A stretch of DNA of 64,000 nucleotides from Chryseobacterium turcicum. Its GTDB lineage: Bacteria > Bacteroidota > Bacteroidia > Flavobacteriales > Weeksellaceae. The notes beneath the pieces were generated by a model, which was not told where the DNA came from, made no database searches, and saw only the letters and a list, made by a program, of their open reading frames with translations. Below are positions 1-64,000 of this stretch, one piece after another (position 1 is the stretch's first letter; the number at the start of each line of letters is the position of its first letter). Position numbers and translations under genes: made by a program. The DNA is taken from positions 781,001-845,000 of the forward strand of contig NZ_JAJNAY010000001.1 of NCBI RefSeq assembly GCF_021010565.1. The letters run 5' to 3'.

Positions 1-21
1 AAATTTTTTGGATAAAAAGAT

Positions 22-49
22 TTTGGTATATAAAAATTCATTATATTTG
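22..49 (+). promoter_or_regulatory. Predicted tuf promoter
   Basis: A TATATTTG box at 42-49 matches the Bacteroidota -7 element TAnnTTTG. A TTTG at 22-25 could be the -33 element, though the 16-base spacing is a little short. The box lies about 45 bases before the tuf start. Confidence 0.6.
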
Positions 50-93
50 CACACCGAAAATTTGGATAAACAATAAAATAAATAATTTAAATC

Positions 94-1308
94 ATGGCAA
101 AGGAAACGTTTAATCGTAACAAACCACACTTGAACATTGGTACTATTGGTCACGTTGACCATGGTAAAACTACACTTACTGCAGCTATTTCTGCTGTATT
201 AGCGAGCAAAGGTCTTGCTGAGAAGAAAGATTTCTCTGCTATTGACTCTGCTCCTGAAGAGAAAGAAAGAGGTATTACTATTAATACTGCTCACATTGAA
301 TACGAAACTGAAAAAAGACATTACGCTCACGTTGACTGTCCAGGTCACGCGGATTACGTAAAGAACATGGTAACGGGTGCTGCTCAGATGGATGGTGCTA
401 TCGTTGTATGTGCTGCTACAGATGGACCAATGCCTCAAACTAGAGAGCATATCCTTCTTTGTCGTCAGGTAAACGTACCTAGAATCGTTGTTTTCATGAA
501 CAAAGTTGACATGGTAGACGATGCTGAATTGTTAGAGCTTGTTGAAATGGAATTAAGAGACTTATTGTCTACTTACGAATTCGACGGAGATAACTCTCCA
601 GTAATTCAAGGTTCTGCATTAGGTGCTCTTACAGCTGCTACTGCTGAAGGAGGTGCTAAGACAGATGACCAATGGTTCAAATCTGTTGAGCAATTGATGG
701 ATGCTGTTGACGAATGGATCGAGCAACCACCAAGAGATACTGATAAGCCATTCTTGATGCCAATCGAAGACGTATTCTCTATTACAGGTAGAGGTACTGT
801 TGCAACTGGTAGAATCGAAGCTGGTATTATCAACACAGGAGATCCTGTAGATATCATCGGTATGGGTGAAGAAAAATTAACTTCTACTATTACAGGAGTT
901 GAGATGTTCAGAAAAATCCTTGATAGAGGTGAAGCTGGAGATAACGTAGGTTTATTGTTGAGAGGTATTGAAAAAACTGACATCAAGAGAGGTATGGTTA
1001 TCGCTAAGAAAGACTCTGTGAAGCCTCACAAGAAATTCAAAGCTTCTGTTTATATCCTTTCTAAAGAAGAAGGTGGACGTCACACTCCATTCCACAACAA
1101 ATACCGTCCTCAGTTCTATGTAAGAACTACAGACGTTACGGGTGAAATCTTCTTACCAGAAGGTGTAGAAATGGTAATGCCTGGTGATAACTTAGAGATC
1201 ACTGTAGAATTGTTACAGCCAATCGCTCTTAACGTAGGTCTTAGATTTGCGATCAGAGAAGGAGGTAGAACAGTTGGTTCAGGTCAGGTTACTGAAATCT
1301 TAGACTAA
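94..1308 (+). CDS. tuf: Elongation factor Tu
   Basis: EF-Tu is the GTPase that carries aminoacyl-tRNA to the ribosomal A site. The 404-aa product shows all G motifs: GHVDHGKT near residues 19-26, RGITI near 59, DCPGH near 81, NKVD near 136 and GSAL near 174. Domains 2 and 3 follow, ending in the typical [12 protein letters not shown]. It is about ten residues longer than the E. coli protein, with the extra residues just after GSAL (around 178-195). The start is the only sensible one, since [12 protein letters not shown] is the family N-terminus. It has its own promoter upstream and a strong terminator downstream, followed by tRNA-Trp, secE and nusG, the usual order in this group. Confidence 0.99.
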
Positions 1309-1324
1309 TCATCTTAAAATAATT

Positions 1325-1355
1325 AAAGTTCCGTAAGGAAACTTACGGAACTTTT
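1325..1355 (+). terminator. Rho-independent terminator after tuf
   Basis: A perfect 13-bp stem (1325-1337 with 1342-1354) closed by a GAAA tetraloop and followed by a short T run, 16 bases after the tuf stop. Confidence 0.85.
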
Positions 1356-1360
1356 AATCT

Positions 1361-1431
1361 ACGGGCATCGTCCAATGGTAGGATACCGGTCTCCAACACC
1401 GTTGATCAGGGTTCGAATCCTTGTGCCCGTG
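1361..1431 (+). tRNA. tRNA-Trp (CCA anticodon)
   Basis: The acceptor arms ACGGGCA (1361-1367) and TGCCCGT (1424-1430) pair over 7 bp. The anticodon loop reads CTCCAAC, giving anticodon CCA for tryptophan, and the T arm carries GGTTCGAATCC. The outermost anticodon-stem pair looks mismatched. No CCA tail is encoded. It lies between the tuf terminator and secE and was probably once co-transcribed with secE. Confidence 0.95.
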
Positions 1432-1443
1432 CAAATATAAATT

Positions 1444-1650
1444 ATGAGTTCATTTATCGATTTTTTAAAAGGTTCTTATAACGAATTCAGACATAAAGTT
1501 GAATGGCCAAAATGGTCAGACTTACAGTCTTCTACAATCGTAGTTACTGTTGCTACTGTCATTTTAGCATTATTTACTTTTGGTGTTGATGAATTGTTTT
1601 CAAAATCAATCAGCAATATCTTAGGGATACTAATTAACAGCTTCAACTAA
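1444..1650 (+). CDS. secE: Preprotein translocase subunit SecE
   Basis: SecE is the small clamp subunit of the SecYEG channel in the inner membrane. The 68-aa protein has the short single-helix form: an amphipathic N-terminal helix with the conserved VEWPKWSDLQ segment (residues about 19-28) followed by one membrane helix at about 31-58. It is 12 bases downstream of tRNA-Trp and 18 bases upstream of nusG. The tuf-tRNA-secE-nusG neighbourhood confirms the call. Confidence 0.97.
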   Translation: MSSFIDFLKGSYNEFRHKVEWPKWSDLQSSTIVVTVATVILALFTFGVDELFSKSISNILGILINSFN

Positions 1651-1668
1651 TAAAAACTATTTTCCATA

Positions 1669-2211
1669 ATGAGCGAATTGAAATGGTATGTGCTGAAAGC
1701 AATCAGCGGACAGGAAAATAAAGTGAAAAACTATATTGAGACAGAAATCAAACGTTTAGGGTTTGAACAGTATGTTACTCAAGTGGTAATTCCTATGGAA
1801 AAGGTAATTCAGCTTAGAAACGGAAAAAAAGTTCCTAAAGAAAGACCTTACTATCCAGGTTACCTAATGGTGGAAGCAGAGCTGATGGGAGAGATTCCTC
1901 ACGTTATAAAGAATATTCCAGGTGTAATTTCTTTCTTAAGTTTAACCAAAGGAGGAGATCCTGTACCAATGAGAAAATCCGAGGTTAACAGAATGTTAGG
2001 TAGAATGGATGAGCTTTCAGAATTTGCTTCTGATGCAGAAATTCCATTCATTGTTGGAGAGAATGTAAAAGTAGTAGATGGTCCTTTCAACGGATTCAAC
2101 GGTACAGTAGAAAAAATTCTTGAAGATAAGAAGAAAGTAGAAGTATCAGTTTTGATTTTCGGAAGAAAAACTCCAATGGAGCTGAGCTATATGCAAGTAG
2201 AAAAAGTATAA
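1669..2211 (+). CDS. nusG: Transcription termination/antitermination factor NusG
   Basis: NusG binds RNA polymerase and links it to the ribosome or to Rho. The 180-aa product has the N-terminal NGN domain, starting WYVLKAISGQENKVKNYIE and containing YYPGYLMVEAEL near residue 64. It ends with a KOW domain in which VGENVKVVDGPFNGFNGTVE (about 129-148) is the ribosome- and Rho-binding part. The length is usual for the family. A terminator follows, so rplK downstream is transcribed separately, which fits the separate promoter found before rplK. Confidence 0.98.
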   Translation: MSELKWYVLKAISGQENKVKNYIETEIKRLGFEQYVTQVVIPMEKVIQLRNGKKVPKERPYYPGYLMVEAELMGEIPHVIKNIPGVISFLSLTKGGDPVPMRKSEVNRMLGRMDELSEFASDAEIPFIVGENVKVVDGPFNGFNGTVEKILEDKKKVEVSVLIFGRKTPMELSYMQVEKV

Positions 2212-2230
2212 TTCATACTTTTATAAATAT

Positions 2231-2263
2231 AAATACCGTTCAAATTTTGAACGGTATTTTTTT
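2231..2263 (+). terminator. Rho-independent terminator after nusG
   Basis: The arms 2231-2244 and 2246-2259 are perfectly complementary and are followed by a T run. This closes the secE-nusG transcript. Confidence 0.85.
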
Positions 2264-2362
2264 GTTTAATATTTTCAACTCACAAACAATTAATTCATTA
2301 TTCTGAATATATTTTAAAATTAATCATTGTTGTCCGGTAAAAATTAGAAATACAATTAACAG

Positions 2363-2393
2363 CTTGCTTCGGATCAATGCCAAAACCTGGGGA
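2363..2393. repeat. Insertion sequence left end with target duplication
   Basis: The octamer CTTGCTTC (2363-2370) is repeated at 3772-3779. The 23 bases 2371-2393 are the exact reverse complement of 3749-3771. Together these mark one clean insertion with an 8-bp target duplication. Confidence 0.95.
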
Positions 2394-3362
2394 CTAGGCA
2401 AAAAGTTTTGATAATCTGAATAGGAAAAATGCTTTATCTCGTACACCTCGAAGTTGTAACCTGAAGTTTTTTATTTTGGCATTGAAAGATTCTGCTGAAG
2501 CATTTGTGCTTCGCTGGTTAAAATAATTGAGAATGCCGTTGTAGTTATGCATAATAGTTTTTGTTAAGGTATTAAAGGATTTAAATCCAGATTCTTCCAC
2601 TTCTCTAAACCAATGGACTAACTTTAACATAGCGACAGATTTTTGAATGTTCTGATTATAAATTTTCCTGAGCCCATCTGATAAATTGTACGCCTTTTCT
2701 AAATCGGGATACTCCTTAAATAGGATTTTTGCTCTTTGTTTTTGTGATAAAGTCCACTTTTCTCTAGTTTTATAAAGCAGGTATCTGCTTCTTGCTAAAA
2801 GTTGCTTTCGGGTGTCATCGTTTTCAAAAACTTTAATTATAGGTTTTCGCTTCTTTTGTTTCGCTTCCGTGAGCAAGTTATTTTCTTGCTCAATGGCCTG
2901 CCAGCGATGCTTAATCCTTATTTCCTGAAGGGCTTCTGTGGCGAGTTTCTGAACATGGAAGCGATCGATAACCGGTGTTGCATTAGGAAAACATTTTTTG
3001 GCAATAAGTTTCATAGACCCAGCCATATCTAAAGTAATTTCCGTTACTTTTATTCTTAATTTTCTGTTGATTTTACAAAGATGTTCAATTACTGTTTCAC
3101 TCTGTATTCCTCTGATAATGGCTACAATTGAGCCTTTTCTACCCTTTCCCTTTTTTGAGGTGAGAACGGTATAGAGTTCGCCATCAGAAAGGGCAACTTC
3201 ATCCAGAGAGAGCTGCTCTGAAATATTTTGAGGATGCAAAATCCAGTCTTCGGCGTGCGGTTTTTGCTCCCAATTTTTAAAATCGCTGAGGGAATGTTTG
3301 TACTGTCTTTGAAATTTTCTGCCCTCCACACCGTAAAGCTCTCCAATGGTTTTGCAGGACAA
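2394..3362 (-). CDS. ISL3-like transposase, catalytic part (second frame)
   Basis: This part carries the DDE catalytic domain. SLDEVALSDGELYTV early in the protein holds the first catalytic Asp; ITLDMAGSMKLIAKKCFPNA and the following VIDRFHVQKLA hold the second conserved block; NASAESFNAKIKNFR near the C-terminus holds the Glu. The frame is open upstream of the TTG at 3362 as far as the A8 run (3381-3388). Translation probably continues from the N-terminal frame across that run, reading KKSADAKALSCKTIGELYG at the junction, so the TTG is unlikely to be the true start. The stop lies directly inside the left terminal repeat. Confidence 0.85.
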   Translation of the reverse strand: MSCKTIGELYGVEGRKFQRQYKHSLSDFKNWEQKPHAEDWILHPQNISEQLSLDEVALSDGELYTVLTSKKGKGRKGSIVAIIRGIQSETVIEHLCKINRKLRIKVTEITLDMAGSMKLIAKKCFPNATPVIDRFHVQKLATEALQEIRIKHRWQAIEQENNLLTEAKQKKRKPIIKVFENDDTRKQLLARSRYLLYKTREKWTLSQKQRAKILFKEYPDLEKAYNLSDGLRKIYNQNIQKSVAMLKLVHWFREVEESGFKSFNTLTKTIMHNYNGILNYFNQRSTNASAESFNAKIKNFRLQLRGVRDKAFFLFRLSKLFA

Positions 3363-3366
3363 GGCT

Positions 3367-3720
3367 TTAGCATCGGCAGATTTTTTTTAAGAACTCTGCA
3401 AAATCTTGTGTCATGCGTGTTCCTTGGGCAATAAGAGTCCAATCTCTTTGGAGAATATTCCCCGTTTTCGTGTCTGTCCACCTTCTTCGTTTGATGTGGA
3501 GTTTTACGGTTTTGCCACGAAGCGGAAAATCATCCACCGTAATTTCTTCTAAAAAACCTTTGGAATACAATGTTAAAGAAGAAAACTCTTTTGGAATCGT
3601 ACTTTTCTCTTCGAAATAAAGATGTAAAATTTTGTTTTCTTCTTCAAAATTTATAATATCGAAGTGCTCGATTAAATATTCTGGTAATAATAATTTGAGT
3701 AGCCCGGCATCGTTAATCAT
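3367..3720 (-). CDS. ISL3-like transposase, N-terminal part (first frame)
   Basis: The 117-aa N-terminal region of the same transposase. It has an acidic start (LLKLLLPEYLIEHFDI) and a segment like the DNA-binding front of ISL3 enzymes (KLHIKRRRWTDTKTG near residues 73-87, then LIAQGTRMTQDFAEFLKK). It stops shortly after the A8 run at 3381-3388. Joining it to the downstream frame needs a +1 shift, or the loss of one A (or gain of two) by polymerase slippage. I infer programmed frameshifting or transcript slippage, because other two-frame transposases of this group are arranged this way. A simple inactivating indel is the alternative. Confidence 0.75.
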   Translation of the reverse strand: MINDAGLLKLLLPEYLIEHFDIINFEEENKILHLYFEEKSTIPKEFSSLTLYSKGFLEEITVDDFPLRGKTVKLHIKRRRWTDTKTGNILQRDWTLIAQGTRMTQDFAEFLKKICRC

Positions 3721-3748
3721 ACCCCAAAATTAAGTATTTTTATTTTTC

Positions 3749-3779
3749 TCCCCAGGTTTTGGCATTGATCCCTTGCTTC
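3749..3779. repeat. Insertion sequence right end with target duplication
   Basis: Terminal inverted repeat 3749-3771 followed by the second copy of the 8-bp target duplication, CTTGCTTC (3772-3779). Confidence 0.95.
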
Positions 3780-3920
3780 TCTGGAGCTTTAATGAAAAAA
3801 AAACATTATTTTCTATCAAGAGTTTGCTCCTAATGGAGCTTTATTAATTCCATCGGGATTTTCTGTTAATAGAAAAAATGAAATTATCCAAAACAAAGCT
3901 CCAGAGGAGCGATCTATCGA
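3775..3920. repeat. REP-like palindromic repeat unit
   Basis: CTCTGGAGCTTT (3779-3790) is the exact reverse complement of 3895-3906. Between them GCTCC-TAAT-GGAGC (3826-3839) forms its own hairpin. The nested layout resembles the units next to the REP-type transposase at 62-63.6 kb. The insertion sequence has landed in the left arm of this unit. The rest of 3920-4115 shows no gene. Confidence 0.6.
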
Positions 3921-4121
3921 TTTATCTTATTAACATTGAGTTTGTCAATTTGTTTATTGTTTTAATCGGATAACAATGAGAATTAATAGATATTGTTGCA
4001 TTGTTGATGATTTAAATGCTTCCACATAATTTCTTTATGTAATCTTAGATTTAGTAGAATTCAAAAAATTAGAAATTTTGAAATATTATTTTTTTATTTC
4101 TGAATTTTAATGAGTTAAGTA

Positions 4122-4152
4122 TTTGGTAATTCAAAAATATTTCATAATTTTG
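4122..4152 (+). promoter_or_regulatory. rplK operon promoter
   Basis: TTTG (4122-4125), 19 bases, TAATTTTG (4145-4152): an exact match to the Bacteroidota promoter consensus with the preferred spacing. It lies downstream of the insertion sequence, so rplKAJL expression should survive the insertion. Confidence 0.85.
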
Positions 4153-4163
4153 CAGTCCGAAAA

Positions 4164-4196
4164 GTAGGTTTACTTTATGTGAGTGCGGTAACCTGC
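4164..4196 (+). promoter_or_regulatory. Leader hairpin before rplK
   Basis: GTAGGTT (4164-4170) pairs with AACCTGC (4190-4196), with one G-U pair, starting a few bases after the predicted transcription start. L1 and L10 commonly repress their own operons through leader structures, so an autoregulatory site is possible. The motif itself was not recognised. Confidence 0.4.
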
Positions 4197-4249
4197 TGAA
4201 TAATAAATGCTTCCAAACTCATTAATTATTCAAATTTAAAAAACAAAAA

Positions 4250-4696
4250 ATGGCTAAAAAAGTCTTTAAAATGGTTAAGCTCCAAGTAAAAGGAGGAGCA
4301 GCAAACCCATCTCCACCAGTAGGTCCAGCTTTGGGTTCTGCAGGGGTGAACATCATGGAGTTTTGTAAGCAATTTAACGGAAGAACTCAAGATAAGCCAG
4401 GACAAGTTTTACCTGTAGTAATTACAGTGTACGAAGACAAATCTTTTGAATTCGTAATTAAAACTCCTCCTGCAGCAATCCAGTTAATGGATGCAGCTAA
4501 AATCAAGAGTGGTTCTGGAGAACCAAACAGAAACAAAGTAGGTGCTGTATCTTGGACTCAGGTTCAAAAGATCGCTGAAGACAAGATGACTGACCTTAAC
4601 TGCTTTACAATGGATTCTGCAGTTTCTATGGTTGCAGGTACTGCTAGATCTATGGGATTAAGAGTAACAGGAACTAAACCAACTTTTAACGCTTAA
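4250..4696 (+). CDS. rplK: 50S ribosomal protein L11
   Basis: L11 forms the GTPase-associated centre of the large subunit with 23S rRNA. The 148-aa protein begins with the family N-terminal segment containing [20 protein letters not shown] (residues about 20-39). The C-terminal RNA-binding domain contains [13 protein letters not shown] and ends near [12 protein letters not shown]. It is the first gene of rplK-rplA-rplJ-rplL and has its own promoter about 100 bases upstream; rplA follows after 11 bases. Confidence 0.98.
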
Positions 4697-4707
4697 TACT
4701 TAGAGAA

Positions 4708-5400
4708 ATGGCAAAATTGACTAAAAAGCAAAAGGAAGCTTTAAGCAAAGTAGAAAAAGGAAGAATCTATAACCTTGAAGAAGGTTCTGCTCTTGTAAAA
4801 GAGGTGAACACTGCAAAGTTTGATGCTTCTGTAGATATCGCTGTAAGATTGGGTGTAGATCCAAGAAAAGCAAACCAAATGGTAAGAGGTGTAGTATCTC
4901 TTCCTCACGGTACTGGTAAAGATGTTAAAGTTTTGGCTTTAGTAACTCCAGATAAAGAAGCTGAAGCTAGAGAAGCTGGTGCTGATTATGTAGGTCTTGA
5001 TGAATATTTACAAAAAATAAAAGAAGGTTGGACGGATGTTGACGTTATCGTTACTATGCCAGCTGTTATGGGTAAATTAGGACCTTTAGGTAGAGTATTA
5101 GGACCAAGAGGTTTGATGCCTAACCCTAAATCAGGTACTGTTACTATGGAAATTGGTAAAGCAGTAACTGAAGTGAAAGCTGGTAAAATTGACTTTAAAG
5201 TAGACAAATACGGTATTATCCATGCTGGTATTGGTAAAGTATCTTTCGATGCTGCTAAAATCAGAGAAAATGCTCAGGAATTGATCTCTACTTTGGTTAA
5301 AATGAAGCCTACTGCTGCTAAAGGTGTTTATGTAAAAAGCATTTATTTGTCTTCTACAATGAGCCCTGGTATTGCAATCGATACTAAATCTGTAAACTAA
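4708..5400 (+). CDS. rplA: 50S ribosomal protein L1
   Basis: L1 binds the mobile L1 stalk of 23S rRNA and in many bacteria represses its own operon. The 230-aa length is typical. The signature around [19 protein letters not shown] (about residues 117-135) is followed by MPNPKSGTV. It starts 11 bases after rplK and ends 17 bases before rplJ, so all four genes are probably one transcript. Confidence 0.98.
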
Positions 5401-5417
5401 TACTAAATCCTAAGACA

Positions 5418-6005
5418 ATGACAAAAGACCAAAAAGTTGTAGCGATACAAGAGATCAAAGACTTGCTTCAGGATGCTAAAGTAGTATATGTTGCAGATCT
5501 TGAAGGATTGAATGCTGGTAAAGCATCTGACTTCAGAAGACAGGCTTTCAAGCAAAACATCAAAGTGAAAGTTGTAAAAAATACACTTTTGCAAAAAGCA
5601 ATGGAACAAATCGAAGGAGTAGATTACTCTGAAATGTTCCAAACTTTCAAAGGTAACTCTGCATTAATGATTGCTGAAACAGCTAACGCTCCAGCAAAAT
5701 TAATCAAAGACTTTAGAAAAAAAGAAGAGAAGCCGGCTTTAAAATCAGCTTTCGTACAAGAAACTTTCTATGTTGGTGACAACAACCTTGATGCTTTAGT
5801 AAGCATTAAGTCTAGAGAAGAAATGATCGGTGAAATCATCGGATTACTTCAGTCTCCAATCCAAAGAGTTATTTCTGCTCTTCAAAACCAATCTGAAACT
5901 GCAGAAGCTACAACTGAAGAAGTTGCTGCACCTGCTGTGGAAGAAACTCCAGCTACTGAAACTCCAGAAGCTGCTGCAGAAGGAGAAGCTCCAGCTGCAG
6001 AATAA
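5418..6005 (+). CDS. rplJ: 50S ribosomal protein L10
   Basis: L10 anchors the L7/L12 stalk. The N-terminal half matches the family ([20 protein letters not shown] near residues 22-41, then [12 protein letters not shown]). At 195 aa it is about 30 residues longer than the E. coli protein. The extra part is a low-complexity Ala/Glu/Thr/Pro tail from about residue 158 ([19 protein letters not shown]), which is probably disordered. It lies 17 bases after rplA and 47 bases before rplL. Confidence 0.97.
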
Positions 6006-6052
6006 TTAGACTCTCAAAAAATCAATCAATAATCAACAAAAACATTACAACA

Positions 6053-6418
6053 ATGTCAGATTTAAAAAATTTAGCTGAAACGCTAGTAAACTTAACAGTA
6101 AAAGACGTAAACGAATTAGCAACTATCCTTAAAGACGAGTACGGAATCGAGCCTGCTGCTGCTGCAGTTGTTATGGCTGGTCCTGGTGCTGAAGCTGCTG
6201 AAGAAAAGACTGAATTCGACGTAATTCTTAAGTCTGCAGGTGCTTCTAAATTGGCTATCGTTAAATTAGTAAAAGATTTAACTGGTGCAGGTCTTAAAGA
6301 AGCTAAAGACATCGTAGACGGAGCTCCTTCTGCTATCAAAGAAGGTATCTCTAAAGACGAAGCTGAAGCTCTTAAGAAGCAATTAGAAGAAGCTGGTGCT
6401 GAAGTAGAATTGAAGTAA
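6053..6418 (+). CDS. rplL: 50S ribosomal protein L7/L12
   Basis: L7/L12 forms the flexible stalk that recruits translation GTPases. The 121-aa protein has the dimerising N-terminal helices (residues 1-30), an Ala-rich hinge (about 37-50) and the C-terminal domain (about 53-121) with [20 protein letters not shown] and the [13 protein letters not shown] loop. It ends the rplKAJL unit and is followed by a strong terminator. rpoB, normally the next gene, is almost 10 kb away here. Confidence 0.98.
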
Positions 6419-6441
6419 TCATTTACTTTCAAACATATAAG

Positions 6442-6472
6442 AGCAACTACATTTTTTGTAGTTGCTTTTTTT
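6442..6472 (+). terminator. Rho-independent terminator after rplL
   Basis: AGCAACTACA (6442-6451) pairs with TGTAGTTGCT (6457-6466), then a T run. It separates the ribosomal operon from the inserted cassettes. The remaining bases to 6680 show no gene. Confidence 0.85.
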
Positions 6473-6681
6473 ATGCATCATATTTAAAATTAAGTTCCCT
6501 TAAAAACAGATGTGCTTCAGTATTTCTGAATAATGTTTTTTTAATCCTACTATTTCATATTTTGTCATAAAATTTTAAATCTTTTTATCATCGAGAGTTT
6601 TATATATTAATCAATTGATTACAAAATGTTAAATTTGAGTATTTAACATTTAAAGAATACTCTGATATTGAATTAATTGCT

Positions 6682-6689
6682 TAATTTTG
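6682..6689 (+). promoter_or_regulatory. Predicted promoter of cassette A
   Basis: TAATTTTG matches the -7 consensus and lies about 18 bases before the first gene of the cassette. No good -33 element is visible at the usual spacing. Confidence 0.45.
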
Positions 6690-6707
6690 CCACATAAATA
6701 ATTATAA

Positions 6708-7397
6708 TTGGGTAAAATTTTACGCAATATCAATATTAATGTAAATGAAGTAAACTTAAACTTAAGTTTACATCGTTTTTGCATTTATGTTACATTTATA
6801 TTTTCTTTTTTCTGCAGTAATGCATACGCGCAAGTTGAGATTGAGACAAGTGCTCCTCAAGCCACTATTATACTTAAACAAGGGGCTACGATTTTTTCTA
6901 CCGATGCAAGTTTCAATCAGCAAATTAATTCAGACAAAATTACCATTAAGAATGCCGATGTTTCTACATCAGAAATACATAGTAATGCGCAGATTCTTAC
7001 GGGAAGACTGAATAAAATTCCAGAAGCTGAAACTCTCAAAAAGACGTTTAGAAATGATGTAAAAATAGCTTTAGAAAATAAAAATAAGGAAACTTTAAAA
7101 AAGATAAAAAAAGAAATTGCCGATTATAAAAAAAGAATAAATCCTTTTAAGTCTGAAAATCTGCGTTTCCCTACCTCTCAAGAGTTTACTTCTGCCACAC
7201 ATACTAATCGAGATTATGTAGCACCAAGCTATAATCATCATCATTTTTCTAAAATACATGCTTCACAGAATCAATATGTCATAAAGTGTGCTTTAGATTT
7301 TTTACACAAGCAAGAATATATTTATTATAACAGTAAATCTTTAGATTACTGTTTTACTCATGTCTTTTCTGTAAGGCCACCTCCAGTTTTAGTATAA
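6708..7397 (+). CDS. Small exported protein with C-terminal SVRPPP tail (cassette A)
   Basis: Not a recognised family. The 229-aa product starts at TTG; no in-frame ATG precedes the signal peptide. A hydrophobic segment FCIYVTFIFSFFCSNAYAQ (about residues 24-42) looks like a cleavable signal. The middle is Lys-rich and helical (about 95-140). It ends KSLDYCFTHVFSVRPPPVLV. It is a paralogue of the protein at 11992-12648: they share an N-terminal IFSxDxxF segment and an almost identical tail, and little else. An Arg-Pro-Pro-Pro tail on an exported protein just upstream of a secreted protein gene resembles translation-arrest peptides such as SecM; that is inference. It starts the three-gene cassette. 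Confidence 0.7.
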   Translation: MGKILRNININVNEVNLNLSLHRFCIYVTFIFSFFCSNAYAQVEIETSAPQATIILKQGATIFSTDASFNQQINSDKITIKNADVSTSEIHSNAQILTGRLNKIPEAETLKKTFRNDVKIALENKNKETLKKIKKEIADYKKRINPFKSENLRFPTSQEFTSATHTNRDYVAPSYNHHHFSKIHASQNQYVIKCALDFLHKQEYIYYNSKSLDYCFTHVFSVRPPPVLV

Positions 7398-7428
7398 ATT
7401 CTTATAAAGGCTAATTAAGGTCTTTTAT
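7373..7428 (+). promoter_or_regulatory. Possible alternative RNA hairpins after the SVRPPP gene (A)
   Basis: AAGGCC in the codons for VRP (7373-7378) can pair with GGTCTT at 7419-7424. A competing local hairpin pairs ATAAAG (7404-7409) with CTTTTAT (7422-7428). The second cassette has the same two options at 12624-12697, with compensating changes in the local hairpin. Function is inferred only. Confidence 0.35.
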
Positions 7429-7558
7429 ACAAAAATTTATCAATCACCATCCTGTAGCTTTTTTTTAGGGCTAAAAATTGTTCACACTTCTATCATATTT
7501 TCATGTGGTAAATAAACGTTTGTTTTTATACACGCAGGTTGGTATTTAACTAAAAACT

Positions 7559-10500
7559 ATGAGTAAATATTTAAAATTCAATAATTTTAGAATAGAAAAG
7601 CACGTAATCACTAGATTTTTGATGGTTGTTTCATTATTCTTTTTTCATCACGTTTTCGCAGATGGTACAAAGCAGGTTTCTCCTGGAAATGGAAGCGGAG
7701 CAGCAACGGCAAACGGTACTGCTTATCTCGTAAATCCAACCGGTGCTGCAGGTTCTTATCCCGGCTCAGCGGTTAACTCCAAATTAAAAGTTACAGTACA
7801 AAACTTCAATATCGAGAGTATTCTTTCAGGTTTTATGCCCCGTACGTTCAATAATTCTGCTACTACATTGGTTACCAATGCTTATGTCAGAATCCTTAAT
7901 CCTTCAGGAGTAGAGGTTTATAAAAGGTTAATTCCTACAACGGCTGGGCTCCCAGGTTTTATTTCTACTTACGGTCAAGCTTGGAATGGCCCAAATGTAA
8001 GTGGTGGTTATAGCCCTTTTACTTATCAGCCTATTGTAAATGGAGAATTTACAATCGAATTGTATAGAAGTGATGATCTCGGCGTAACTGCAGTTACTGC
8101 TACTGCTGACGGAAATGTAACGTTTCCCTATTTTGATATTTCAGTAGCAACGGGAGCGGGAGCAACAACGAGCGTAATTAACGGCAGATTGTGGTCTAGA
8201 AACTGGAGTTTTATTACAACCAATATTATTGATACTAACTTTCCCAATGTTGTTACTTCTTCTTTTGAAGGAGATTTCTATGTTTTTACCAATGATGGCT
8301 TTAAGGCTCTTGTTGATTTTCAGAACGGATTTAAGCCTTTTGGTTTTCAATTGGTGATGAATTTTGAAGGAGTGGCAAGTACTGGAAACTTCGCAGCAGA
8401 TAATAAATCCCGAAATGGTATTTTTACTGCTCCTAATACAATTACTTATCCTGCTTTACCAACTGGTTATCGACTCTTTCTTACAACACCAGATCCTGTA
8501 GCCTTTCAGAATGGTACAGTGGGTTCGCCAGCAATTACGGGAAATATCTATGGATGTCCGGGAGCTTATTTTATTCCGTATTATCTAGACAGAACAGGAG
8601 ATGTTGCGGTTACATTAGATCTTAATGGTATTCCTGGTTATCAGCCAGGTACAGAAGATGTCGTTTTACAGGCTTTTAATGTACCTGTAGGAAATAATAT
8701 TATGGCCTGGAATGGTCTTAATGGCCTAGGAGGAACACCGCCGGTCAATTTTTCGGCAGGAGTTTCGGTTCTTTTACTTCAAGGTCGTGTAAATCTTCCA
8801 ATGATTGATGCAGAATTGAATACCAACGGTTTATCGGCAATTTCAATATTCCCTAACTTAGGAAATCGACCATTATTTTGGGATGATTCTGGTATTACAG
8901 CATTTGGTACTGCGGGAAATGCCAATGCAAATATAACGGTAGGAGGTACTTTTACTCCTAATCTGAGATCAGGTATTGTGGGACCAAGCCATGCTTGGGA
9001 TGGTTCAAATCCTACGTTGGCAACGCCTGCACCTTTAACGGCGAATCAAGGAAGTAATACTACTACACTAGAAGATGATTATGGGAATGCTAGAATTATC
9101 AATACTTGGTTTTATGGTTCTCAGGTCGAATCTGCATTGCGTACTTTAAGTTTACCTGGCTGTGATAACGACTTTGATGGAATTCCTAATAATATAGATT
9201 TAGATGACGATAACGATGGCATTTTAGATACTGTTGAAAATAATGGTTTAACAGATCCTCTAGGTTATTATAATGGTAGTGCGATTCCTAATTATATAAA
9301 TCCTCAATCTCCAGGATTTGTTGATACCAATTTTGATGGGGTAGATGATCGTTATGATTTAGATAAAGATGGTATTATCAACCAGTTTGATACCGATGTT
9401 GATGGAGACGGTTGTGCTGATGCAATAGAAGGAAGTGAATATGTAACTGCTGTTCAAATTCATTCGCTTACATTACCTGTGGGGGATGCTAATTACTCTT
9501 ACAGAGGGCAGATTAAGGTCTTGGCAAATGGTATAACAACTGGTACTCCATCTCAGATTGTAAGTACGGTATCTGGAGCAAATGGAGTTCCTCTTTTGGT
9601 TAATCCAGCAGCAAGTAATACTGGAAATACCTTAGGGGTTGCCGACAATACTGATGGAACTTCTGATGTAGGGCAAGGTTTAGGGATTTCTCAAAATGCA
9701 TCTTTTAATGGATGTACAGATTCAGATCAGGATGGTATTCCTGATGCTGATGATTTGGATGATGATAATGATGGAATTTTAGATAGTGTAGAATGTCCAG
9801 GTGTGAACACCGTTGTTAATGGAACATTTGATATTGGCTTTAACACTGGTAATTGGGCTTCTTCTGGAGGTTGGGTGATTTCTGGAGGTGTTGCATCTAA
9901 TGTTACTGACAGTGCAGTAAATCAAACTCTATCTCAAACATTAACTAATTTAGATAAAGCACAAGGAGGAATTGTATCTTTAACGTTCACAGTAGGTGCG
10001 CAGGATGGTAATAATGCCTCTGGTTCTAGTGCTTCTTTGGATATTCTATTGAATGGAGTAGTTTATGCTACCTTAAATAATAGTACAGTAAGGGCATTGG
10101 GTACGAATAATATTACCATAAATACACAAAACGGTGCCACAACTACTTTTGTATCTTATTCTACATTTCCTCAATCAGGATATAATGTGCAGACATTTAC
10201 ATTAGACATATTCTATTCAGGACCAGCGTCTGCAGTATTAGGTTTCAGGATGAATTCTGCATTCGATGATTGGAGTGTTGATAATGTTTCGATACTTATT
10301 CGTGCTTGTGATACAGATAATGATGGAATACCCAATGATTTAGATTTAGATTCTGATGGTGATGGTTGTCCGGATGCTATTGAAGGTTCTGAAAGTGTAA
10401 CTTATAAAATGATTAATCCTATGACGGCAACTTCTAATCCTGGACAGATTGGTGTATTGGCAAATGGTACTACAGCGGGAACTCCTGTGCAGGTGATTAG

Positions 10501-10972
10501 TACTTTTGCAGCAGCGAGAGGAGTACCACAGTTGCTAAATAATGGGGCTAATAACTATAATATTCTTAATAATACTAATAATACGGCAGGTGTTGTAGAT
10601 AATACAGATGGTTCTGCAGATGTGGGGCAAGGTATAGGGACTTCTCTTAATTCTACACTGCAAGATCTAGAATGTAGATGTTACAAACCGGCTAATACTG
10701 CTACAGCAGGTCTTCCAACCAATCAAGGGATTACAGCTTTGGGAAGAGCGGGAGCAAGTAATGGAAACTGGCCAATGAAAATTACAGGTGCATACACCGC
10801 TTTAGACGCTAAAACCAAAGGTCTTGTGCTGAATAGACTAACGACAGCTCAGATTAATGGCCTTGCTCCAGTAAGAGGAATGATGGCTTATGATACTGAT
10901 TTGAATTGCCTGAAAATCTATGACGGAACAGTATGGGCTTGCTACACCAAACAAACTTGCGATCAGTATTAA
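7559..10972 (+). CDS. Large secreted protein with thrombospondin type-3-like repeats (cassette A)
   Basis: An 1137-aa exported protein with a signal peptide near residues 20-36 (FLMVVSLFFFHHVFA). The first 530 residues are beta-rich and unlike anything I recognise. Four blocks of Asp-rich calcium-binding repeats follow, for example DGIPNNIDLDDDNDGILD near 540, DGDGCADAIEGSE near 620, DGIPDADDLDDDNDGILD near 725 and DGIPNDLDLDSDGDGCPDAI near 925. About 170 residues of beta-sandwich-like sequence separate the last two blocks. The C-terminus ends with GMMAYDTDLNCLKIYDGTVW, not with a recognisable T9SS sorting domain. It is probably a surface or extracellular adhesin-type protein. The gap to the small gene upstream is 161 bases; the next gene follows after 18 bases. 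A paralogue lies at 12729-15149. Confidence 0.8.
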   Translation: MSKYLKFNNFRIEKHVITRFLMVVSLFFFHHVFADGTKQVSPGNGSGAATANGTAYLVNPTGAAGSYPGSAVNSKLKVTVQNFNIESILSGFMPRTFNNSATTLVTNAYVRILNPSGVEVYKRLIPTTAGLPGFISTYGQAWNGPNVSGGYSPFTYQPIVNGEFTIELYRSDDLGVTAVTATADGNVTFPYFDISVATGAGATTSVINGRLWSRNWSFITTNIIDTNFPNVVTSSFEGDFYVFTNDGFKALVDFQNGFKPFGFQLVMNFEGVASTGNFAADNKSRNGIFTAPNTITYPALPTGYRLFLTTPDPVAFQNGTVGSPAITGNIYGCPGAYFIPYYLDRTGDVAVTLDLNGIPGYQPGTEDVVLQAFNVPVGNNIMAWNGLNGLGGTPPVNFSAGVSVLLLQGRVNLPMIDAELNTNGLSAISIFPNLGNRPLFWDDSGITAFGTAGNANANITVGGTFTPNLRSGIVGPSHAWDGSNPTLATPAPLTANQGSNTTTLEDDYGNARIINTWFYGSQVESALRTLSLPGCDNDFDGIPNNIDLDDDNDGILDTVENNGLTDPLGYYNGSAIPNYINPQSPGFVDTNFDGVDDRYDLDKDGIINQFDTDVDGDGCADAIEGSEYVTAVQIHSLTLPVGDANYSYRGQIKVLANGITTGTPSQIVSTVSGANGVPLLVNPAASNTGNTLGVADNTDGTSDVGQGLGISQNASFNGCTDSDQDGIPDADDLDDDNDGILDSVECPGVNTVVNGTFDIGFNTGNWASSGGWVISGGVASNVTDSAVNQTLSQTLTNLDKAQGGIVSLTFTVGAQDGNNASGSSASLDILLNGVVYATLNNSTVRALGTNNITINTQNGATTTFVSYSTFPQSGYNVQTFTLDIFYSGPASAVLGFRMNSAFDDWSVDNVSILIRACDTDNDGIPNDLDLDSDGDGCPDAIEGSESVTYKMINPMTATSNPGQIGVLANGTTAGTPVQVISTFAAARGVPQLLNNGANNYNILNNTNNTAGVVDNTDGSADVGQGIGTSLNSTLQDLECRCYKPANTATAGLPTNQGITALGRAGASNGNWPMKITGAYTALDAKTKGLVLNRLTTAQINGLAPVRGMMAYDTDLNCLKIYDGTVWACYTKQTCDQY

Positions 10973-10990
10973 TCTTTAAATTTTAAAAAA

Positions 10991-11575
10991 ATGAAAAAAT
11001 ATAGCATAGCAATTTTGTCAATCGTTTCAGGATTATTTTACAGCCAGATAACCATAGGAAAAACCACCCCCTCTTTATTACCAGCCAATACAAGTGTTTC
11101 TATAGAGTTTGGAAATGCAACGGGAGGCAATAAAGGCATCGTTTTGCCTTGGGTATCGCAAACAAGCCTTGTTGCAGGAGCAGTTCCGGGAACGATTGTG
11201 TTTGATAGTCGTGCAACAGAGCAAAAGATATATTTTGCCAAAGCTGCCACCCCAAACTCTACGGTAGTTTCGCAATGGGTAGATTTATCGGTAGGTGCAT
11301 TAACGCCAACTACAGCTTTTACTTCTGATGCCAATGATGAAAATACAGCTGCAAAAGTACTTGTTGGTGGTAATCCATTAACAGATTCTACCCCTGGAGT
11401 TTTGGTTTTGGGAGATACCAATAAAGCAATGGTCTTACCAAGAGTAAGTTCCATTGCAGATATTGTGAGCCCAAGTGCGGGAATGATGGTTTTTTTAACC
11501 GGAACGCCCACGGCTCCCATCAATCAACTTGCTGTTTTCAATGGCAGAGAATGGTCTTTTTGGGCTAAACAGTAA
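10991..11575 (+). CDS. Small secreted protein, third gene of cassette A
   Basis: Function unknown. The 194-aa product has an N-terminal signal (MKKYSIAILSIVSGLFYSQI) and a beta-rich body with VSIEFGNATGGNKGIVLPWV near residues 36-55 and TPGVLVLGDTNKAMVLPRV near 133-151. It ends with GMMVF followed by LAVFNGREWSFW, the same closing pattern as the large protein before it. It is clearly paralogous to 15169-15762. The 18-base gap to the large gene suggests co-translation, and a terminator follows. It may bind or present the large protein at the surface; that is inference from the repeated pairing. Confidence 0.75.
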   Translation: MKKYSIAILSIVSGLFYSQITIGKTTPSLLPANTSVSIEFGNATGGNKGIVLPWVSQTSLVAGAVPGTIVFDSRATEQKIYFAKAATPNSTVVSQWVDLSVGALTPTTAFTSDANDENTAAKVLVGGNPLTDSTPGVLVLGDTNKAMVLPRVSSIADIVSPSAGMMVFLTGTPTAPINQLAVFNGREWSFWAKQ

Positions 11576-11605
11576 TTCATACAATTAATTAATTTTTTAT
11601 ATAAT

Positions 11606-11637
11606 AACCACTTCGCTTTGAAGTGGTTTTTTTTTTG
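11606..11637 (+). terminator. Terminator of cassette A
   Basis: AACCACTTC (11606-11614) pairs with GAAGTGGTT (11620-11628), then a T run. Its stem is the same as that of the cassette B terminator at 15799. Confidence 0.85.
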
Positions 11638-11991
11638 GATGAAATATAATAGGGTAGAAATTTAATTATTACAGAAAGTTTTTGCGCTTTTCTCCTGAAT
11701 TATTTCATGTTAATGGGAGCGATTCAGTAAATAAAATTGAAGGTCGAAATTTTCAATTAGAATTGACAATAATCATTGCTTCTTATAGAATGTATGGGTA
11801 AATTATTACCATATGTAATTAATTATCCCTAATTAATAAAAATAATGAATTATAGGTTGAAAATCAATTGTTTCGGGTCTGATTTTGAGGTTAAAAATCT
11901 TTCTTTTTTATATAGATTTTCAGTGAGAAATTAATTAAACAAACGCTTAGTTAATAAATAAAGCGATATCTTTGCAAAGCACAAATTAAGC
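11638..11991. other. Intergenic gap between the cassettes
   Basis: A 354-base AT-rich stretch with no supported gene. The only signal noted is TATCTTTG (11967-11974), a -7 box close to the start of the next gene and a likely cassette B promoter. Confidence 0.5.
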
Positions 11992-12648
11992 ATGGATAAA
12001 AGATTTTTTTTTAAAACAATGTTGAAGTTTTTTTGTTTCCACAAAATTTCTAAATTTCACCTTTTTCTGAAACTATCCATTCTTTTTCTTTTTCAAATTA
12101 CTTCTTTTTCGGCAAAGGAAAATAGAAAAGATACTTTAAATGCATCTTTTATTTATATCGAAAAAAATATTGAGATATTTTCAAGCGATGTAAATTTTAC
12201 AAAGCAGCTTCAAAATGCAAAGGTCATTACTGAGCAGAAATTAGTAATCTGTGAACGTCTGCCAAAAACTAATAATATTTCTAAACATATACAGGTTGGG
12301 ATTGGGATTGAGGATAGAACCAGAGCTTTCCAAAATGATGAGTCTGCAAAACAAACAGAGAAAAGAATTAAAGATTTTCAAAAAAGTAAAATAAAAAAAT
12401 CTCAATGGGAAATCTATTCTAATCATACTGAAGATTCTTTTCATGAATTTTCGGGCTTTCATAAAAAGTATATTTCATCTTCCGAGCACCAATATTTTTT
12501 AGATAAGTTTTTTGCAGAAAAAGATTTTGCGGCAAAAGAAAATTTGAAATTTATACATCAGCATCAGTATTTCCTATATAGTAGTAAATCTCTGGATTTC
12601 TGTTTTTCAACTGTTTTTTCTGTAAGGCCTCCGCCTTTTTTAAGTTAA
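11992..12648 (+). CDS. Small exported protein with C-terminal SVRPPP tail (cassette B)
   Basis: Paralogue of the protein at 6708-7397, not a recognised family. The 218-aa product has a basic N-terminus and a hydrophobic segment (LFLKLSILFLFQITSFSA, about residues 24-41) acting as signal or anchor. It continues with FIYIEKNIEIFSSDVNFTKQ, matching the cassette A segment IFSTDASFNQQ. The middle is charged and Lys-rich. It ends KSLDFCFSTVFSVRPPPFLS. The last 20 residues are far better conserved between the two copies than the rest, which suggests the tail is the functional part. It starts at ATG 80 bases before the large gene. Confidence 0.7.
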   Translation: MDKRFFFKTMLKFFCFHKISKFHLFLKLSILFLFQITSFSAKENRKDTLNASFIYIEKNIEIFSSDVNFTKQLQNAKVITEQKLVICERLPKTNNISKHIQVGIGIEDRTRAFQNDESAKQTEKRIKDFQKSKIKKSQWEIYSNHTEDSFHEFSGFHKKYISSSEHQYFLDKFFAEKDFAAKENLKFIHQHQYFLYSSKSLDFCFSTVFSVRPPPFLS

Positions 12649-12697
12649 AAAAAACAAGTGTCAATTTTTTACTAGAAAAGGTCAATTTGGTCTTTTC
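12624..12697 (+). promoter_or_regulatory. Possible alternative RNA hairpins after the SVRPPP gene (B)
   Basis: AAGGCC (12624-12629) can pair with GGTCTT (12689-12694). A local hairpin GAAAAG (12675-12680) with CTTTTC (12692-12697) competes with it. The layout and the GGTCTT are shared with cassette A. Confidence 0.35.
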
Positions 12698-12728
12698 CAA
12701 TATTCTTTTTTTTAAAATTTAAAATTTT

Positions 12729-15149
12729 ATGATAAAAAATTATAAAATACTAAGTGTATTCTTGGTGTTGTTATTTAATATGTCTGCATATGCTCAAGAG
12801 GCTGGTAAGATGTATTTATCTTCTGGCCGCACAGGTAGGGTTTACGACATTTCTACAGATCTTCTTGCAGCTCCTTCATCTACAGTGAAGGCGCTACCAA
12901 TACCATTATCAATAATTAATGTGAGTGGTAGCAATAGATTAAGAACAAGTAATTTGGCGATAGGATATGATGCTGTTGCAGGAAATAGTGGGCAATTGGT
13001 GTTTTTCCACTCTGATATATCAAAAAATACTGCTTTATACAAAAATGGAAATGCAGTGGGAGCAATTACCCTACCTGAAGATATCGGAGGGATCGGAACC
13101 AATAATGTGAAAGGACCCTATTTTGGATACACCTACGGTTTTAAAAGCTTAAAAAAAAACTTATACAGAATTAACCCAAATCCGGCTCTTGTAGGAGTAA
13201 TTACTGCAGCGGTGCCTACAGATACAGATTGGGAAAACGGAACCGCTTTTGGAACAGACTCCTTTTGCGACTACCAAAATAATATTTATACGTTTATTAA
13301 TAGTGGAGCGAATCGATTTTTATATAAAATATCAATAGCTAATCTAAAGGCTACGAAAGTGATAAAGCTTGCGGATGCAACAACACCATCAAACGATGAT
13401 GGAATTCAGGGAATGGCATACTTGAATAATAAAGTTTTTATAGCAACCATTACAGGAGATTCTAGAATTACAGTTAGGGGTATTAATCTCTCTACAGGTG
13501 CTATTAATACACAAGCTATTTATGAATTTAATGAAACTTCGGCGAATATCGACTTGGCATCGGTAGATTATTTTGTACCGTTTACTTTTACTTGTGGGTC
13601 AATCGGATTTCTTAATGATACTCCTTATGTTGCAGGTGCTTCTTCTACCCGTACCTTGAGAGTTCCTATATCCAATATATATACTCCAGGTAATTATACC
13701 ATTAATGTAACAGGTGCAGGTGTTAATACGGTTCATAATACAACCATTACAACTGCTACTACACATATCGATATTCCTGTAGCGTACAGTGGTTTGGGAA
13801 ATGGAGGTAATTCTAACCTTACGATTGATTTGAACGGGAGTACAACTTCTTGTGTTTATACTACGTTTGTAGATAAAGATACAGATAATGATGGCATTAG
13901 AGATATGCTAGATTTAGATTCTGATAACGATGGTATTTTAGATATTTTCGAGTGTCCTAATTATTTTGTTAATCAGCCTTTTAACACTTCAAATGGTACA
14001 ACGGTTAATTTTTCGGCTCCTTCTGCTGATTTAGGTTTTATTTTCGATGTTTTTACGTTAGATAATTCTTTTAATTTAACGATAAATGGTGTAAAGCTTG
14101 CCACAAGTGAAATTCAGTTTCAACCTAATCAAACCGATAATATAAGATTTGTTGGCGATAATCGTTACGGAAATGATGGTGTGCCTCAGGTTTATGATAT
14201 GACGGGTAATTCTATCAATCCTTTGGTGAGAATTATTATTCATAAAAATGGCAGCATCAATATGTATGGTAGTAAAGCGGGAGATGGAAAATTATATCCT
14301 TTAGAGCTTTATAATGGAAATTCTTTTAATACAATCACATGGAATATTTCTGGAGCAAATGATGTTGTCCTTAGTCAGTTGGTTCAAGGAGCAACCTATA
14401 TTAAAGGGAATGGATACGGTGTTAAAAATGGTTTTTGTGATCCTGATAACGACGGTATTTCAAATCAGTTTGATGTAGATTCAGATGGTGATGGTTGTCC
14501 CGATGCTATTGAAGGTTCTGAAAATGTAAAATACACTCAGGTTCATTCTTTAAGTCTTCCTTCTTCAGATCCAAATTACAATTACAGAGGTCAGATTAAG
14601 GTTTTAGGAAACGGAACAACTTCTGGTTCTCCGAGTCAGATTATCAGTATAAAAGCTGAAGGGTATGGAGTTCCTCTTCTGGTAAATAGTGCTAATGGAA
14701 ATCATACCAATACTGCTGGAATTGTTGATAACACAGACGGAACAGTTGATATCGGGCAGGGAATCGGTAATTCTCAAAATGCAGCACTTAATGACTGTAA
14801 ATGCTATAATACCCCAAATACAACAACCGGCACTGATAATCCTACAAAACATGGAATTACGGCTTTCAACAGAGCGGGTGCTGATAATTCAAACTGGCCG
14901 ATGTTGAGAAATAATGGCTGGACGGCACTTGAGGCAGATACAAAAGCTTTAGTCATCAATAGAATGCCAAGTAGTACAACTGGAGCAAACGCTGGTGAAC
15001 CACTTTCAGGAGGAAATCCTGCCATCACGGTACCTGTAATGGGGATGATGTATTATGATACAACGAGCGACTGTCTGAAAATTAATACGGATGGTACAAG
15101 AGCAGGTTGGAAATGTTTTAATACACAATCTTGTCCTCTAGAAAATTAA
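12729..15149 (+). CDS. Large secreted protein with thrombospondin type-3-like repeats (cassette B)
   Basis: An 806-aa exported protein with a clear signal peptide (ILSVFLVLLFNMSAYAQ, about residues 7-23). Residues 25-300 look like a beta-propeller or lectin-like fold (LYRINPNPALVGVITAAVPT, FCDYQNNIYTFINSG). Asp-rich calcium-binding repeats follow: DTDNDGIRDMLDLDSDNDG near 385 and DPDNDGISNQFDVDSDGDG near 572. A conserved block DAIEGSENVKYTQVHSLSLP is shared with the cassette A protein, where it reads DAIEGSEYVTAVQIHSLTLP. The C-terminus has GMMYYDTTSDCLKINTDGT and a final WKCF. No T9SS sorting tail is recognisable. N-terminal parts of the two large proteins are unrelated, so the cassettes share a C-terminal frame with exchanged front ends. 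Confidence 0.8.
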   Translation: MIKNYKILSVFLVLLFNMSAYAQEAGKMYLSSGRTGRVYDISTDLLAAPSSTVKALPIPLSIINVSGSNRLRTSNLAIGYDAVAGNSGQLVFFHSDISKNTALYKNGNAVGAITLPEDIGGIGTNNVKGPYFGYTYGFKSLKKNLYRINPNPALVGVITAAVPTDTDWENGTAFGTDSFCDYQNNIYTFINSGANRFLYKISIANLKATKVIKLADATTPSNDDGIQGMAYLNNKVFIATITGDSRITVRGINLSTGAINTQAIYEFNETSANIDLASVDYFVPFTFTCGSIGFLNDTPYVAGASSTRTLRVPISNIYTPGNYTINVTGAGVNTVHNTTITTATTHIDIPVAYSGLGNGGNSNLTIDLNGSTTSCVYTTFVDKDTDNDGIRDMLDLDSDNDGILDIFECPNYFVNQPFNTSNGTTVNFSAPSADLGFIFDVFTLDNSFNLTINGVKLATSEIQFQPNQTDNIRFVGDNRYGNDGVPQVYDMTGNSINPLVRIIIHKNGSINMYGSKAGDGKLYPLELYNGNSFNTITWNISGANDVVLSQLVQGATYIKGNGYGVKNGFCDPDNDGISNQFDVDSDGDGCPDAIEGSENVKYTQVHSLSLPSSDPNYNYRGQIKVLGNGTTSGSPSQIISIKAEGYGVPLLVNSANGNHTNTAGIVDNTDGTVDIGQGIGNSQNAALNDCKCYNTPNTTTGTDNPTKHGITAFNRAGADNSNWPMLRNNGWTALEADTKALVINRMPSSTTGANAGEPLSGGNPAITVPVMGMMYYDTTSDCLKINTDGTRAGWKCFNTQSCPLEN

Positions 15150-15168
15150 TTTTAAAATCTTAAAAAAA

Positions 15169-15762
15169 ATGAAATTTATATATTCAATCATGTTAGGAAT
15201 CTCTTGTACGGTTACTTTTTCTGCACAGGTAGCGATTGGGAAATCTTCTTTAACTGTTCTTCCATCTACAACGACGCCTAATCCTTCCATTTCTTTAGAA
15301 TTTGGATCAGGTTTTAAAGGATTGATTTTACCATGGGTAACCAATGCAGGAGCTGTTAGTCAACATCCCACTGCAAACCAAAAAGGCGGTGCTTTGGTTT
15401 TGGATCGTGCTGACCGCAAAGTAAAGTTTTCTAAAAACAACGGTACTTGGGTTGATTTAACGGTTCATACCAATGAATTGCCGGCAACAGGAGGGAATAC
15501 CGCAGTAGACGCTGCTTTACAAACAAATGTTTCTTACCCTGAGAAAACAGAGGCTAAATCTCAAATCGGAGGAAGTCTTTCAGATCTTACTCCTGGGATT
15601 TTAGTGTTAGCAGATACCAACAAAGCGATGATTCCACCCTTGGTTGAGAATCCTGAAATAAATATTAAAAGCCCTGCACCGGGAATGATGGTTTTTGATC
15701 CGGTAAGAAAACTATTTTGTGTCTACAATGGTACAGTTTGGTCGTATTGGAGGGCAGGATAG
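15169..15762 (+). CDS. Small secreted protein, third gene of cassette B
   Basis: Paralogue of 10991-11575, function unknown. The 197-aa product has an N-terminal signal ending near TFSAQ (residue 20), then VAIGKSSLTVLPSTTTPNPS. The shared segments are SISLEFGSGFKGLILPWV, TPGILVLADTNKAMIPPLV and the closing SPAPGMMVFDPVRKLFCVYN with TVWSYW. It lies 19 bases after the large gene, matching the 18 bases in cassette A, and is followed by a near-identical terminator. Confidence 0.75.
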   Translation: MKFIYSIMLGISCTVTFSAQVAIGKSSLTVLPSTTTPNPSISLEFGSGFKGLILPWVTNAGAVSQHPTANQKGGALVLDRADRKVKFSKNNGTWVDLTVHTNELPATGGNTAVDAALQTNVSYPEKTEAKSQIGGSLSDLTPGILVLADTNKAMIPPLVENPEINIKSPAPGMMVFDPVRKLFCVYNGTVWSYWRAG

Positions 15763-15798
15763 CTGTTTTTAAAGCAAAAAAAATCATTTTTAAATGCT

Positions 15799-15826
15799 AA
15801 CCACTTCATTTTGAAGTGGTTTTTTA
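15799..15826 (+). terminator. Terminator of cassette B
   Basis: AACCACTTCA (15799-15808) pairs with TGAAGTGGTT (15812-15821), then a T run. Stem shared with the terminator at 11606, which supports duplication of the whole cassette. Confidence 0.85.
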
Positions 15827-15857
15827 TTGTGTATGAAATTTAAATTTTGTAAATTTG
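15827..15857 (+). promoter_or_regulatory. rpoB promoter
   Basis: TTG (15827-15829), 20 bases, TAAATTTG (15850-15857). The -33 element abuts the tail of the cassette B terminator. The predicted start near 15864 gives a leader of about 320 nt before rpoB. Confidence 0.7.
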
Positions 15858-15864
15858 CATTCTC

Positions 15865-16087
15865 TTTTGGCGCTAAAAATTAAACATATTACGGTAAAAT
15901 ACTGAAAATCAACTCTTTTATGAAAATAAAAGGGTCTTCTCTGTTTTATTTCGTTTAAAATTTATATTCCATTAGATAAAAATAAAGATATTTTGCATTA
16001 CACTGTGAAAAGATATACCAGTGTTGCAGTTAGAATTTGATAAAGATATAAAGTTAAGGAATTAAGGTTCTTACGTGAGCGCCAAAA
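15865..16087 (+). ncRNA. Structured 5' leader of rpoB
   Basis: TTTTGGCGCT (15865-15874) is the exact reverse complement of AGCGCCAAAA (16078-16087), so a 10-bp stem beginning at the predicted transcription start could close a domain of about 220 nt. Inside, 15912-15921 pairs with 15926-15935 around a GAAA tetraloop, and ACACTG (16000-16005) pairs with CAGTGT (16019-16024), extended by TGCA on both sides. No known leader family was recognised. No gene is visible between this element and rpoB. Confidence 0.5.
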
Positions 16088-16182
16088 ACACTTTTCCCTT
16101 TTTGCTTTTTACTTTGTTTCTTCTTCGTTCTGATATTTTTGAATAAAAACAAAATATTTTTTAACCCTTTCTTAAAAGTTTT

Positions 16183-19100
16183 ATGAGTAAAACAACATCA
16201 ACAACTAGGGGAGTTGAGAGAATTAATTTCTCTTCGGCTAAAGGAAAAATCATTACTCCGGATTTCTTAGATATCCAGTTAGAGTCATTTAAAGATTTTT
16301 TCCAGCTAGACACACTTCCTGAGGACAGAAAGAAAGAAGGTTTGCACAAAACCTTCCAAGAAAACTTTCCTATTACCGATTCTAGAAACCAATTCGTATT
16401 GGAATTCTTAGACTATTTGGTAGATTCTCCACGTTATTCTATCAACGAATGTGTGGAAAGAGGTTTAACGTATTCCGTGCCTCTAAAAGCTAGACTTAAA
16501 TTATACTGTACAGACCCTGAACATGAAGATTTTCAGACAGTTGTGCAAGATGTATACTTAGGTCCGGTTCCTTATATGACTGATAGTGGTTCTTTCATCA
16601 TCAATGGTGCAGAAAGAGTTATTGTTACGCAGCTTCACCGTTCACCTGGTGTATTCTTCGGGCAAACTTACCACGCAAACGGAACTAAACTATATTATTC
16701 AAGAATTATCCCTTTCAAAGGATCTTGGATGGAATTTACAACTGATATCAACAGCGTAATGTACGCGTATATCGACCGTAAGAAAAAATTACCTTTAACA
16801 ACGTTATTAAGAGCAATCGGTTTTGAATCTGATAAAGATATCCTTCAAATCTTCGATCTTGCTGAAGAAGTGAAAGTTTCTAAAGCTGCCCTTAAAAAAG
16901 TAGAAGGTAGAACTTTGGCTGCGAGAGTATTGAACACTTGGTTCGAAGATTTCGTAGACGAAGACACTGGTGAGGTAGTTTCTATCGAAAGAAACGAAAT
17001 CATCTTAGATAGAGAAACAATTCTTGAAAAAGAGCATTTAGATCTTATCATAGATGCAGGTGTGAAATCTATCTTGATTCACAAAGAAAATGCTAACGAA
17101 TTCTCTATCATTCAGAATACGTTACAGAAAGACCCTACGAACTCTGAAAAAGAAGCAGTAGAATATATTTACCGTCAGCTAAGAAATGCAGATCCACCCG
17201 ATGAGGAAACTGCAAGAGGAATTATCGAAAAATTATTCTTCTCTGAGCAAAGATATTCATTAGGTGAAGTAGGACGTTACAGACTAAACAAAAAGTTAGG
17301 TCTTAATATCCCTACTACAACTGAGGTTCTTACAAAAGAAGATATCATTGCAATTGTAAGACACTTAATTGAATTGGTAAATTCAAAAACAGATGTTGAT
17401 GATATTGATCACCTTTCAAACAGAAGAATTAAAACTGTTGGTGAGCAATTAGCAGGGCAGTTCGGTGTAGGTCTTTCGAGAATTGCAAGAACTATTAAGG
17501 AAAGAATGAACGTTAGAGATAACGAGATATTTACTCCTCTAGATCTTGTTAATGCTAAAACTTTAACATCAGTAATTAATTCATTCTTTGGTACCAACCA
17601 GCTTTCTCAGTTCATGGACCAAACCAACCCTCTATCAGAAATCACGCACAAGCGTAGACTTTCTGCCCTAGGACCTGGTGGTTTATCAAGAGAAAGAGCA
17701 GGTTTCGAGGTACGTGACGTTCACCATACTCACTATGGTCGTATTTGTCCGATCGAAACTCCTGAGGGACCAAACATTGGTTTGATTTCATCTTTAGGTA
17801 TTTATGCTAAAATCAATACGTTAGGTTTCATCGAAACTCCGTATAGAAAAGTAAATGCTGGAACTGTAGAATTAAATGGAGATCCTATTTATTTAAATGC
17901 AGAAGACGAAGAAGATAAAGTAATTGCTCAGGCAAACGTTGAGTTAGATGACAATGGTGTTTTCTTAACAGACAGAATTATTGCTCGTCTAGACGGTGAT
18001 TATCCTGTAGTTGAGCCTTCTCAGGTTAATTTGATTGACGTTGCACCAAACCAGATTTCTGGTATTTCAGCTTCATTAATTCCTTTCTTGGAACATGATG
18101 ATGCGAACAGAGCGTTGATGGGATCAAACATGATGCGTCAGGCAGTTCCTTTGTTGAAGCCACAAGCTCCAATTGTAGGTACAGGTCTGGAACAACAAGT
18201 TGCGAAAGATTCTAGAATCTTAATCAATGCTGAAGGTAGAGGTACTGTAGAGTATGTAGATGCTGATAAGATTACCATTAAATATGAAAGAAGCGAAGAC
18301 GAAGATTTAGTATCATTCGAATCTGCTACAAAAACATATAACCTTACGAAGTTTAGAAAAACTAACCAGAGTACAACCATTACCCTAAGACCAAACGTAA
18401 GAATAGGTGATATCGTGGAAAAAGGACAAGTACTTTGCGACGGTTATGCTACTGAAAAAGGAGAATTAGCTCTTGGTAGAAACTTAGTAGTTGCGTTCAT
18501 GCCTTGGAAGGGTTACAACTTTGAGGATGCGATCGTAATCAACGAAAAAGTAGTACGTGAAGACTGGTTTACTTCAATCCACGTAGATGAGTATTCTCTT
18601 GAAGTTCGTGATACCAAATTAGGTATGGAAGAATTGACAGCAGATATTCCAAACGTTTCTGAAGAAGCTACAAAAGATCTTGATGAGAACGGAATGATCA
18701 GAATCGGTGCTGAAGTGAAGCCTGGTGATATCATGATTGGTAAGATTACTCCAAAAGGTGAATCTGATCCTACTCCTGAAGAGAAACTTCTTAGAGCAAT
18801 CTTTGGTGACAAAGCTGGTGATGTGAAAGATGCTTCATTAAAAGCAGATTCATCATTAAGAGGTGTTGTTATCAACAAAAAATTGTTCTCTAGAAACATT
18901 AAAGATAAAAAGAAAAGAACTGAAGAAAAACTTAAACTTGAAGAGATTGAAAACACTTACAAGGCTAGGTTTGATGAGTTGAGAAACAGTTTAATTGAAA
19001 AATTAAACACTTTGGTTAGCGGTAAAACTTCTCAAGGAGTTACCAATGACTTAGATGAGGAAATCATCGGTAAAGGAATGAAGTTTACTCACAAATTATT

Positions 19101-20004
19101 AACTTCAGTTGAAGATTACGTTAACGTAAGCGGTGCAGATTGGACGGTTGACAACGATAAAAACGAATTGATCAAGCAGTTGATTCACAACTATAAAATC
19201 AAATTCAACGATATTCAAGGAGTTAAAAACCGTGAGAAATTCGCAATTTCTATCGGAGATGAGCTTCCAGCAGGTATCATGAAGTTGGCTAAAGTATATA
19301 TCGCTAAAAAACGTAAACTAAACGTTGGAGATAAAATGGCGGGTCGTCACGGTAACAAAGGTATCGTTTCGAGAATCGTTCGTGAAGAAGATATGCCATT
19401 CCTAGAAGACGGAACACCAGTAGATATCGTATTGAATCCACTTGGGGTACCTTCTCGTATGAACATCGGTCAGATCTATGAAACGGTTCTTGGATGGGCT
19501 GGTCAGAGATTAGGGATGACGTTTGCTACACCAATCTTTGACGGTGCTACTCTAGATCAAATCACTGAGTATACTGAGAAAGCAGGAGTTCCTAAATTCG
19601 GTCACACTCACCTTTATGATGGGGGTACTGGAGAGAGATTTACTCAGGCTGCAACGGTAGGTATTATCTACATGTTGAAATTAGGACACATGGTTGATGA
19701 CAAAATGCACGCACGTTCTATCGGACCTTACTCATTGATTACTCAACAGCCATTAGGAGGTAAAGCTCAGTTTGGAGGTCAGAGATTCGGAGAGATGGAG
19801 GTTTGGGCTCTTGAAGCATTTGGAGCATCAAATATCTTGAGAGAGATCCTTACTGTGAAGTCAGATGACGTAATTGGTAGAGCAAAAACTTATGAAGCGA
19901 TTGCGAAAGGAGAAGCAATGCCTGAACCAGGTATTCCTGAATCTTTCAACGTACTACTTCACGAGTTACAAGGTCTTGGATTAGACGTAAGACTTGAGGA
20001 ATAA
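16183..20004 (+). CDS. rpoB: RNA polymerase beta subunit
   Basis: Beta subunit of the core enzyme, carrying half of the catalytic cleft. The 1273-aa product begins with the family segment [20 protein letters not shown]. The rifampicin pocket (about residues 474-497) reads [20 protein letters not shown], with the D, H and S equivalent to E. coli 516, 526 and 531 all in the sensitive state. The C-terminal core includes [33 protein letters not shown] and [16 protein letters not shown]. It is normally transcribed from rplL; here it has its own promoter and long leader because two cassettes lie in between. rpoC follows after 127 bases. Confidence 0.99.
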
Positions 20005-20007
20005 ATT

Positions 20008-20127
20008 CGATTTGAAATTAATTTATTTGAAGTTTGAAATTCTGTCCGCAGATTTTTAATAAAATTCAAAATAAATTTTTAGAGATTCATTAATCTCAAA
20101 TCTCAAATCTCAAATCTCAAATTCAAA
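20008..20127. repeat. Word-repeat hairpin between rpoB and rpoC
   Basis: The left arm repeats a word like TTTGAAATT (20010-20041). The right arm holds four tandem ATCTCAA units from 20093, complementary in type. It resembles the spacers of the paa operon. Confidence 0.6.
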
Positions 20128-20131
20128 AAAA

Positions 20132-23100
20132 ATGTCAAATAAAAATAAAACAAGTCATTTTAATAAAATAACTATCGGTTTAGCTTCTCCTGAGTCTATT
20201 TTACAGCAATCTAGAGGGGAGATTCTTAAGCCAGAAACTATTAATTACAGAACGCACAAACCTGAAAGAGACGGTTTGTTCTGTGAAAAAATCTTCGGTC
20301 CTATCAAAGATTACGAATGTGCTTGTGGTAAATACAAGAGAATTCGTTACAAGGGGATCGTTTGTGACCGTTGTGGTGTAGAGGTTACGGAGAAAAAAGT
20401 ACGTAGAGAAAGAATCGGACACATTGGTTTGGTTGTTCCTATTGCGCACATTTGGTATTTCCGTTCTTTACCAAACAAAATCGGTTACCTTTTGGGTATT
20501 CCTTCTAAGAAATTAGATATGATCATCTATTACGAGAGATATGTTGTTATTCAGCAAGGTATCGCTAAGAAATTAGATGGTTCTGATTTTGACGATAAAG
20601 AATTCCTTACAGAAGAAGAATACCTTGATATCATGGAAACTCTTCCTGTAGAAAATCAATATCTTGATGATGCAGATCCAAACAAATTCATCGCCAAAAT
20701 GGGTGCTGAAGCTGTAGAAGAATTGTTGAGAAGAATTGATCTTGATTCATTATCTTTCGATTTGAGACACAAAGCTCACAACGAAGGTTCTAAGCAAAGA
20801 AGAACTGAAGCTCTAAAAAGATTAAACGTGGTAGAAGCATTGAGAGGTGCTAATACAAGAATGATCAACAGACCAGAGTGGATGATTATGCGTGTACTTC
20901 CTGTTATTCCACCAGAACTAAGACCATTGGTTCCATTGGATGGAGGGCGTTTCGCAACTTCAGATTTAAATGACCTTTACAGAAGAGTTATTATCAGAAA
21001 CAACCGTTTGAAGAGATTATTGGAGATTAAAGCTCCTGAAGTAATCTTGAGAAACGAGAAGCGTATGCTTCAGGAATCTGTAGATTCATTATTCGATAAT
21101 ACAAGAAAATCTTCTGCAGTAAAATCTGAATCAAACAGACCATTGAAATCACTTTCAGATTCATTGAAAGGTAAGCAAGGTCGTTTCCGTCAGAACTTAC
21201 TAGGGAAAAGGGTAGATTACTCGGCGCGTTCGGTAATTGTTGTAGGTCCAAACTTGCAGCTTCACGAATGTGGTATTCCTAAAGATATGGCAGCTGAATT
21301 ATACAAACCGTTTATCATCAGAAAACTGATTGAAAGAGGAATTGTAAAAACAGTGAAATCTGCAAAGAGAATTATTGATAGAAAAGAACCAGTAGTATAT
21401 GATATCCTAGAAAACGTGATGAAAGGTCACCCTGTTTTATTAAACAGAGCACCTACGCTTCACAGATTGGGTATTCAGGCTTTCCAACCTAAGATGATCG
21501 AAGGTAAGGCAATCCAACTACACCCGTTAGTAACAACAGCATTCAACGCCGATTTCGATGGTGACCAGATGGCGGTACACTTACCGTTAGGTCCAGAAGC
21601 GATTTTGGAAGCTCAGTTATTGATGTTAGGTTCTCAAAACATCTTGAACCCTGCAAACGGTTCTCCAATTACGGTACCTTCTCAAGACATGGTTCTTGGT
21701 CTATATTTCATGACCAAAGAATTAAGCTCTACAGAAGAGAAAAAAGTATTGGGTGAAGGTTTAGCATTCTATTCTCCTGAAGAAGCGGAAATCGCTTATG
21801 CTGAAGGTAGAGTTTCATTGAACGCTAAAGTAAGATGTAGATTACCAATCAAAGAAAACGGTGAAATCACTACGAAATTAACTGAAACTTCTGTTGGTAG
21901 AATCTTATTTAACCAAATCGTTCCTAAGCAGTCAGGATATATTAATGAACTTCTTACGAAGAAATCATTAAGAAATGTTATTGGTAAAGTACTTGCTGAT
22001 ACAGACTTCCCTACAACAGTGAAGTTCTTGGATGCAATGAAAGATTTAGGATATTCAAATGCATTCAAAGGAGGTCTTTCGTTCTCATTAGGGGACATTG
22101 TAGTTCCTGTTGAGAAAAAGCAAATGATTGCTACTTCTATTGAAACGGTAGACGAAATTAGAGCCAACTATAACATGGGTCTAATTACAGATACGGAAAG
22201 ATATAACCAGGTAATCGACGTTTGGACAAACACCAACGCTGGATTAACTGAAATGATCATGAGCAGAATGAAAACTGACCAAGGTGGGTTCAACTCTGTA
22301 TATATGATGCTTGATTCTGGAGCAAGGGGTTCTAAGGAACAGATCCGTCAGTTATCAGGAATGAGAGGTTTGATGGCAAAACCGCAAAAAGCTGGTTCTA
22401 CTGGTGCGGAAATTATCGAAAACCCGATTCTTGCAAACTTTAAGGAAGGTCTTTCCATCTTAGAATACTTTATCTCTACTCACGGTGCTCGTAAAGGTCT
22501 TGCGGATACCGCTCTTAAGACTGCCGATGCGGGTTACTTAACGAGAAGATTGGTAGACGTTGCACAAGACGTTATCGTTACAGAAGACGACTGTGGAACA
22601 TTAAGAGGTACAGAAGTTACGGCACTTAAGAAAAATGACGAGATCGTTGAAAAGATTTCTGAAAGAATCTTAGGTAGAGTTTCTTTACATAATATTTACG
22701 ATCCTGAAACAGATGAGTTAATTGCTCACGCAGATCAGATTATTAATGAATCTTTAGCTAAAAAAATCGAAGAAATCGGTCTTGAGGCAGTTGAGGTTCG
22801 TTCACCACTGACTTGTGAAACTAAAAAAGGAATCTGTGCTAAATGTTACGGTAGAAACTTAGCTACAGGTAAACCTATTCACATGGGTGAAGCTGTAGGA
22901 GTTATTGCTGCACAATCAATTGGGGAACCGGGAACTCAGCTTACGTTGAGAACTTTCCACCAAGGGGGTGTATCTACAAACGTATCAGAAAACCCATCAA
23001 TCATCGCAAGAAGAGATGGTATCGTAGAATTGGATGAGGTAAGAACAATTACTTCTGAAGACGAAAACGGAAACACTGCTGAGGTAGTAGTATCTCGTAC

Positions 23101-24397
23101 AACAGAATTTAGATTGGTTGCTGATAACGAAACTAGAACTCCATTAATGGTTGCTAACGTACCTTATGGTGCTATATTATCTGTTAAATCGGGTGATAAA
23201 GTAAGCAAAGGTGATACAATCTGTAGATGGGATCCGTATAACGCGGTAATTATTGCAGAAACTGCTGGTAAGGTAGAATACGAGGATATCATCCAAGGTA
23301 TTTCATTCCAACTAGAAATCGATGAGCAGACAGGTTTCGAAGAGAAAGTAATCTCTGAATCTAGAAATAAGAAAGCCGTACCTACTTTGAAGGTGGTAGA
23401 TTCTAAAGGTGTTGAGCAGAAAGGCTACAACTTACCGGTAGGAGCCCACTTAATGGTAAACGATGGTGAAAAAATTAAAGCTGGTAAAGTTTTAATCAAG
23501 ATCCCAAGAAAAGCTGCAAAGACAGGGGATATCACCGGAGGTCTTCCGAGAGTTACCGAATTATTCGAAGCAAGAAACCCTTCAAACCCGGCGGTTGTTA
23601 CAGAAATCGATGGGGTAGTTTCTTACGGAAAAATCAAAAGAGGTAACCGTGAATTGATCGTTGAAGCTAAAACTGGGGAGAGAAAAATTTATTTAGTTAA
23701 ATTATCAAACCAAATCTTAGTACAGGAGAATGACTTCGTGAGAGCTGGTTCGCCACTTTCTGACGGTTCAGTTACTCCAGACGACATCCTAAAAATCAAA
23801 GGGCCAACTGCGGTTCAGGAATATTTAGTAAACGAAATTCAGGAAGTTTACCGTCTACAAGGGGTAAAAATCGACGACAAACACTTCGAAATCATCGTTA
23901 GACAGATGATGACAAAAGTATCAATCGTTGATGGAGGTGATACTCAGTTCCTTGAAGCTGCTCTTGAGCACAAATACGATTTCCTAATGGAAAACAACAG
24001 AGTATTTGGTCTTAAAGTAGTAACAGAAGCTGGTGATTCTAAAGAATTTAAGCCAGGACAGATGATTACTGCAAGAGAACTAAGAGACGAAAACTCTAAG
24101 TTGAAGCGTGAAGATATGGCATTAGTTGAAGTAAGAGAAGCACTTCCTGCTACGGCTACGCCGGTATTGCAAGGGATTACAAGAGCCGCTCTACAAACGA
24201 AGTCGTTCATGTCTGCAGCATCGTTCCAGGAAACAACTAAAGTTCTAAACGAAGCAGCAGTTGCTGGTAAAGTAGACAGCTTGAATGGTCTTAAAGAAAA
24301 TGTAATTGTAGGACACAGAATCCCTGCAGGTACAGGTCTTAAAGAATATCAAAATGTAATTGTTGGTTCTAAGAAAGAATTCGAAGACCTTAACTAA
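20132..24397 (+). CDS. rpoC: RNA polymerase beta' subunit
   Basis: Beta' subunit, holding the catalytic magnesium. The 1421-aa product has the N-terminal zinc finger with [20 protein letters not shown] near residues 65-85 and the catalytic NADFDGDQM near 472-480. The trigger-loop region is [19 protein letters not shown] and the second zinc site is [13 protein letters not shown]. The C-terminal end is ILTEAAVAGK-like ([20 protein letters not shown]). Length and order are normal. It is co-transcribed with rpoB across a repeat-containing spacer. Confidence 0.99.
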
Positions 24398-24404
24398 AAT
24401 TAAT

Positions 24405-24462
24405 GATTTGAAATTTGAGGTTTGAAATTATTTTTATATTTTCACAATCTCAAATTTCATTT
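24405..24462. repeat. Word-repeat hairpin between rpoC and the DUF3467 gene
   Basis: TGAAATTTGAG (24409-24419) is the exact reverse complement of CTCAAATTTCA (24449-24459). Same type as the paa operon spacers. Confidence 0.7.
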
Positions 24463-24482
24463 TTAAAAATATAACTTATACA

Positions 24483-24791
24483 ATGGACAATCAAAATCAA
24501 AACAACGATCCAAACAACATCAACATCCAACTTAACGAGATGGTAGCTTCAGGGGTTTACTGTAACCTTGCGTTAGTAAACCACTCTCCATCTGAGTTTG
24601 TAGTAGATTTCATCCAGTTAATGCCGGGTGTACAGCAAGCTAACGTGAGATCAAGAGTAATCTTGGCTCCTCTTCACGCTAAGAGAGTTTTGGCTGCACT
24701 TCAGCAAAACATCACTAACTACGAGCAACAATTCGGAGAAATCAAAGAAGTTGAGCCTTTCGTATTAGGAGGAAACAACGTTAACGCTTAA
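24483..24791 (+). CDS. DUF3467 family protein
   Basis: A 102-aa cytosolic protein of the DUF3467 family, function unknown. The N-terminus is Asn/Gln-rich and probably disordered (residues 1-15). The family core runs through VYCNLALVNHSPSEFVVDFI (about 25-44), QLMPGV and RVILAPLHAKRVLAALQQNI. It follows rpoC after 85 bases and ends at a strong terminator, so it is probably the last gene of the rpoBC transcript. The position suggests a link with transcription or translation but proves nothing. Confidence 0.85.
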   Translation: MDNQNQNNDPNNINIQLNEMVASGVYCNLALVNHSPSEFVVDFIQLMPGVQQANVRSRVILAPLHAKRVLAALQQNITNYEQQFGEIKEVEPFVLGGNNVNA

Positions 24792-24813
24792 GATTTATCT
24801 TAACTATATAAGA

Positions 24814-24843
24814 ATGCCTCAACGAAAGTTGAGGCATTTTTCT
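24814..24843 (+). terminator. Terminator of the rpoBC-DUF3467 unit
   Basis: ATGCCTCAAC (24814-24823), GAAA loop, GTTGAGGCAT (24828-24837), then T-rich sequence. Confidence 0.9.
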
Positions 24844-24937
24844 TTTTTACTCAATTATTATTTCCAGTATATTCAACTCATTATCATTGAAATTATAAAT
24901 ATTTAAATTAAAATAGAATACAGATTATTCAATTGTA

Positions 24938-24945
24938 TATCTTTG
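24938..24945 (+). promoter_or_regulatory. Predicted promoter of the Crp/Fnr gene
   Basis: TATCTTTG matches the -7 box and lies about 22 bases before the start codon. No clear -33 element is visible. Confidence 0.5.
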
Positions 24946-24967
24946 TTTTTGAAAATAATTCATTAAT

Positions 24968-25618
24968 ATGGTAGATAATCAGTTTATTTTAAACAAATTT
25001 GGTTTTTTGGGTAATGATTTTTTAGAAGAAATAGACCAGCATTCTTCTCTTATAAAAGTAAAAGGAAAAACTGAAATCCTTGCAGAAGGAAATAAAATAA
25101 AAAACATTCCTTTTGTAATCAATGGAAGTTTAAAAGTGTATGCATTAAATGATGAAAGAGAGCTTATTTACAATTATATAAGATCGGGTGAAACATGTTT
25201 GATGAGTTTCTCAACAATTTTCAACGATTTTGTAAGCCGTGTATATGTTGTTTCAGAAGAAGACACAGAAATGCTGATAATACCGGCTTCCATTTTACTT
25301 GATTGGTTGATTAAATACCCTCAAATCAATAAACTTTTTTATTATGAATTTGATCTCCGTTTTACTGATATTATGAATATGGTGAATGATGCGGTTTTTC
25401 ATAAATTAGATAAACGAGTTTTAAACTACATCAAACAGCAAATTTCTATCACCGGAAAAAATCCTATTAAACTTACTCATAAAGAAATTGCTAACAATTT
25501 GGGCACTTCTAGGGAGGTCGTAAGCAGAGTTTTAAAAAAAGTTGAAAATGAGGGTGAAATTATCCAAACGAAAGAAGGTATAAAAATCCCTGTAAATGAA
25601 AATGTTAGAATAAACTAA
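24968..25618 (+). CDS. Crp/Fnr family transcriptional regulator
   Basis: A 216-aa DNA-binding regulator. Residues about 20-125 form a cyclic-nucleotide-type sensor barrel (GNKIKNIPFVINGSLKVYAL, then YIRSGETCLMSFS), and about 150-210 form the Crp winged helix with recognition helix LTHKEIANNLGTSREVVSRV. The Cys pattern of oxygen-sensing FNR is absent; one Cys lies near residue 77. The gene faces the envelope operon that follows on the same strand, and a GGTGA-N6-TCACC palindrome sits in the gap. I infer that it controls that operon. The effector molecule cannot be read from sequence. Confidence 0.9.
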   Translation: MVDNQFILNKFGFLGNDFLEEIDQHSSLIKVKGKTEILAEGNKIKNIPFVINGSLKVYALNDERELIYNYIRSGETCLMSFSTIFNDFVSRVYVVSEEDTEMLIIPASILLDWLIKYPQINKLFYYEFDLRFTDIMNMVNDAVFHKLDKRVLNYIKQQISITGKNPIKLTHKEIANNLGTSREVVSRVLKKVENEGEIIQTKEGIKIPVNENVRIN

Positions 25619-25667
25619 TAAATGTTATTTAATTGTTTTAATAATCCGATTGATAAAAACAATTCAC

Positions 25668-25689
25668 TCGGTGACTTTTATCACCAAGT
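25668..25689. promoter_or_regulatory. Candidate Crp/Fnr operator
   Basis: GGTGA (25670-25674), six bases, TCACC (25681-25685); the two flanking bases on each side extend the dyad with one mismatch. It has the Crp half-site spacing and is centred about 44 bases before the predicted start, a position typical of class II activation. Confidence 0.6.
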
Positions 25690-25707
25690 TTTAGAATCAT
25701 AAGTCTA

Positions 25708-25715
25708 TAAGTTTG
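25708..25715 (+). promoter_or_regulatory. Predicted promoter of the DUF5777 operon
   Basis: TAAGTTTG matches the -7 box about 27 bases before the start codon. The missing -33 element fits an activator-dependent promoter. Confidence 0.55.
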
Positions 25716-25741
25716 TCATACAAATATTAAACAATACGTGT

Positions 25742-26587
25742 ATGACAAAAACTTTCCTTTTTTTGTCAATGTTTGCTTCAGGTTTTGCCTTTTCTCAGGA
25801 AGACCTATTGAAAGATATTGACACCATTCAAACAAAAAATACAGAAAATTCACCGCCCGCCTTTAAGGCTCTTCAGATTGTCACAGGTCAGTCAACAAAA
25901 TTGACGGCTAAAAACGAATGGTATATTGTAGTTGCCCATCGTTTTAGTGATGTAAGCAGAGGCTTCAAAGATTTCTTTGGCTTAGATGATGCTTCTACAA
26001 AGCTAGGTGTCATCTATGGTGTAACCGATGGGATTTCATTAAGCCTTTCACGAGAAACCAACCTTAAAACTTTTGAAGGCGCTGCAAAATACAATCTCGT
26101 AAAGCAAAGCGAAAATTTCCCAGTTACTATTGTAGGGTATAATGTGATGGCTGTAAATACAGACCTCAGCAAAGATAATTATCCGCATCTTCAATTTGGG
26201 GATAGACTTTCTTATCTTACTCAGGCGCTGATTTCTAAAAGATTTAATGATAATTTTTCTTTACAGTTAACACCTTCTTACGTTCACAAAAACCTTTATG
26301 AACCTACAATTGAAGATAAAAATCAATTTTTAACAGGTTTAGGAGGGCGTTATAAGATTTCAAAAAGAATATCGATTAACGCTGAGTATTTTGTGAATTT
26401 TGATAATCACAGTTTCTATAAAAATCCGCTCTCTTTAGGGATGGATTTAGATACTGGGGGACATGTGTTCCAGCTATTATTTTCCAATTCCCAGTTGAAT
26501 TCAGATATTGGTTACCTCACAAACGCTTCCGGAAAGTGGGAGAAAGGCCAGATTTTCTTTGGGTTTAATCTTTATAGAGTTTTTTAA
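25742..26587 (+). CDS. DUF5777 family outer membrane beta-barrel protein
   Basis: A 281-aa exported protein with signal peptide (LFLSMFASGFAFSQ, about residues 6-19). The body matches the DUF5777 barrel family: WYIVVAHRFSDVSRGFKDFF (about 60-79), LGVIYGVTDGISLSLSR and a C-terminal strand ending FFGFNLYRVF with the terminal Phe of outer membrane proteins. It is the first gene of a run with a c-type cytochrome, YceI and a DOMON-like protein. I infer a role in envelope electron transfer or stress. The 91-base gap to the next gene contains a small hairpin (ATTGGT with ACCAAT, near 26606-26625). Confidence 0.85.
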   Translation: MTKTFLFLSMFASGFAFSQEDLLKDIDTIQTKNTENSPPAFKALQIVTGQSTKLTAKNEWYIVVAHRFSDVSRGFKDFFGLDDASTKLGVIYGVTDGISLSLSRETNLKTFEGAAKYNLVKQSENFPVTIVGYNVMAVNTDLSKDNYPHLQFGDRLSYLTQALISKRFNDNFSLQLTPSYVHKNLYEPTIEDKNQFLTGLGGRYKISKRISINAEYFVNFDNHSFYKNPLSLGMDLDTGGHVFQLLFSNSQLNSDIGYLTNASGKWEKGQIFFGFNLYRVF

Positions 26588-26678
26588 TAATGAAATGAGC
26601 ATTGGCTAAATTGGTTACAAAGACCAATGAAAATTAGCGAATTCTATATGACAATTAAAAAACAAATAATATATACAT

Positions 26679-27029
26679 ATGAAAAGATTAATCTATATCA
26701 TTTCATCGGCAACGGTATTAATTGCCTGTGAAAGCAGAACCTATGAAGAGATTTCAGATAAAACTCCCATTGTGGAATTGATAACTTATAATAAAGATGT
26801 AAAACCTATTATTGAAGCCAATTGTATCATGTGTCATTCACCGGGAGGTGCAGCTTCGTTTCAACCGTGGACGAGCTACAACCAAGTGAAAAATAATATT
26901 GATAAAATTATTGACAGAGTTAGCAGACCAGTCGGAGACCCACAAAAAATGCCTCAAGGCGGAAGTTTATCTCCTTCACAAATCACAATTATCACAAAAT
27001 GGAAAGCCGATGGGCTAAACGAAAATTAA
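26679..27029 (+). CDS. c-type cytochrome lipoprotein
   Basis: A 116-aa exported haem protein. The lipobox-like VLIACES near residues 13-19 suggests a lipoprotein anchored after Cys17. One haem-binding CIMCH motif lies near residues 49-53, and KMPQGG near 92-97 supplies a likely axial Met. The size and the EANCIMCHSPGG context fit a small periplasmic electron carrier. It lies 10 bases before the YceI gene in the same operon. Confidence 0.88.
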   Translation: MKRLIYIISSATVLIACESRTYEEISDKTPIVELITYNKDVKPIIEANCIMCHSPGGAASFQPWTSYNQVKNNIDKIIDRVSRPVGDPQKMPQGGSLSPSQITIITKWKADGLNEN

Positions 27030-27039
27030 AAGAATTAAT

Positions 27040-27582
27040 ATGAAAAACCTACTATTATTAATTGTTACGATAAGTTTTTCAAACGTGATTTCGGCTCAGA
27101 AATATACGACCAAAACGGGTAAAGTAACATTTGAAGCCTCAGTGCCTTTATTTGAAGATATTTATGCACAGGATGATGATAATATTGCCGTCGTTAATGC
27201 TGATAACGGAGATTTTGCATCAATTTCATCTGTGAAAAACTTCCATTTTAAAGTGAAATTAATGGAAGAACATTTTAATGAAAATTATGCTGAATCGGCA
27301 ACTTATCCAAAGACTACTTTTAAAGGAAAGATTGTGAACTTTGATAAAACAAAACTAACGACAACGCCTCAGAAATATACCGTTCAGGGAACTTTAAACT
27401 TTCACGGGGTGGATAGAGCAGTGAGTTCAAGTGCTGCAATTTATTCTAAAGACGGTAAAATTTATATGCAGGGAAATTTCGTTGCAAAACCTGCTGATTT
27501 TAAAGTCACTATTCCTAAAATGGTGACTAAAAAAGTAGCCGAAAATGTAAATGTTGAGTATAACTATATACTATCAAAATAA
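27040..27582 (+). CDS. YceI family periplasmic protein
   Basis: A 180-aa lipocalin-like barrel protein with signal peptide (LLLLIVTISFSNVISAQ). YceI proteins bind polyisoprenoid-type ligands in the periplasm and often sit beside cytochromes. Family features are TGKVTFEASVPLFEDIYAQD near residues 26-45, YPKTTFKGKI near 92 and YTVQGTLNFHGVDRAV near 113-128. Its stop overlaps the start of the next gene (TAATG), so the two are translationally coupled. Confidence 0.9.
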   Translation: MKNLLLLIVTISFSNVISAQKYTTKTGKVTFEASVPLFEDIYAQDDDNIAVVNADNGDFASISSVKNFHFKVKLMEEHFNENYAESATYPKTTFKGKIVNFDKTKLTTTPQKYTVQGTLNFHGVDRAVSSSAAIYSKDGKIYMQGNFVAKPADFKVTIPKMVTKKVAENVNVEYNYILSK

Positions 27583-28109
27583 TGAAGAAAATATTTTTTA
27601 TTCTAAGTTTCATGCTGAGTTTTACAATAATGTCGGCTCAGAAAAAAGCAAAATCTATTTTTGATATTGCCAGAAACGGAACAGTAGCCGAAGTAAAAGA
27701 ACTGATGGTTAAAGATCCTAATATAATTAATCAAACCAATGAAAATAGTTTTTCACCATTGATTTTAGCCTGTTACAGAAGTAATATAGAAGTTGCAAAA
27801 TTTCTTATTGACAATGTAAGAGATGTTAATTATAAAAGCGAAGAAGGAACTGCTTTGGCAGGGCTTGCAGTAAAATATAATAAAGACTTGGTAGAATATT
27901 TATTAAAGAAAAATGCAGACCCAAATATTGCAGATTCTACAGGAGCTACCCCATTATTTTGGGCGGTAAAATTTGGTAACAAAGAATTGGTAGAATTGTT
28001 ACTAAAATACAAAGCCGACCAATCAATAAAAGATTCACAAGGAATGACTCCTTTTGAATATGCCTTACAAACAAACAATAAAGACCTCATCAACTTATTA
28101 AAAAATTAA
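27582..28109 (+). CDS. Ankyrin repeat protein, exported
   Basis: A 175-aa protein with a signal peptide (IFFILSFMLSFTIMSAQ) and about four ankyrin repeats from residue 25 on; examples are NSFSPLILACYRSNIEVAKF and TGATPLFWAVKFGNKELVEL. Periplasmic ankyrin proteins accompany catalases and redox enzymes in some bacteria, so a partner within this operon is plausible. The start overlaps the YceI stop, and the next gene starts one base after its stop. Confidence 0.88.
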   Translation: MKKIFFILSFMLSFTIMSAQKKAKSIFDIARNGTVAEVKELMVKDPNIINQTNENSFSPLILACYRSNIEVAKFLIDNVRDVNYKSEEGTALAGLAVKYNKDLVEYLLKKNADPNIADSTGATPLFWAVKFGNKELVELLLKYKADQSIKDSQGMTPFEYALQTNNKDLINLLKN

Positions 28110-28110
28110 A

Positions 28111-28884
28111 ATGAAAAAAGTTTTACTTACATTGAGCATTGCTCTTGCCAATTTAGCTTGGGCACAGTTTACGACAGGTACAGTTACTCTTTCCACAGGA
28201 ATGACTGTAAAATTAGATACCTCTTCCACTTTAGCAACCTTAACACTTACAGGTCCCGATACTTCTTTTCTAGGAGTCGGATTTGGAGGCACCGGAACGA
28301 GTGGCGGGATGGGAAACGGAGTAGATGGATTTATTTATAATTCAGCATCAACGACCAATACCAATTTAGATTACACTTTTGCAGGAGTGGGAAATACACC
28401 AAACCCAGATGCTGTACAAGATTGGACGATAACTTCGAATACTGTAGCTTCAAGTACGAGAACAATTGTAGCAACGCGCTCACTTTCAGGTGGAACAGGA
28501 GATACAGCCTTTACCAACACTGCAGGAAGTATGAATATCTTTTTTGCAAAAGGTCCTTCTACCACTTTAGCGTATCATGGTTCAGGAACTGGAAATAGAG
28601 GATATGCCGTGTTAACAAAAGCTGCAACTTTAGGAGTTACCGATGTTTTGACGGAAAATAAAAAAGTTTATCTATATCCAAATCCGGCAAAGGAAACAAT
28701 TGGTTTTAAAAATGCAGATAAAATTAAATCCGTTGATATTTACGACGCTAACGGTAGAAAAGTAAAAACAGTAAAAGTAGAAGGCGAAAAAATAAGTGTT
28801 TCTGATTTAAAATCTGGAAATTATTACTTTGAAATTAATCTAAAAGACGGATCTACGACTTATCAAAAATTAATTAAAGAATAA
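28111..28884 (+). CDS. DOMON-like protein with T9SS type A sorting domain
   Basis: A 257-aa secreted protein. The signal peptide is LTLSIALANLAWAQ (about residues 5-18). Residues 25-170 resemble a DOMON domain, a haem- or sugar-binding beta-sandwich (SFLGVGFGGTGTSGGMGNGV, TRTIVATRSLSGGTGDTAF, LAYHGSGTGNRGYAVL); this assignment is moderate. Residues about 185-257 form the T9SS type A sorting tail (VYLYPNPAKETIGF to TYQKLIKE), so the protein is exported by type 9 secretion. It is the last gene of the operon with the cytochrome, which supports a haem or electron-transfer role. Confidence 0.8.
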   Translation: MKKVLLTLSIALANLAWAQFTTGTVTLSTGMTVKLDTSSTLATLTLTGPDTSFLGVGFGGTGTSGGMGNGVDGFIYNSASTTNTNLDYTFAGVGNTPNPDAVQDWTITSNTVASSTRTIVATRSLSGGTGDTAFTNTAGSMNIFFAKGPSTTLAYHGSGTGNRGYAVLTKAATLGVTDVLTENKKVYLYPNPAKETIGFKNADKIKSVDIYDANGRKVKTVKVEGEKISVSDLKSGNYYFEINLKDGSTTYQKLIKE

Positions 28885-28888
28885 AATG

Positions 28889-28919
28889 AATGCCTCAGTG
28901 AAAACTGAGGCATTTTTTG
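28889..28919 (+). terminator. Terminator of the DUF5777 operon
   Basis: AATGCCTCAGT (28889-28899), GAAA loop, ACTGAGGCATT (28904-28914), then T run. It closely resembles the terminator at 24814. Confidence 0.9.
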
Positions 28920-29025
28920 ATGATGATAATTTAGAACCTGTGATAAGAGTTCTCACTTAATGTCCAGAAGAAAGTTAGCAATTTTGAGTTGCTGTTCCAT
29001 GTAAGAAAGATTTTTAGTAAAAACT

Positions 29026-29958
29026 TTATTTATTTAATTTTTCATAAACTTCAGCTAATTGATTTTCGTCTAATTTAAGTGTTGGAGAGGTTAATTTGAT
29101 ACTTTTCTTTGCTGTTGTTTCATAGTCGGTTTCTTTATTTAATCCTGTTTGTAAATATGTTCCTTTTTCTGAGTAATTGTTTTGAGTTACACAAAAGGTT
29201 ATTTCTTTATCATCTGAAAACCTTTCGTCAACCTGCCAATATATTTTATATGAAAATGTATTTTTTATATTACTAATTAATGTTTTGGTATATCTTGTTT
29301 CGTCTTTTGTTTGTTGTTTCAAAGAAGTTAGAGTATTATTTTTATTGTATAAATAAAAAACATTCCAATTTTTTACAATACTTTCATTTTGCATATTCAC
29401 TGTTGTTATTTTAGCTTTTAAAATTTTAAAATTCTTATTTTTATATTTTGCATTTGATTTGATATATTTTAAATCGTTTAGTTGATAAATATCTTCTTGT
29501 AAAAAATCATCTAATAAATCTACCAATTCTGAGATGTTTAGATTTTTCTTTAAATAAGAATAATACGACTGATTTAAAAAAAACGAACTCTTATTAATGT
29601 TAATACTTTTTAATTTGTCAGTAAATGATATATTCAAATTTTTAGTGACATTATCATTGTTTTTAATTATCAATTCTGCTTTATTAGATGAATTTTTTAT
29701 GTATGTATATGAATTATAACTAGTATCGTCAGAATTTATAGGGCTGTTTTTTTTATACACCAAAATTGTATCTTTCGTTTTATTAAACGAATAGGTATAA
29801 TAAAAAATGGTTAATGGATCTTCATTTTTTAGAACTTCATCTCCATTTCTTATTTCTAATGTACGGTTGTCTTCCCTAATTCCAAGAATTGTTCCTGATT
29901 GGCAAAAAGAAACGATGGGAATTAAAAAAACAATCTTAATTAAATATTTTAAAAACAT
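29026..29958 (-). CDS. Exported protein of unknown function, downstream end of the type VI island
   Basis: A 310-aa protein I do not recognise. The N-terminus MFLKYLIKIVFLIPIVSFCQ is a signal peptide, possibly a lipoprotein signal with Cys19. The body is Lys/Asn-rich and beta-strand-like (GTILGIREDNRTLEIRNGDE), with no visible catalytic motif. It sits immediately downstream of a truncated effector copy (30005-30316), where an immunity gene would be expected. I infer it is an orphan periplasmic immunity protein or other remnant cargo of the type VI array. Its very low GC matches that island. Confidence 0.6.
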   Translation of the reverse strand: MFLKYLIKIVFLIPIVSFCQSGTILGIREDNRTLEIRNGDEVLKNEDPLTIFYYTYSFNKTKDTILVYKKNSPINSDDTSYNSYTYIKNSSNKAELIIKNNDNVTKNLNISFTDKLKSININKSSFFLNQSYYSYLKKNLNISELVDLLDDFLQEDIYQLNDLKYIKSNAKYKNKNFKILKAKITTVNMQNESIVKNWNVFYLYNKNNTLTSLKQQTKDETRYTKTLISNIKNTFSYKIYWQVDERFSDDKEITFCVTQNNYSEKGTYLQTGLNKETDYETTAKKSIKLTSPTLKLDENQLAEVYEKLNK

Positions 29959-30004
29959 AGCTTACTTGATTAGTTTAGTGGGTGATAGTTTCCAAAAAAT
30001 GCTT

Positions 30005-30316
30005 TTTCCGACAATTTTCCTATTTTCAGTAAGAAATGTTTTGTCAATAAAACATAGTTGTCTTACACTTTTACATTACTGAAATCTTGACATTCAGTAA
30101 GGGAAAGAATTTGGAAGCCATCATAAAATATAAAATTTGAAATTGTTTTTCTACAATCGTTTCGGTGAGTTTTCCTTGTGTGGTGGGAATGTTATTCAGA
30201 ACTATGGATTCCTCCAAATGTGCATTAAACTTTATTTTTGTGCCGTCTATTACCGATAATAAACCTTCTTTTTTTGCATAATTTTTTTTCTCATTTTTGG
30301 CAAGTTTTGCTTCCAT
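30005..30316 (-). pseudogene. Truncated third copy of the PAAR-like effector N-terminus
   Basis: It reads MEAKLAKNEKKNYAKKEGLL then KIKFNAHLEESIVLNNIPTT as in the copy at 31388, but shifts frame after VEKQ and is cut shortly beyond the segment like VQDNYVLLKK. Nucleotide similarity to 32700-33000 continues to about 30005. No toxin domain remains. Confidence 0.8.
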
Positions 30317-30685
30317 TTTGTTCTCTTACAAAAATCAAATATTTGGCATTACAGTTTTCAAAATTGGTATACTGGTTCATTGCATTAACAGAATTTTGAA
30401 TTATTATGCTATCATTAGTATATATACCAGCAATTTTTTTCATTCCAAAAACTCTTTGATCATTATCATTGGTATATATTGTTAATTTTCCATTATCTAT
30501 TCTTTTTTTATTTTTATATATAGTAAAATAATAATTATTAGTCTTTAAGTTTTTTTTATGTTGATTATCATATTCGGGTTACAATAACTCTCTTTGGTAG
30601 ATTTGTAATTGCCAACAATTGATGTATTATCATTTTCATACATTGAAAAAAATAACATTAATGGAATTATAAATAAATATTTCAT
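30291..30685 (-). pseudogene. Frameshifted second copy of the immunity gene
   Basis: Nearly identical to the immunity gene 31363-31758. A homopolymer near the N-terminal coding part has 8 T (30550-30557) where the intact copy has 9 (31622-31630), which breaks the frame. A few base substitutions are also present. Confidence 0.85.
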
Positions 30686-30689
30686 TTCA

Positions 30690-31388
30690 TTTTTTGCTTT
30701 CCTTGTTTCAATTTTTGTTTTATTTTTTTTTCTTTTGGCGACTCTTTTCCCATCCTTTTATTGATGGGCATTCTAAATAGTCATCTGTTAAATCTAAATA
30801 TTGTTGATATGATATTTTTGACTCATCTGTTAATCATTATGCATATTTATATATAGCATTTAGTGATTTCCAACATTTACTATCCTTTACAAAATATTAA
30901 CAAAAAACTCTACTTTTGAATATACCTAAAGAGGGGAAGATTACAATCTATTGAAAATTCTTTCTCGCAAAAACATTTTTTACAGGCACCAGCGCTCCTC
31001 TAGTATCAATACTTTACGGCTCATTAATCTGCCCCGAATCTACAAACTCTATCTTTCCTGTTTCGGGTGGGATGTTTCCCGGCAATTTGCCTATTAACGG
31101 TAAAAAAGATTTTTTCAATAAAACATAGTTGTCTTACACTTTTGCATTACCGAAATCTTGCCACTCTGTAAGGGAAAGCATCTGGAAGCCATCATAAAAT
31201 GTAAAATTGGGAATTTGTTTTTCTACAATGGTTCCGGTGAGTTTTCCTTGTGTGGTGGGAATGTTATTCAGAACTATGGATTCCTCCAAATGTGCATTAA
31301 ACTTTATTTTTGTGCCGTCTATTACCGATAATAAACCTTCTTTTTTTGCATAATTTTTTTTCTCATTTTTGGCAAGTTTTGCTTCCAT
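30690..31388 (-). pseudogene. Internally deleted second copy of the PAAR-like/lysozyme effector
   Basis: The 5' part (31388 down to about 30965) matches the PAAR-like N-terminus of the intact effector, with a nonsense change (CAG to TAA) after DFGNAKV. The 3' part (about 30905-30700) matches its C-terminal tail. The lysozyme core between them is missing. Only the first 84 codons are open. It begins inside the 3' end of the immunity gene (overlap 31363-31388). Confidence 0.85.
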
Positions 31389-31758
31389 TTTGTTCTCTTA
31401 CAAAAATCAAATATTTGGCATTACAGTTTTCAAAATTGGTATACTGGTTCATTGCATTACCAGAATTTTGAATTATGATGCTATCATTAGTATATATACC
31501 AGCAATTTTTTTCATTCCAAAAACTCTTTGATCATTATCATTGGTATATATTGTTAATTTTCCATTATCTATTCTTTTTTTATTTTTATATATAGTAAAA
31601 TAATAATTATTAGTCTTTAAGTTTTTTTTTATGTTGATTATCATATTCGGGTTACAATAACTCTCTTTGGTAGATTTGTAATTGCCAACAATTGATGTAT
31701 TATCTTTTTCATACATTGAAAAAAATAACATTAATGGAATTATAAATAAATATTTCAT
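31363..31758 (-). CDS. Likely immunity protein of the lysozyme-type effector
   Basis: Unrecognised 131-aa protein. An N-terminal hydrophobic segment (YLFIIPLMLFFSM, residues 3-15) should send it to the periplasm or membrane, where a peptidoglycan-cleaving toxin acts. TSIVGNYKSTKESYCNPNMI and later strands suggest a small beta-barrel, lipocalin-like fold. Its ATG overlaps the effector stop by 4 bases (ATGA), so both are made together. The coupling, the location and the presence of a second decayed copy next to a decayed effector all support an immunity role. The last residues (SKTCQK) overlap the start of the truncated effector copy and may be a product of recombination. Confidence 0.65.
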   Translation of the reverse strand: MKYLFIIPLMLFFSMYEKDNTSIVGNYKSTKESYCNPNMIINIKKNLKTNNYYFTIYKNKKRIDNGKLTIYTNDNDQRVFGMKKIAGIYTNDSIIIQNSGNAMNQYTNFENCNAKYLIFVREQNGSKTCQK

Positions 31759-33074
31759 TTTATTTTTTGTTTTGCTTTTGCTCTCCTTGTTTCAATTTTC
31801 GTTTTCTTTTTTTTCTTTTGGCGATTCTTTTCCCATCCCTTTATTGATGGCCATTCTAAATAGTCATCTGTTAAATCTAAATATTGTTGGTATGATATTT
31901 TTGACTCATCTGTAGATAATTGTGCATATTTATATATTGCATCTAATGATTTCCAACATTTACTATCCTTTATAGAATATTTATCATAGTTTATGTATTT
32001 TGAATTTTCACACTCAACACTATTTTTAATCATCTTAATTAATTTGGGTTTTCTGTCTTCTACATATCCGTTAAATCCACCATTAATTCTATATGTAATA
32101 TAAATAATGTCATCTTTATCAGCATAATCACTCAAATTTACATCAAGCTTCTCACTCCAATACCAACCACCAGAATCTACACTGTATGGTATTTCCCCCA
32201 TTTTCTTATTGTCGGGTTCTTTTGTAAAATCAATATCAATACCTTTACTTTTCTTATATTCAGTGTAGCTTGTATAGTTACACCTACCTGTTATCTGAAT
32301 TAACCCTCTTCCTAAAAAGCGTTTACCATCTCCTTCCATTTTATGACATAGATCTTTTCTACCTTCATAACCAAGTTGTGTTTTTGTTGGTCCCCATATT
32401 TCTTCTTCATATATAAATTCTCCAGATTCGTGCCTCACCTGTGCTAAAAAATGTAGTTTTCTAATACAAGTATTTAGATTATAATTTGTAAAAGTTGAAT
32501 TTAAAGCATCTTTATACTTGTCCGCATTTTTTTGAGAAATACCAATTTTAGTTAAATCCTCAACTTCCAAATCTCTATTACAAAAACACTTTTCCTCGTT
32601 TTTTTGTTCCGACACCGGCGCTCCTCTCGTATCAATACTTTCTGGCATATTAATCTGCCCCGAATCTACAAACTCTATCTTTCCTGTTTCGGGTGGGATG
32701 TTTCCCGGCAATTTGCCTATTCCCGGTAAAAAAGATTTTTTTAATAAAACATAGTTATCCTGCACTTTTGCATTACCGAAATCTTGCCACTCTGTAAGGG
32801 AAAGCATCTGGAAGCCATCATAAAATGTAAAATTGGGAATTTGTTTTTCTACAACCGTTCCGGTGAGTTTTCCTTGTGTGGTGGGAACATCATTCAATAC
32901 TTTAAACTCGCCTAAATGGGCATTGAATTTTATTTTTGCTCCATCAATTGATAGCAACAGATTTTCGTCGTTTTTATCTTTTTCGGCTCGTTCTTCTCTT
33001 ACCTTCTCCATTTTTTGGCTGTTTTGTTCAGTAATTGAAGAAGCCGTTTCTTCTTCGTGATTTAGCCTATCCAT
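31755..33074 (-). CDS. Type VI effector: PAAR-like domain fused to GH19-type lysozyme
   Basis: A 439-aa protein. Residues about 1-45 are charged. About 46-150 form a PAAR-like (DUF4280-type) tip domain: KIKFNAHLGEFKVLNDVPTT, QDNYVLLKKSFLPG, then IEFVDSGQINMPE. A linker leads to a GH19/chitinase-like muramidase domain from about residue 170 to 350, with FLAQVRHESGEFIYEEEIWG (catalytic Glu in HESGE), GRKDLCHKMEGDGKRFLGRG, LIQITGRCNYTSY and SGGWYWS. The C-terminus is Lys-rich. The likely substrate is peptidoglycan of rival cells. The start overlaps the gene upstream by 13 bases. I name the front domain from layout and partner genes, so a profile match would be useful. Confidence 0.8.
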   Translation of the reverse strand: MDRLNHEEETASSITEQNSQKMEKVREERAEKDKNDENLLLSIDGAKIKFNAHLGEFKVLNDVPTTQGKLTGTVVEKQIPNFTFYDGFQMLSLTEWQDFGNAKVQDNYVLLKKSFLPGIGKLPGNIPPETGKIEFVDSGQINMPESIDTRGAPVSEQKNEEKCFCNRDLEVEDLTKIGISQKNADKYKDALNSTFTNYNLNTCIRKLHFLAQVRHESGEFIYEEEIWGPTKTQLGYEGRKDLCHKMEGDGKRFLGRGLIQITGRCNYTSYTEYKKSKGIDIDFTKEPDNKKMGEIPYSVDSGGWYWSEKLDVNLSDYADKDDIIYITYRINGGFNGYVEDRKPKLIKMIKNSVECENSKYINYDKYSIKDSKCWKSLDAIYKYAQLSTDESKISYQQYLDLTDDYLEWPSIKGWEKNRQKKKKKTKIETRRAKAKQKIK

Positions 33075-33766
33075 AATAATGAATGTTTTAAATGATATTG
33101 GTGTTTTTTTATTTCTATAAAGCTTTCAACAAGATTATTTTTGCTGAATATATTGATTCCTCTGAAATACGTAACGTCAGATTGTTCCAGATTTTCTGCT
33201 GAAATAATCTGTATTATCTTTCCACCTTTTTTTTCGGGAGTCATTATTTCTACGTATTCTTTTTTTGTTTTTCTTATCCTTCTTTCTTCAAAAGAATTCC
33301 ATAATCCATTAAATAAGAGCCCGAACATATTATATTCTTGAAGGAATTCTATCAAAGATGGTTCGTTCTCTAATACCATGTTGATTTGATTAAAATAATT
33401 TTCCACTACATTTCCCTGATGTAATTTCAGTAAATCAGTCTGTATTTTCGTCCATCTTAACTGAAGAAAAAGCAAATTCTCTACCGAGATTATATTTCCT
33501 TCTTCATCTATGGTAAGTATTAATTCGTCAAACAGATAACTTATTTGTTTGATGAGTTTTCCCATGGCGTTGTCATCATCAGAAAAGTTAAAATCGACAA
33601 TTAGAATTTGATATTTAAAATAATTATTCTCTTTTCCTAAATCATAAACTTCTGCAGTTCTTACATAACTTTTTTCTCTGCTGTAAGAAGTTTCTGGATT
33701 AGAAATTACAATAGTTTCTAACCGATACGTTTTGCATGAATTTGTAAGAAACTTTTCCAATATCAA
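33062..33766 (-). CDS. Protein of unknown function before the effector, possible type VI adaptor
   Basis: Unrecognised 234-aa soluble protein without signal peptide or membrane segment. It has a mixed fold with FKYQILIVDFNFSDDDNAMG near residue 50 and ENLLFLQLRWTKIQTDLLKL near 95-114. The 3' end overlaps the effector start by 13 bases, and the phospholipase gene lies upstream with a 12-base gap. Cytosolic genes in this position often encode chaperones that load an effector onto the VgrG spike, so that is my inference. Confidence 0.6.
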   Translation of the reverse strand: MILEKFLTNSCKTYRLETIVISNPETSYSREKSYVRTAEVYDLGKENNYFKYQILIVDFNFSDDDNAMGKLIKQISYLFDELILTIDEEGNIISVENLLFLQLRWTKIQTDLLKLHQGNVVENYFNQINMVLENEPSLIEFLQEYNMFGLLFNGLWNSFEERRIRKTKKEYVEIMTPEKKGGKIIQIISAENLEQSDVTYFRGINIFSKNNLVESFIEIKKHQYHLKHSLLWIG

Positions 33767-33778
33767 TTTAATTATGAT

Positions 33779-35446
33779 TTAAAATTCCATTCTTTTGCGA
33801 TTTTCGGCTGGTGAATAAGCAAGGTCATCCATCAATGAATTTAATTTTGCCGATCGATGCAAATATCTGTTTCTTAGTTTTCTAAGCAAAATATCAGATT
33901 TATAAGAGATAATTTTTACTTCTTCGAGTAAAACTGTAGGTGTTGTGATTTCATCTTTAACTTCGTCCGAAGATTTGTTGTCATCATCTTTTGTACTATC
34001 AATTTCATCATCTTCATAGTTAAAATACTTTTTAAGCGACCAATTTTCATTTTTATCAATGATATGTTCTTTCATGTAGGCCTTAACTTGATCTAAAAAA
34101 CTATCGTTTAAAGCATAATCCGACATTATTTTTGATTGAAGTAGATTTTGCTTTTCTTCATTAAGATATGGCAATGCATAATCACACATGAAATGAAGAG
34201 GAATAAAACTATAACCTCTGTAGAGATTTCTGGTGCCCTTTAGAACATAAAAACTTCCCACAAAAGATTTGTAGTTTAATGATGCACTCATTTCTAATTG
34301 TTCTTTTTTAAACCAGCCTTGCCCAATCAATTCATTTCTAAAAGGGAGTAATGAATTTTTGAAACGAGCTTTTTCTAACCAAACCATCTCTCTTTCTGTA
34401 AAACCTTCTGCAGGGTCTGGCTGGTAATAGTTTTGGCTAATTTCCGTTGCAGAAAGAGCATCATGATTATAACTTCCACCGACGTCACTGTGTACTCCTG
34501 GAAAGTTTTTTTCAATTCCTGTATGAAGTTTTACGGGAAGAAATCTAGTGAGAGAAAAATTTTCACGGTGCTCATCGGTTGCTGTAAAATGCACTGCTTT
34601 TCTCGGTGAACCCAATTCATGCAAATGAAGTTCACCCACTTTTTTCTTAAAATTTGGAAGGAGAAGACAGGTCGGATCATAAGAAGCTACCGTATCGTAA
34701 ACACCAATAAACCGTACATCGACCGTCATAGAATCTATAATTTCACGTTCTACACCTGCTTCCAAAAGTGATGTTCCGAGATGTCCGAATTTTGGAAGCA
34801 AACCGTCTTTAAGCCACCATTGCTCAACAGACTGAAATTCGCTGGTTGGATGGTCTACATCAATTCTGCTTGCACCTTGTACCGGAGGATAATAAGATTT
34901 TGGAGCATAAGCACCGAGCTGAAGATTGTACGCAAAATTTCTCGCAGCCGCCGCACCACGGCTAAAACCAAAAATGTCTATGGTTAATTCTATTGATTTA
35001 ATTTTTTTCTTACTTTCACTAGAATCAATTGATTTTTTTACCTCTTTCGCCAAAGCTGTACATCCTATCCGTACTTTTCCAATAACTCCCGTTGTACCAC
35101 GTCCATATTTAAAGCCTTCACCTTCATCATCATTTTTATCGATAGTAGCAATACCTTCTACATAGAGTGAGTATGTATCTCTTAATGTACACATATATTT
35201 TCTGGCAACATTGGTAAAATCGTTACCAAAACTATTGTCATCTTTGGCATATTTTTCAAAGATTTCTTTTTCTTCATCGGTTGCGGCAATCAATCCAAAT
35301 TCTCCTTTTCCCTGAACTTTTTTACGAATTTCTGTGTTTTTTAGGTTGTTTCTAGTACCATCGAAAAATACTCCAAACGTAAATTTTAATTCTCCCTGTT
35401 CTGAAAGCTGAGGATTACCCGTGTTATAAACAAATGTCTGCCCCAT
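33779..35446 (-). CDS. Tle1-like phospholipase effector (DUF2235 hydrolase)
   Basis: A 555-aa alpha/beta hydrolase of the DUF2235/Tle1 group, whose type VI members are antibacterial phospholipases. FTFGVFFDGTRNNLKNTEIR near residues 23-42 is the family start. The nucleophile elbow is DIFGFSRGAAAARNFAYN near 157-174, with Ser in GFSRG. GVYDTVASYDP near 248 carries a conserved Asp, and NFPGVHSDVGGSYNHDALS near 314-332 carries the Asp/His pair. There is no signal peptide, as expected for type VI cargo. A DUF2931 lipoprotein, the likely immunity protein, is directly upstream, and VgrG comes before that. Confidence 0.88.
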   Translation of the reverse strand: MGQTFVYNTGNPQLSEQGELKFTFGVFFDGTRNNLKNTEIRKKVQGKGEFGLIAATDEEKEIFEKYAKDDNSFGNDFTNVARKYMCTLRDTYSLYVEGIATIDKNDDEGEGFKYGRGTTGVIGKVRIGCTALAKEVKKSIDSSESKKKIKSIELTIDIFGFSRGAAAARNFAYNLQLGAYAPKSYYPPVQGASRIDVDHPTSEFQSVEQWWLKDGLLPKFGHLGTSLLEAGVEREIIDSMTVDVRFIGVYDTVASYDPTCLLLPNFKKKVGELHLHELGSPRKAVHFTATDEHRENFSLTRFLPVKLHTGIEKNFPGVHSDVGGSYNHDALSATEISQNYYQPDPAEGFTEREMVWLEKARFKNSLLPFRNELIGQGWFKKEQLEMSASLNYKSFVGSFYVLKGTRNLYRGYSFIPLHFMCDYALPYLNEEKQNLLQSKIMSDYALNDSFLDQVKAYMKEHIIDKNENWSLKKYFNYEDDEIDSTKDDDNKSSDEVKDEITTPTVLLEEVKIISYKSDILLRKLRNRYLHRSAKLNSLMDDLAYSPAENRKRMEF

Positions 35447-35461
35447 GATCTAAAATCTAAT

Positions 35462-36589
35462 TTAATTAATTGTTACTTTGTTCTTTTTTAACCAAATCTG
35501 CTGTTTGCCTTTGATTAACTGTACCGATGCAAAAGTTCGGGGTTCATTTATTTTAATGAGTACCTGAATTTCGTTTTGGTCTTCTTCATTTAAAGTTTCA
35601 AATGCCTTTAAGACTTCAGATTCATCAAATATGATTGTTCCTTCATAAATTTCTTTTCCTTCAAACCAACTGAGATAAATTTTCTTTGGAACTGCTCTTT
35701 GCTTTTCAAAATTCCACTTTAAATCTGAAGGAATATTTTTAAATGTATTTACTTCTTTTTCACCAAATAAAAATTCTTTTTCACTATTTATTAAATAATA
35801 GTCAACCTCATCCGTAATACCATTATTAGGAAGTTCAACATTAATTCTCCAATTATATTTTTTCCTGTAATCATCCCACAACCCGTACGGAATTGGCTTG
35901 CCTTCATTGGTTTCTGCAACTTCTTTTGGAACAATTCCAAACTCGTGTATTATTTTATGTTGGTAATCGGGATTAAACATATTTTTTCTAGGACCAGGGC
36001 TCAAAGCATCAATATCTTCTTTCGGAATAACTATTTTTTTACTCTGATATCTTCCGACTTCTACCTGTCGTCCTGCTCCTGAAAGCCAAACGACAACAAC
36101 GCCTCCCGGAGCAAACCCTACAATAATTTGGTTGAAATTTTCTTTTCTTGGTTGCGGATTATCTTTACTCATAGATGGTACAAAATATCCATCATTAAAA
36201 AGTTTTAGCATCTTCTCATAATCAAGATCGGTGTCTATTTCATAAAAGATTTTCTCTGCATAAGAAACCCAAATCGTATGCAGATGATTAGGGATACTTT
36301 TTTCCCCGTTGCTCATGCCTCTGTTTGCCGCACCCCATTCTCCGCCAGTTGTTCCACTGAATAAGCTGGTGAATTCTCCATTCGGAGCCGTTAATCCTCC
36401 ACTAAAAACATCTACAGGATAGCCCAAAGGAGCTGATGTAGCATCTAGCCATTCATATTTCGTCATTTTTTCTGTTTTTGGGTTCTGCTTTTTTTCCTGA
36501 CACGACATTTGGATTAGAAAAACAAAGCTTACTATATATTTTAGTAATCTGATCATTGGTAAATTGTTTAGGATATTTTTTGTACTCAA
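35462..36589 (-). CDS. DUF2931 family lipoprotein, likely phospholipase immunity protein
   Basis: A 375-aa exported lipoprotein. The real start is probably the second Met (MIRLLKYIVSFVFLIQMSC), which gives a lipobox ending at MSC. YEWLDATSAPLGYPVDVFSG followed by GGEWGAANRG identifies DUF2931. The domain seems present about twice, since a second half resembling it begins near residue 215 (IPYGLWDDYRKKYNWRI). DUF2931 lipoproteins are often found beside type VI phospholipases. Lying in the periplasm, it could neutralise the Tle1-like enzyme encoded next. The gap is 15 bases to the phospholipase and 6 bases to VgrG. Confidence 0.8.
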   Translation of the reverse strand: MSTKNILNNLPMIRLLKYIVSFVFLIQMSCQEKKQNPKTEKMTKYEWLDATSAPLGYPVDVFSGGLTAPNGEFTSLFSGTTGGEWGAANRGMSNGEKSIPNHLHTIWVSYAEKIFYEIDTDLDYEKMLKLFNDGYFVPSMSKDNPQPRKENFNQIIVGFAPGGVVVVWLSGAGRQVEVGRYQSKKIVIPKEDIDALSPGPRKNMFNPDYQHKIIHEFGIVPKEVAETNEGKPIPYGLWDDYRKKYNWRINVELPNNGITDEVDYYLINSEKEFLFGEKEVNTFKNIPSDLKWNFEKQRAVPKKIYLSWFEGKEIYEGTIIFDESEVLKAFETLNEEDQNEIQVLIKINEPRTFASVQLIKGKQQIWLKKNKVTIN

Positions 36590-36595
36590 ATTCTG

Positions 36596-38458
36596 TTATC
36601 CTTTATTAACCTTAGCGTCTATTTTGCCTAATATCTTAGCAACACCTGAACTCTGAAGTAATAGGTCTCCATTTTCTGCTTTGTGCGTTGTAGTGGAAGT
36701 TGTTTCCTTTAAATTTCCAGCGATATCCACTGTTTTGTTTTCGTTCACCGTTTGCTGATAATTTTGCGAAGTAAATCGGTGATCTTTTGTTATATTAATT
36801 AAATGATCATTACCTACTTGCGTTTTCATATCTTTTCCGACATTGATAGTAAGGTTTTCTCCGGCATTGAAAGTCATATTTTTTGGTGCAGTCACAGTAA
36901 TGCTTCCATCGCCATCCATAAAATAAGTATTACCACTTGGATCTAGAATGGTTACACTTTTGTCATCATCATTCATCAATATTCTGATTCCGCTTTTGGT
37001 TTGAATGGAGCGCATGTGATTGTTTAAACCTCCTCCCAAACCAATCTGTCCATGGAACATTCCGCCCATTACAAAAGGAAAATCAGGATGATGATATTCA
37101 AAACCCACCATTACCTGATCTCCAACTTCCGGTATGGCAATATATCCTCTGTTTTGTGTAATCTGATCAGTTCCTCCCGCATCAGGACTCATCATTCTAA
37201 TAAAATGAGTCGTGTCGTTAAGTTGCCAGTCAAATCTTACCTGAATTCTTCCTTGATTTAACGGATCCGTATTTGAAATTACCGTTGCAATTTGTGGTTC
37301 TGCATTAGGTAAATTAAATTCGGGTTTAGGCAAAAAACCTGTTCCTTCTGCAATAGCTTCAAAGGTCCCAGTATAATATCCTCTGATATTTACTTCATGT
37401 GAAACCTCGGTAATCATTAACTTAGTGAAATAAGAAGTTTGATTGGTGTCTGATTTTCTCATTTCTAAATCTGCAATACAACCAGGGTGTAAAAAGGGAA
37501 CAGATGTTGTTCCTGAAACGCCAAATACTTCCACGGCGGCACTTCCGGCAGCACTTTTTTGCGAATCATCTAAATCTATCGGCAGATTGGCATTGATGGG
37601 TGATGATATCAAAGAATGAACATTGTAAATACCACTGTTAAGCTGATATGCTTTATCCGCCAGTTCACCTAAATGTTTGATTTCGGAAGCAGAACTTTGA
37701 AGCTTTGAATGATTACCACTGTTGTATCCGAAGAATTCGGGCTTGATGTGTACTGCTTTTATTTCAACACAAATGTCGTTGACGTTACTTCCGTAAATAA
37801 GACGTATTGATTGTTCTTTCGGTGGCAATTTTCCGAAATGAAGGATTTCGCCATCATAGTAAAACTGTTCACCATAAGCTTCTGCTATTCTCGATAGGTA
37901 ATTGTAATGAGTTTCTTTGTATTGTGCGCTGTAGCTGATGTAGCTTTTATTTTGAGTATTAATTTGATAATCAAATTTTTCTGAGCTTATAGTTTCTTTG
38001 ATTATTCTCTCGGCAATAATAGAAGTATTGACGGCCTGAGTTCCTCCAAAACTTTGAGTATGTGGCGCAGAATCCATCAAAATAGTAGGGCTGAATCCTT
38101 TTAAAATGACATTTCCAAGGCTCATTTTTTCCTGACTGTATGCAACTTTCGTGATGATTCCTACAAAAGTTCTCTCCGGGCTCTCACTTTCAGAATCTTT
38201 ATATTTAAAAACTACCGTTAGGCGCTTTCCTAAAAAAAATTGAGCCTCCTGCAAATCATGGTTTTCTACTTCTCCTAAAGAGTCATGTGCCAAAATCAAT
38301 TCAAAAGCATGGTGCTTTCTGACGCTCTGCTGAAGTTTAAAATGTTTGAAGTGGGCAATGATTTTACCATCAATCACAATTTCTAGCTTTACTATACGCT
38401 GTACACCAGAAATATTGTTTTCTGCAATTTTATCTGCATTGGTTATAATATTTTTCAT
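36596..38458 (-). CDS. vgrG: VgrG-like type VI secretion spike protein
   Basis: A 620-aa spike protein. The gp27-like front starts near residue 18 (SGVQRIVKLEIVIDGKIIAH). The gp5 OB-fold lies at about 385-460 (TDPLNQGRIQVRFDW, then GYIAIPEVGDQVMVGFEYHH). It is followed by DFPFVMGGMFHG and a needle made of short beta repeats (MTFNAGENLTINVGKDMKTQ onwards). The length and the SGIRILMNDDDKSVTILDPS segment fit the Bacteroidota form. It is the first gene of the island; the sheath, tube, baseplate and ATPase genes are not in the window, so the apparatus must be encoded elsewhere if the strain has it. Confidence 0.92.
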   Translation of the reverse strand: MKNIITNADKIAENNISGVQRIVKLEIVIDGKIIAHFKHFKLQQSVRKHHAFELILAHDSLGEVENHDLQEAQFFLGKRLTVVFKYKDSESESPERTFVGIITKVAYSQEKMSLGNVILKGFSPTILMDSAPHTQSFGGTQAVNTSIIAERIIKETISSEKFDYQINTQNKSYISYSAQYKETHYNYLSRIAEAYGEQFYYDGEILHFGKLPPKEQSIRLIYGSNVNDICVEIKAVHIKPEFFGYNSGNHSKLQSSASEIKHLGELADKAYQLNSGIYNVHSLISSPINANLPIDLDDSQKSAAGSAAVEVFGVSGTTSVPFLHPGCIADLEMRKSDTNQTSYFTKLMITEVSHEVNIRGYYTGTFEAIAEGTGFLPKPEFNLPNAEPQIATVISNTDPLNQGRIQVRFDWQLNDTTHFIRMMSPDAGGTDQITQNRGYIAIPEVGDQVMVGFEYHHPDFPFVMGGMFHGQIGLGGGLNNHMRSIQTKSGIRILMNDDDKSVTILDPSGNTYFMDGDGSITVTAPKNMTFNAGENLTINVGKDMKTQVGNDHLINITKDHRFTSQNYQQTVNENKTVDIAGNLKETTSTTTHKAENGDLLLQSSGVAKILGKIDAKVNKG

Positions 38459-38728
38459 CGTGTTTTGATTTGGTTGTGATTTTATAATTAAAATTACATA
38501 AGTTTTATCATATCTTAAATTTGATTTTTAAATATTTGAAAAATTGTAGTAGAACTACGATATTTTTGATGACTAAATTTTTATTTTCAATGTTAATTTT
38601 TAATTAAGCAATCCTTTTCCACAAATGAATTTAGAACTTACCTTTGTGAAAAAGAATTAACCTTTTTATATTGAGTGACAATGAGAAGAAGGCTTAAATG
38701 CATCATACATCAGTTTTAAAATTAATTT

Positions 38729-39574
38729 ATGGAAATTAGAAATTTAAAAAATAGTAATATTGAGGAGCTTTTATCGGTGTTTAATAGGTCTTTCTCAGAT
38801 TATATTGTTCCTTTTCATCTGTCACTTGAGCAACTGGAACTAAAAATTGAATTAGAGAAAATAGATATGAATCTGTCTGTTGGTGTTTTTGAATCTGATA
38901 AGCTGGAGGGATTTATTCTTCAGGCTTGGAAAGAAGAAAACGGACAACACCTCATTTATAATGCAGGAACGGGAATTACTCCGGAATACAGAGGAAAAGG
39001 GTTGGTGAGGAAAATGTATGATTTCATACTTCCTGTTTTAGAAGAGAAAAAAGCAGATATACTTACTCTTGAAGTCATCGAAAGAAATCATCCTGCCATC
39101 AGGGCATATGAAAATCTAGGCTTTAAAATCACTAGAAAGCTCCTTTGCTTCAACGGGATTATTGAACTTAAAGAAAAAAATACAGATGTATCGATAGAAG
39201 AAATGGATAGCTTTCAATGGAAAGTATTTGAGCCTTTCTGGGATATAAAGCCGTCGTGGCAGAATTCCAGCGCTATCCTTACCGATAGAGAAAAGAAGTA
39301 TAAAATCTTAGGTGCTTACAAACATCAACAACTTGTAGGATATGCTGTTTACAATCCTAGTGCGAGGAAAGTGTGTCAAATTGCTGTTGATAAAAATTAT
39401 AGAAGACAGGGCATTGGAACAGAGCTTTTCAGAATCATTGAAAAGTTGTGTGGCGGGCAGGCTGTATCTGTGAATAATGTAGATGATAGTTCAGAAAATA
39501 TTTCAGCTTTTCTAGAAAAAAGGATTGGACTTAAAAACTGGCTTTCTCAGTTTGAAATGAATAAAGAGATTTAA
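38729..39574 (+). CDS. GNAT acetyltransferase with two GNAT domains
   Basis: A 281-aa cytosolic N-acetyltransferase. The first domain (about residues 1-150) has the acetyl-CoA loop TPEYRGKGLVRKMY followed by NHPAIRAYENLGFKI. The second (about 165-281) has AVDKNYRRQGIGTELFRIIE. Both acetyl-CoA-binding loops look intact, so neither half is clearly a dead pseudo-domain. The substrate is unknown. It stands alone; the 270 bases before it, up to vgrG, hold only a small hairpin (TGTAGT with ACTACG near 38545-38563). Confidence 0.88.
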   Translation: MEIRNLKNSNIEELLSVFNRSFSDYIVPFHLSLEQLELKIELEKIDMNLSVGVFESDKLEGFILQAWKEENGQHLIYNAGTGITPEYRGKGLVRKMYDFILPVLEEKKADILTLEVIERNHPAIRAYENLGFKITRKLLCFNGIIELKEKNTDVSIEEMDSFQWKVFEPFWDIKPSWQNSSAILTDREKKYKILGAYKHQQLVGYAVYNPSARKVCQIAVDKNYRRQGIGTELFRIIEKLCGGQAVSVNNVDDSSENISAFLEKRIGLKNWLSQFEMNKEI

Positions 39575-39618
39575 TATACTTTTCATCGTATAAATTTTTA
39601 TGGGAAAAGGGTAGGCCG

Positions 39619-39626
39619 TAACTTTG
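39619..39626 (+). promoter_or_regulatory. Predicted promoter of the phosphodiesterase gene
   Basis: TAACTTTG matches the -7 box 15 bases before the start codon; the -33 element is not obvious. Confidence 0.5.
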
Positions 39627-39640
39627 CGAAAAATTTACTA

Positions 39641-40918
39641 ATGAAGCGAGGAATACAAATTGTACTGCTGTTTTTTTCTTTAATGATTTATGCTCAGAAT
39701 GCCCCTGTCGATACGGCTCAGATAGTCGTTTCAGAACGAATAAATAATGCTGAAGCGATGCAAAAACCATATGTTATTATGATTTCTGCAGACGGTTTCA
39801 GATATGATTATGCTCAAAAATACAATGCTCAAAACCTTTTGAAGTATTCGACTAAAGGGATTCAGGCGAAAGCAATGATTCCGAGTTACCCAAGCATTAC
39901 TTTCCCGAATCACTGGACATTGATTACCGGATTGTATCCTTCTCATCACGGTTTAATAGATAATTTTTTCTACGATTATCAACGTAAGCAAGCCTATGCA
40001 ATGAGCAATCGCCAAAATGCAGAAGACGGAACTTGGTATGGTGGAACTCCACTTTGGAGCTTGGCAGAAAAACAAGGAATGATAAGTGCTTCTTTGCAAT
40101 GGGTAGGTTCGGCAAGCGATGCTGGCGGAATGAGACCAACGTATTATTATCCATATCACGAAGAATTTAAACCTTCAGAAAAAATAGATAAAGTAATCAA
40201 TTGGCTGAAACTTCCGGAAGATAAAAGACCACATTTTATTTCATTATATTTCCCTGAAGTAGATGGAGCAGGGCATCGTTTTGGCCCTGAAACGAAAGAA
40301 ACTGAAACTTCAGTGCATCTAATTGATGAAGCAATTGGAAATCTGGTGAAAAAAGTAAATGAATTAGGATTAAAAAATGTGAATTTTATTTTCGTTTCCG
40401 ACCACGGAATGATAAAAGTTGATAAGGGAAATCCTCTCGAAATCCCTCAAATCCTTTTTGATAAAACAAGGTTCGATTATTATAATTCTCAGACTTTATT
40501 AAGAGTCTATGTGAAAAATTCTGATGAGGTAAAAAGCGTTTACAAAGAATTGAAAGCCAATAAAACGGAAGACTACGAAGTTTATTTAGATAAAAAATTA
40601 CCAAAATATCTTCACTTCGGAACGAAAGATGACCGATACAACAGAATAGGGCAAATTTTATTACTACCCAAAGCTCCAAAAATATTTCTGGAAAGAGATA
40701 AAAGAACTTCAATAGGAAAACATGGTTACAATCCAAGAGTTGTTCCTGAAATGAAGGCTACATTTTTTGCTTGGGGACCAGAATTTAAAAATAATCTGGT
40801 GATTGATGAGTTTGAAAATATTAATGTTTATCCTTTGGTTGCTGAAATTTTAGGTTTAAAAATGAATGAACCGATTGATGGAAAATTGAAAGTTTTAAAA
40901 GAAACATTAAAGAAATAA
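39641..40918 (+). CDS. Nucleotide pyrophosphatase/phosphodiesterase, alkaline phosphatase superfamily
   Basis: A 425-aa exported hydrolase with signal peptide (IQIVLLFFSLMIYAQ). It matches the ENPP-type enzymes that cleave phosphodiester or pyrophosphate bonds using two zinc ions. Metal site VIMISADGFRYDYAQK near residue 45 and nucleophile Thr in PSYPSITFPNHWTLITGLYP near 80-99 are present. PEVDGAGHRFGPET near 205 and FIFVSDHGMIKVD near 248 supply the remaining Asp/His ligands, and GKHGYNPRVVPEMKATFFAW carries the last His. The substrate cannot be read from sequence. Palindromes follow the gene. Confidence 0.93.
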   Translation: MKRGIQIVLLFFSLMIYAQNAPVDTAQIVVSERINNAEAMQKPYVIMISADGFRYDYAQKYNAQNLLKYSTKGIQAKAMIPSYPSITFPNHWTLITGLYPSHHGLIDNFFYDYQRKQAYAMSNRQNAEDGTWYGGTPLWSLAEKQGMISASLQWVGSASDAGGMRPTYYYPYHEEFKPSEKIDKVINWLKLPEDKRPHFISLYFPEVDGAGHRFGPETKETETSVHLIDEAIGNLVKKVNELGLKNVNFIFVSDHGMIKVDKGNPLEIPQILFDKTRFDYYNSQTLLRVYVKNSDEVKSVYKELKANKTEDYEVYLDKKLPKYLHFGTKDDRYNRIGQILLLPKAPKIFLERDKRTSIGKHGYNPRVVPEMKATFFAWGPEFKNNLVIDEFENINVYPLVAEILGLKMNEPIDGKLKVLKETLKK

Positions 40919-40950
40919 TTCAAGAGTCCTGAAGGGACGATTTACTGAAG

Positions 40951-41022
40951 GATAGGATAAAATCCTATCAATAAAAAAATCAGCAAATAATTTCGGCGAG
41001 CCAAAGGCTCGCCGAAATTATT
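40951..41022. terminator. Bidirectional terminator-type palindromes
   Basis: GATAGGAT (40951-40958) pairs with ATCCTATC (40962-40969). A much stronger 17-bp perfect stem pairs 40986-41002 with 41006-41022 around an AAA loop. They sit between the 3' ends of two converging genes, so they probably stop both transcripts. The sequence also looks like a dispersed repeat. Confidence 0.7.
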
Positions 41023-41039
41023 AAATTAACCAAAATAGA

Positions 41040-41924
41040 TTAAGCATTAAACTTACCTGCAAATTCCTTAGCAAAATCTTCCAATTTAACTTTTCCATCA
41101 ACAACAGAACCGTGCTCAATAAAATCTTTCTGTACAATTCCCGTTCTTATTCCTCTTCCCATTTCGGTGTAGAGTTCGGCCATTTCCTGAGGAAGTCCGG
41201 CTTGAAGCATTCCGTTCAGAGAATCTTCATCTTTAAACTCAATCCATGGAAGTTCTGGTTTGCCGATGGCTTTTCCAAAAACTTGGGCAAAATCAGTACC
41301 TGTAAGTTCATCACTTACAATATATTTTACATTTTTGCCCTCAGAATCTTTAACTAACTCTTCAGCTGCAGCTTTGGCAATATCTGTAGGATGTACCAAC
41401 GGAACTTTCGCATCTTGAGGGAAATTAGCTCCGATAATTCCTGCGTTTTTTATCAAAGGAATATCATTAAGAAAGTTTAAGTAAAAATATCCGGCTCTTA
41501 GGAATGTTACTGATGTGTTTTCTAGATTATTGTAGAGTTTTTCGATAAAATGAAGACCTTTAATCGGTCCGTTTTCCACAGGAGATTCTGCACCGATACT
41601 GCTCAACATGACCACCTTTTTTACTTTAGTCAGATTGATAGCTTCTGCATAATTTTTTCCTGCATTAATGGTGTTTTCCACAATGTTTATTCCGCCCATG
41701 TTTGGGGGAGTCATTAAAAATGCTGCATCTGCTCCCTCAAATGTTTGTACTAAAAAATCTAAATCAGTGATAGAGCCAATCGCTGCTTGAGCTCCTAAGT
41801 TTTCAATTTCATTTTTTTTAGATTCATTGCTGCTTACAACGGTAATGTCGTGGCCTTCTGCGATTAATTGTTGAGTAAGAGGCTTTGCTACATTTCCTAA
41901 CGAACCTGTGATGATAATTTTCAT
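41040..41924 (-). CDS. NmrA-like NAD(P)-binding protein (atypical SDR)
   Basis: A 294-aa Rossmann-fold protein of the NmrA/QorB-like group. The N-terminus IITGSLGNVAKPLTQQLIAE carries the dinucleotide-binding glycines. AAFLMTPPNMGGINIVENTI near residues 68-87 and VVMLSSIGAESPVENGPI near 104-121 are typical. The usual SDR YxxxK pair is not evident, so it may be a redox sensor or reductase of the NmrA type. It is divergent from an HxlR regulator, the usual partner for such quinone or electrophile reductases. Confidence 0.88.
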   Translation of the reverse strand: MKIIITGSLGNVAKPLTQQLIAEGHDITVVSSNESKKNEIENLGAQAAIGSITDLDFLVQTFEGADAAFLMTPPNMGGINIVENTINAGKNYAEAINLTKVKKVVMLSSIGAESPVENGPIKGLHFIEKLYNNLENTSVTFLRAGYFYLNFLNDIPLIKNAGIIGANFPQDAKVPLVHPTDIAKAAAEELVKDSEGKNVKYIVSDELTGTDFAQVFGKAIGKPELPWIEFKDEDSLNGMLQAGLPQEMAELYTEMGRGIRTGIVQKDFIEHGSVVDGKVKLEDFAKEFAGKFNA

Positions 41925-41970
41925 AATAATTTTTATTTTTTCGTTGATAAATATTTTTTATTTATGAGAA

Positions 41971-42001
41971 CAAAGGTATATTTGTACATACTTTTATACA
42001 A
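41971..42001 (-). promoter_or_regulatory. Promoter of the NmrA-like gene (minus strand)
   Basis: On the minus strand TTG (42001-41999), 20 bases, TACCTTTG (41978-41971). The -7 box shares its TA with the plus-strand box of the HxlR gene. Confidence 0.65.
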
Positions 42002-42022
42002 GTACTTACCCTAAAGTATGTA
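41977..42022 (+). promoter_or_regulatory. HxlR gene promoter and candidate HxlR operator
   Basis: TATATTTG (41977-41984) is the plus-strand -7 box. Right after it TACATACTTT (41985-41994) is the exact reverse complement of AAAGTATGTA (42013-42022), with AGTACTT in the centre. A regulator bound here would cover both divergent promoters. Confidence 0.6.
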
Positions 42023-42024
42023 TT

Positions 42025-42387
42025 ATGGCAGCTATTAAAGAAAGTTCTACTATTCAACAGAATAAAAAAATTGCATTAGGTCTTTGTCCGGTAACGTATG
42101 TGATGGAAAAGATTGGCGGCTATTGGAAACCGATTATTTTATATCATCTTTCGACAGGTGATAAAAGATACAGTGAACTAAAACGGGCTATTCCTGCGGT
42201 TACAGAAAAAATGCTCATCCAGCATTTAAAGCAATTGGAAAATGACGGATTAGTCATAAGAACGGCAAAACCTGTGGTTCCGCCGCACGTAACTTATAAT
42301 TTAAGTGAATCAGGAAAAGGATTAATTCCCGTTATTCAAGCCATGGCAGAATGGGCTTTCAAAGAAATGGAAGGTGAGTACAAATAA
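42025..42387 (+). CDS. HxlR family transcriptional regulator
   Basis: A 120-aa winged-helix regulator. The family core CPVTYVMEKIGGYWKPIILY (residues about 21-40) leads into RYSELKRAIPAVTEKMLIQH and LKQLENDGLVIRTAK. The conserved N-terminal Cys21 matches the position used by redox- or electrophile-sensing members such as YodB. It is divergent from the NmrA-like gene, with an inverted repeat overlapping both promoters, so I infer autoregulation and control of that gene. Confidence 0.92.
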   Translation: MAAIKESSTIQQNKKIALGLCPVTYVMEKIGGYWKPIILYHLSTGDKRYSELKRAIPAVTEKMLIQHLKQLENDGLVIRTAKPVVPPHVTYNLSESGKGLIPVIQAMAEWAFKEMEGEYK

Positions 42388-42487
42388 AATTCCTCTTCTT
42401 TGAAGGAGTGGATTTTGCGAAAGTAAAAAGACAGGATATTTAAAAATAATTAATTAAATCCTCGGAAAAATCAATCATCCAATTTAG

Positions 42488-42502
42488 GCTTTAGCCAAAA
42501 GC
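42488..42502. repeat. Small GGCTTTAGCC-type palindrome
   Basis: GGCTTTAGCCAAAAGC, related to the larger repeat at 46460-46634. The remaining bases of the gap 42388-42520 show no gene. Confidence 0.5.
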
Positions 42503-42520
42503 TAATAATATTTACTTCAA

Positions 42521-42550
42521 AAAAAGACTCTCCAAAAAATGAAGAGTCTC
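42521..42550 (-). terminator. Terminator of the alcohol dehydrogenase gene
   Basis: AGACTCT (42525-42531) pairs with AGAGTCT (42543-42549). On the minus strand the hairpin is followed by a T run, just beyond the stop at 42572. Confidence 0.75.
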
Positions 42551-42571
42551 CAATATTTTAAAGATTGAAAA

Positions 42572-43624
42572 CTACAAAGACTGCATATCAATCACAAAAC
42601 GGTATCTCACATCGCTTTTCAGCATTCTCTCATACGCTTCGTTAATGTCCTGCATTTTGATGATTTCAATTTCAGATACAATATTATGTTCACCGCAGAA
42701 ATCAAGCATTTCCTGAGTTTCGGCAATACCTCCGATTACTGATCCTGCAACAGATTTTCTTCCCATAATCATTGTTGGAGTAAACAAGCTGTCTTCCATT
42801 TTACCAATAAATCCTACCAAAACATGAGTTCCGTTGATATTTAAAGTCGTGATATAAGGATTTACATCATGATCGTAAGGAACTGTGTCGATAATTAAAT
42901 CAAATTTTCCTTTTACAGAATCCATTTGAGAATCATCCGTAGAAATAACGACATGATCTGCACCCAATTTTTTAGCATCTTCCGTTTTCCCAGGAGTTCT
43001 TGAGAATAAAGTTACTTCAGCACCCAAACCTTTTGCTAATTTAATCGCCATGTGTCCTAATCCACCTAAACCTACAACGGCAACTTTAGAATTGGCTCCA
43101 ACTTTCCAGTGTTTTAGAGGTGACCATGTTGTAATCCCCGCACAAAGAAGAGGTGCAACAGCAGCCAAATCTAAGTTTTCAGGAATTCTTAAAACATGTT
43201 CCGCATCGACTACAACTTTTTGAGAATATCCTCCGAAAGTATGACCTCCCAAATGCTCATCTTTTCCGTTATATGTTCCTACGAAACCATTTAAACAGTA
43301 TTGCTCCAAATCTTGTTTGCAGCTATCGCAATGTCCGCAAGAATCTACAATACAACCTACTCCGGCAAGATCACCTACTTTGAATTTTGATACTTCACTT
43401 CCTACTTTTGTAATCTTTCCGATAATTTCATGTCCGGGAACAGATGGATATTTCGATCCTCCCCAGTCATTTCTTGCAGTGTGAAGATCAGAGTGGCAAA
43501 CTCCGCAGTACATAATTTCAATTTCTACATCTTTTGATGTGGTTTCTCTCCTTACGATGGTCATTTCTGCTAAATCGGCAGTTTTAGATTCCGCACCGAA
43601 AGCTTTTACAGTGAATGTGTTCAT
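42572..43624 (-). CDS. Zinc-dependent NAD(P) alcohol dehydrogenase (YahK/CAD type)
   Basis: A 350-aa medium-chain dehydrogenase that reduces aldehydes or oxidises alcohols. Catalytic zinc ligands lie in YCGVCHSDLHTARNDWGG (about residues 39-56) and VPGHEIIGKI (about 62-71). The structural zinc is bound by the four Cys of VDSCGHCDSCKQDLEQYC (about 93-110). The cofactor site is VAVVGLGGLGHMAIKLAKGL near 180-199. It is divergent from the AraC regulator across 356 bases, and a terminator follows. Confidence 0.95.
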   Translation of the reverse strand: MNTFTVKAFGAESKTADLAEMTIVRRETTSKDVEIEIMYCGVCHSDLHTARNDWGGSKYPSVPGHEIIGKITKVGSEVSKFKVGDLAGVGCIVDSCGHCDSCKQDLEQYCLNGFVGTYNGKDEHLGGHTFGGYSQKVVVDAEHVLRIPENLDLAAVAPLLCAGITTWSPLKHWKVGANSKVAVVGLGGLGHMAIKLAKGLGAEVTLFSRTPGKTEDAKKLGADHVVISTDDSQMDSVKGKFDLIIDTVPYDHDVNPYITTLNINGTHVLVGFIGKMEDSLFTPTMIMGRKSVAGSVIGGIAETQEMLDFCGEHNIVSEIEIIKMQDINEAYERMLKSDVRYRFVIDMQSL

Positions 43625-43665
43625 TTATTTTTAAGTTTTAATTTTCTGTTCTTAAGTATATGATA

Positions 43666-43816
43666 TTTTTTAACCGCAAAAGCGACAAAATATTTTATGA
43701 TGGATAAGTTATTCAAAAGCTAACAAAACAAGCGATAAATGAAAATTTTTCATTTTGTAAACTTTTAAAATTCTATTATTTCAATCATTTCTTTTGATTC
43801 TTTTGCGGTTAAAAAA
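43666..43816. repeat. Inverted repeat in the ADH/AraC gap
   Basis: The 17 bases 43666-43682 (TTTTTTAACCGCAAAAG) are the exact reverse complement of 43800-43816. The arms enclose 117 AT-rich bases without a gene. Probably a small dispersed repeat; it lies between two divergent promoters, so a regulatory role is possible. Confidence 0.7.
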
Positions 43817-43949
43817 CATTTTAAGTTTTCTATTATGTATTAATTTTTTCTATTACAAAATTCGACAGTTTAAAGGTAAAAATACTTATACAAATTACAG
43901 AAAGATTTACCAATTTTACTTACAACTTAAAATGTCGATCAGAAAGTTA

Positions 43950-43957
43950 TAATTTTG
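43950..43957 (+). promoter_or_regulatory. Predicted promoter of the AraC-type gene
   Basis: TAATTTTG matches the -7 box 24 bases before the start codon; no clear -33 element. Confidence 0.45.
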
Positions 43958-43980
43958 AATTAAAATTTAAAGTAGATTTC

Positions 43981-44883
43981 ATGGAAAATCAAGTGGTTGA
44001 GGTTTTTAATAATGTTTCAGAATATAATAAAATGCTGAAACATGAAACGCTGCACCCGATGGTAAGTGTAGTTGATTTTTCGAAGTCAGATCCTATTTGT
44101 CAGCATATAAGGCAGTTTGGTTTCTATACCGTTTTTCTGAAAGATGTGATGTGCGGCGACATACAATACGGAAAACACAGCTATGATTATCAGGAAGGAA
44201 CTTTGGTTTTTATTGCTCCGGGACAGACTTACGGAATTTATAATGCAGATGCTTACATTCAGCCTGCAGGTTTTGCCTTGATTTTTCACCCTGATTTAAT
44301 TAAAGGAACCAATTTGGGTAAAAACATCAAAGATTATAATTTCTTTTCTTACGATGTTCATGAAGCATTACACCTTTCAGAAAAAGAAAGAGAGACTATT
44401 CTTGAATGTTTTAAAAACATCAAATTCGAACTTGAACAATCCATCGATAAACACAGCAAATCATTAATTGTAAACAATATTGAATTGTTTCTGAATTACT
44501 GTATGCGTTTCTACGACCGTCAGTTTATCACGAGAGATCACGTTAATCAGAATTTTATAGGAAAGTTTGAAAAATCCTTAGATGATTATTTAAAATCAGA
44601 TAAACCTAAGAATTTAGGGTTTCCTATGGTCAATTATTTTGCTGAGCAACTCAATCTTTCTGCCAATTATTTTGGTGATCTTATTAAAAAAGAACTTGGG
44701 ATTTCTGCCCAGGAATATATTCATAATAAACTGATTGATGTCGCCAAAGATCAGATTTTTGACTCTTCAAAATCCATCAGTGAAATTTCTTATGATTTAG
44801 GTTTTAAATATCCACAGCACTTTACAAGATTATTCAAAAGCAAGGTGGGAGTTTCTCCAAGTATATTTAAATCTCTAAACTAA
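43981..44883 (+). CDS. AraC family transcriptional regulator
   Basis: A 300-aa regulator. Residues about 20-170 form a cupin-like sensor (YDYQEGTLVFIAPGQTYGIY near 68-87). The C-terminal 100 residues hold two helix-turn-helix units: FAEQLNLSANYFGDLIKKEL and SISEISYDLGFKYPQHFTRL, ending FKSKVGVSPSIFKSLN. It is divergent from the alcohol dehydrogenase, its most likely target, and 82 bases upstream of a carboxylesterase on the same strand. Confidence 0.92.
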   Translation: MENQVVEVFNNVSEYNKMLKHETLHPMVSVVDFSKSDPICQHIRQFGFYTVFLKDVMCGDIQYGKHSYDYQEGTLVFIAPGQTYGIYNADAYIQPAGFALIFHPDLIKGTNLGKNIKDYNFFSYDVHEALHLSEKERETILECFKNIKFELEQSIDKHSKSLIVNNIELFLNYCMRFYDRQFITRDHVNQNFIGKFEKSLDDYLKSDKPKNLGFPMVNYFAEQLNLSANYFGDLIKKELGISAQEYIHNKLIDVAKDQIFDSSKSISEISYDLGFKYPQHFTRLFKSKVGVSPSIFKSLN

Positions 44884-44965
44884 ATTTTTGATAGCATACA
44901 AGAAACAAAATTTGTAAATTGTATTCGTAAACAGATTTAAAGTTTATTGCTTGAAGAGATAACCA

Positions 44966-46297
44966 ATGGGCACAAATCAAACTAAGGGTACACATACTTT
45001 TTACACTTCTTTTGGAAGAATTATTGCTTTCAGAGAAAACGGAATTTTAAAAGCTAAAAATATCCGTTATGCATATTCTGAAAGATTTAAAAAACCGATT
45101 GCTGTACAGCCGTCGCTTGGTGAAATTATGTTTCCTGAGAAAACACCTGCTTGTCCGCAAAATATAAGTCCGCTTTTAGAAAAAATGATTGGTAAGACCA
45201 ATTTAGATAATTTTGAAGTGGATGAATCACCTCAATTTATTTCAGTTTTCAGACCAGAAAATTGTGCAGAAAACGAAAAGTTATCTGTCATTGTTTGGAT
45301 TCATGGCGGCTCTTACGAAATTGGCTGTGGTGATATCCCTACTGCTGATCCCACCGATTGGGTAAAAGAGCAAAATGTTATCGTTGTAACGGTTTCTTAC
45401 CGCTTAGGAATTTTTGGATTTCTAGGTGGAAACGAAGAAAAACCTGCTAACTTAGGCTTGTTTGATTTGATTGAAGCTCTGAAATGGATTAAAAATAATA
45501 TCGAATCTTTTGGTGGAGATTCAGAAAATATTACCCTTTTTGGACAGTCTTCAGGTGGAGATCTCATCGCCCATCTTCTTCTTTCAGACGGAATCGAAAA
45601 TTTATTCAAAAGAGTAATTATTCACAGTGCTCCTTTGGGTTTAAGGAAAAACCGACAAAAAATGGTTACTGAATTTTTGAAAAATACTCAGATTTTTAAT
45701 GATAAGTCGGATATTTTAGAAATCATTGAAAACTATAAAAATCTTGCTCCTTCTTTTTTGAAATACGGATTAAAAGCAGCAATGCCTTTCGGGCCGCAAT
45801 ATGGTTTTCCTCCTTTGTGTAATGAATGGGAAGCCGAAGAAAAATGGAAAGAAAAAGCAAAAAAAATTGATGTTTTAATAGGTTTAAATGATGAAGAAAC
45901 GTCTTTCTATCTAAAAACTTCAGATACGATAAATAAATATTTTCCCGTAAAGGTTTTAAATAGAGCAATTCGTACGACTACAGAAATTATTTATGGAAAA
46001 CCGGCAGAAGATTTTGCGAAAGACTTTGCCCGTGCTGGTGGAAATTTATATTTATTTAGAATTTATCCACGTTTTATGGTTTCAAATTATTTTTTAGGAG
46101 CTCATGCGATTGATTTGCCTTTTATTTTTGGGAATGAATCTGCCTGGAAAAATGCCGGAATTTTAAAAAATATTCCCTGGAAATATATGGATGAAAACGG
46201 AAAAAAACTAAGAAAACTCTGGACTGAATTTGCCAATACCGGAAAGATCTCTGATGATTCTGAGAGACCTGAAATACTTGAAGTTTTTAAAGTGTAA
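44966..46297 (+). CDS. Carboxylesterase (type B)
   Basis: A 443-aa alpha/beta hydrolase that cleaves carboxylic esters. The oxyanion segment is VIVWIHGGSYEIGCGDIPTA near residues 110-129, and the nucleophile is Ser in NITLFGQSSGGDLIAHLLLS near 190-209. Glu in IGLNDEETSFYLK near 310 and His in NYFLGAHAIDLPFIFGN near 373-389 complete the triad. No signal peptide is visible. It follows the AraC regulator on the same strand and could be part of its regulon. Confidence 0.92.
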   Translation: MGTNQTKGTHTFYTSFGRIIAFRENGILKAKNIRYAYSERFKKPIAVQPSLGEIMFPEKTPACPQNISPLLEKMIGKTNLDNFEVDESPQFISVFRPENCAENEKLSVIVWIHGGSYEIGCGDIPTADPTDWVKEQNVIVVTVSYRLGIFGFLGGNEEKPANLGLFDLIEALKWIKNNIESFGGDSENITLFGQSSGGDLIAHLLLSDGIENLFKRVIIHSAPLGLRKNRQKMVTEFLKNTQIFNDKSDILEIIENYKNLAPSFLKYGLKAAMPFGPQYGFPPLCNEWEAEEKWKEKAKKIDVLIGLNDEETSFYLKTSDTINKYFPVKVLNRAIRTTTEIIYGKPAEDFAKDFARAGGNLYLFRIYPRFMVSNYFLGAHAIDLPFIFGNESAWKNAGILKNIPWKYMDENGKKLRKLWTEFANTGKISDDSERPEILEVFKV

Positions 46298-46459
46298 GAA
46301 CCAGGTTAAATTTAAATAATTTATCTCGTAGATTAGCAGGTTTATTTAAACCAAACGCATTAAAATCTGTGAAGTTTATTTTAATGTGAACTCGATATAA
46401 AATCAAACTCATTCATCACATTGACTTGAGTAAAATTGGCTTTATCCAAAATTTACACT

Positions 46460-46634
46460 AAGTTTTGGCTAAAGCCGAAGGAATATTTGCAATGTGTAAA
46501 TGGGCTGAAGCTCAGTCCTATTGAATTAATTCGATGACAACTAAGATTATAAAAATACGTTAAATGATTCAATAGAGGTAGGCTTCAGCCCACTAATACA
46601 ATCGAAATTCTTCAATGGCTTTAGCCGAAACTTA
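46460..46634. repeat. Nested palindromic repeat before paaK
   Basis: GGCTAAAGCC (46467-46476) and GGCTTTAGCC (46617-46626) form an outer inverted pair. GGGCTGAAGC near 46502 and GGCTTCAGCCC near 46581 form an inner one. The arms continue with TATTGAAT and ATTCAATA. It looks like a REP/BIME-type or MITE-like repeat. The rest of 46298-46780 shows no gene. Confidence 0.7.
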
Positions 46635-46780
46635 ATATTCCGCAGGAATCTCTTTATCTTTAAATGGGTTTGGGAACATTCCTCGTTGCGCTTCGTTCTG
46701 CTTTATATGACAAAGTCATCATAGAACCAACCTTACAATCAATCTCAACCTTCATTTAATTATTTAGAATTATTCAAAAT

Positions 46781-46848
46781 ATGACGAATGTCATAAAAAT
46801 TTTGTCACGTTGCAAATTCTTTTTAAATTTACACCTAACAAATGTTAG
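46781..46848 (+). promoter_or_regulatory. paa operon promoter with two palindromes
   Basis: Promoter TTTG (46801-46804), 19 bases, TAAATTTA (46824-46831), one base off consensus. Upstream is ATGAC-GAAT-GTCAT (46781-46794), a possible activator site. Downstream is CTAACA-AA-TGTTAG (46835-46848), placed over the predicted start, a possible repressor operator. No paa regulator gene lies in the window. Confidence 0.55.
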
Positions 46849-46860
46849 TTAGCTACAAGT

Positions 46861-48180
46861 ATGGATTTTTCAGTTGAATATTTAGAGCTCAACCAATTGA
46901 GACAGCTCCAATCGGAAAGATTGGTGAATTTGGTGAGCTATTTAGAGCAGAAGTCAGATTTTTATAAAAGAAAATTTGAAGAATTAGAAATATCAACTGA
47001 CGTAATAAGGACAATTGAAGATATTACGAAACTTCCGATTACTTACAAGCAGGATTTAAGAGACAATTATCCGTTCGGATTATTTACCGTTCCCAAAAAT
47101 GAATTGCAAAGAATTCATTGTTCAAGTGGAACAACAGGAAAACCAACGGTTGTAGGATATACAAAAGAAGACGTTGATTTATTCAGCGAAGTGGTTGCAA
47201 GATCTTTAAATGCAGCCGGAGCAAAACCTGGAATGCAGTTACACAACGCTTATGGTTACGGAATTTTTACCGGTGGATTAGGACTTCATTACGGTGCTGA
47301 AAAATTAGGAATGAGCGTTCTTCCGATTTCTGGAGGAATGACGACAAGACAGGTCGATTTAATTATAGACTTTAAACCGGAAGTGATTTGTTGCTCGCCA
47401 TCTTATGCATTAACAATCGCTGATGAATTTGCAAAAAGAGGGATCTCGGCAGATGAAATTAGTTTAAAATATGCTGTTTTAGGTTCAGAACCTTGGACGG
47501 AGATTATCAGACATCACATCGAAGAAAGATTGGGCGTTCATGCAACCAATATTTATGGGTTAAGTGAAATCATAGGTCCTGGAGTTTCAATGGAAGATTT
47601 TGAGGAAAAAGGAGGAGCTTATATTTGGGAAGATCATTTTTATCCTGAAATTTTAGATCCCATTACAAAACAACCCGTTCCATTTGGAGAAGAAGGTGTT
47701 TTGGTAATTACGACTTTGACAAAAAAAGCAATGCCGCTTTTACGATATTGGACGAATGATATCACAAGTCTTTTTTATGACGAAAACTCGAAAAGAACAA
47801 TGGTTAAAATGAAACCCATTCTTGGAAGAGCTGATGATATGTTGATTGTAAGAGGGGTAAATGTATATCCGAGTCAGATTGAAGAAGCATTTTCTCATGT
47901 GGAAGGGGTCGTTCCTAATTATTATTTAACACCGATTGAGAAAGAACAAATGTGTGTTGCTTTGGATATTGATGTTGAAATTGATGACGAATTAATTGCT
48001 TCAAAAAAATTAAATCAAAATACCGATGATTATGCTATTTTTGTCGGAAACTTTGGCAAAAGCATCGAAAACGAAATAAAAAAACGAGTAGGAATCACCA
48101 CGAAAGTGAAAATTCATGCTCAAGACAGTCTTCCAAAATGCGAAGGTGGAAAAATTAATAGAATACTAAAAACAAAATGA
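46861..48180 (+). CDS. paaK: Phenylacetate-CoA ligase
   Basis: PaaK activates phenylacetate to phenylacetyl-CoA with ATP, the first step of the pathway. The 439-aa length is right for the family. The adenylate-forming motif HCSSGTTGKPTVVGYTKED lies near residues 90-108, YGLSEIIGPGVSMEDF near 236, and the C-terminal VRGVNVYPSQIEEAFSHVEG near 334-353. It is first in the operon and overlaps paaE by 4 bases (ATGA), so the two are translationally coupled. Confidence 0.97.
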   Translation: MDFSVEYLELNQLRQLQSERLVNLVSYLEQKSDFYKRKFEELEISTDVIRTIEDITKLPITYKQDLRDNYPFGLFTVPKNELQRIHCSSGTTGKPTVVGYTKEDVDLFSEVVARSLNAAGAKPGMQLHNAYGYGIFTGGLGLHYGAEKLGMSVLPISGGMTTRQVDLIIDFKPEVICCSPSYALTIADEFAKRGISADEISLKYAVLGSEPWTEIIRHHIEERLGVHATNIYGLSEIIGPGVSMEDFEEKGGAYIWEDHFYPEILDPITKQPVPFGEEGVLVITTLTKKAMPLLRYWTNDITSLFYDENSKRTMVKMKPILGRADDMLIVRGVNVYPSQIEEAFSHVEGVVPNYYLTPIEKEQMCVALDIDVEIDDELIASKKLNQNTDDYAIFVGNFGKSIENEIKKRVGITTKVKIHAQDSLPKCEGGKINRILKTK

Positions 48181-49262
48181 ATTCATTTTATAAATTAAAA
48201 ACCGTTAGGGTTCAGAAAGATACAACAGATGCCGTGAATGTAGCTGTTGAAATTCCTGATGAGCTGAAAGATAAATTCAGATTCAAGCAAGGCCAGTATC
48301 TTAACTTTAAAATGATGATTGACGGTAATGAAGAGCGTCGTTCATATTCAATCTGTAATGCTCCAAGTGAAAAAAGTAACACGCTGGAAGTTTTGGTTAA
48401 ACTTTTAGAAAACGGAAAAGTTTCAGGTTATTTCAACGAACATCTTCATATGGATGAAATTCTTGAAGTAATGCCTCCAATGGGCGGTTTCAATACGTCT
48501 TATCACCCGACAAACGTGAAAACTTACGTTGGTTTGGCTGCAGGAAGCGGAATTTCTCCAGTTTTATCGAATATTAAAGAAAGTCTTTATCAGGAGCCGA
48601 ATTCAAATGCTTATTTGTTCTACAGCAACAGAAGCATGAGTCAGGTGATGAAAAAGGCTGAAATCGATAAGTTGGTAGAAACTTTTAACGGAAGACTGAA
48701 AGTTGTTTATTTGGTAAGTCGTGAAGCACATGCAGACCCAATTTTTGAAGGTAGAATTTCTCCTGAAAAGCTAGACCATCTTTTTGAAAGATATGCAGAT
48801 ATCGATGTAAAAGAATCTACTTTCTTTATTTGTGGACCTTCAGAAATGATTAAAGGAATTGCTGATTATTTAAAGAAAGATAAAAAAGTTCCTGCCATTC
48901 AGGTTTTGTTTGAATATTTCTCGGCTCCGGATGAAGAAGATACTGCGGAAATGAGCGATGAATTCAAAGCGATTGCCAATATAGAAAGTATGGTAACGGT
49001 AATCATTGATGATGATGAGTATTCTTTCCATTTGAATTCTAAAAAAGAAAGTATCTTAGATAAAGCATTGAAAGACAATCTTCCAGTACCTTTTGCTTGC
49101 AAAGGAGGAGTTTGTTGTACGTGTAAAGCGGAAGTTCTCGAAGGAGAAGTTTTCATGGAGAAAAACTACGCGCTTACGGAAGAAGAAGTAGCCAGAGGCT
49201 TCGTTCTTACTTGTCAGTGTCACCCAACAACGAATGTGGTGATGCTAAATTATGATGTTTAA
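48177..49262 (+). CDS. paaE: Phenylacetyl-CoA epoxidase reductase subunit
   Basis: PaaE passes electrons from NAD(P)H through FAD and an iron-sulphur centre to the PaaAC oxygenase. The 361-aa protein has an FAD domain (RRSYSICNAPSE near residues 53-64) and a nucleotide domain (VGLAAGSGISPVLSNIK near 118-134, FFICGPSEMIKGIADY near 217). The C-terminal plant-type 2Fe-2S ferredoxin carries the four Cys of CKGGVCCTCKAEVLEG and VLTCQCHP. It is coupled to paaK and separated from paaA by a word-repeat hairpin. Confidence 0.97.
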   Translation: MNSFYKLKTVRVQKDTTDAVNVAVEIPDELKDKFRFKQGQYLNFKMMIDGNEERRSYSICNAPSEKSNTLEVLVKLLENGKVSGYFNEHLHMDEILEVMPPMGGFNTSYHPTNVKTYVGLAAGSGISPVLSNIKESLYQEPNSNAYLFYSNRSMSQVMKKAEIDKLVETFNGRLKVVYLVSREAHADPIFEGRISPEKLDHLFERYADIDVKESTFFICGPSEMIKGIADYLKKDKKVPAIQVLFEYFSAPDEEDTAEMSDEFKAIANIESMVTVIIDDDEYSFHLNSKKESILDKALKDNLPVPFACKGGVCCTCKAEVLEGEVFMEKNYALTEEEVARGFVLTCQCHPTTNVVMLNYDV

Positions 49263-49374
49263 TAGAATTTGAAAATGAGGAAATGTGCTAATTTGAAAAT
49301 GCCATTATTGTGTTTCAATTTTCAATTTACCTAATTCTCAAATTTTCAAATTAATTAATTTTCAAATTAAAAAG
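49263..49374. repeat. Word-repeat hairpin paaE-paaA
   Basis: AATTTGAAAATG occurs twice in the left half; CAATTTTCAA and TTTTCAAATT are repeated in the right half, so the arms can fold together. Confidence 0.75.
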
Positions 49375-49376
49375 AG

Positions 49377-50315
49377 ATGGATTTAGAAAAATTTGTACAA
49401 TATGTACACGACGAAAATAAAGTAGAACCAAAAGATGTAATGCCCGATGATTACAGAAAACTATTGGTTCGTCAGATTTCACAGCACGCACATTCTGAAA
49501 TTGTCGGGATGTTGCCTGAAGCCAATTGGGTTTCAAGAGCGCCTTCATTGAGAAGAAAAATGGCTCTTTTGGCTAAAGTTCAGGATGAAGCAGGCCACGG
49601 TTTATACTTGTATTCTGCAACTGAAACTTTAGGAAACGGAACAATTAGAGCTGATAGAGACGCAACTTATGACGATATGTTGGAAGGAAAGGCGAAATAT
49701 TCAAGTATTTTCAACTATCCGACGTTGAGTTGGGCAGATATTGGAGCAATCGGATGGTTGGTTGATGGTGCTGCGATTATGAACCAGGTAATGTTGATGG
49801 GGAATTCTTATGGTCCTTATTCAAGAGCGATGGTAAAAATCTGTAAAGAAGAATCTTTCCACCAAAGACAAGGGTATGAGATTTTAATGGCGCTTTGCCG
49901 TGGAACAAAACAGCAAAAAGAAATGGCTCAGGCTTCGTTAAATCGTTTCTGGTGGCCAGCTTTAATGATGTTTGGTCCAAATGACGACAGTTCTCCAAAC
50001 TCTAAAATCTCTATGAATTACAGAGTAAAAAGAGAAAGTAACGACAGTCTTCGTCAAAGATTTATCGACGTTACGGTTTCTCAGGCTGAATTCTTAGGAT
50101 TAACCATGCCCGATAAAGACTTGAAATGGAATGAGGAAAGACAACATTACGATTTCGGTGAACTTCCTTGGGATGAATTCATGGAAATCTTAAAAGGAAA
50201 TGGTCCTTGTAACAAAAAAAGATTACAGACAAAAGTAAAAGCGCAGCAGGAAAACCTTTGGGTAAAAGAAGCGGCGATAGCTTTTGCAGAAAAACAACAA
50301 CAAGAAGTAATATAA
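49377..50315 (+). CDS. paaA: Phenylacetyl-CoA epoxidase catalytic subunit
   Basis: PaaA is the di-iron oxygenase subunit that forms the ring-1,2-epoxide of phenylacetyl-CoA. At 312 aa it matches the family. Iron-binding Glu/His pairs are seen in [20 protein letters not shown] (about residues 67-86) and [20 protein letters not shown] (about 156-175). [16 protein letters not shown] near 190 is also conserved. It works with PaaB, PaaC and PaaE, all encoded beside it. Confidence 0.98.
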
Positions 50316-50424
50316 ATAATGTGCTAATTTGAAAATGTGCTAATTTGAAAATGCCATTATTGTGTTTTAATTTTCAAATTGCGTAATTCTCAAATTTTCA
50401 AATTACCTAATTTTCAAATTAATT
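50313..50424. repeat. Word-repeat hairpin paaA-paaB
   Basis: GCTAATTTGAAAATG twice in the left half and TTTTCAAATT three times in the right half. About 25 bases of its centre are almost the same as in the paaE-paaA spacer. Confidence 0.75.
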
Positions 50425-50706
50425 ATGGCAAATTTAGATATGTGGGAAGTGTTTATTCAGACTAAACCGGGATTATCTCACAAACACGTTGGAATTGTAC
50501 AGGCTCCAACAGCAGAAATGGCTTTGCAGAATGCAAGAGACGTTTATACAAGAAGAAAAGAAGGAACTTCTGTTTGGGTTGTTCCAAGTAAATATATTGT
50601 GACTTCAGAAGGAGTGGATAAAGAAGCTTTCTTCGACCCGGCTGATGACAAATTGTATCGTCACCCGACGTTCTACGATATTCCTAATGATGTAAAAAAT
50701 ATGTAA
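50425..50706 (+). CDS. paaB: Phenylacetyl-CoA epoxidase subunit PaaB
   Basis: PaaB is the small subunit that bridges the PaaAC heterotetramers. The 93-aa length fits. Family features are WEVFIQTKPGLSHKHVGIVQ (residues 7-26), MALQNARDVYTRRKEG and SVWVVPS, ending in the Asp-rich EAFFDPADDKLYRHPTFYD segment. It is flanked by repeat-bearing spacers on both sides. Confidence 0.97.
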   Translation: MANLDMWEVFIQTKPGLSHKHVGIVQAPTAEMALQNARDVYTRRKEGTSVWVVPSKYIVTSEGVDKEAFFDPADDKLYRHPTFYDIPNDVKNM

Positions 50707-50813
50707 TAAAAGACTTTGGAGATAATAGACGAATAGATAAAAGACATTAAGGTTTGTTTGTCTATTTTCTATCAGTCTATCAGTCTATCATCTATTTGTC
50801 TTTAAATTGATTA
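50707..50813. repeat. Word-repeat hairpin paaB-paaC (second word set)
   Basis: Left half AATAGACGAATAGATAAAAG; right half repeats CTATCAGT and ends with TATTTGTCTTT. Same architecture as the other spacers but built from a different word. Confidence 0.65.
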
Positions 50814-50816
50814 ACA

Positions 50817-51566
50817 ATGAACCCATTATATAATTATTTATTAAAACTAGCAGACGACAGTTTCATTATGGGACAGCGTTTGTCTGCGTGGTGCGGTGAA
50901 GGTCCTTATTTGGAGGAAGATATTGCATTAACGAACATCGCTTTGGATGAACTTGGACAGGCGAATAATTTTTACGTTTACGCTTCAAGAGTGATTGATA
51001 ACGGTAAAAGTGAAGATGATTTAGCATTTTTAAGATACGAGCACGAGTATGTAAACGCACACTGGACAGAACTTCCAAACGAAGATTATGCTCAGACGAT
51101 TTTAAAAGTATATGTTTTCGCAGTATATCAGAAATTAATGTACGAAGCATTATCAAATTCTGCGAATGAAGAGCTTTCTGCACTTGCTCAGAAATCTTTG
51201 AAAGAAGTGAGATACCACTATACTCACGCTGCATCTTGGATGAAAATTTTCGCTCAGGGAACAGAAGAAAGTAAAGCACGTTTGGTAAAATCTCTAGACA
51301 ATATCTGGGAATACACCAAAGGTTTATTTGCAAAAACAGAAGGAGAAGATGATTTAGTAGCTTTAAATATCGCTCCCAATACAGATGTTCTTTACGAAGA
51401 TTTTCTTGCCATTACACAGAAAGATTTTGCAGATTTCGGTTTAGAATATCCAGCAAACCCTTTCATGCAACCAAAATCAAGAACAGGTTATCACACCGAA
51501 TATTTCGGATTTATGCTTTGTGAATTGCAGTATATGCAGAGAGCGTATCCTGGTTGTACTTGGTAA
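50817..51566 (+). CDS. paaC: Phenylacetyl-CoA epoxidase structural subunit
   Basis: PaaC is the non-catalytic partner of PaaA, related to it in fold. At 249 aa it has the usual length. Conserved stretches are DDSFIMGQRLSAWCGEGPYL (residues 13-32), NIALDELGQANNFYVYASRV (41-60) and EVRYHYTHAASWMKIFAQGT near 131-150. It closes with GYHTEYFGFMLCELQYMQRA near the C-terminus. Confidence 0.97.
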   Translation: MNPLYNYLLKLADDSFIMGQRLSAWCGEGPYLEEDIALTNIALDELGQANNFYVYASRVIDNGKSEDDLAFLRYEHEYVNAHWTELPNEDYAQTILKVYVFAVYQKLMYEALSNSANEELSALAQKSLKEVRYHYTHAASWMKIFAQGTEESKARLVKSLDNIWEYTKGLFAKTEGEDDLVALNIAPNTDVLYEDFLAITQKDFADFGLEYPANPFMQPKSRTGYHTEYFGFMLCELQYMQRAYPGCTW

Positions 51567-51573
51567 AAAAAAT

Positions 51574-51660
51574 AATGAGTTAATTTGAAAATATGTCAAT
51601 TTGAAAATGGCGAAAAGTCTTCAATTTTCAAATTCACTTATTTTCAAATTTTCAAATTAA
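51574..51660. repeat. Word-repeat hairpin paaC-paaD
   Basis: AATTTGAAAAT twice on the left, ATTTTCAAATT-type words three times on the right. It stays open in frame with paaD and so creates a false N-terminal extension. Confidence 0.75.
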
Positions 51661-51662
51661 TT

Positions 51663-52127
51663 ATGAAAAATCCTTTAGAAATATTAGAATTAGTTCCCGA
51701 TCCGGAAATTCCGGTCATCAATATTGTGGAATTGGGTATTGTAAGAGAAGCAAAAGTTACGAGCGAAAATTCTTGTGAAGTAACGATTACGCCGACTTAT
51801 TCTGCCTGCCCCGCTATGTTTACCATTGAGGAAGACATCATGAAAATCATGAAAGAAAATGGGTGGGATGCGAAAGTAGTCACCAAAATGTTTCCGATTT
51901 GGACGACAGATTGGTTGACAGATGAAGCGAGAGAAAAACTTCGTGTTTACGGAATTTCACCTCCCGAAAAAGGAGCCGACGAACATCACATTGGGAAACC
52001 GAAAAAATGTCCGCGTTGTGGTTCTATGAATTCAAAACAGATTAGCAGATTCGGGTCTACTTTATGTAAGGCTTCGTATCAATGTTTAGACTGTTTAGAG
52101 CCATTTGATTATTTTAAATGTCATTAA
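51663..52127 (+). CDS. paaD: PaaD, maturation factor of the phenylacetyl-CoA epoxidase
   Basis: PaaD belongs to the SufT/DUF59 group and is thought to help assemble the metal centres of the epoxidase. I chose the ATG at 51663 (154 aa); the frame is open further upstream only because it reads through the spacer repeat. The DUF59 core is ILELVPDPEIPVINIVELGI (residues 6-25), then TITPTYSACPAMFTIEEDIM. The C-terminus holds a zinc site with CPRCG and CKASYQCLDCLEPFDYFKCH. Confidence 0.95.
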   Translation: MKNPLEILELVPDPEIPVINIVELGIVREAKVTSENSCEVTITPTYSACPAMFTIEEDIMKIMKENGWDAKVVTKMFPIWTTDWLTDEAREKLRVYGISPPEKGADEHHIGKPKKCPRCGSMNSKQISRFGSTLCKASYQCLDCLEPFDYFKCH

Positions 52128-52130
52128 AAT

Positions 52131-52230
52131 TAATTTGAAAATGTGCTAATTTGCTAATTTGAAAATGAGTAAATTAGTTGTGGACTAAAAATTTTCAAAT
52201 TCTCTAATTTTCAAATTAAAAAATTATAAA
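52131..52230. repeat. Word-repeat hairpin paaD-paaG
   Basis: AATTTGAAAATG words and GCTAATTTG repeats on the left; AATTTTCAAATT words on the right. Confidence 0.75.
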
Positions 52231-52232
52231 CT

Positions 52233-53033
52233 ATGTACACACAACTTGATATTGAATCACACTTTGACGGAAAGCTTAAAATCGCTTACCTGAATCAACC
52301 GGAAACAATGAATGCATTGACAAAACCCTCTTTATCAGATTTAAGAGATTTTGTTAAAGAATGTAGTGATGACCCTACAGTAAGATGTGTGGCAATTTCG
52401 GGTAGAGGAAGAGCTTTTTGTTCTGGTCAGAATTTGGATGATGCATTTGTTCAAGGTAGTGAGCATCATGATAACGATATTATCAGAAGAATTGTAACAG
52501 ATTATTATAATCCTTTGGTAATGGAAATTACACGTTGCAAAAAACCTGTCGTTGCATTAGTAAATGGTCCTGCAGTAGGAGCGGGTGCTATGTTGGCGTT
52601 AATTTGTGACTTTGTTTTAGCCAATAATAAAGCCTATTTTTCTCAGGCATTTTCAAATATCGGATTAATTCCTGATACGGGAGGAACTTATTTCTTGCCA
52701 AAATTATTGGGAAGACAACTGGCCAATTATTTAGCATTTACAGGAAAAAAATTATCGGCAGAAGAATCAAAATCTTATGGTTTGGTAGCTGAAGTTTTTT
52801 CTGAAGAAGAATTCAATTCAAAATCATTAGAAATTTTAGAAAAAGTTTCAAATATGCCAACTGTTGGTTTAAAATTAACCAAAAAAGCTTTCGCTAATTC
52901 TTATAACAACACCTTAAAAGAACAGTTGGAATTAGAAGGTGATTTACAGCAGGAAGCAGCAGAAACAGAAGATTTTAAAGAAGGAGTAAGTGCCTTTTTA
53001 GAAAAAAGAAAACCTGAATATAAAGGAAAATAA
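52233..53033 (+). CDS. paaG: 1,2-epoxyphenylacetyl-CoA isomerase (enoyl-CoA hydratase family)
   Basis: PaaG turns the ring epoxide into the seven-membered oxepin-CoA. The 266-aa crotonase-fold protein has the oxyanion segments AISGRGRAFCSGQNLDD (about residues 54-70) and VNGPAVGAGAMLALICDF (about 111-128). The catalytic region reads SNIGLIPDTGGTYFLPKLLG, with Asp where hydratases such as PaaF carry Glu, which favours PaaG over PaaF. A separate PaaF is not found in this cluster. Confidence 0.88.
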   Translation: MYTQLDIESHFDGKLKIAYLNQPETMNALTKPSLSDLRDFVKECSDDPTVRCVAISGRGRAFCSGQNLDDAFVQGSEHHDNDIIRRIVTDYYNPLVMEITRCKKPVVALVNGPAVGAGAMLALICDFVLANNKAYFSQAFSNIGLIPDTGGTYFLPKLLGRQLANYLAFTGKKLSAEESKSYGLVAEVFSEEEFNSKSLEILEKVSNMPTVGLKLTKKAFANSYNNTLKEQLELEGDLQQEAAETEDFKEGVSAFLEKRKPEYKGK

Positions 53034-53115
53034 AAATTATAGAATTTAGAAATTAGAGGTTAGAAATTAGTTTATAAAAGTCTAACTTCTAACTTCTAGC
53101 TTCTAATATCTATAA
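53034..53115. repeat. Word-repeat hairpin paaG-paaH (third word set)
   Basis: TTAGAAATTAG is repeated on the left (from 53041) and CTAACTTCTA on the right (53082-53112). Same layout, different word. Confidence 0.65.
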
Positions 53116-53118
53116 AAT

Positions 53119-54252
53119 ATGAATGTAGGAATTATCGGTGCCGGAACAATGGGAATCGGCATTGCACAAGTAGCCGCAACGAACGGATGCAAAGTTTGGG
53201 TCTATGATGCCAACGCAAAACAAGTAGAAACGGCAACCGTAGGTTTGGAAAAAACATTGACCAAATTGGTTGATAAACAAAAAATTTCGTCTGAGAAAAT
53301 GACTGAAATTTTAGCTAATATTTCCATTGCTACAGAATTGAAAGACTTCAAAGATTGCGAATTAATCATTGAAGCCATCATTGAAAATAAAGAAATTAAA
53401 ACTAAAGTTTTCACAGAATTAGAGAAATATGTTTCAGAAAATTGTGTGATTGCTTCCAATACATCTTCTATTTCTATCACCTCTCTTGGTGCAGAATTAC
53501 AAAAACCAGAGCGTTTCATCGGAATTCATTTTTTCAATCCGGCTCCTTTAATGCCTTTGGTTGAGGTTATTCCATCTTTACTTACCGAAAAATCTTTAGC
53601 GGAAAAAATCTACAGTCTGATGAAAGATTGGGGGAAAACTCCTGTGATTGCGAAAGATATTCCTGGGTTTATTGTTAACAGAATCGCTCGTCCTTATTAC
53701 GGTGAAGGTCTGAGGATTGTTGAGGAAAACATCGCAACTTTAGAACAAGTTGATGATGCAATGAAAACATTAGGAAACTTCAAAATGGGACCTTTTGAAT
53801 TAATGGATTTAATTGGTGTTGATGTTAATTTCTCAGTAACAAAAACGGTTTATAACGAATATTTCTACGACCCGAAATACAAACCGTCTCTTCTTCAGCA
53901 AAGAATGTCTGAAGCAAAACTTCACGGCAGAAAAACGGGGAAAGGTTTTTACGATTATTCTGAAGGAGCTGTAAAACCAGAACCTAAAAAAGATGATGCG
54001 CTTTATCAACAAATATTTTTGAGAATTATATCAATGCTAATCAACGAAGCTGTTGAAGCTAAAAGATTAGGTATTGCAAGCGATGAAGATTTAGAGTTGG
54101 CAATGCAGAAAGGTGTTAATTATCCAAAAGGATTATTGGCTTGGGGAAAAGAAATAGGATATGCAAAAATCTCCGAAACCCTACAAAATCTCTATGAAGA
54201 ATATCAGGAAGAAAGATACAGACAAAGCCCGTTGCTTCGTAAGCTGAATTAG
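53119..54252 (+). CDS. paaH: 3-hydroxyacyl-CoA dehydrogenase
   Basis: Oxidises 3-hydroxyadipyl-CoA to 3-oxoadipyl-CoA with NAD. The 377-aa protein has the Rossmann start VGIIGAGTMGIGIAQVAA (residues 3-20), the catalytic His in RFIGIHFFNPAPLMPLVEVI (about 134-153) and KDIPGFIVNRIARPYYGEGL near 183-202. It is about 100 residues shorter than E. coli PaaH, lacking most of the extra C-terminal domain, though a partial second repeat is present (FLRIISMLINEAVEAKRLGI). Confidence 0.93.
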   Translation: MNVGIIGAGTMGIGIAQVAATNGCKVWVYDANAKQVETATVGLEKTLTKLVDKQKISSEKMTEILANISIATELKDFKDCELIIEAIIENKEIKTKVFTELEKYVSENCVIASNTSSISITSLGAELQKPERFIGIHFFNPAPLMPLVEVIPSLLTEKSLAEKIYSLMKDWGKTPVIAKDIPGFIVNRIARPYYGEGLRIVEENIATLEQVDDAMKTLGNFKMGPFELMDLIGVDVNFSVTKTVYNEYFYDPKYKPSLLQQRMSEAKLHGRKTGKGFYDYSEGAVKPEPKKDDALYQQIFLRIISMLINEAVEAKRLGIASDEDLELAMQKGVNYPKGLLAWGKEIGYAKISETLQNLYEEYQEERYRQSPLLRKLN

Positions 54253-54341
54253 ACAATTTGAAAATATGCTAATTTGAAAATGAATTACAACGTTTTTTTT
54301 TAATTTTCAAATTCTCAAATGGATTAAATTTTCAAATTAAT
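54253..54341. repeat. Word-repeat hairpin paaH-104 aa gene
   Basis: AATTTGAAAAT twice on the left; AATTTTCAAATT, CTCAAAT and TTTTCAAATT on the right. Confidence 0.75.
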
Positions 54342-54344
54342 ATT

Positions 54345-54659
54345 ATGGATATAGATAGTTTCAGAGCCGAATTGGAAACAAGGCTTATCATTGAAAAAGA
54401 ATATTTAATTCAGGCACTTTCTTCGATTGAAGATGATAAGGAAAAACTTGATTTATTAGGAAGATTTAATGAAAAATATAAAGAGTTAATTAAAAGAATT
54501 GCCAATGAAGAAGGCATTGATTTGGGAGTTCCATTTCCAACTGAAAATTTATCAGATTCAGAAAACCTCACTTACGAACAAATAATTCTAGGGAAAACCA
54601 TGAGCGTTTACGACAATCTGGCTGATGAATTATATGAAAAAATAACAAGAATACATTAA
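54345..54659 (+). CDS. Small protein of unknown function inside the paa operon
   Basis: Unrecognised 104-aa acidic, helical, cytosolic protein. It starts MDIDSFRAELETRLIIEKEY and contains GRFNEKYKELIKRIANEEGI. There is no signal peptide, Cys or obvious catalytic motif. It lies two bases upstream of paaI, so the two are probably translated together. Position within the operon suggests an accessory role, but nothing in the sequence shows which. Confidence 0.75.
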   Translation: MDIDSFRAELETRLIIEKEYLIQALSSIEDDKEKLDLLGRFNEKYKELIKRIANEEGIDLGVPFPTENLSDSENLTYEQIILGKTMSVYDNLADELYEKITRIH

Positions 54660-54661
54660 AA

Positions 54662-55075
54662 ATGAATCCAAGACAGGTTGTAGATTATATGATGGAGAAA
54701 GATTATTTCTCCCAATTTTTAGGAATAAAAATCATCGACATCAAAGAAAATTATTCTTTAATCGAGATGGAAATCACCAAACAGATGCTCAACGGATTAA
54801 AAACGGTTCATGGAGGAGTAACTTTTGCTTTTGCAGATTCAGCATTTGCTTTTTCATCAAACAATGACGGAAATGCTGCCGTTGCGTTAAGCGTAACCAT
54901 CAATTTTACTAAAGCCGGAAGAGAAGGTGATATTTTCAGAGCAGAAAGCATTTTGGTAAATGATACCAGAAAAACTGCGATTTATGACATTAAAATCACC
55001 AATCAAAATAACGAACAAGTTGCGAAATTTGTAGGTACAGTTTATAAAATAGGAAAAAAAGTAACAGAATTATAA
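54662..55075 (+). CDS. paaI: Hydroxyphenylacetyl-CoA thioesterase PaaI
   Basis: PaaI is a hotdog-fold thioesterase that releases CoA from dead-end phenylacetyl-CoA derivatives. The 137-aa length is usual. The active site NGLKTVHGGVTFAFADSAFA (residues about 43-62) shows the conserved HGG and Asp, followed by ALSVTINFTKAGREGDIFRA near 78-97. It lies two bases after the 104-aa gene. Confidence 0.95.
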   Translation: MNPRQVVDYMMEKDYFSQFLGIKIIDIKENYSLIEMEITKQMLNGLKTVHGGVTFAFADSAFAFSSNNDGNAAVALSVTINFTKAGREGDIFRAESILVNDTRKTAIYDIKITNQNNEQVAKFVGTVYKIGKKVTEL

Positions 55076-55160
55076 ATTTGAAAATTTAGAAATGAGGCAA
55101 TTTGAAAATTAATTTTAATGCTTTATTTCATTCTCAAATTAACACATTTTCAAATTAATA
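55076..55160. repeat. Word-repeat hairpin paaI-paaJ
   Basis: ATTTGAAAATT words on the left; TTCTCAAATTA and CATTTTCAAATT on the right. Confidence 0.75.
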
Positions 55161-55162
55161 AA

Positions 55163-56371
55163 ATGAACAACGTATACATCATAGATTACATCAGAACTCC
55201 CATTTCAAAATTAAGCGGAGGTCTTTCAGAAGTGAGAGCAGACGATTTGGCTGCCATTGTTTTAAAAGAAATTGTTGCAAGAAACCCTGAAGTTCCTGTT
55301 GAGGAAATTGAGGATGTTATTTTCGGATGTGCTAATCAGGCAGGTGAAGATAACAGAAATGTTGCAAGAATGGGACTTTTATTGGCTGGTCTTCCTTACA
55401 AAATTGGAGGTGAAACCGTAAACAGGCTGTGTGCTTCAGGAATGTCTGCAGTAGCCAATGCTTTCCGTTCGATTGCTTCAGGAGAAGGTGAAATTTACAT
55501 TGCAGGTGGAGTTGAGCAAATGACGCGTTCACCTTATGTAATGTCAAAACCAAGTTCGGCTTTTGGAAGAGATAGTCAGATGTTTGATACGACTTTCGGA
55601 TGGAGATTTGTTAATCCAAAAATGAAAGAAATGTATGGCGTAGATGCGATGGGAGATACTGCTGAAAATTTAGCAGAAATGCATAACATCAGCCGTGAAG
55701 ACCAAGACAAATTTGCACTTTGGTCCCAACAAAAAGCGACGAAAGCTCAGGAAAGCGGAAGATTAGCAGAAGAAATTGTAAAAGTTGAAATTCCTCAAAG
55801 AAAAGGCGATTCTAAAATATTCGATACAGACGAATTCATCAAACCAACTTCTTCAATGGAAGGTTTAGGAAAACTTCGTCCAGCTTTCAAAAAAGAAGGC
55901 GGAACGGTAACTGCCGGAAATGCTTCTGGAATGAATGACGGTGCTGCTGCATTAATTTTAGCAAGTGAAGAAGCTGTAAAAAAATATGGATTAAAACCTA
56001 AAGCTAAGATTTTAGGGTCTTCAGTTGCCGGTGTTGAGCCAAGAATTATGGGAATTGGACCTGTTGAAGCGACTCAAAAATTATTAAAAAGACTGAATCT
56101 TTCATTAGAAGATATGGATATCATTGAGTTGAATGAAGCTTTTGCAGCTCAAGCTTTAGCAGTAACAAGAAGTTTAGGTTTACAAGATGATGATTCAAGA
56201 ATCAATCCAAACGGAGGAGCGATTGCAATTGGTCATCCACTTGGAGTTTCCGGAGCAAGAATCGTTGGTTCTGCTGCAATTGAACTTCAAAAACAAAATA
56301 AAAAATATGCATTGTGTACCCTTTGTATCGGTGTCGGACAAGGCTATGCAATGGTGATTGAAAAAATTTAA
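55163..56371 (+). CDS. paaJ: 3-oxoadipyl-CoA/3-oxo-5,6-dehydrosuberyl-CoA thiolase
   Basis: PaaJ cleaves the two 3-oxoacyl-CoA intermediates of the pathway to shorter CoA esters. I chose the ATG at 55163 (402 aa), since MNNVYIIDYIRTPISKLSGG is the family N-terminus and the 15 residues before it come from the spacer repeat. Nucleophile Cys lies in NRLCASGMSAVANAFRSI near residues 88-105. NEAFAAQALA, NPNGGAIAIGHPLGVSGAR (active His) and the second Cys in LCTLCIGVGQGYAM complete the site. Confidence 0.96.
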   Translation: MNNVYIIDYIRTPISKLSGGLSEVRADDLAAIVLKEIVARNPEVPVEEIEDVIFGCANQAGEDNRNVARMGLLLAGLPYKIGGETVNRLCASGMSAVANAFRSIASGEGEIYIAGGVEQMTRSPYVMSKPSSAFGRDSQMFDTTFGWRFVNPKMKEMYGVDAMGDTAENLAEMHNISREDQDKFALWSQQKATKAQESGRLAEEIVKVEIPQRKGDSKIFDTDEFIKPTSSMEGLGKLRPAFKKEGGTVTAGNASGMNDGAAALILASEEAVKKYGLKPKAKILGSSVAGVEPRIMGIGPVEATQKLLKRLNLSLEDMDIIELNEAFAAQALAVTRSLGLQDDDSRINPNGGAIAIGHPLGVSGARIVGSAAIELQKQNKKYALCTLCIGVGQGYAMVIEKI

Positions 56372-56498
56372 TTTGAAAATGGGCTAATTTGAGAATTTGA
56401 AAATGTTTCTGAGCGTTTAATTTTCAAATTTTCTCATTCTCAAATTTCCAAATTGATTTATTTTCAAATTAACTCATTCTCAAATTTTCAAATTAAAA
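56372..56498. repeat. Word-repeat hairpin paaJ-paaY
   Basis: TTTGAAAATG, AATTTGAGAA and TTTGAAAATG on the left; at least five TTTCAAATT or TCTCAAATT words on the right. It is the longest AATTTG-type spacer. Confidence 0.75.
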
Positions 56499-56500
56499 TT

Positions 56501-57094
56501 ATGAATATTTACTCATACCACGGAATTCGTCCTATCATAAAACCTTCTGCTTACATTCATCCACAAGCGGTGATTATTGGCAATGTAGAAATTGGAGAAG
56601 ACGTTTATATCGGTCCCAATGCGGTTATTCGTGGCGATTGGGGGAAAATTATCATCAAAGATGGCGCAAATGTGCAGGAAAACTGCACACTTCACGTTTT
56701 TCCGGGCATTGAAACGATTTTAGAAGAATCGGCACACATTGGTCATGGAGCAATCATCCATTCCGGACATATCGGTAGAAATTGTTTAGTTGGAATGAAT
56801 GCGGTGGTGATGGATAAAGCGGTTATCGGTGACGAATGTATTATCGGTGCTTTAGCTTTTGTTCCTGCAAATTTTAAATGTGATGCAAGAAAACTTATTG
56901 TTGGAAGTCCAGCAAAAATTATCCGTGATGTTTCTGATGAAATGATTAAATGGAAAACGGAAGGAACAAGATTGTATCAGGAGTTGGCAAGAGAAGGAAA
57001 AGATGCAATTGTACCTTGTGAGCCGTTTACAGAATATGTAGAACAAATTCCTACAAAGGTTGTTGATTACAGTATTTGGGATGATGTGAAATAA
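56501..57094 (+). CDS. paaY: PaaY, hexapeptide-repeat thioesterase
   Basis: PaaY is a left-handed beta-helix protein related to gamma carbonic anhydrases; it acts as a thioesterase that protects the pathway. I chose the ATG at 56501 (197 aa); the frame continues upstream only through spacer repeat. Hexapeptide turns include AVIIGNVEIGEDVYIGPNAV (about residues 22-41). The metal-binding His are in TLHVFPG and HIGHGAIIHSGHIGRNCLVG. Confidence 0.94.
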   Translation: MNIYSYHGIRPIIKPSAYIHPQAVIIGNVEIGEDVYIGPNAVIRGDWGKIIIKDGANVQENCTLHVFPGIETILEESAHIGHGAIIHSGHIGRNCLVGMNAVVMDKAVIGDECIIGALAFVPANFKCDARKLIVGSPAKIIRDVSDEMIKWKTEGTRLYQELAREGKDAIVPCEPFTEYVEQIPTKVVDYSIWDDVK

Positions 57095-57104
57095 AAAATA
57101 AAAG

Positions 57105-57932
57105 ATGACAAAAAAACTTCTCATTTTCTGCAGTATTCTCTTTACATTTTACTTTATGGCTTTTGCCCAAACGAATAATGTAAAACCATTAACAATCGGA
57201 GAAATCAGAACGATAAATTCTAAAATCTTAAATGAAGATAGAACGTTAAACATCTATCTTCCACAAAATTTCGACAAAACAAAATCTTATCCTATTATCT
57301 ATCTTTTGGATGGAAGTATGAATGAAGATTTTATCCACGTTACCGGATTGATTCAATTCTTTAATCAAATGTATGCTATGCCGGAAACCATTGTGGTGGG
57401 GATTGCGAATATTGACAGAAAGAAAGATTTTACTTTTCATACAGATTTAAAAGATTTGCAGAAAGATTATCCTACAACAGGACATTCAGATAAATTTATC
57501 GGTTTTCTTGAAAAAGAATTAAAACCTTACATCAAAAGTCAGTTTAAAACTACAAATAACTATTTATTCGGACAATCGTTGGGCGGACTTTTAGCAACAG
57601 AAATTTTGCTTAAAAAGCCTGAAATGTTTGATAACTATTTTATCATTAGTCCGAGTTTGTGGTGGGATGATGAAAGTCTTTTGAAACAGGCTAATCAGTT
57701 ATTATCTAAAATTCCGGATACGAAGAAATTTATTTATGTTTCTGTTGGAAAAGGGGAACATCCGGTAATGATTAAAGATGCCGAAAATCTATATGATATT
57801 CTTAAAAAGTCAAATAAAAAAAACTGGACAGTAGAATATAAAATGATGGAAACAGACAATCATGCAACGATTCTTCACAGAAGTTTGTATGAAGGTTTGG
57901 TGAAATTATTTCCTTATCAAGAACCGAAATAA
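57105..57932 (+). CDS. Exported alpha/beta hydrolase, esterase D/Fes-like
   Basis: A 275-aa hydrolase with signal peptide (LLIFCSILFTFYFMAFAQ). LNIYLPQNFDKTKSYPIIYL and LLDGS near residues 48-72 lead to the nucleophile motif NYLFGQSLGGLLATEILLKK near 147-166, with Ser in GQSLGG. The catalytic His is in METDNHATILHRSLYEGL near 247-264. The family includes ferric-siderophore and other esterases. It lies 10 bases after paaY and before paaZ on the same strand; a role in phenylacetate use, perhaps hydrolysis of phenylacetyl esters in the periplasm, is only inferred. Confidence 0.88.
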   Translation: MTKKLLIFCSILFTFYFMAFAQTNNVKPLTIGEIRTINSKILNEDRTLNIYLPQNFDKTKSYPIIYLLDGSMNEDFIHVTGLIQFFNQMYAMPETIVVGIANIDRKKDFTFHTDLKDLQKDYPTTGHSDKFIGFLEKELKPYIKSQFKTTNNYLFGQSLGGLLATEILLKKPEMFDNYFIISPSLWWDDESLLKQANQLLSKIPDTKKFIYVSVGKGEHPVMIKDAENLYDILKKSNKKNWTVEYKMMETDNHATILHRSLYEGLVKLFPYQEPK

Positions 57933-58048
57933 ATGTAACAATATACCAATGTAAAAATCTAACATTTGCATAATGTCATACTGAGATTTTCGAATCATCA
58001 TTGGTAAACTGCTAGATTGATACATTGTTAAATTAAAGTATTAAATAT
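57933..58048. repeat. Word-repeat hairpin before paaZ (fourth word set)
   Basis: AACAATATACCAATG and ATCTAA on the left; CATTGGTA, CTAGAT and ACATTGTTAAATT on the right are their complements. Confidence 0.6.
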
Positions 58049-58051
58049 TAT

Positions 58052-60541
58052 ATGGAAAAATTAAAAAACTATATCCACGGCGAATGGATTGAAGGTACTG
58101 GAAACGGAATTCCTTTATACAATGCCGTGACGGGAGAGCAAGTTGCTGTTTCTGATACTGAAGGTCTGAATTTTGAACAGGCTTTGGATTACGGGAGAAC
58201 AGTCGGTTACAAAAATCTTTCATCGATGACGTTCTATGACCGTGGAGAGATGTTGAAAAAAGTAGCGCTTTACCTTTTAGAAAGAAAGAAAAAATATTAC
58301 GAATTATCATATAAAACCGGAGCTACGCACGCAGATTCTTGGGTAGATATTGAAGGAGGTTTTGGTACTTTCTTCACGTATTCTGGTTTAGCAAAAAGAA
58401 TGCTTCCGAACACTCCGTTTTGGGTAGATGGAGAAACTCAGAAAATTTCGGCGAACGGAACGTTTTTAGGAGCTCATATTTTAACGCCGAGTGAAGGTGT
58501 TTCAGTACAAATTAATGCGTACAACTTTCCGGTTTGGGGAATGTTAGAAAAGTTATCCACATCTTTATTGGCAGGTGTTCCGTCAATTGTGAAGCCTTCT
58601 CCGTTTGGTTCTTATTTAACGAATGCGGTTTTCCAGGATATGATTGAAAGTGGAGTTCTTCCGGAAGGAGCGCTTCAATTGGTTTGTGGAGAACCCGGAA
58701 ATATTTTAGATTATGTTCAGGATGGAGATTCTGTATTATTTACGGGTTCTGCAAATACGGGTAGAAAATTAAAATCTTTGCCTTCAATTTCAGGAAATTC
58801 TGTTCGTTTCAATATGGAAGCAGATTCTTTAAACTGTTCGATTCTTGGATTGGATGCAAAACCGGGAACTCCGGAATTTGATTTATTCATCAAAGAAGTT
58901 CGTACAGAAATGACTACAAAAGCGGGACAAAAATGTACGGCAATCAGAAGAATTATTGTTCCTGAAAACTTAATCGGAGATGTTCAAAATGCTTTGTCTA
59001 AAGCTTTAGACCAGACAAAAATAGGAAATCCGTTAAGTAGAGAAACAAGAATGGGTTCTTTGGTTGGAAAACAGCAGTATGACGAAGTTTTAAGAAAAGT
59101 TGATATTCTAAAAACTGAGAATGAGCTTATCTATGACGGAAAACACGAATTGGTAGATGCAAACTATGAAAATGGAGCATTTATGAGTCCTAAATTATTC
59201 TTAAACGATTCTCCGTTCACTAAAAATATTTCTCACGATGTCGAAGCTTTCGGTCCCGTTTCTACGTTGATGCCTTACAAAGATGCAGAAGAAGCTGCAG
59301 CATTAGCAAAAAGAGGAAAAGGAAGTTTAGTAGGTTCAATTGTTTCTCGCGATGAGAAATTTGTTGCCGAAACTTCTTGGAAAATGGCCTCTCAACACGG
59401 TAGAATTTTTGTGTTAAACAGAGACAATGCGAAAGAAAGTACAGGTCACGGTTCGCCGCTTCCTACTTTGATGCACGGTGGTCCCGGAAGAGCAGGAGGT
59501 GGTGAAGAAATGGGTGGATTAAACGGTCTTCATTTCTTCCTTCAAAAAACAGCAATTCAAGGTTCTCCCGATATTTTGACCGCGATTACAAAAGTTTATC
59601 AGCAAGGAGCCGAGAAAAAATTTGCAGATAAGCATCCTTTCCAAAAATATTTTGAAGATGTTGAGGTTGGAGATTCTCTAGAAACAGCAGGTAGAACCGT
59701 TACCGATGCAGATATTGTAAATTTCTCTAATGTTTCTTGGGACCATTTCTATGCACATACAGACGCAACAAGCTTATCGGGAACTATTTTCGATAAAACC
59801 GTTGCTCACGGATATTTCATTCTTTCTGCAGCAGCAGGATTGTTCGTTTCTGGTAAAAAAGGACCTGTTATCGCCAACTACGGATTGGAAAACTGCTCGT
59901 TCTTCAAACCAGTTTACGCAGGAGATACGATTACAGTTTATTTAACGGCAAAAGAAAAAATCAATCGTGGAGTAAAAGGAAGAAATATTCCTTCTGGTGT
60001 TGTGAAGTGGTTGGTTGAGGTTGTAAATCAAAGAGATGAAATCGTTTGTGTAGCGACTATTTTAACATTGGTGGCAAAACATTCTCCTTTTATCGACCTT
60101 AAAAATGTTCAGAAAATTGTAAAAGGTTTGACTGAAACAACTCCATCAATTTGGGGTAAAATGTCTCCTCAACAGATGATTGAACATCTGGAACACGGAA
60201 TTTTGGTAAGCTTAGGCGAGCCAGAAGCTGATAAATGTTTCACACCAGAAGAACAGTTAGAAAAATGGCAAGATTCTCTTTACAGTCACAGAAAAATGCC
60301 AAAAGATTTCTCTGCGCCTTTCCTAGTGGAAGATGGAACTTTGTTAGAATTGAAACATAAAAATCTGGATGCTGCAAAACAGTCTTTCTTAGATAATTTG
60401 AAGAGATTCTCTATTTATTATAAAGAAAATCCACAAGCTGAACATATGAATTTTGTGTTTGGAAAACTGAATAAAGAAATGTGGGAACTGATGCATAAGA
60501 AGCATTTTACGCATCATTTTGAACAGTTTGGATTGATTTAA
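58052..60541 (+). CDS. paaZ: PaaZ: oxepin-CoA hydrolase/aldehyde dehydrogenase with extra C-terminal domain
   Basis: PaaZ opens the oxepin ring and oxidises the resulting aldehyde. Residues about 1-520 form an aldehyde dehydrogenase (INAYNFPVWGMLEKL, LFTGSANTGRKLKSL, and the nucleophile Cys in TTKAGQKCTAIRRIIVPE near 288-305). About 535-685 form a MaoC-type hydratase (SNVSWDHFYAHTDATSLSGT, FDKTVAHGYFILSAAAGLF). At 829 aa it is some 150 residues longer than E. coli PaaZ. The extra part resembles a DinB/DUF1569 domain (TPSIWGKMSPQQMIEHLEHG; MHKKHFTHHFEQFGLI). It is the last gene of the operon; a terminator follows. Confidence 0.95.
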   Translation: MEKLKNYIHGEWIEGTGNGIPLYNAVTGEQVAVSDTEGLNFEQALDYGRTVGYKNLSSMTFYDRGEMLKKVALYLLERKKKYYELSYKTGATHADSWVDIEGGFGTFFTYSGLAKRMLPNTPFWVDGETQKISANGTFLGAHILTPSEGVSVQINAYNFPVWGMLEKLSTSLLAGVPSIVKPSPFGSYLTNAVFQDMIESGVLPEGALQLVCGEPGNILDYVQDGDSVLFTGSANTGRKLKSLPSISGNSVRFNMEADSLNCSILGLDAKPGTPEFDLFIKEVRTEMTTKAGQKCTAIRRIIVPENLIGDVQNALSKALDQTKIGNPLSRETRMGSLVGKQQYDEVLRKVDILKTENELIYDGKHELVDANYENGAFMSPKLFLNDSPFTKNISHDVEAFGPVSTLMPYKDAEEAAALAKRGKGSLVGSIVSRDEKFVAETSWKMASQHGRIFVLNRDNAKESTGHGSPLPTLMHGGPGRAGGGEEMGGLNGLHFFLQKTAIQGSPDILTAITKVYQQGAEKKFADKHPFQKYFEDVEVGDSLETAGRTVTDADIVNFSNVSWDHFYAHTDATSLSGTIFDKTVAHGYFILSAAAGLFVSGKKGPVIANYGLENCSFFKPVYAGDTITVYLTAKEKINRGVKGRNIPSGVVKWLVEVVNQRDEIVCVATILTLVAKHSPFIDLKNVQKIVKGLTETTPSIWGKMSPQQMIEHLEHGILVSLGEPEADKCFTPEEQLEKWQDSLYSHRKMPKDFSAPFLVEDGTLLELKHKNLDAAKQSFLDNLKRFSIYYKENPQAEHMNFVFGKLNKEMWELMHKKHFTHHFEQFGLI

Positions 60542-60570
60542 TTTTTAAAATTTAATAATATACCAATTTA

Positions 60571-60603
60571 ACAGTGTAGCAATTTTGCTACGCTGTTTTT
60601 TTA
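60571..60603 (+). terminator. Terminator of the paa operon
   Basis: ACAGTGTAGCA (60571-60581) pairs with TGCTACGCTGT (60586-60596), with one G-U pair, then a T run. Confidence 0.85.
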
Positions 60604-60684
60604 TAATCTTTTGTTAAAAACTTATTGATATTTGATGTGTTTGTTTTTATTTCCTATTTTCAAGCTTAAATTAAATCATAAAAA

Positions 60685-61419
60685 ATGAACGATAGCTGGA
60701 TGAAAAAATGGGAAGAAGTAAAAGATATTCTTACTTGCCCTACCGATTTGGAAACCTATTTTACTTCAAATGAAATTGCGGGTCAACAATTGGAAACTAT
60801 GGAAATCGGAAACGTTTCTCTTCCTTCCGGAAAAGTAGTCGTGAGAGACCCATTGGTTGCTTTGGATGCGAATCAATCGCCTTATTTTGTTCAGGCTCCG
60901 AAAGGAAATTTCCCCGTTACAATTGCAGTGGTGAAATCAGAAGATTGGGGCGACAGGTATGCTGTAGTAAAAGTAGAATTTACCAAAGAAAAACCGATTG
61001 TTTACAGAGAAGCTTTAGTCGGAATTGAAGAATTGGAAGATGTAACTAAAGATGATTTTTTCGGTTTTGGAGTAGATGCAGGGTTAGGATGTATCACCGA
61101 TGCAGATGTGCTTCCGTTTGTGGATAAATTTACAGATGAATCTGATGTCGATAATCTTTACGATGATTATTTTGCTGAAATTTTTGCGCAGAGCTACAAA
61201 GATAATCCCGACAATCAAAGGGATGCCGGAGATTGGATTAATTGGAAAGTTCCGAATACAGAATACCAGATTCCTATGTTTGCAAGTGGTTTTGGCGATG
61301 GTGAATATCCTGTGTATTTCGCTTATGATGCAAATGGAGAAATTTGTGGCTTATACATTCAGTTTATAGATATTGAATTGGCTTTAAGTGAAGAAGGAGA
61401 CGAGGATGACGTAGAATAA
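60685..61419 (+). CDS. DUF4241 family protein
   Basis: A 244-aa acidic cytosolic protein of the DUF4241 family, function unknown. Family features include IGNVSLPSGKVVVRDPLVAL (residues about 41-60), DAGLGCITDADVLPFVDKF near 131-149 and FASGFGDGEYPVYFAYDANG near 198-217. The tail is Asp/Glu-rich. Proteins of this family often occur beside polymorphic toxin or housekeeping genes, so context gives no clear role. The next gene starts two bases after its stop. Confidence 0.88.
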   Translation: MNDSWMKKWEEVKDILTCPTDLETYFTSNEIAGQQLETMEIGNVSLPSGKVVVRDPLVALDANQSPYFVQAPKGNFPVTIAVVKSEDWGDRYAVVKVEFTKEKPIVYREALVGIEELEDVTKDDFFGFGVDAGLGCITDADVLPFVDKFTDESDVDNLYDDYFAEIFAQSYKDNPDNQRDAGDWINWKVPNTEYQIPMFASGFGDGEYPVYFAYDANGEICGLYIQFIDIELALSEEGDEDDVE

Positions 61420-61421
61420 AG

Positions 61422-62117
61422 ATGGATAAAAGTTTTGCCCATCAAATCATAGAATTTAATCGGAATTTACAATATTCCGGGAAGTTGCCGGACGATTTTC
61501 AGGTTATCAATCCATATTTAGATAATCCTGAAACGATGGTTGTTATGAAAAAGTTTTATCATAAATATTACAACGATTCAAACCAAAGAAAATTTTTAAT
61601 CGGAATTAATCCAAGCCGGCATGGAGCAGGAGTTACTGGAGTTCCATTCACCGACACAAAACGTTTGGAAAGTATTTGCGGAATTAAAATGGAGTCGGCT
61701 CATACCCATGAGATTTCTTCAGTGTTTATATATGACATGATTGAAGCTTACGGCGGAGCAGATGAGTTTTACAGAGATATATACATTAATTCACCTTTTC
61801 CTTTGGCGATTGTCAGGAAATCGAAAGGAAACTGGATTAACGCCAATTATTATGATGATAAAGAACTTTTTAATGATGTAAAAGATTTTATGATTGATTC
61901 TTTGAAAAAACATCTCAGCTTAAATCTTGATACTTCTGAAGTCTTTATTTTAGGAACGAAAAATGCAGATTTCATCTCAAAATTAAATAAAGAAGCTCAT
62001 TTGTTTGAAAAAATGACCGTTTTAGAACATCCAAGATATATTCAACAATATAAATCCAAAGAAAAAGATTTGTATATTGATAAGTATATTTTAGCATTAA
62101 AGAACAATAAAATTTAA
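61422..62117 (+). CDS. SMUG2-like DNA glycosylase (DUF4918)
   Basis: A 231-aa protein of the uracil-DNA glycosylase superfamily, SMUG2 type, that should excise damaged pyrimidines. The catalytic motif 1 region FLIGINPSRHGAGVTGVPFT (about residues 58-77) and motif 2 region LEHPRYIQQYKSKEK near 206-220 are clear. AIVRKSKGNWINANYYDDKE lies between them. It is coupled to the DUF4241 gene by a two-base gap, and the repeat array begins directly after its stop. Confidence 0.88.
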   Translation: MDKSFAHQIIEFNRNLQYSGKLPDDFQVINPYLDNPETMVVMKKFYHKYYNDSNQRKFLIGINPSRHGAGVTGVPFTDTKRLESICGIKMESAHTHEISSVFIYDMIEAYGGADEFYRDIYINSPFPLAIVRKSKGNWINANYYDDKELFNDVKDFMIDSLKKHLSLNLDTSEVFILGTKNADFISKLNKEAHLFEKMTVLEHPRYIQQYKSKEKDLYIDKYILALKNNKI

Positions 62118-62124
62118 GATTGAA

Positions 62125-62545
62125 AAATTCAATTCGTGATGAAATTAAATTTAAGGAATAATATTTATTGAATTGTTATAATTAGATAATAGCGATAGCG
62201 TTCCTACGGAACGCGCTTCATTGTAATATTCTAATTTTCTACACAGATAAGGTTCCTCTGGAATCTGTACTTAAATGTAACTGTATGAAATCAAAGTTAC
62301 CTGAAATTTATTGTAAGAGGGAGCATTCCATAGGAATGCAATCTGTGTAGAAAATTAAGTTTGAAAAAATGGCGCGTTCCGTAGGAACGCTATATAAAAA
62401 AATAAACAATGTTAAACACATATACGTAAGTTTACATTCCGCTTATTTTTTTGCTACAAAAGAAAGAAACAATGAAATCATAGATTCAGTTTATGATAAA
62501 TTTAAGGAATAATATTTGTTTGAATTTTATAATTAGATGTTAGAG
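62125..62545. repeat. RAYT repeat array, remnants 0 and 1
   Basis: A tail remnant of the transposase gene (62130-62195) is followed by a palindrome block. The block holds AGCGTTCCTACGGAACGC at 62197, GGTTCCTCTGGAATCTG near 62250, GCATTCCATAGGAATGC near 62323 and GCGTTCCGTAGGAACGC at 62374. Then comes a deleted transposase copy (about 62400-62545) that joins the first 30 or so codons to the last dozen. Confidence 0.85.
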
Positions 62546-62896
62546 ATAGCGTTCCTACAGAACGCGCCTCATCGTCCTATTCTAATTTTCTACACAGATA
62601 AGATTCCTCTGGAATCTGTACTTAAATGTAACTCTATGAAATCAAAGTGATCTGAAATTTATTGTAAGAGGGAGCATTCCATAGGAATGCAATCTGTGTA
62701 GAAAATATCAGTTTGAAAAAATAGCGCGTTCCGTAGGAACGCTATCTAAAAATCAACAATGTTAAACACATATACGTAAGTTTACATTCCGTTTGTTTTT
62801 GCTACAAAAGAAAGAGACAATGAAATCATAGATTCAGTTTATGATAAATTTAAGGAATAATATTTGTTTGAATTTTATAATTAGATGTTAGACTAT
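62546..62896. repeat. RAYT repeat array, unit 2
   Basis: Same 350-bp unit: palindrome block beginning at 62548, then a second internally deleted transposase copy with the same deletion. Confidence 0.85.
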
Positions 62897-63109
62897 AGCG
62901 TTCCTACGGAACGCGCCTCATTGTCTTATTCTAATTTTCTACACAGATAAGATTCCTCTGGAATCTGTACTTAAATGTAACTCTATTAAATTAAAGTTAT
63001 CTGAAATTTATTGTAAGAGGGAGCATTCTGTAGGAATGCAATCTGTGTAGAAGATATTAATTTAAAAAAATGCAGTGTTCCGTAGGAACGCTATATAAAA
63101 AAATAAGAA
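62897..63109. repeat. RAYT repeat array, palindrome block before the full transposase
   Basis: Third palindrome block, with AGCGTTCCTACGGAACGC at 62897 and GTGTTCCGTAGGAACGC near 63075, ending directly before the intact gene. Confidence 0.85.
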
Positions 63110-63574
63110 ATGCCAAATACGTATACACAAATTTACATTCAGCTTGTTTTTGCTACAAAAGGGAGAGACAATAAAATCATAGATTCAGTTCGTGACGAAA
63201 TTGAAAAATATATTTGTGGAATTTTTAAAAATAAAGGGCAAAAAGTTTTGGCTATTTATGCTAATCCGGACCATATTCATATTTTTTTTAGTTATAAAAA
63301 TTTACAAATCACTATCTCAGATTTGGTGAAAATAGTCAAAACAGAATCTACAAATTTTATTAATGAAAAAAAACTGTGTTTAAATCACTTTGCATGGCAA
63401 CAAGGGTATGGAGCATTTTCTTATGCAAAAAGCCAGAAAGAGCAAGTTGTAAATTATATTTTAAATCAAGAATTGCATCATAAGAAAAAAACTTTTAAAG
63501 ATGAATATATAGAATTTTTAAATGCTTTTGAAATTGAATTTCAGGAACAATATTTGTTTGAATTTTATGATTAG
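63110..63574 (+). CDS. IS200/REP-associated tyrosine transposase (Y1 type)
   Basis: A 154-aa single-strand transposase of the IS200/RAYT superfamily. YTQIYIQLVFATKGRDNKII forms the first strand, the metal-binding HUH is in YANPDHIHIFFSYK (residues about 47-60), and the catalytic Tyr is probably in QQGYGAFSYAKSQKEQVVNY (about 102-121). RAYT enzymes act on REP palindromes. Here the gene lies within blocks of nested palindromes, and two or three copies deleted in the same way lie directly upstream, so it is likely to be the enzyme that shaped the array. Confidence 0.92.
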   Translation: MPNTYTQIYIQLVFATKGRDNKIIDSVRDEIEKYICGIFKNKGQKVLAIYANPDHIHIFFSYKNLQITISDLVKIVKTESTNFINEKKLCLNHFAWQQGYGAFSYAKSQKEQVVNYILNQELHHKKKTFKDEYIEFLNAFEIEFQEQYLFEFYD

Positions 63575-63660
63575 ATTTAGTAGATAACGTTCCTACGGAA
63601 AACGCCCTCATCGTCATATTCTAATTTTCTACACAGATATGATTCCTCTGGAATCTGCCT
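63575..63660. repeat. RAYT repeat array, right half-block
   Basis: Half of a palindrome block: ACGTTCCTACGGAA at 63587 and GATTCCTCTGGAATCTG near 63640. The complementary half is missing. Confidence 0.75.
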
Positions 63661-63693
63661 TTATGATTCAGTCTAATAATAAAAAATAAAAAT

Positions 63694-64000
63694 ATGCCCT
63701 GGAATCCCGAAGTTTACAACCAATTTAAAAATATCCGTTATCAGCCTTTTTTTGATTTAATGCAGCTTATTTCATCAGACGGTTTAAAAAAAGCAATCGA
63801 TATTGGTTGCGGAACGGGTGAACAGACGCATATTCTTTCAGAAAAGTTTACTGATGCCGAATTTTTAGGAATTGACGCTTCTGATGAAATGCTTCAGAAA
63901 TCTTTAGAATTTCAAAATAAAAATTTAAGTTTTCAGCAAAAAGCAATTGAAGAATTGTATAATTCCGAAGAAAAATGGGATTTAATTTTTAGCAATGCCG
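63694..64000 (+). CDS. SAM-dependent methyltransferase, partial (cut by window end)
   Basis: The first 102 codons of a class I methyltransferase. MPWNPEVYNQFKNIRYQPFF is followed by the SAM-binding motif I AIDIGCGTGEQTHILSEKF (about residues 35-53) and motif II FLGIDASDEMLQKSLEF. WDLIFSNA at the end of the window is motif IV. The start resembles trans-aconitate 2-methyltransferase (Tam), but the substrate cannot be confirmed from this part. The start is the ATG at 63694. Confidence 0.85.
   Translation, partial: MPWNPEVYNQFKNIRYQPFFDLMQLISSDGLKKAIDIGCGTGEQTHILSEKFTDAEFLGIDASDEMLQKSLEFQNKNLSFQQKAIEELYNSEEKWDLIFSNA

Follow-up and report, generated by a model that had tools for sequence, protein, structure and literature searches.

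The window is a 64,000-nucleotide stretch of the Chryseobacterium turcicum genome (contig NZ_JAJNAY010000001.1, positions 781,001 to 845,000). Between rplL (6053-6418) and rpoB (from 16183 on), both named by eye, it carries two tandem units on the forward strand. Each unit is built in the same order, with a promoter box TAnnTTTG, an exported leader, a large secreted protein, a small secreted partner, and a terminator-like hairpin. TAnnTTTG is the consensus of the Bacteroidota -7 promoter box. In the first unit, the box TAATTTTG (6682-6689) lies directly 5' of leader 1, and a second match, TAAATTTG, is found nearby at 6630. Leader 1 (6708-7397) is an exported small protein of 229 aa with a TTG start; its reading frame runs out in SLDYCFTHVFSVRPPPVLV and the stop codon, the terminal residues being FSVRPPPVLV. 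Its RPPP codons (7374-7385) are the predicted stall site; the P site would hold the second Pro and the A site the third, following the geometry that the accessible text of PMC4176338 gives for RPPP stalls. The segment predicted to lie beneath the stalled ribosome (7386-7398) contains TTTTAGT (7387-7393), which is complementary to 7549-7555, and folding makes the start region of the large gene (7548-7563) the MFE partner of the leader end. Large secreted protein 1 (7559-10972, 1137 aa) has a conserved four-Cys domain at its C-terminal end (10679-10969). It is followed by the 194-aa partner protein (10991-11575), whose C-terminus is LAVFNGREWSFWAKQ, and by an intrinsic terminator-like hairpin at 11606-11628.

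The second unit begins with the box TATCTTTG (11967-11974), 5' of leader 2 (11992-12648). Leader 2 is an exported small protein of 218 aa with an ATG start; the alternative start ATG at 12019 gives 209 aa, matching record P0003. Its reading frame ends with SLDFCFSTVFSVRPPPFLS before the stop, the terminal residues being FSVRPPPFLS, and its RPPP codons, again the predicted stall, occupy 12625-12636. Within the leader 2 tail (12637-12654), TTAAAAAAAA (12645-12654) is complementary to 12706-12715, and the MFE pairing of the tail differs from this match. The gap between leader 2 and its gene holds a U-tailed hairpin (12675-12697), the 5' arm of which is the MFE partner of the leader tail. Then come large secreted protein 2 (12729-15149, 806 aa, conserved C-terminal domain 14802-15146), its partner protein (15169-15762, 197 aa), and an intrinsic terminator-like hairpin (15799-15821) that is a near copy of the one at 11606. 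Leader 1 stops 161 nt, and leader 2 80 nt, before its large gene. Both large genes begin with a signal-peptide-like sequence, and the earlier note's statement that each leader stands directly upstream of a large secreted protein gene is confirmed by 7559-10972 and 12729-15149.

Elsewhere in the window, two adjoining pieces of transposase-like ORFs were noticed by eye on the reverse strand (2394-3720), between a nusG-like gene (1669-2211) and rplK (4250-4696). Judged from short sequence patterns, rplL upstream and/or rpoB downstream lies within 12 kb at 31 of 88 leader-bearing loci, some genomes being counted twice. The rplL-rpoB interval houses leader cassettes in many relatives, for example at loci L034, L041, L073, L083, and L104.

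Protein searches with the two leaders returned 24 and 32 proteins, their own copies counted, and the named relatives are from Chryseobacterium, of the family Weeksellaceae. We aligned both window proteins with 45 of the 54 distinct database proteins (47 sequences in all), own copies, fragments, and near-duplicates being excluded. RPPP is invariant in this alignment and mean column identity is 37%; the nine invariant columns include Cys215, Arg223, Pro224, Pro225, and Pro226. The variable middles and near-identical tails first read from the two window proteins are thus found among their relatives as well, and the signal-like N-termini ascribed to both are borne out by eye and by hydrophobicity rather than by SignalP. 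Several leaders show little visible likeness to each other apart from the signal peptide and the tail.

A DNA pattern search for FSVRPPP-like tails found 67 places in 45 of 320 family genomes, and the reversed pattern 11 places. Positive genomes carry one to five matches each; the own genome has two, both of them the window loci and included in the 67. Three places in ORFs of 14-19 aa were dropped, and the remaining 64 belong to ORFs that span 90 aa or more and stop 1-9 residues past the motif. FSVRPPP is exact in 62 of these 64. The 64 kept tails are written in 51 distinct 21-mers, with Arg as AGA, AGG, or CGN, Ser as TCN or AGY, and every Pro codon in use. As the bodies diverge and the tail codons vary, selection acts on the peptide. 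Conservation of the tail at the DNA level, as for a binding site, was considered and is ruled out by the 51 different 21-mers. In other families of the order, the tail pattern occurs at 4 places in 319 genomes, against 20 places for the reversed control; across the phylum, RPPP followed by three residues and TAA occurs in 176 of 296 genomes, by eye not above the reversed control. Since these tail patterns show no excess over the controls, they lend no support to a spread beyond Weeksellaceae.

We also assembled a wider set by selecting ORFs with R[PAG]PP among their final 14 residues. It numbers 112, some genomes being represented twice, and the motif is RPPP in 105, RAPP in 5, and RGPP in 2. 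By a heuristic other than SignalP, an N-terminal hydrophobic core is present in 100 of the 112, and 79 have both the core and an [AS]Q cleavage-like site. The distance from the core to the motif is 64-338 residues (median 176.5). Other leader types, with SVRPPP or YSxRPPP tails in place of FSVRPPP, were seen at L125:3175-3852, L132:3206-3922, L171:11298-11987, and L173:5162-5854; the first three have an FSVRPPP leader at the same locus, and the L132 variant precedes a VGIN-type secreted protein. The leaders and the four downstream proteins of the window have no credible Pfam match, and NCBIfam matches to rpsC (E 0.0024) and BamM fall far below the cut-offs. Against the PDB, the leader profile reached a best E of 0.35.

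The next gene was defined as the longest same-strand ORF starting within about 420 nt, with start codons chosen by rule. For 52 of the 64 leaders, it encodes at least 550 aa with the C-terminal domain. The other 12 are followed by a VGINTxxP-type secreted protein (5), by another or truncated ORF (5), by no such ORF (1), or lie outside the table (1). A large gene is found up to 4 kb downstream of 55 of the 64, two of these being shared with a neighbouring leader. In the wider set (n=112), 82 leaders are followed by a gene with the domain according to the strict pattern (85 according to the relaxed one), 10 by a VGINTxxP-type gene, 16 by another or a truncated one, and 4 by none. The earlier note had counted a random genomic context of conserved tails against an arrest function; the context was found to be non-random, with a large secreted-protein gene next in 52/64. 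The check it proposed, whether exported proteins with an RPPP end lie upstream of secreted-protein genes, comes out positive in Weeksellaceae at this same ratio; outside the family, the tail patterns searched gave no excess over the controls. The partner gene, of about 175-200 aa (about 370 aa at some loci) and with an end resembling LAVFNGxxWSFWKP, is seen in the fetched stretches downstream of 41 of the 64 leaders.

The C-terminal domain of the large proteins is about 105 aa long and has four invariant Cys. Its profile has no match in the PDB up to E 1, and as a guess it may be a trimerising or surface-attachment end. The structure models of the leader (mean pLDDT 58.8, with residues 200-225 under 50) and of the domain (mean pLDDT 64.1) were left unused because of this low confidence and because no PDB fold matched at E 0.001 or better. 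Queried alone in a reverse test, the domain identified 79 loci in named genomes, taken from the best 80 of 258 relatives; 77 loci were usable, as two genes run off the contig. An RPPP-ended ORF lies within 420 nt upstream of 24 of the 77 usable domain genes. At ten further loci, the upstream ORF has another PP-containing tail, with gaps of 30 to 409 nt. Specifically, the tails are RAPP at L122, L162, and L165 and RGPP at L117 (these four 30-303 nt upstream), RPPT at L127, RPPN at L141, KPPP at L139 and L145, RSPPP at L106, and an unrelated PP tail at L100. The RAPP and RGPP variants matter because both are arrest motifs of Chiba and colleagues, according to the accessible text of PMC10987492 and PMC12992588. 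No PP-tailed leader was found at 43 of the 77 domain genes; since 29 of these have a PP-less upstream ORF and 14 have none, the leaders are common and not universal. In the 79 cassette loci, R[PAG]PP occurs in 46 of 2935 ORFs of at least 60 aa, and in 45 of these 46 it falls within the last 14 residues. Among ORFs of at least 90 aa in the same loci, 37 of the 41 xPPP motifs that fall within the last 14 residues are RPPP, against 1 of 28 located elsewhere.

The promoter box is unevenly distributed. Counted with redundant genomes included, TAnnTTTG has a density of 3.52 per kb within the 200 nt before leader cores (76 matches in 21.6 kb, 45 of them in a single 20-nt bin), as against 0.18 per kb for the gaps between leader and gene (2 matches in 11.3 kb) and 0.23 per kb for leader bodies (13 matches in 55.8 kb). 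As the box precedes the leaders and is rare in the gaps, one shared transcript for leader and gene is expected.

At many loci, the nucleotides that directly follow the Pro codons match, as reverse complement, a segment at the downstream start, and the letters differ from locus to locus, as in the arm/target pairs GTATTAG/CTAATAC, ATATTGG/CCAATAT, AATAGCGTA/TACGCTATT, and GTTTTAGC/GCTAAAAC. A ribosome stalled at PPP would cover about the first ten nucleotides that follow, given its footprint size. Complementarity was measured on sets made non-redundant by shared 10-mers, drawn from 63 loci with a downstream ORF within 330 nt. For a 22-nt tail (47 loci), the longest Watson-Crick run was 7.64 in true pairs versus 6.29 in swapped ones (z 7.7, 0/20000 permutations), and a control arm formed by the preceding FSVRPP codons gave z -0.8. 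For a 14-nt sliding arm (46 loci), there is a sharp peak at offset 0 from the PPP end, where the run is 7.09 versus 5.56 swapped (z 9.5). With arms from -12 upstream or +9 downstream, the magnitude of the swap z is below 2, and the shuffle z lies between -2.1 and 2.7, compared with 11.2 at the peak. On the target side, the highest values (z 6.9-7.7) come from windows that begin between -26 and -14 relative to the start codon, and z stays under 2 for windows from +4 onward. Runs of at least 7, 8, and 9 nt are present in 26, 16, and 11 of the 46 loci versus 18.4%, 6.8%, and 2.3% of swapped pairs, respectively, the swap and shuffle controls modelling shared ancestry incompletely. Complementarity holds for the set, with only about half of the loci showing it clearly. 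For the 23 leaders lacking FSV before the motif, it is not separable from noise (z 2.2 at -5, 1.6 at 0, -2.0 at -40). The first complementarity test had given z -4.9 over 49 loci; in it and in the first accessibility test, the target ended at or before +15, missing loci that pair with codons 3-7, and was later extended.

In folding, deletion of the covered tail raised the mean unpaired value of the start region from 0.474 to 0.533 (p 0.0022, 43 loci), and own tails differed from swapped ones with p 0.016; at least three tail nucleotides are paired with the start region in only 16 of the 43 loci. Covariation counts over 11 loci found 92% of cells paired and four pairs changed on both sides, against 28-49% for slid controls, and are biased since the 11 were chosen as visibly pairing. 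At window locus 1, the MFE structure joins 7381-7383 to 7561-7563, 7385-7390 to 7553-7558, and 7391-7393 to 7549-7551, thereby spanning the start codon at 7559; its z is -2.15, with 3 of 200 shuffles as stable. An RNA structure linking leader end and gene start, as in the SecM/VemP switch logic, is thus predicted for the set and at locus 1, and not at locus 2. A check of 6400-16300 returned no known RNA family at gathering score.

An explanation unrelated to the ribosome is that RPPP serves these exported proteins as a C-terminal signal for sorting or for binding another protein, as the proteins are exported and terminal tails are often signals; the pLDDT below 50 of the tail (residues 200-225) neither backs nor rules out such a role. 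A sorting signal would, however, leave unexplained why the nucleotides after PPP match the start of the next gene, why the promoter box precedes the leader and is so seldom found in the gap, and why RAPP and RGPP variants occur. Given the complementarity, the promoter position, and the variants, we hold this explanation to be very unlikely.

Window locus 2 is predicted to fold differently. In its MFE structure, 12633-12651 pairs with 12666-12682, overlapping the 5' arm of the hairpin at 12675-12697 (z -0.88), and the leader tail is not paired with the gene start; the 10-nt A/T complementarity to the pre-start region exists nonetheless. As the tail pairs with an arm of a U-tailed hairpin, the control logic may differ here, and the direction of control is ambiguous at this locus. 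In CruR-like logic, arrest exposes the transcript to Rho. A transcriptional mechanism of this kind, or one in which the tail is an antiterminator arm, would have arrest lower expression; the pairing of the leader 2 tail with the hairpin arm would suit it, and a similar hairpin is seen by eye at L056, a homologue of locus 2. The set-wide complementarity nevertheless aims at the start codon region, and we consider a transcriptional mechanism decidedly improbable.

We favour, with a probability of about 0.8, the reading that these genes constitute a family of RAPP-like arrest leaders in Weeksellaceae and control operons for secreted proteins. The leader would be exported during its own synthesis, and arrest would set in when the terminal Arg-Pro-Pro-Pro codons, mostly after Phe-Ser-Val, enter the active centre, at the point where the P site holds the second Pro and the A site the third. 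If no arrest occurred, the ribosome would terminate one to nine codons further on, and the freed tail would pair with the next gene's start and close it. With arrest, the ribosome would occupy the tail, the start region would be open, and the large protein would be produced. The pull of the Sec machinery on the leader would probably free the arrested ribosome, so that the leader serves as a reporter of export. The FSVRPPP-like ending probably jams the ribosome, and since the RNA under a stalled ribosome tends otherwise to pair with the next gene's start, the stall probably switches on the large secreted protein. The proposal of a translation-arrest leader of a secreted-protein gene is therefore well supported by the tail, the context, and the set-wide tail-start complementarity, which, along with peptide-level conservation and promoter position, are visible in the sequence. 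From these features we infer arrest, export-driven release, and the direction of control at each locus.

The sections of PMC4176338 available on XPPP motifs report that, of those tested in one E. coli context (NlpD), RPPP gave the strongest stall; in a second comparison of that study it was one of eight strong motifs and not unique. EF-P relieved the RPPP stalls in E. coli (PMC4176338), and the accessible text of PMC10987492 reports that, of the RAPP-like sequences taken from proteins of E. coli and B. subtilis, most did not arrest efficiently in vitro. Because EF-P rescues RPPP and most RAPP-like sequences arrest poorly, residues before RPPP must matter, a need that fits the conserved FSV. 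The same EF-P rescue would agree with a pause without any sensing, in which the tail merely times translation of leader and gene and EF-P sets the rate; a passing ribosome would still briefly open the tail-start helix. For such a pause, however, a signal peptide and about 180 exported residues would be needless, yet most leaders keep them, and FSVRPPP is conserved beyond a generic PPP pause. A mere timing device thus appears unlikely.

The sensing step is the weakest part of the proposed arrest mechanism. Sensing of export would be favoured by the retained signal peptide and the long spacer, as in the monitoring substrates described in the available text of PMC10987492. Why a cell should make more secreted protein at times of slow export is not self-evident, and this counts against our preferred explanation. 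Just past the signal peptide, within residues 31-110, otherwise divergent leaders share a GxxIYSxDxxFNxQ-type motif, the core of which is found in 56 of 92 non-redundant leaders versus 4.7 expected in shuffles, a count inflated by the leaders' common ancestry. Arrest and RNA switch might thus be real while the signal is a periplasmic ligand or partner acting on the exposed mature N-terminus, in a CutF/copper-like manner, rather than the export rate. The median core-motif spacing of 176.5 residues would leave the N-terminus outside during arrest, and a ligand would account for the regulated gene being no Sec component; CutF governs a periplasmic oxidase and not Sec, as stated in the accessible part of PMC9973294. 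No ligand-binding family was recognised among the leaders, though, nor any credible Pfam or PDB relative, and reading the two window leaders found no CxxxC in their mature parts. We judge a ligand signal somewhat doubtful. Tentatively, and at rather less than even odds, the arrest leaders may form a dedicated family in Weeksellaceae, frequently with two or more to a genome, in which an RNA helix couples each leader to one secreted operon and the N-terminal motif senses the export or assembly route, or the periplasmic state, that the secreted protein needs.

The leaders most resemble the RAPP-like (RQH) arrest peptides ApdA, ApdP, and ApcA of Fujiwara et al. 2024 (PMC10987492), as far as the accessible text of that paper describes them. 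In both cases, a small exported ORF precedes the regulated gene, unrelated bodies carry a long post-signal spacer and a short R-x-P-P tail near the stop, and arrest is expected to open the downstream initiation site. Of the features listed there for RQH peptides, the leaders have the N-terminal secretion signal or TM segment (core in 100/112), the conserved R-x-P-P-like C-terminus (RPPP invariant in 47 aligned proteins), and the spacer of over 30 residues (64-338). They differ in that the core is mostly RPPP after FSV and that the target is a large secreted protein; they are not uORFs of secA, secDF, or yidC, the screen in PMC10987492 having looked upstream of sec and yidC genes. Small RAPP/RGPP uORFs precede genes of diverse function in the accessible text of PMC12992588; that survey took RAPP and RGPP, and none of the gene groups which this text names is the secreted-protein cassette.

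SecM-SecA is alike in layout and in the proposed logic, a stalled ribosome unmasking the next start; SecM ends in RAGP before secA (PMC10987492, accessible text), whereas the leaders end in RPPP and their target is not secA, which sets them apart from SecM. CutF of R. capsulatus and CruR of Bordetella are likewise proline-tailed leaders governing genes outside Sec, and CutF acts via a stem-loop over the next start (PMC9973294, accessible part). Their targets are copper-related, in contrast to the downstream genes here, and the CxxxC copper motif in the exported part of CutF is missing from the mature part of the two window leaders. In LPPP-tailed leaders, too, the stalled ribosome has the second Pro of PPP in its P site, and NSP and NAP tails occur in Bacteroidota (PMC10987492); in the accessible descriptions, these LPPP, NSP, and NAP leaders have different motifs and stand upstream of secA or secDF.

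RAPP-like arrest leaders are already known as a kind, as is their use outside Sec (PMC12992588, accessible text). As far as our searches show, the literature found does not describe an RPPP core after FSV, regulated genes of this sort, several such leaders in one genome, or restriction to a single family, and supplements may list RPPP leaders. The main text of PMC10987492 has RPPP once, in a list of motifs sought in two proteomes, and that of PMC12992588 does not have it; a search for literature on arrest peptides in Chryseobacterium found none. These observations suggest that surveys restricted to RAPP/RGPP, or to genes upstream of sec and yidC, overlook systems.

Arrest leaders in the literature found serve the secretion machinery, metal-related genes, and some others; here they apparently serve large secreted proteins, with up to five leaders per genome. 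The match between the RNA that a stalled ribosome would cover and the start of the next gene is an unusually direct evolutionary footprint of such a ribosome. With many natural leaders sharing one tail on different bodies, the family is a good set for learning what nascent chains sense. If the leaders are indeed dedicated to their secreted operons, Weeksellaceae would possess a nascent-chain sensor system for the cell surface, rather than for Sec capacity or metals.
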